In this document: positions 1 through 6,081 of the stretch, piece after piece | How positions within the stretch are numbered: the first letter of the stretch is position 1 | Layout of the letters: every line of letters begins with the position of its first letter | Assembly: GCA_037439705.1 (NCBI GenBank) | Contig: JBBIVP010000129.1 | Coordinates: 1-6,081, forward strand | Source: JBBIVP01 sp037439705 [NCBI: bacterium] | GTDB taxonomy: Bacteria; JBBIVP01 | Direction of reading: 5' to 3' | DNA length: 6,081 nucleotides | Notes under the pieces: model-generated | What the model was told of the DNA's origin: nothing | The model's database searches: none | The model's input: only the letters and a program-made list of their open reading frames with translations | Translations under genes and position numbers: made by a program

Positions 1-1224
1 GGAAAGTGTGGAGGCAGTAGGTGCGGAAACCGGAAAGATTACATAAGAAGTTTTCGCCCATTTTATTGACGCTTCAAGGCTTTCTTTTTTTGAGATTGAA
101 AGGAAAAATTGAGAAAGGGCAAAAATAAAAAGGAATAGGGATGTAATAAATAAAAATCCCTTATCCCCTTTGAATTTTCTAAACCCCCCTCCACTTATTG
201 TGGTTAAAAAAATCCCCATGTTCGCGGGTGAAGAAAAGGAAAAATCAAAAAGGGAATGAACGAAGAGTGGAATAAAGGAAAATCTCCATTTCTGGGAAGG
301 GTCAAAGGCTTTATAAAGATAAAAAGAAAAGAGAAAAAATCCGATGAGCCCTGAGGAAAAGAGAATTTCAAGCATGAAAGAATGAGGAAATCTGCTGTAA
401 ACACCACTTCTCTGGAAATACGGAAAAATTCTTTCAAAACTTCCATATCCATACCCTGCGACTGGATTTTTTGATATGGCATTGAGCGTGTCTTTCCAGA
501 GAGAAAGCCTTACGTTCAAAGAAGAATAAAAAGTTTCAATTGAGAACCTCTTCCAGAAAGGTGAAAAATAAAGAAAAAGAAAAATTATTCCGATGGTAAT
601 GAGGGAAAAAATTATATGGTGGGTTTTTATATTTTTTCTTAAACGAAAAAAGCCTGTAACTCCTGCTGAAAGGACAAAAAGAAAGAGGGCTGTTCTTGAA
701 CCTGTAAGTAGAATTCCTGTTAGAGAAAGAATAAATAACGGAAGGTCCGCCTTCGGATATATTGAAAGGATACTCGCAGGAAGTAGAAACCCCGCGGCTG
801 GATTTGGATGGAAGAATGTTCCCTGAGCCCTTCCCATGGTGGTAAGATATTGAGAACCACCTTTTATGTGATGAATGATTATGGAAATTGAAACAACAAA
901 AAATGCAGGTTTTAAAACATCGGTAGAGAGATTTTTTAACAAACTGCTTATAGAGATGAGCATTGCAAAATAAAAACACCATCTTAGTGTCAAGTCAGGA
1001 CTTTCAGACCAGAGTGCAGAAATCAAGAGAAAAATAAGGAATGGGAGACCCACTGGATTTATTGTGATTTCATTCCTTAAAAGAAAAAAAATGATGATAA
1101 ATAATAAGTCCGCTATACAAACCCATACCCCTTCCATTCCGCCAAATCCCAGAGGCAAGAGCACAAAAAGAAGGGAAATGAGGATTTCAGTATATCCAGG
1201 GCTTTGGAATAAACTTTTCTTCAT
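1..1224 (-). CDS. O-antigen ligase / Wzy_C-family polytopic membrane protein, C-terminus beyond the window
   Basis: Reading the minus strand from ATG 1224-1222 gives 408 codons without a stop to base 1, so the 3' end is missing. The protein starts [14 protein letters not shown] and is very hydrophobic, with about ten candidate membrane segments (roughly residues 12-30, 33-50, 58-72, 82-96, 107-118, 140-152, 160-186, 203-220, 286-302 and 355-376). Family-like landmarks are [10 protein letters not shown] (137-146), a TGSRTA turn with Arg177, and [11 protein letters not shown] (253-263). Next comes a loop with [16 protein letters not shown] (280-295), whose His281 sits where WaaL/Wzy-type proteins carry a key His, and then [13 protein letters not shown] (323-335). 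These enzymes transfer or polymerise undecaprenyl-linked glycans at the periplasmic face of the inner membrane; substrate cannot be told. The last segment (about 378-408) is soluble and may begin a TPR-like tail, an inference. The start overlaps the dGTPase gene by 38 nt, suggesting co-transcription. No good ribosome-binding site precedes it, so the start is likely but not certain. Confidence 0.82.
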
Positions 1225-2218
1225 ACAGATTCAGAGCATATCTGTCAGTCATTCCTGCTATAAAATCGCCCACCGAAAGATAGAGGGGCTCCCTCCATAA
1301 CTCCTTCCCTGCATCCTTCAGGAATTCATCCGGGTGTTTCATGTAATACTCATAAAGAAATTCAAGGATGTGATAACATTTTTTAAACTCCGCCCTTACC
1401 TTTTCCGATTCGTAAACCCTTTCAAACATAAAAGTTCTCAATGTCTCAATCGCATAGAGCATTCTCTCGCTCAACGCAATTTCACCCTTATCCATGCTGG
1501 TAAATATCACATCCTTCACCATTGTATCTATCCTTTTTGAATACCTTTCTCCTATTTCCTTTTTCACTATTTCAGGAAACTCATCTTCTCTTATAATTTT
1601 TGCCCTCAATGCATCATCAAGGTCGTGGTTTAAATAGGCTATTACATCGGATATTCTCACAATCATTCCTTCTAATGTTATTGGCTTCAAGTTTTCATCA
1701 GGTATTATTGGAGACTTTCCCTTTGAATGTTTTTTTATTCCATCCCTTACCTCAAAAGTTAAGTTCAAGCCCTGTCCATCTTTTTCAAGAATATCAACAA
1801 CCCTGATGCTCTGCTCTGCATGATGAAATCCGCCAGGAAGGATGTTATTTAAAACCTCCTCTCCAGCATGCCCAAATGGAGTATGACCAATGTCATGTCC
1901 TAAGGAGATTGCTTCAACGAGGTCTTCATTAAGCCTTAAAGAGCGTGCTATTGTCCTTGCAATCTGGGATACTTCAAGGGTATGGGTTAACCTCGTTCTA
2001 TAATGGTCGCCTTCAGGAAGAATGAGAACCTGAGTTTTGTGCTTCAGTCTTCTGAAAGCCTTTGAATGGACAATCCTGTCCCTGTCGTGTTGAAACGCAG
2101 GTCTTATATCGCATTCCTCCTCTGGTTTCAGCCTTCCCCTTGATGCTCTGCTTCTTTGAGCAAGTGGAGAAAGGGTATTTTCTTCAATCTCCTCAAGAAT
2201 TTCCCTTATTTTTCTCAT
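1187..2218 (-). CDS. dgt: HD-domain deoxyguanosinetriphosphate triphosphohydrolase-like protein (dGTPase)
   Basis: The 343-residue protein matches the dGTPase-like HD family, which hydrolyses dNTPs to deoxynucleosides and triphosphate in the cytoplasm and so helps set dNTP pools. Directly visible are the N-terminal signature SRGR...[17 protein letters not shown] (about 26-49), [10 protein letters not shown] (55-64), and [15 protein letters not shown] (69-83). The metal-binding HD set follows: His79, His108-Asp109 in [14 protein letters not shown], and Asp191 in [12 protein letters not shown]. The ending [17 protein letters not shown] is also typical, and the length is normal for the short bacterial form, so the gene looks complete. 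ATG 2218 is supported by AGGA seven bases upstream. It lies 99 nt after the propeller gene, and its end overlaps the Wzy-type gene. Family members differ in nucleotide preference (dGTP or several dNTPs), so the exact substrate is open. The link to glycan assembly is probably only positional. Confidence 0.94.
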
Positions 2219-2224
2219 TTTTTT

Positions 2225-2230
2225 ATCCTA
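2225..2230 (-). promoter_or_regulatory. Ribosome-binding site of the dGTPase gene
   Basis: The minus strand reads TAGGAT followed by a run of A before ATG 2218. The AGGA core is 7 nt from the start codon, which is a normal Shine-Dalgarno spacing and supports this start. Confidence 0.6.
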
Positions 2231-2241
2231 TGGCTTTTGTT

Positions 2242-2269
2242 ATTAATAATCAATTAGTTTTTTTGTAAA
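2242..2269 (-). promoter_or_regulatory. Weak candidate sigma-70 promoter for dgt and the following membrane-protein gene
   Basis: In the 99-nt gap between the propeller gene and dgt, the minus strand carries TTTACA (2264-2269, five of six matches to the -35 consensus). After a 16-nt A/T-rich spacer comes ATTAAT (2242-2247, four of six matches to the -10 consensus). A perfect 10-bp palindrome, TTATTAATAA, overlaps the -10 at 2240-2249. The leader would be about 20 nt and would include the dgt ribosome-binding site. In such AT-rich DNA a match like this can arise by chance, and read-through from upstream remains possible because no terminator is evident in the gap. Confidence 0.3.
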
Positions 2270-2317
2270 CCCACACCCGGAATTATTGAGAACCGCTTTC
2301 TTTCAGGATGAAGTGGC

Positions 2318-3280
2318 TTAATCCCTGACAAAAGTAGTAGCAATAAGAAGTCCTGTGGGATTCATAAAAGGCACATCCTCTTTTGTAATTACTTTAATAG
2401 GTGAAACATCTCCAGAATCTGTTTTTTCATAAACGGTAACAGAATTACCCAGCATGTTTGCAACAAAAAGCTTATCTCCATAAATGCCTATTCCCACAGG
2501 TCCTTTGAGAAGAGTATCCTCACCTTTTATAACTCGTATTGGAAAAGTATTACCTGAAGCGGATAGAGGATAAACAACCACAGCATCTGCTCCGAAACTC
2601 GCCACAAACATTTCTTTCCTTTTCTCATCAATTGCTATACCTTCAGGAAATGAAAGAAGGGTGTCTGGACCCTCAATAACCCTTGTAGGGTAAGCATTGC
2701 CTGATGCATCAGTAGGGTAGAAGGTTATGGAGTGTCCCAACCAATTACTTACTGCTATTTCCCCCTCAAGTCCCTTGCAGGCGACCCCAGCTGGCCAGTA
2801 GAGACGGGTGAGAGACCCTTCTATCACTCTGAGAGGGGAAACATTCCCAGATGCATCCCTTGGAAAGACCGTTATCCTTCCAGCCCATATATTTATGATG
2901 AACATCTCGTTACTTCCATCAGGAATACATACGCCTTTTGAACCGTCAAACTTTGTCTTCTCTCCACCTAAAATCCTGCTTACCTCAAATCTTCCCTCGT
3001 CCGTCATCCTGAAGAAAAAAATCCTGTTGTTCCACCAGCTTGAAACCACGAGTTCTTTTCTCTCCACATCCTCAAACATGCCATAAGGTCCGGCTATTTT
3101 TCCATCCCCGGATAAATTACCTTCAGGAACAAAGTTTATGGAAGGGGTAAGTTTAAAAACAGAAACATAGTGCCCCATGAGATTGCTAACAAAGAGCATA
3201 CTTTCAAAAGATTCCTCCTTCTCTCCACACCGAGGTATAACGGCCATTATCACGCATAATGCCTTCCACATTTTCTTCAT
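2318..3280 (-). CDS. Exported six-bladed beta-propeller protein (NHL/SMP-30-like repeats), possible lipoprotein
   Basis: The 320-residue protein starts MKKMWKALCVIMAVIPRCGE, a short basic and hydrophobic export signal with a cysteine at 18. Pro-Arg before that Cys is a poor lipobox, so lipidation is doubtful. The rest is six repeats of 47-49 residues starting near 28, 76, 125, 174, 223 and 270. Each has a core like (E/K)(M/L)FV(A/S)N..G.S(I/V)TVYP, and the later ones add ASGN..P.RVI.G and a P.GI turn. Regular tandem units of this length predict a six-bladed propeller. No catalytic motif is visible, so a binding or scaffold role is more likely than an enzyme, by inference. ATG 3280 overlaps the cytochrome stop in ATGA and has GGAAG five bases upstream. 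It is the last gene of the dehydrogenase operon and could dock the complex, bind its substrate, or sit on the outer surface. The exact family was not recognised. Confidence 0.86.
   Translation of the reverse strand: MKKMWKALCVIMAVIPRCGEKEESFESMLFVSNLMGHYVSVFKLTPSINFVPEGNLSGDGKIAGPYGMFEDVERKELVVSSWWNNRIFFFRMTDEGRFEVSRILGGEKTKFDGSKGVCIPDGSNEMFIINIWAGRITVFPRDASGNVSPLRVIEGSLTRLYWPAGVACKGLEGEIAVSNWLGHSITFYPTDASGNAYPTRVIEGPDTLLSFPEGIAIDEKRKEMFVASFGADAVVVYPLSASGNTFPIRVIKGEDTLLKGPVGIGIYGDKLFVANMLGNSVTVYEKTDSGDVSPIKVITKEDVPFMNPTGLLIATTFVRD
2330..3199 (-). repeat. Six tandem ~49-codon repeats encoding propeller blades
   Basis: Six in-frame repeats of 47-49 codons start at about 3199, 3055, 2908, 2761, 2614 and 2473 (minus strand). 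Blades 3, 4 and 5 share the strongest protein identity: DASGN or SASGN, P, then RVI(E/K)G. Blades 1, 2 and 6 are more diverged. The match is mainly at protein level, with only short shared DNA words such as GATGCATC, so this is an old internal duplication rather than a recent one. Confidence 0.75.
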
Positions 3281-3972
3281 TGTGTCTTCCAGTAGTAAAG
3301 AGTTGGATTATGTCCGCTGAGGTGGCAGTTATAGCATCCTGCCCTATAGCGCTCATCTCCCTGAAAGTGGCAAAATCCACATGCCTCCTGTGGTTTCACG
3401 TCATTAAATTTGGCAGTTTCTTCTATAAGTTCTGTATGGGAATCGTGTATTCCCAAAATAGAAAAATTGTGACAGTCAGTGCACTGCGTTATTGCACCGT
3501 GTTTACCCTCCATAAGGTTGTGACATCCTCTGCATCCTGGATTGATTGCGCGAACTTTTATGCCAGGCCTAGGACCTACAAATCCTTCATGGAAAACCTT
3601 CTTATGTCCCCCTGAAATGATCAGCTCCCCACCTTCTGGGATTTCTCTCAACCAATCATGACATCCCTTACAGTCTCCCCCTTCATCTGGATAGAGTGTA
3701 ATTCCGTGTTCCTCATGGCACATTTCACACCTTTCCATATCCATCTGCGAGTGCTTTCCCCTTTTTACCCACTCTATCCCAAGCCATTTAAGAACAAAGC
3801 CCGTTCCTTTTACCTCAAAGGATGAGAGCACCTTCACTCCTTCTCCTTTCTTTTCCATCACGCTCTTCTGGGAGCCCATTTCTCCCTTTTCCACCAGCGA
3901 AGCAAATGGATGGCATCCCGTGCATTCATAAGTTATGGTATTCAAAAGAATGAGCATGAGAAAAAAGTTCAT
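3277..3972 (-). CDS. Periplasmic heptaheme c-type cytochrome
   Basis: The 231-residue product has seven CXXCH heme c sites at residues 17-21 (CTGCH), 82-86 (CEMCH), 101-105 (CKGCH), 147-151 (CRGCH), 164-168 (CTDCH), 198-202 (CGFCH) and 213-217 (CYNCH). Several spare histidines (74, 89, 123, 128, 158, 176, 179, 221) could be sixth ligands. The spacing resembles paired-CXXCH multiheme proteins, not the three-heme subunit of known GMC dehydrogenase complexes. Hydrophobic residues 2-14 act as export signal or anchor, and heme attachment requires export. Directly after the GMC gene, it probably accepts that enzyme's electrons. ATG 3972 was chosen because it forms ATGA with the GMC stop and has AGAAGGA eight bases upstream. 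An alternative GTG at 3996 lacks such a site but would add eight residues with three arginines, giving a more normal signal peptide. A 60-residue stretch between hemes 1 and 2 has no recognised domain. Confidence 0.92.
   Translation of the reverse strand: MNFFLMLILLNTITYECTGCHPFASLVEKGEMGSQKSVMEKKGEGVKVLSSFEVKGTGFVLKWLGIEWVKRGKHSQMDMERCEMCHEEHGITLYPDEGGDCKGCHDWLREIPEGGELIISGGHKKVFHEGFVGPRPGIKVRAINPGCRGCHNLMEGKHGAITQCTDCHNFSILGIHDSHTELIEETAKFNDVKPQEACGFCHFQGDERYRAGCYNCHLSGHNPTLYYWKTQ
3286..3290 (-). promoter_or_regulatory. Ribosome-binding site of the propeller gene
   Basis: GGAAG lies 5 nt upstream of ATG 3280, inside the end of the cytochrome gene. It supports this start and suggests that translation is re-initiated at the ATGA junction. 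Confidence 0.55.
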
Positions 3973-5417
3973 GCGGATATTCCTTCTGCAATCCACTCTG
4001 CTAATGCTGCGATGGTGAGAGCTGGATTTACGCCCACGCTGTATGAGAATATGCTCCCATCCACAATGTAAAAATTTTCGTATCCCCAGACTTCACCGAA
4101 TCTCTGCTTGCTCGGGTCCCCGCATACCACAGAACTGCTCTCATCGTCTCCCATTCTGCATGTGCCGAGTTGGTGAAGTGTTCCGTAGAATCCACCAAAT
4201 CCTCCTTCACCACTTATCAACACCTCTCCTCCATTTCCTTCCACAAGGTTATGAACAATAAGAGATGTTTCCTCGTAGTATTTACGAGTCTCCTCGCTCG
4301 GTTCATAACTCACTACTGGCTCACCCTTTTCATCTATTGCTACCTCACCATCTCCTGAAGTCATACCAACTGTTGCAATAAAGAACAAACGGTCTCTGAA
4401 TTCCTCCATTAACCGCTTGTGGTTCACTCCCCAATTGGACGGAGGAGAAGATGGATAAAAAAGGCTGAGAAGCGGAAAGATGGAAGGAGGAGCGGTGATA
4501 ACCTCTAACATAAATCCTTTTTCGCGCCAGAATGCAAACGAAACCACACCACCGTCTTCCCTCCCTTTGAAGGTTTCTGGTTTGAGGTCATCTTTGCCAA
4601 CGAGAACTGCAAAGACATTATCTCCGTTCAATGAAAGGTTCTTGCCCACCTGCTCCCAGTTGATGTGCGGAAGATTCTTTCTTGAACGAAGAAGGAGGGC
4701 TGGCGTTTCTATACTCCCACACGCCAGAACGAGTATCCGCGATTCTATGAATCTTTCTTCTCCATATTTATCCACATACCGCACAGTGTAGCTCTTGTTT
4801 GCTTCATAATATATCTCCCTTACATCACACTCTGCCCTTATCTCCGCACCCCTTTCTTCTGCAGAAGGAAGGTAGTTCAGAATCAAACTTTGTTTCCTCC
4901 CAAACCTGCATCCAAATATACACCATCCACATTCAAGGCAATTGTAAATAGCATAGGGTGCTCTTTCACAAGTTAACCCCTCAGATGCTAACCAGTTTGC
5001 AAGTACCCCTCCTTTCTTTGGAATCTTTTTCCATTGTAGTTGATTTACTTTTAAAATTTGAGAGACTCTGTTGTAATATGGGTCAAGTTTCTCCCTTGTT
5101 ACAATCGCCGGCCACTGCCTTTTTCCATCCACCTTTATCTCCAGAGCAGAAGTGGGCGCTTTAAGAGAAACACCTCCGTAGACAATAGAACCACCACCCA
5201 CGCACCTTGCTGTAAGAACCCCCAGCCTTCTTCCCGCGTAAATCTGATAGAGGTTGGTTAGGTACTTTATATCCAGAGTTTGACGGAAATCACTCGATCG
5301 GAAGTATTTTCCCCTTTCCAAAACCACTGTCTTCAATCCCTTCTCTGCAACTCGCAAAGCTGTGACACTTCCTCCAAAACCAGAACCCACTACGCAAGCA
5401 TCAAAGTATTCAGTCAT
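3969..5417 (-). CDS. GMC-family FAD-dependent oxidoreductase, catalytic subunit of a putative periplasmic dehydrogenase
   Basis: The 482-residue protein has the GMC layout. An N-terminal Rossmann fold carries GSGFGG (11-16) and Glu34 for FAD ribose. GGGSIVYGG (74-82) is the second FAD segment, and LACGSIETPALLL (231-243) matches the GMC signature-2 region. The C-terminus has LHQLGTCRMG with His415, then VDGSIF and GVNPALTIAALAEW with Asn464. His415/Asn464 match the catalytic His-Asn pair of cholesterol-oxidase-type members; substrate cannot be read from this. Four cysteines, C160-x2-C163-x2-C166-x3-C170, sit before the substrate domain. There is no signal peptide. Because the gene follows a Tat-signal small subunit by an ATGA overlap and precedes a multiheme cytochrome, it is probably co-exported by hitchhiking and passes electrons to the hemes rather than to oxygen. 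A cytoplasmic oxidase is the less likely alternative. Length is at the short end for GMC enzymes but all landmarks are present. Confidence 0.94.
   Translation of the reverse strand: MTEYFDACVVGSGFGGSVTALRVAEKGLKTVVLERGKYFRSSDFRQTLDIKYLTNLYQIYAGRRLGVLTARCVGGGSIVYGGVSLKAPTSALEIKVDGKRQWPAIVTREKLDPYYNRVSQILKVNQLQWKKIPKKGGVLANWLASEGLTCERAPYAIYNCLECGWCIFGCRFGRKQSLILNYLPSAEERGAEIRAECDVREIYYEANKSYTVRYVDKYGEERFIESRILVLACGSIETPALLLRSRKNLPHINWEQVGKNLSLNGDNVFAVLVGKDDLKPETFKGREDGGVVSFAFWREKGFMLEVITAPPSIFPLLSLFYPSSPPSNWGVNHKRLMEEFRDRLFFIATVGMTSGDGEVAIDEKGEPVVSYEPSEETRKYYEETSLIVHNLVEGNGGEVLISGEGGFGGFYGTLHQLGTCRMGDDESSSVVCGDPSKQRFGEVWGYENFYIVDGSIFSYSVGVNPALTIAALAEWIAEGISA
3981..3987 (-). promoter_or_regulatory. 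Ribosome-binding site that favours the ATG 3972 start of the cytochrome
   Basis: AGAAGGA lies within the last codons of the GMC gene, 8 nt before ATG 3972. The competing GTG at 3996 has no comparable motif upstream, so this site decides the start call. Confidence 0.6.
4908..4940 (-). other. Codons for the four-cysteine motif of the GMC subunit
   Basis: These eleven codons encode CLECGWCIFGC, spacing C-x2-C-x2-C-x3-C. A subset of GMC enzymes carries a similar cysteine block, and the catalytic subunit of FAD-dependent glucose dehydrogenase has a 3Fe-4S cluster bound by cysteines. Whether this one binds iron-sulfur is inference. Confidence 0.6.
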
Positions 5418-5965
5418 GGAAGATTCCCATCCAATGTCATTTCCTCTGCGAACTTTTTTCCATAAGAAGTATCACTCACGCCCGCATTTGGCACAAACCC
5501 CATAAGTTTCAGCCCTGCAGGATTATACCATCCTGAATAAAATGCCACGAGAGCAAAGGCTATCGCTGGATAGTAAAAGTAATTCTCCCTTTCTATAAGA
5601 AGATGCGTTCTCTCTTCAAAATTGAGCTCTATGAATTTTCTATCATAAGCTTTTATGGAAAAGGCATCAAGGTCTTTCGCAAGCAGCTCTAAAGGTGAAG
5701 AGAACCATTGGAAAAATGAAGGGTCATAAAACACATTGATGACACATCCTTCCTCCGCTCCCGGTTTCCGTTCAGGATCGTTCATCTCACCAGGAATAAT
5801 AGTGTCAAGAAATGCCTCTATAGTCTTTTGGGTATGGGTTTTGGGTTGAAGACATCTTGAAATTTCTGTTTCTTTCCATTTTTTACATCCTAAGTGAAAC
5901 AGCACGCTGAAAAATAAGGACGAAAAGGAAAAAATAAAATTTCTTCTTGTAACTCCGTCTCCCAT
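5414..5965 (-). CDS. Gluconate 2-dehydrogenase subunit 3-like small subunit with twin-arginine signal
   Basis: The 183-residue form starting MGDGVTRRNFIFSF has a twin-arginine signal (Arg7-Arg8 in TRRNFIF), a hydrophobic stretch to about residue 25 and Cys27 in HLGC. That is a partial lipobox, so it may be a Tat-exported lipoprotein. Residues about 47-155 resemble the subunit 3 (gamma) domain of gluconate, glucose and fructose dehydrogenases: FLDTIIPGE, then PGAEEG, an acidic helix with LLAKDLDAF, and a late AFYSGWYNPAGLKLMGF. In those complexes the gamma subunit assists folding and Tat export of the signal-less GMC subunit. Here it directly precedes the GMC gene with an ATGA overlap, exactly the expected order. 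Start choice: a TTG at 6001 keeps the frame open but coincides with a perfect -35 box, and ATG 5974 lies in the -10 region. ATG 5965 is therefore preferred, possibly leaderless. No Shine-Dalgarno motif precedes any of these. Confidence 0.85.
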   Translation of the reverse strand: MGDGVTRRNFIFSFSSLFFSVLFHLGCKKWKETEISRCLQPKTHTQKTIEAFLDTIIPGEMNDPERKPGAEEGCVINVFYDPSFFQWFSSPLELLAKDLDAFSIKAYDRKFIELNFEERTHLLIERENYFYYPAIAFALVAFYSGWYNPAGLKLMGFVPNAGVSDTSYGKKFAEEMTLDGNLP

Positions 5966-5972
5966 TTTTATC

Positions 5973-6001
5973 ATATTATCTTGAAAAAATACCGATGTCA
6001 A
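5973..6001 (-). promoter_or_regulatory. Candidate sigma-70 promoter of the dehydrogenase operon
   Basis: The minus strand has TTGACA (5996-6001), a perfect -35 consensus. It is followed at 17 nt by TAATAT (5973-5978, four of six) or at 15 nt by GATAAT (5975-5980, five of six). Transcription would start around 5966-5968, almost at ATG 5965, so the transcript would be leaderless or nearly so. GATAATAT recurs upstream at 6031-6038 without a matching -35 box. Confidence 0.55.
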
Positions 6002-6081
6002 GATGGAAAAAAACTCTTTCAGGTTATGATATATTATCGATGTATGTAAGGTATTGAATAGGATATTGAAGAATGTTTATT
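6002..6081. other. Right-edge non-coding stretch upstream of the dehydrogenase operon
   Basis: This is 80 nt of AT-rich sequence with no supported gene on either strand. It contains a second GATAATAT word (minus strand, 6031-6038) and no visible terminator. A divergent plus-strand gene could begin at ATG 6073, but only three codons are inside the window, so it is not called. Confidence 0.4.

What the first reader, a model, noticed from the sequence alone, without database searches (positions are those of the whole stretch)
2318..6001. Possible new GMC dehydrogenase complex: Tat small subunit, Cys-motif GMC, heptaheme cytochrome, propeller
Seen: four genes chained by 4-nt overlaps. Known: FAD-dependent glucose, gluconate and fructose dehydrogenases use a gamma subunit, a GMC catalytic subunit and a roughly three-heme cytochrome. 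Here the cytochrome is replaced by an unrelated-looking seven-CXXCH protein and an exported six-bladed propeller is added. Inference: a periplasmic substrate oxidation module wired to a longer heme chain, possibly for anaerobic or extracellular electron transfer, with an unknown substrate.
Basis: partly seen in the sequence, partly recalled or inferred. Interest (0 to 1): 0.72.

Follow-up and report, generated by a model that had tools for sequence, protein, structure and literature searches.

The report
GMC dehydrogenase wired to seven-heme cytochrome
A bacterial gene cluster appears to encode an exported alcohol- or sugar-oxidising flavin enzyme that passes its electrons to a dedicated seven-heme protein instead of the usual three-heme one, and the same trio of genes recurs in distantly related bacteria, so it looks like an unrecorded version of a known kind of enzyme complex.

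Summary
Four minus-strand genes, each overlapping the next by 4 nt, encode a Tat small subunit, a 482-aa GMC flavoprotein without a signal peptide, a seven-CXXCH cytochrome and an NHL-type propeller. Eight full-length cytochromes share seven heme sites and exactly seven further invariant histidines, predicting seven bis-His hemes. GMC cysteines C160, C166 and C170 have the 3Fe-4S ligand spacing of Burkholderia glucose dehydrogenase. Two small-subunit cysteines occur in 9 of 9 members with the cytochrome and together in 0 of 8 relatives without it nearby. Best reading: a FAD-to-Fe-S-to-heme dehydrogenase complex working like the gluconate/glucose/fructose dehydrogenases, its triheme subunit replaced by a c7/c3-type heptaheme protein. 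The window's propeller was not found in the relatives. The substrate is unknown. Anaerobic or extracellular use is unproven; 6 of 8 host genomes carry a heme-copper oxidase gene. A new variant of a known kind.

The parts
5414..5965 (-). Small subunit, 183 aa; Tat motif TRRNFIF; related to DUF5987 and, weakly, to Gluconate_2-dh3; C38 and C74 shared with members that have the cytochrome
   Evidence: DUF5987 E 3e-4 (below cut-off in the window, above it in G028)
3969..5417 (-). GMC flavoprotein, 482 aa, no signal peptide (FAD motif GSGFGG at residues 11-16); Cys motif C160-C163-C166-C170; catalytic-pair positions H415 and N464
   Evidence: 4-nt overlap with the small subunit gene
3277..3972 (-). 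Heptaheme cytochrome c, c7/c3-type, 231 aa; seven CXXCH plus seven other invariant His (H74, H89, H123, H158, H176, H179, H221)
   Evidence: 4-nt overlap with the GMC gene
2318..3280 (-). NHL/SMP-30-like beta-propeller, 320 aa, probably six blades, short N-terminal hydrophobic stretch; no homologue found beside the relatives' trios
   Evidence: no tblastn hit at E<0.1 in any held locus; 4-nt overlap with the cytochrome gene

Best explanation
An exported FAD-dependent dehydrogenase complex. The folded GMC subunit, which has no signal peptide, is carried across the membrane by the Tat small subunit (inferred from the Burkholderia glucose dehydrogenase hitchhiker). Outside the cytoplasm it oxidises a hydroxyl group of an unknown alcohol, sugar or sterol with its His/Asn pair. 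Electrons go from FAD to an Fe-S cluster held by C160, C166 and C170 (perhaps also C163) and then to the nearest heme of the seven-heme cytochrome, which collects them and hands them to a downstream acceptor not encoded in the window. Shown here: the recurring gene trio, conserved cysteines, conserved heme and probable axial-ligand positions, and covariation of two small-subunit cysteines with the cytochrome. Inferred: translocation as a pair, presence and type of the cluster, electron path, substrate, acceptor.
For: Strong matches to the cytochrome profile in 1 of 297, 7 of 282 and 0 of 257 genomes (six of the eight were in the profile, G884 and G894 are new). No ORF with three or more CXXCH within 3 kb of the GMC in 21 of 21 non-trio GMC loci (seven have flanks shorter than 3 kb on a side; two related loci have one at 4.2-4.4 kb). 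The window cytochrome scores 121.7 bits (E 6e-38) against a profile made without it; with heme motifs hidden the seven relatives match at E 1e-8 down to 0.1. Seven heme sites plus exactly seven other invariant His in 8 of 8 full-length sequences; one (G894) has only 14 His in all. GMC C160/C166/C170 share the C-x5-C-x3-C spacing of BcGDH Cys212/218/222; the alignment itself covers C166 and C170, the ligands are from PMC6719666 (passages). H415 and N464 invariant in 11 of 11 aligned GMCs. Small-subunit C38 and C74 in 9 of 9 with cytochrome, both in 0 of 8 without it nearby. Twin-arginine motif in 9 of 9 trio small subunits (by eye).
Against: No biochemistry; no complex structure could be predicted. 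In the GMC tree the window does not group firmly with the other trio members (weak forks, 57/23), and two cytochrome-less GMCs (G568, G687) sit beside them, so one origin with a loss, or two gains, are both open. The four-Cys motif also occurs in GMC enzymes without a neighbouring cytochrome. With heme motifs hidden, the match to G028 and G569 nearly vanishes (E 0.002 and 0.1). The window cytochrome lacks the lipobox-like cysteine seen in its relatives (by eye). The alignment to BcGDH is weak (E 4e-4 for the fragment; 2e-6 for the whole GMC).
Confidence: 0.7

Rival explanations
1. The GMC and small subunit form an oxidase or a dehydrogenase using another acceptor, and the cytochrome is a co-transcribed but functionally separate electron carrier.
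For: GMC-small pairs exist without the cytochrome: G568 and G687, G387, four annotated Streptomyces plasmid loci with DUF5987 + GMC. Closest curated model is cholesterol oxidase, E 1e-38 but far below its cut-off.
Against: Wherever context could be read, the cytochrome was found only beside this GMC, with cysteines in the small subunit that follow its presence. Streptomyces homologues lack the Cys aligned with C166.
Confidence: 0.17
2. The module serves extracellular or anaerobic respiration, the heptaheme protein feeding an outer-membrane conduit and the propeller docking the complex at the surface.
For: Multiheme c7/c3-type cytochrome; lipoprotein-like N-termini in relatives (by eye); no COX1 match in G028 and G589; an eight-CXXCH cytochrome is encoded beside the trio in G569.
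Against: 6 of 8 host genomes have COX1 above cut-off; the G569 gene is the only other multiheme ORF in the fetched trio loci; the window's propeller was not found in relatives. Porin-cytochrome conduits were not searched for in the host genomes.
Confidence: 0.1
3. The propeller is a lactonase that hydrolyses the lactone made by the GMC enzyme, so the operon is a sugar-oxidising pathway.
For: Pfam Arylesterase E 1.5e-5 (above cut-off), SGL and Lactonase weak hits; operon position; a YNCE/Lactonase-type propeller also lies beside a distant, cytochrome-less GMC in G073.
Against: No PNG sequence, which I recall as holding a metal-ligand Asn in SMP-30 and paraoxonase, anywhere in it (read by eye); the hits cover only 29 to 80 residues; not found with the other trios.
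Confidence: 0.05

Closest known systems
FAD-dependent dehydrogenase complexes (Burkholderia cepacia FAD glucose dehydrogenase, fructose dehydrogenase, 2-ketogluconate dehydrogenase)
   Same: GMC catalytic subunit with His/Asn pair; Fe-S cysteines at C-x5-C-x3-C spacing; Tat small subunit as hitchhiker; partner c-type cytochrome
   Different: Cytochrome is a seven-heme c7/c3-type protein with predicted bis-His ligation, not a three-heme subunit; the fourth Cys of the motif is three residues after the first (C163), not next to it (Cys213); small subunit nearer DUF5987; GMC nearer cholesterol oxidase than glucose dehydrogenase by phmmer
DUF5987-GMC gene pairs of Streptomyces
   Same: Homologous GMC (34-35% identity in alignment) and small subunit (27-33%), adjacent genes with 4-nt overlap in four of four annotated loci opened
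   Different: No c-type cytochrome beside them; Cys motif lacks the Cys aligned with C166 (e.g. CTNCNWMMAGC); three of four small subunits have no signal peptide by eye
Bacterial cholesterol oxidase (GMC)
   Same: Best PDB sequence match of the GMC, E 8e-19
   Different: C170 aligns with a non-Cys and residues 160-166 are not aligned; no cytochrome or small subunit in that family (recalled)
Cytochrome c7/c3 multiheme proteins (e.g. Hmc, 1h29)
   Same: Pfam Cytochrome_C7 above cut-off in the window; weak phmmer hit to Hmc (E 0.004)
   Different: Seven hemes in a fixed arrangement, linked only to this GMC module where context could be read

Membership tests
FAD-dependent dehydrogenase complex (gamma-alpha-beta) | GMC catalytic subunit with His/Asn catalytic pair | tested here: met
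   Pfam GMC_oxred_N and _C; H415 and N464 invariant in 11 of 11
FAD-dependent dehydrogenase complex (gamma-alpha-beta) | 3Fe-4S cysteines C-x5-C-x3-C on the catalytic subunit | tested here: met
   Sequence only: C166 and C170 align to Cys218/222, C160 by spacing to Cys212; ligands from passages of PMC6719666. The cluster itself was not tested
FAD-dependent dehydrogenase complex (gamma-alpha-beta) | Tat hitchhiker small subunit of the Gluconate_2-dh3 family | tested here: inconclusive
   Tat motif present; PF13618 E 0.1 in the window and 5e-4 in G618, both below cut-off; single-sequence fold failed, pLDDT 37
FAD-dependent dehydrogenase complex (gamma-alpha-beta) | Electron-transfer subunit with three heme c | tested here: not met
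   Seven hemes, Cytochrome_C7/c3 models, no mono-heme Cytochrom_C model at E<1
FAD-dependent dehydrogenase complex (gamma-alpha-beta) | Substrate oxidation coupled to heme reduction | not testable with these tools
   needs purified protein
Cholesterol oxidase | NCBIfam equivalog CholsOxChoxAB cut-off 850 bits | tested here: not met
   133.2 bits
DUF5987 (PF19449) | Gathering score 27 bits | tested here: inconclusive
   20.9 bits in the window, 29.1 in G028
Cytochrome c7 (PF14522) | Gathering score 24.8 bits | tested here: met
   29.6 bits in the window, 45.2 in G894, 24.7 in G618 just under

The most novel reading that the evidence does not exclude
A separate class of GMC dehydrogenase complexes in which a mostly lipid-anchored, all-bis-His heptaheme protein with a dedicated docking site (small-subunit C38/C74 and possibly a fourth cluster cysteine, giving a 4Fe-4S centre) stores or relays many electrons per complex, in the window organism with an added surface propeller, feeding acceptors outside the usual quinone or cytochrome pool, including extracellular ones.
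Probability: 0.15. Interest if true: 0.75.

Novelty: new variant of a known kind. Interest (0 to 1): 0.5.

Why it matters
The FAD-dependent dehydrogenase complexes are of interest for glucose sensors because their cytochrome subunit passes electrons directly to electrodes (PMC9727119, passages). A family in which that subunit is replaced by a seven-heme protein suggests that the GMC plus small-subunit core accepts different electron acceptors, offers a natural test of what makes such an enzyme electrode-active, and names an oxidation pathway in Myxococcota-like and Desulfobacterota-like genomes whose substrate can now be looked for.

Tried and rejected
Cys motif as the novelty: rejected, since CxxCxxCxxxC occurs in 11 of 19 non-trio GMCs of the tree set. 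Propeller as a conserved fourth subunit: no tblastn hit at E<0.1 in any held locus; a blastp of locus ORFs gave one weak match (24% over 71 aa, E 0.009) to an FG-GAP repeat protein near a cytochrome-less GMC in G387, and an unrelated YNCE-type propeller lies beside a distant GMC in G073, so propellers near GMC genes are not unique but no trio besides the window's was seen with one. Conserved link to O-antigen ligase: a Wzy_C protein precedes the GMC in G028 and lies two genes after the propeller in the window, but the two do not match each other (E 0.15); in the Myxococcales-phylum loci only a blastp against the window's protein was made, which would miss distant ones; treated as coincidence. 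Lactonase role of the propeller: see rivals. Host of the window: dGTPase tree puts it beside a Syntrophaceae MAG with 80/89 support and 61% identity; phylum not settled. Null searches: genome contigs and viral contigs with the GMC, viral contigs with alignment A1, plasmids with the cytochrome, GMC at E<1e-45 in 151 genomes of the phylum of G010, cytochrome in 257 genomes of the phylum of G005 (neither of the last two held a known positive). One search showed the same handles as and added nothing. Single-sequence fold of the small subunit failed. Literature: no paper describing this module among those listed (listings and abstract starts only; 15 of 23 shown, 15 of 54); passages were read only in PMC6719666 and PMC9727119, found among others. 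Most subscription journals are not held. Promoter and terminator scans were at chance level.

Full report
What is in the window. Six minus-strand genes: small subunit (5965-5414), GMC (5417-3969), seven-CXXCH cytochrome (3972-3277), propeller (3280-2318), then dGTPase (2218-1187) and an O-antigen ligase that runs off the window's low-coordinate end. The first four are joined by 4-nt overlaps. The GMC starts almost directly with its FAD-binding motif and has no signal peptide; the small subunit has TRRNFIF.

What each part is. The GMC matches Pfam GMC_oxred_N (9e-24) and _C (1e-12); its closest solved relatives by sequence are cholesterol oxidases (8e-19), with pyranose oxidase and Burkholderia glucose dehydrogenase at about 1e-6. 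The small subunit matches DUF5987 (3e-4) and barely Gluconate_2-dh3 (0.1); two relatives scanned match one or both better. The cytochrome matches Cytochrome_C7 and Cytochrom_c3_2 above cut-off. The propeller matches Arylesterase, SGL and Lactonase over 29 to 80 residues; its model resembles NHL propellers, but at mean pLDDT 54.

The pair is widespread. tblastn of the GMC against plasmids found 167 records, 35 of them Streptomyces. In four of four annotated Streptomyces loci that I opened, a DUF5987 gene directly precedes the GMC, overlapping it by 4 nt. Two further loci were opened: one carries no annotation, the other (Pseudoalteromonas) shows no such pair.

The trio. Its GMC is followed by a Tat small subunit (40% identity) and a cytochrome with the same seven heme sites. 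Of 247 genomes from the phylum of an Aminicenantes MAG, 1 (G387) had a GMC at E<1e-45, with a small subunit beside one of its two copies and no cytochrome. Of 140 genomes from the phylum of a Myxococcales MAG, 7 had one; 5 of these 7 show the order GMC-small-cytochrome, 2 (G568, G687) only GMC-small. A profile of seven cytochromes (window, G028 and those five, so six genomes match by construction) then found strong matches in 1 of 297, 7 of 282 (G884 and G894 new; an eighth, G672, is a weak partial match left out) and 0 of 257 genomes. In all 8 genomes one copy lies directly behind small subunit and GMC. Second matches in G894 and G884 begin at contig ends, so their context is unknown.

Controls. 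In 21 loci of GMC enzymes without this cytochrome, 0 have an ORF with three or more CXXCH within 3 kb of the GMC; 2 (L117, L119, related) have a ten-CXXCH ORF at 4.2-4.4 kb. Seven of the 21 have less than 3 kb on at least one side (L114, L115, L116, L118, L122, L135, L142; L114 and L116 on both), so the negative is incomplete for those. The window cytochrome scores 121.7 bits against a profile built without it. With every heme motif hidden, the seven relatives match it at E 1e-8, 4e-8, 4e-7, 5e-4, 8e-4, 0.002 and 0.1, so part but not all of the similarity rests on the heme motifs.

Heme ligands. In the 8 full-length cytochromes the invariant His and Cys columns are exactly the seven heme motifs plus seven other His: H74, H89, H123, H158, H176, H179, H221 in window numbering. 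G894 has only these 14 His. No Met column is invariant. This predicts bis-His ligation for all seven, unlike the His/Met third heme proposed for BcGDH (PMC9727119, passages). Heme site 3 is CX3CH in six of the seven full-length relatives and CX2CH in the window and G894.

Fe-S site. BcGDH holds a 3Fe-4S cluster by Cys212, Cys218 and Cys222, about 12-13 angstrom from FAD (PMC6719666, passages) and 7-8 angstrom from the third heme of its partner (PMC9727119). The phmmer alignment pairs window C166 and C170 with Cys218 and Cys222; C160 has the spacing of Cys212. C160 and C170 are invariant in 11 of 11 aligned GMCs, C163 and C166 in 10 of 11 each. The fourth Cys leaves 3Fe-4S and 4Fe-4S both possible. 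The motif is not confined to trio members.

Small-subunit cysteines. C38 and C74 are present in 9 of 9 trio members and both together in 0 of 8 others examined (one of the 8, G387, has the first by alignment). Relatedness among the Myxococcales-phylum members reduces the independent weight, but window and G028 share them too. They may form a disulfide that shapes the cytochrome docking face; this is inference.

Evolution. In a 28-row GMC tree eight trio members form a supported clade (99/96) next to cytochrome-less G568 and G687 (100/99), while the window's place is unresolved (57/23). One origin with a loss and rearrangement, or two gains, are both open. The window order small-GMC-cytochrome differs from the GMC-small-cytochrome order of all eight relatives.

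Where electrons go. Relatives' cytochromes begin with a hydrophobic stretch and a lipobox-like cysteine (read by eye); the window's does not clearly. COX1 above cut-off in 6 of 8 host genomes (genomes may be incomplete) argues against a purely anaerobic role. The window host is unknown. Outer-membrane conduits were not searched for.

Verdict. Works like the FAD-dependent dehydrogenase complexes, but is not filed as one of them because the three-heme electron-transfer subunit, a defining part, was tested and is absent. It is a recurring variant with a heptaheme subunit. Not seen in print among the papers listed from the held library.

Noticed in passing
window 1187-2218 (-) and 1-1224 (-): dGTPase (deoxyguanosinetriphosphate triphosphohydrolase equivalog, above cut-off) followed by a Wzy_C O-antigen ligase, same strand as the operon.
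   Followed up: partly
window 5973-6001 (-): TTGACA-17-TAATAT just upstream of the ATG at 5965, covering the TTG that the ORF list took as start; the scan as a whole is at chance level.
   Followed up: no
L137:10086-11576 (+): An eight-CXXCH cytochrome (Multi-haem_cyto, Cytochrome_C554 matches) is encoded divergently 235 nt from the GMC of the trio in G569.
   Followed up: partly
L138:10734-12728 (+): A second, distant GMC enzyme is encoded beside the trio in G579.
   Followed up: no
L110:10934-12556 (-): A flavoprotein with a glycerophosphate-oxidase C-terminal domain and a BFD-like 2Fe-2S domain follows the trio in G028.
   Followed up: partly
L002, L003, L004 (Streptomyces plasmids): DUF5987 partners of GMC enzymes without any visible signal peptide, with 4-nt-overlapping GMC genes; the small subunit may there do something other than export.
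   Followed up: no
L120:8852-9997 (-): A YNCE/Lactonase-type propeller is encoded on the same strand directly upstream of a distant GMC in G073, another propeller-GMC neighbourhood without a multiheme cytochrome.
   Followed up: partly
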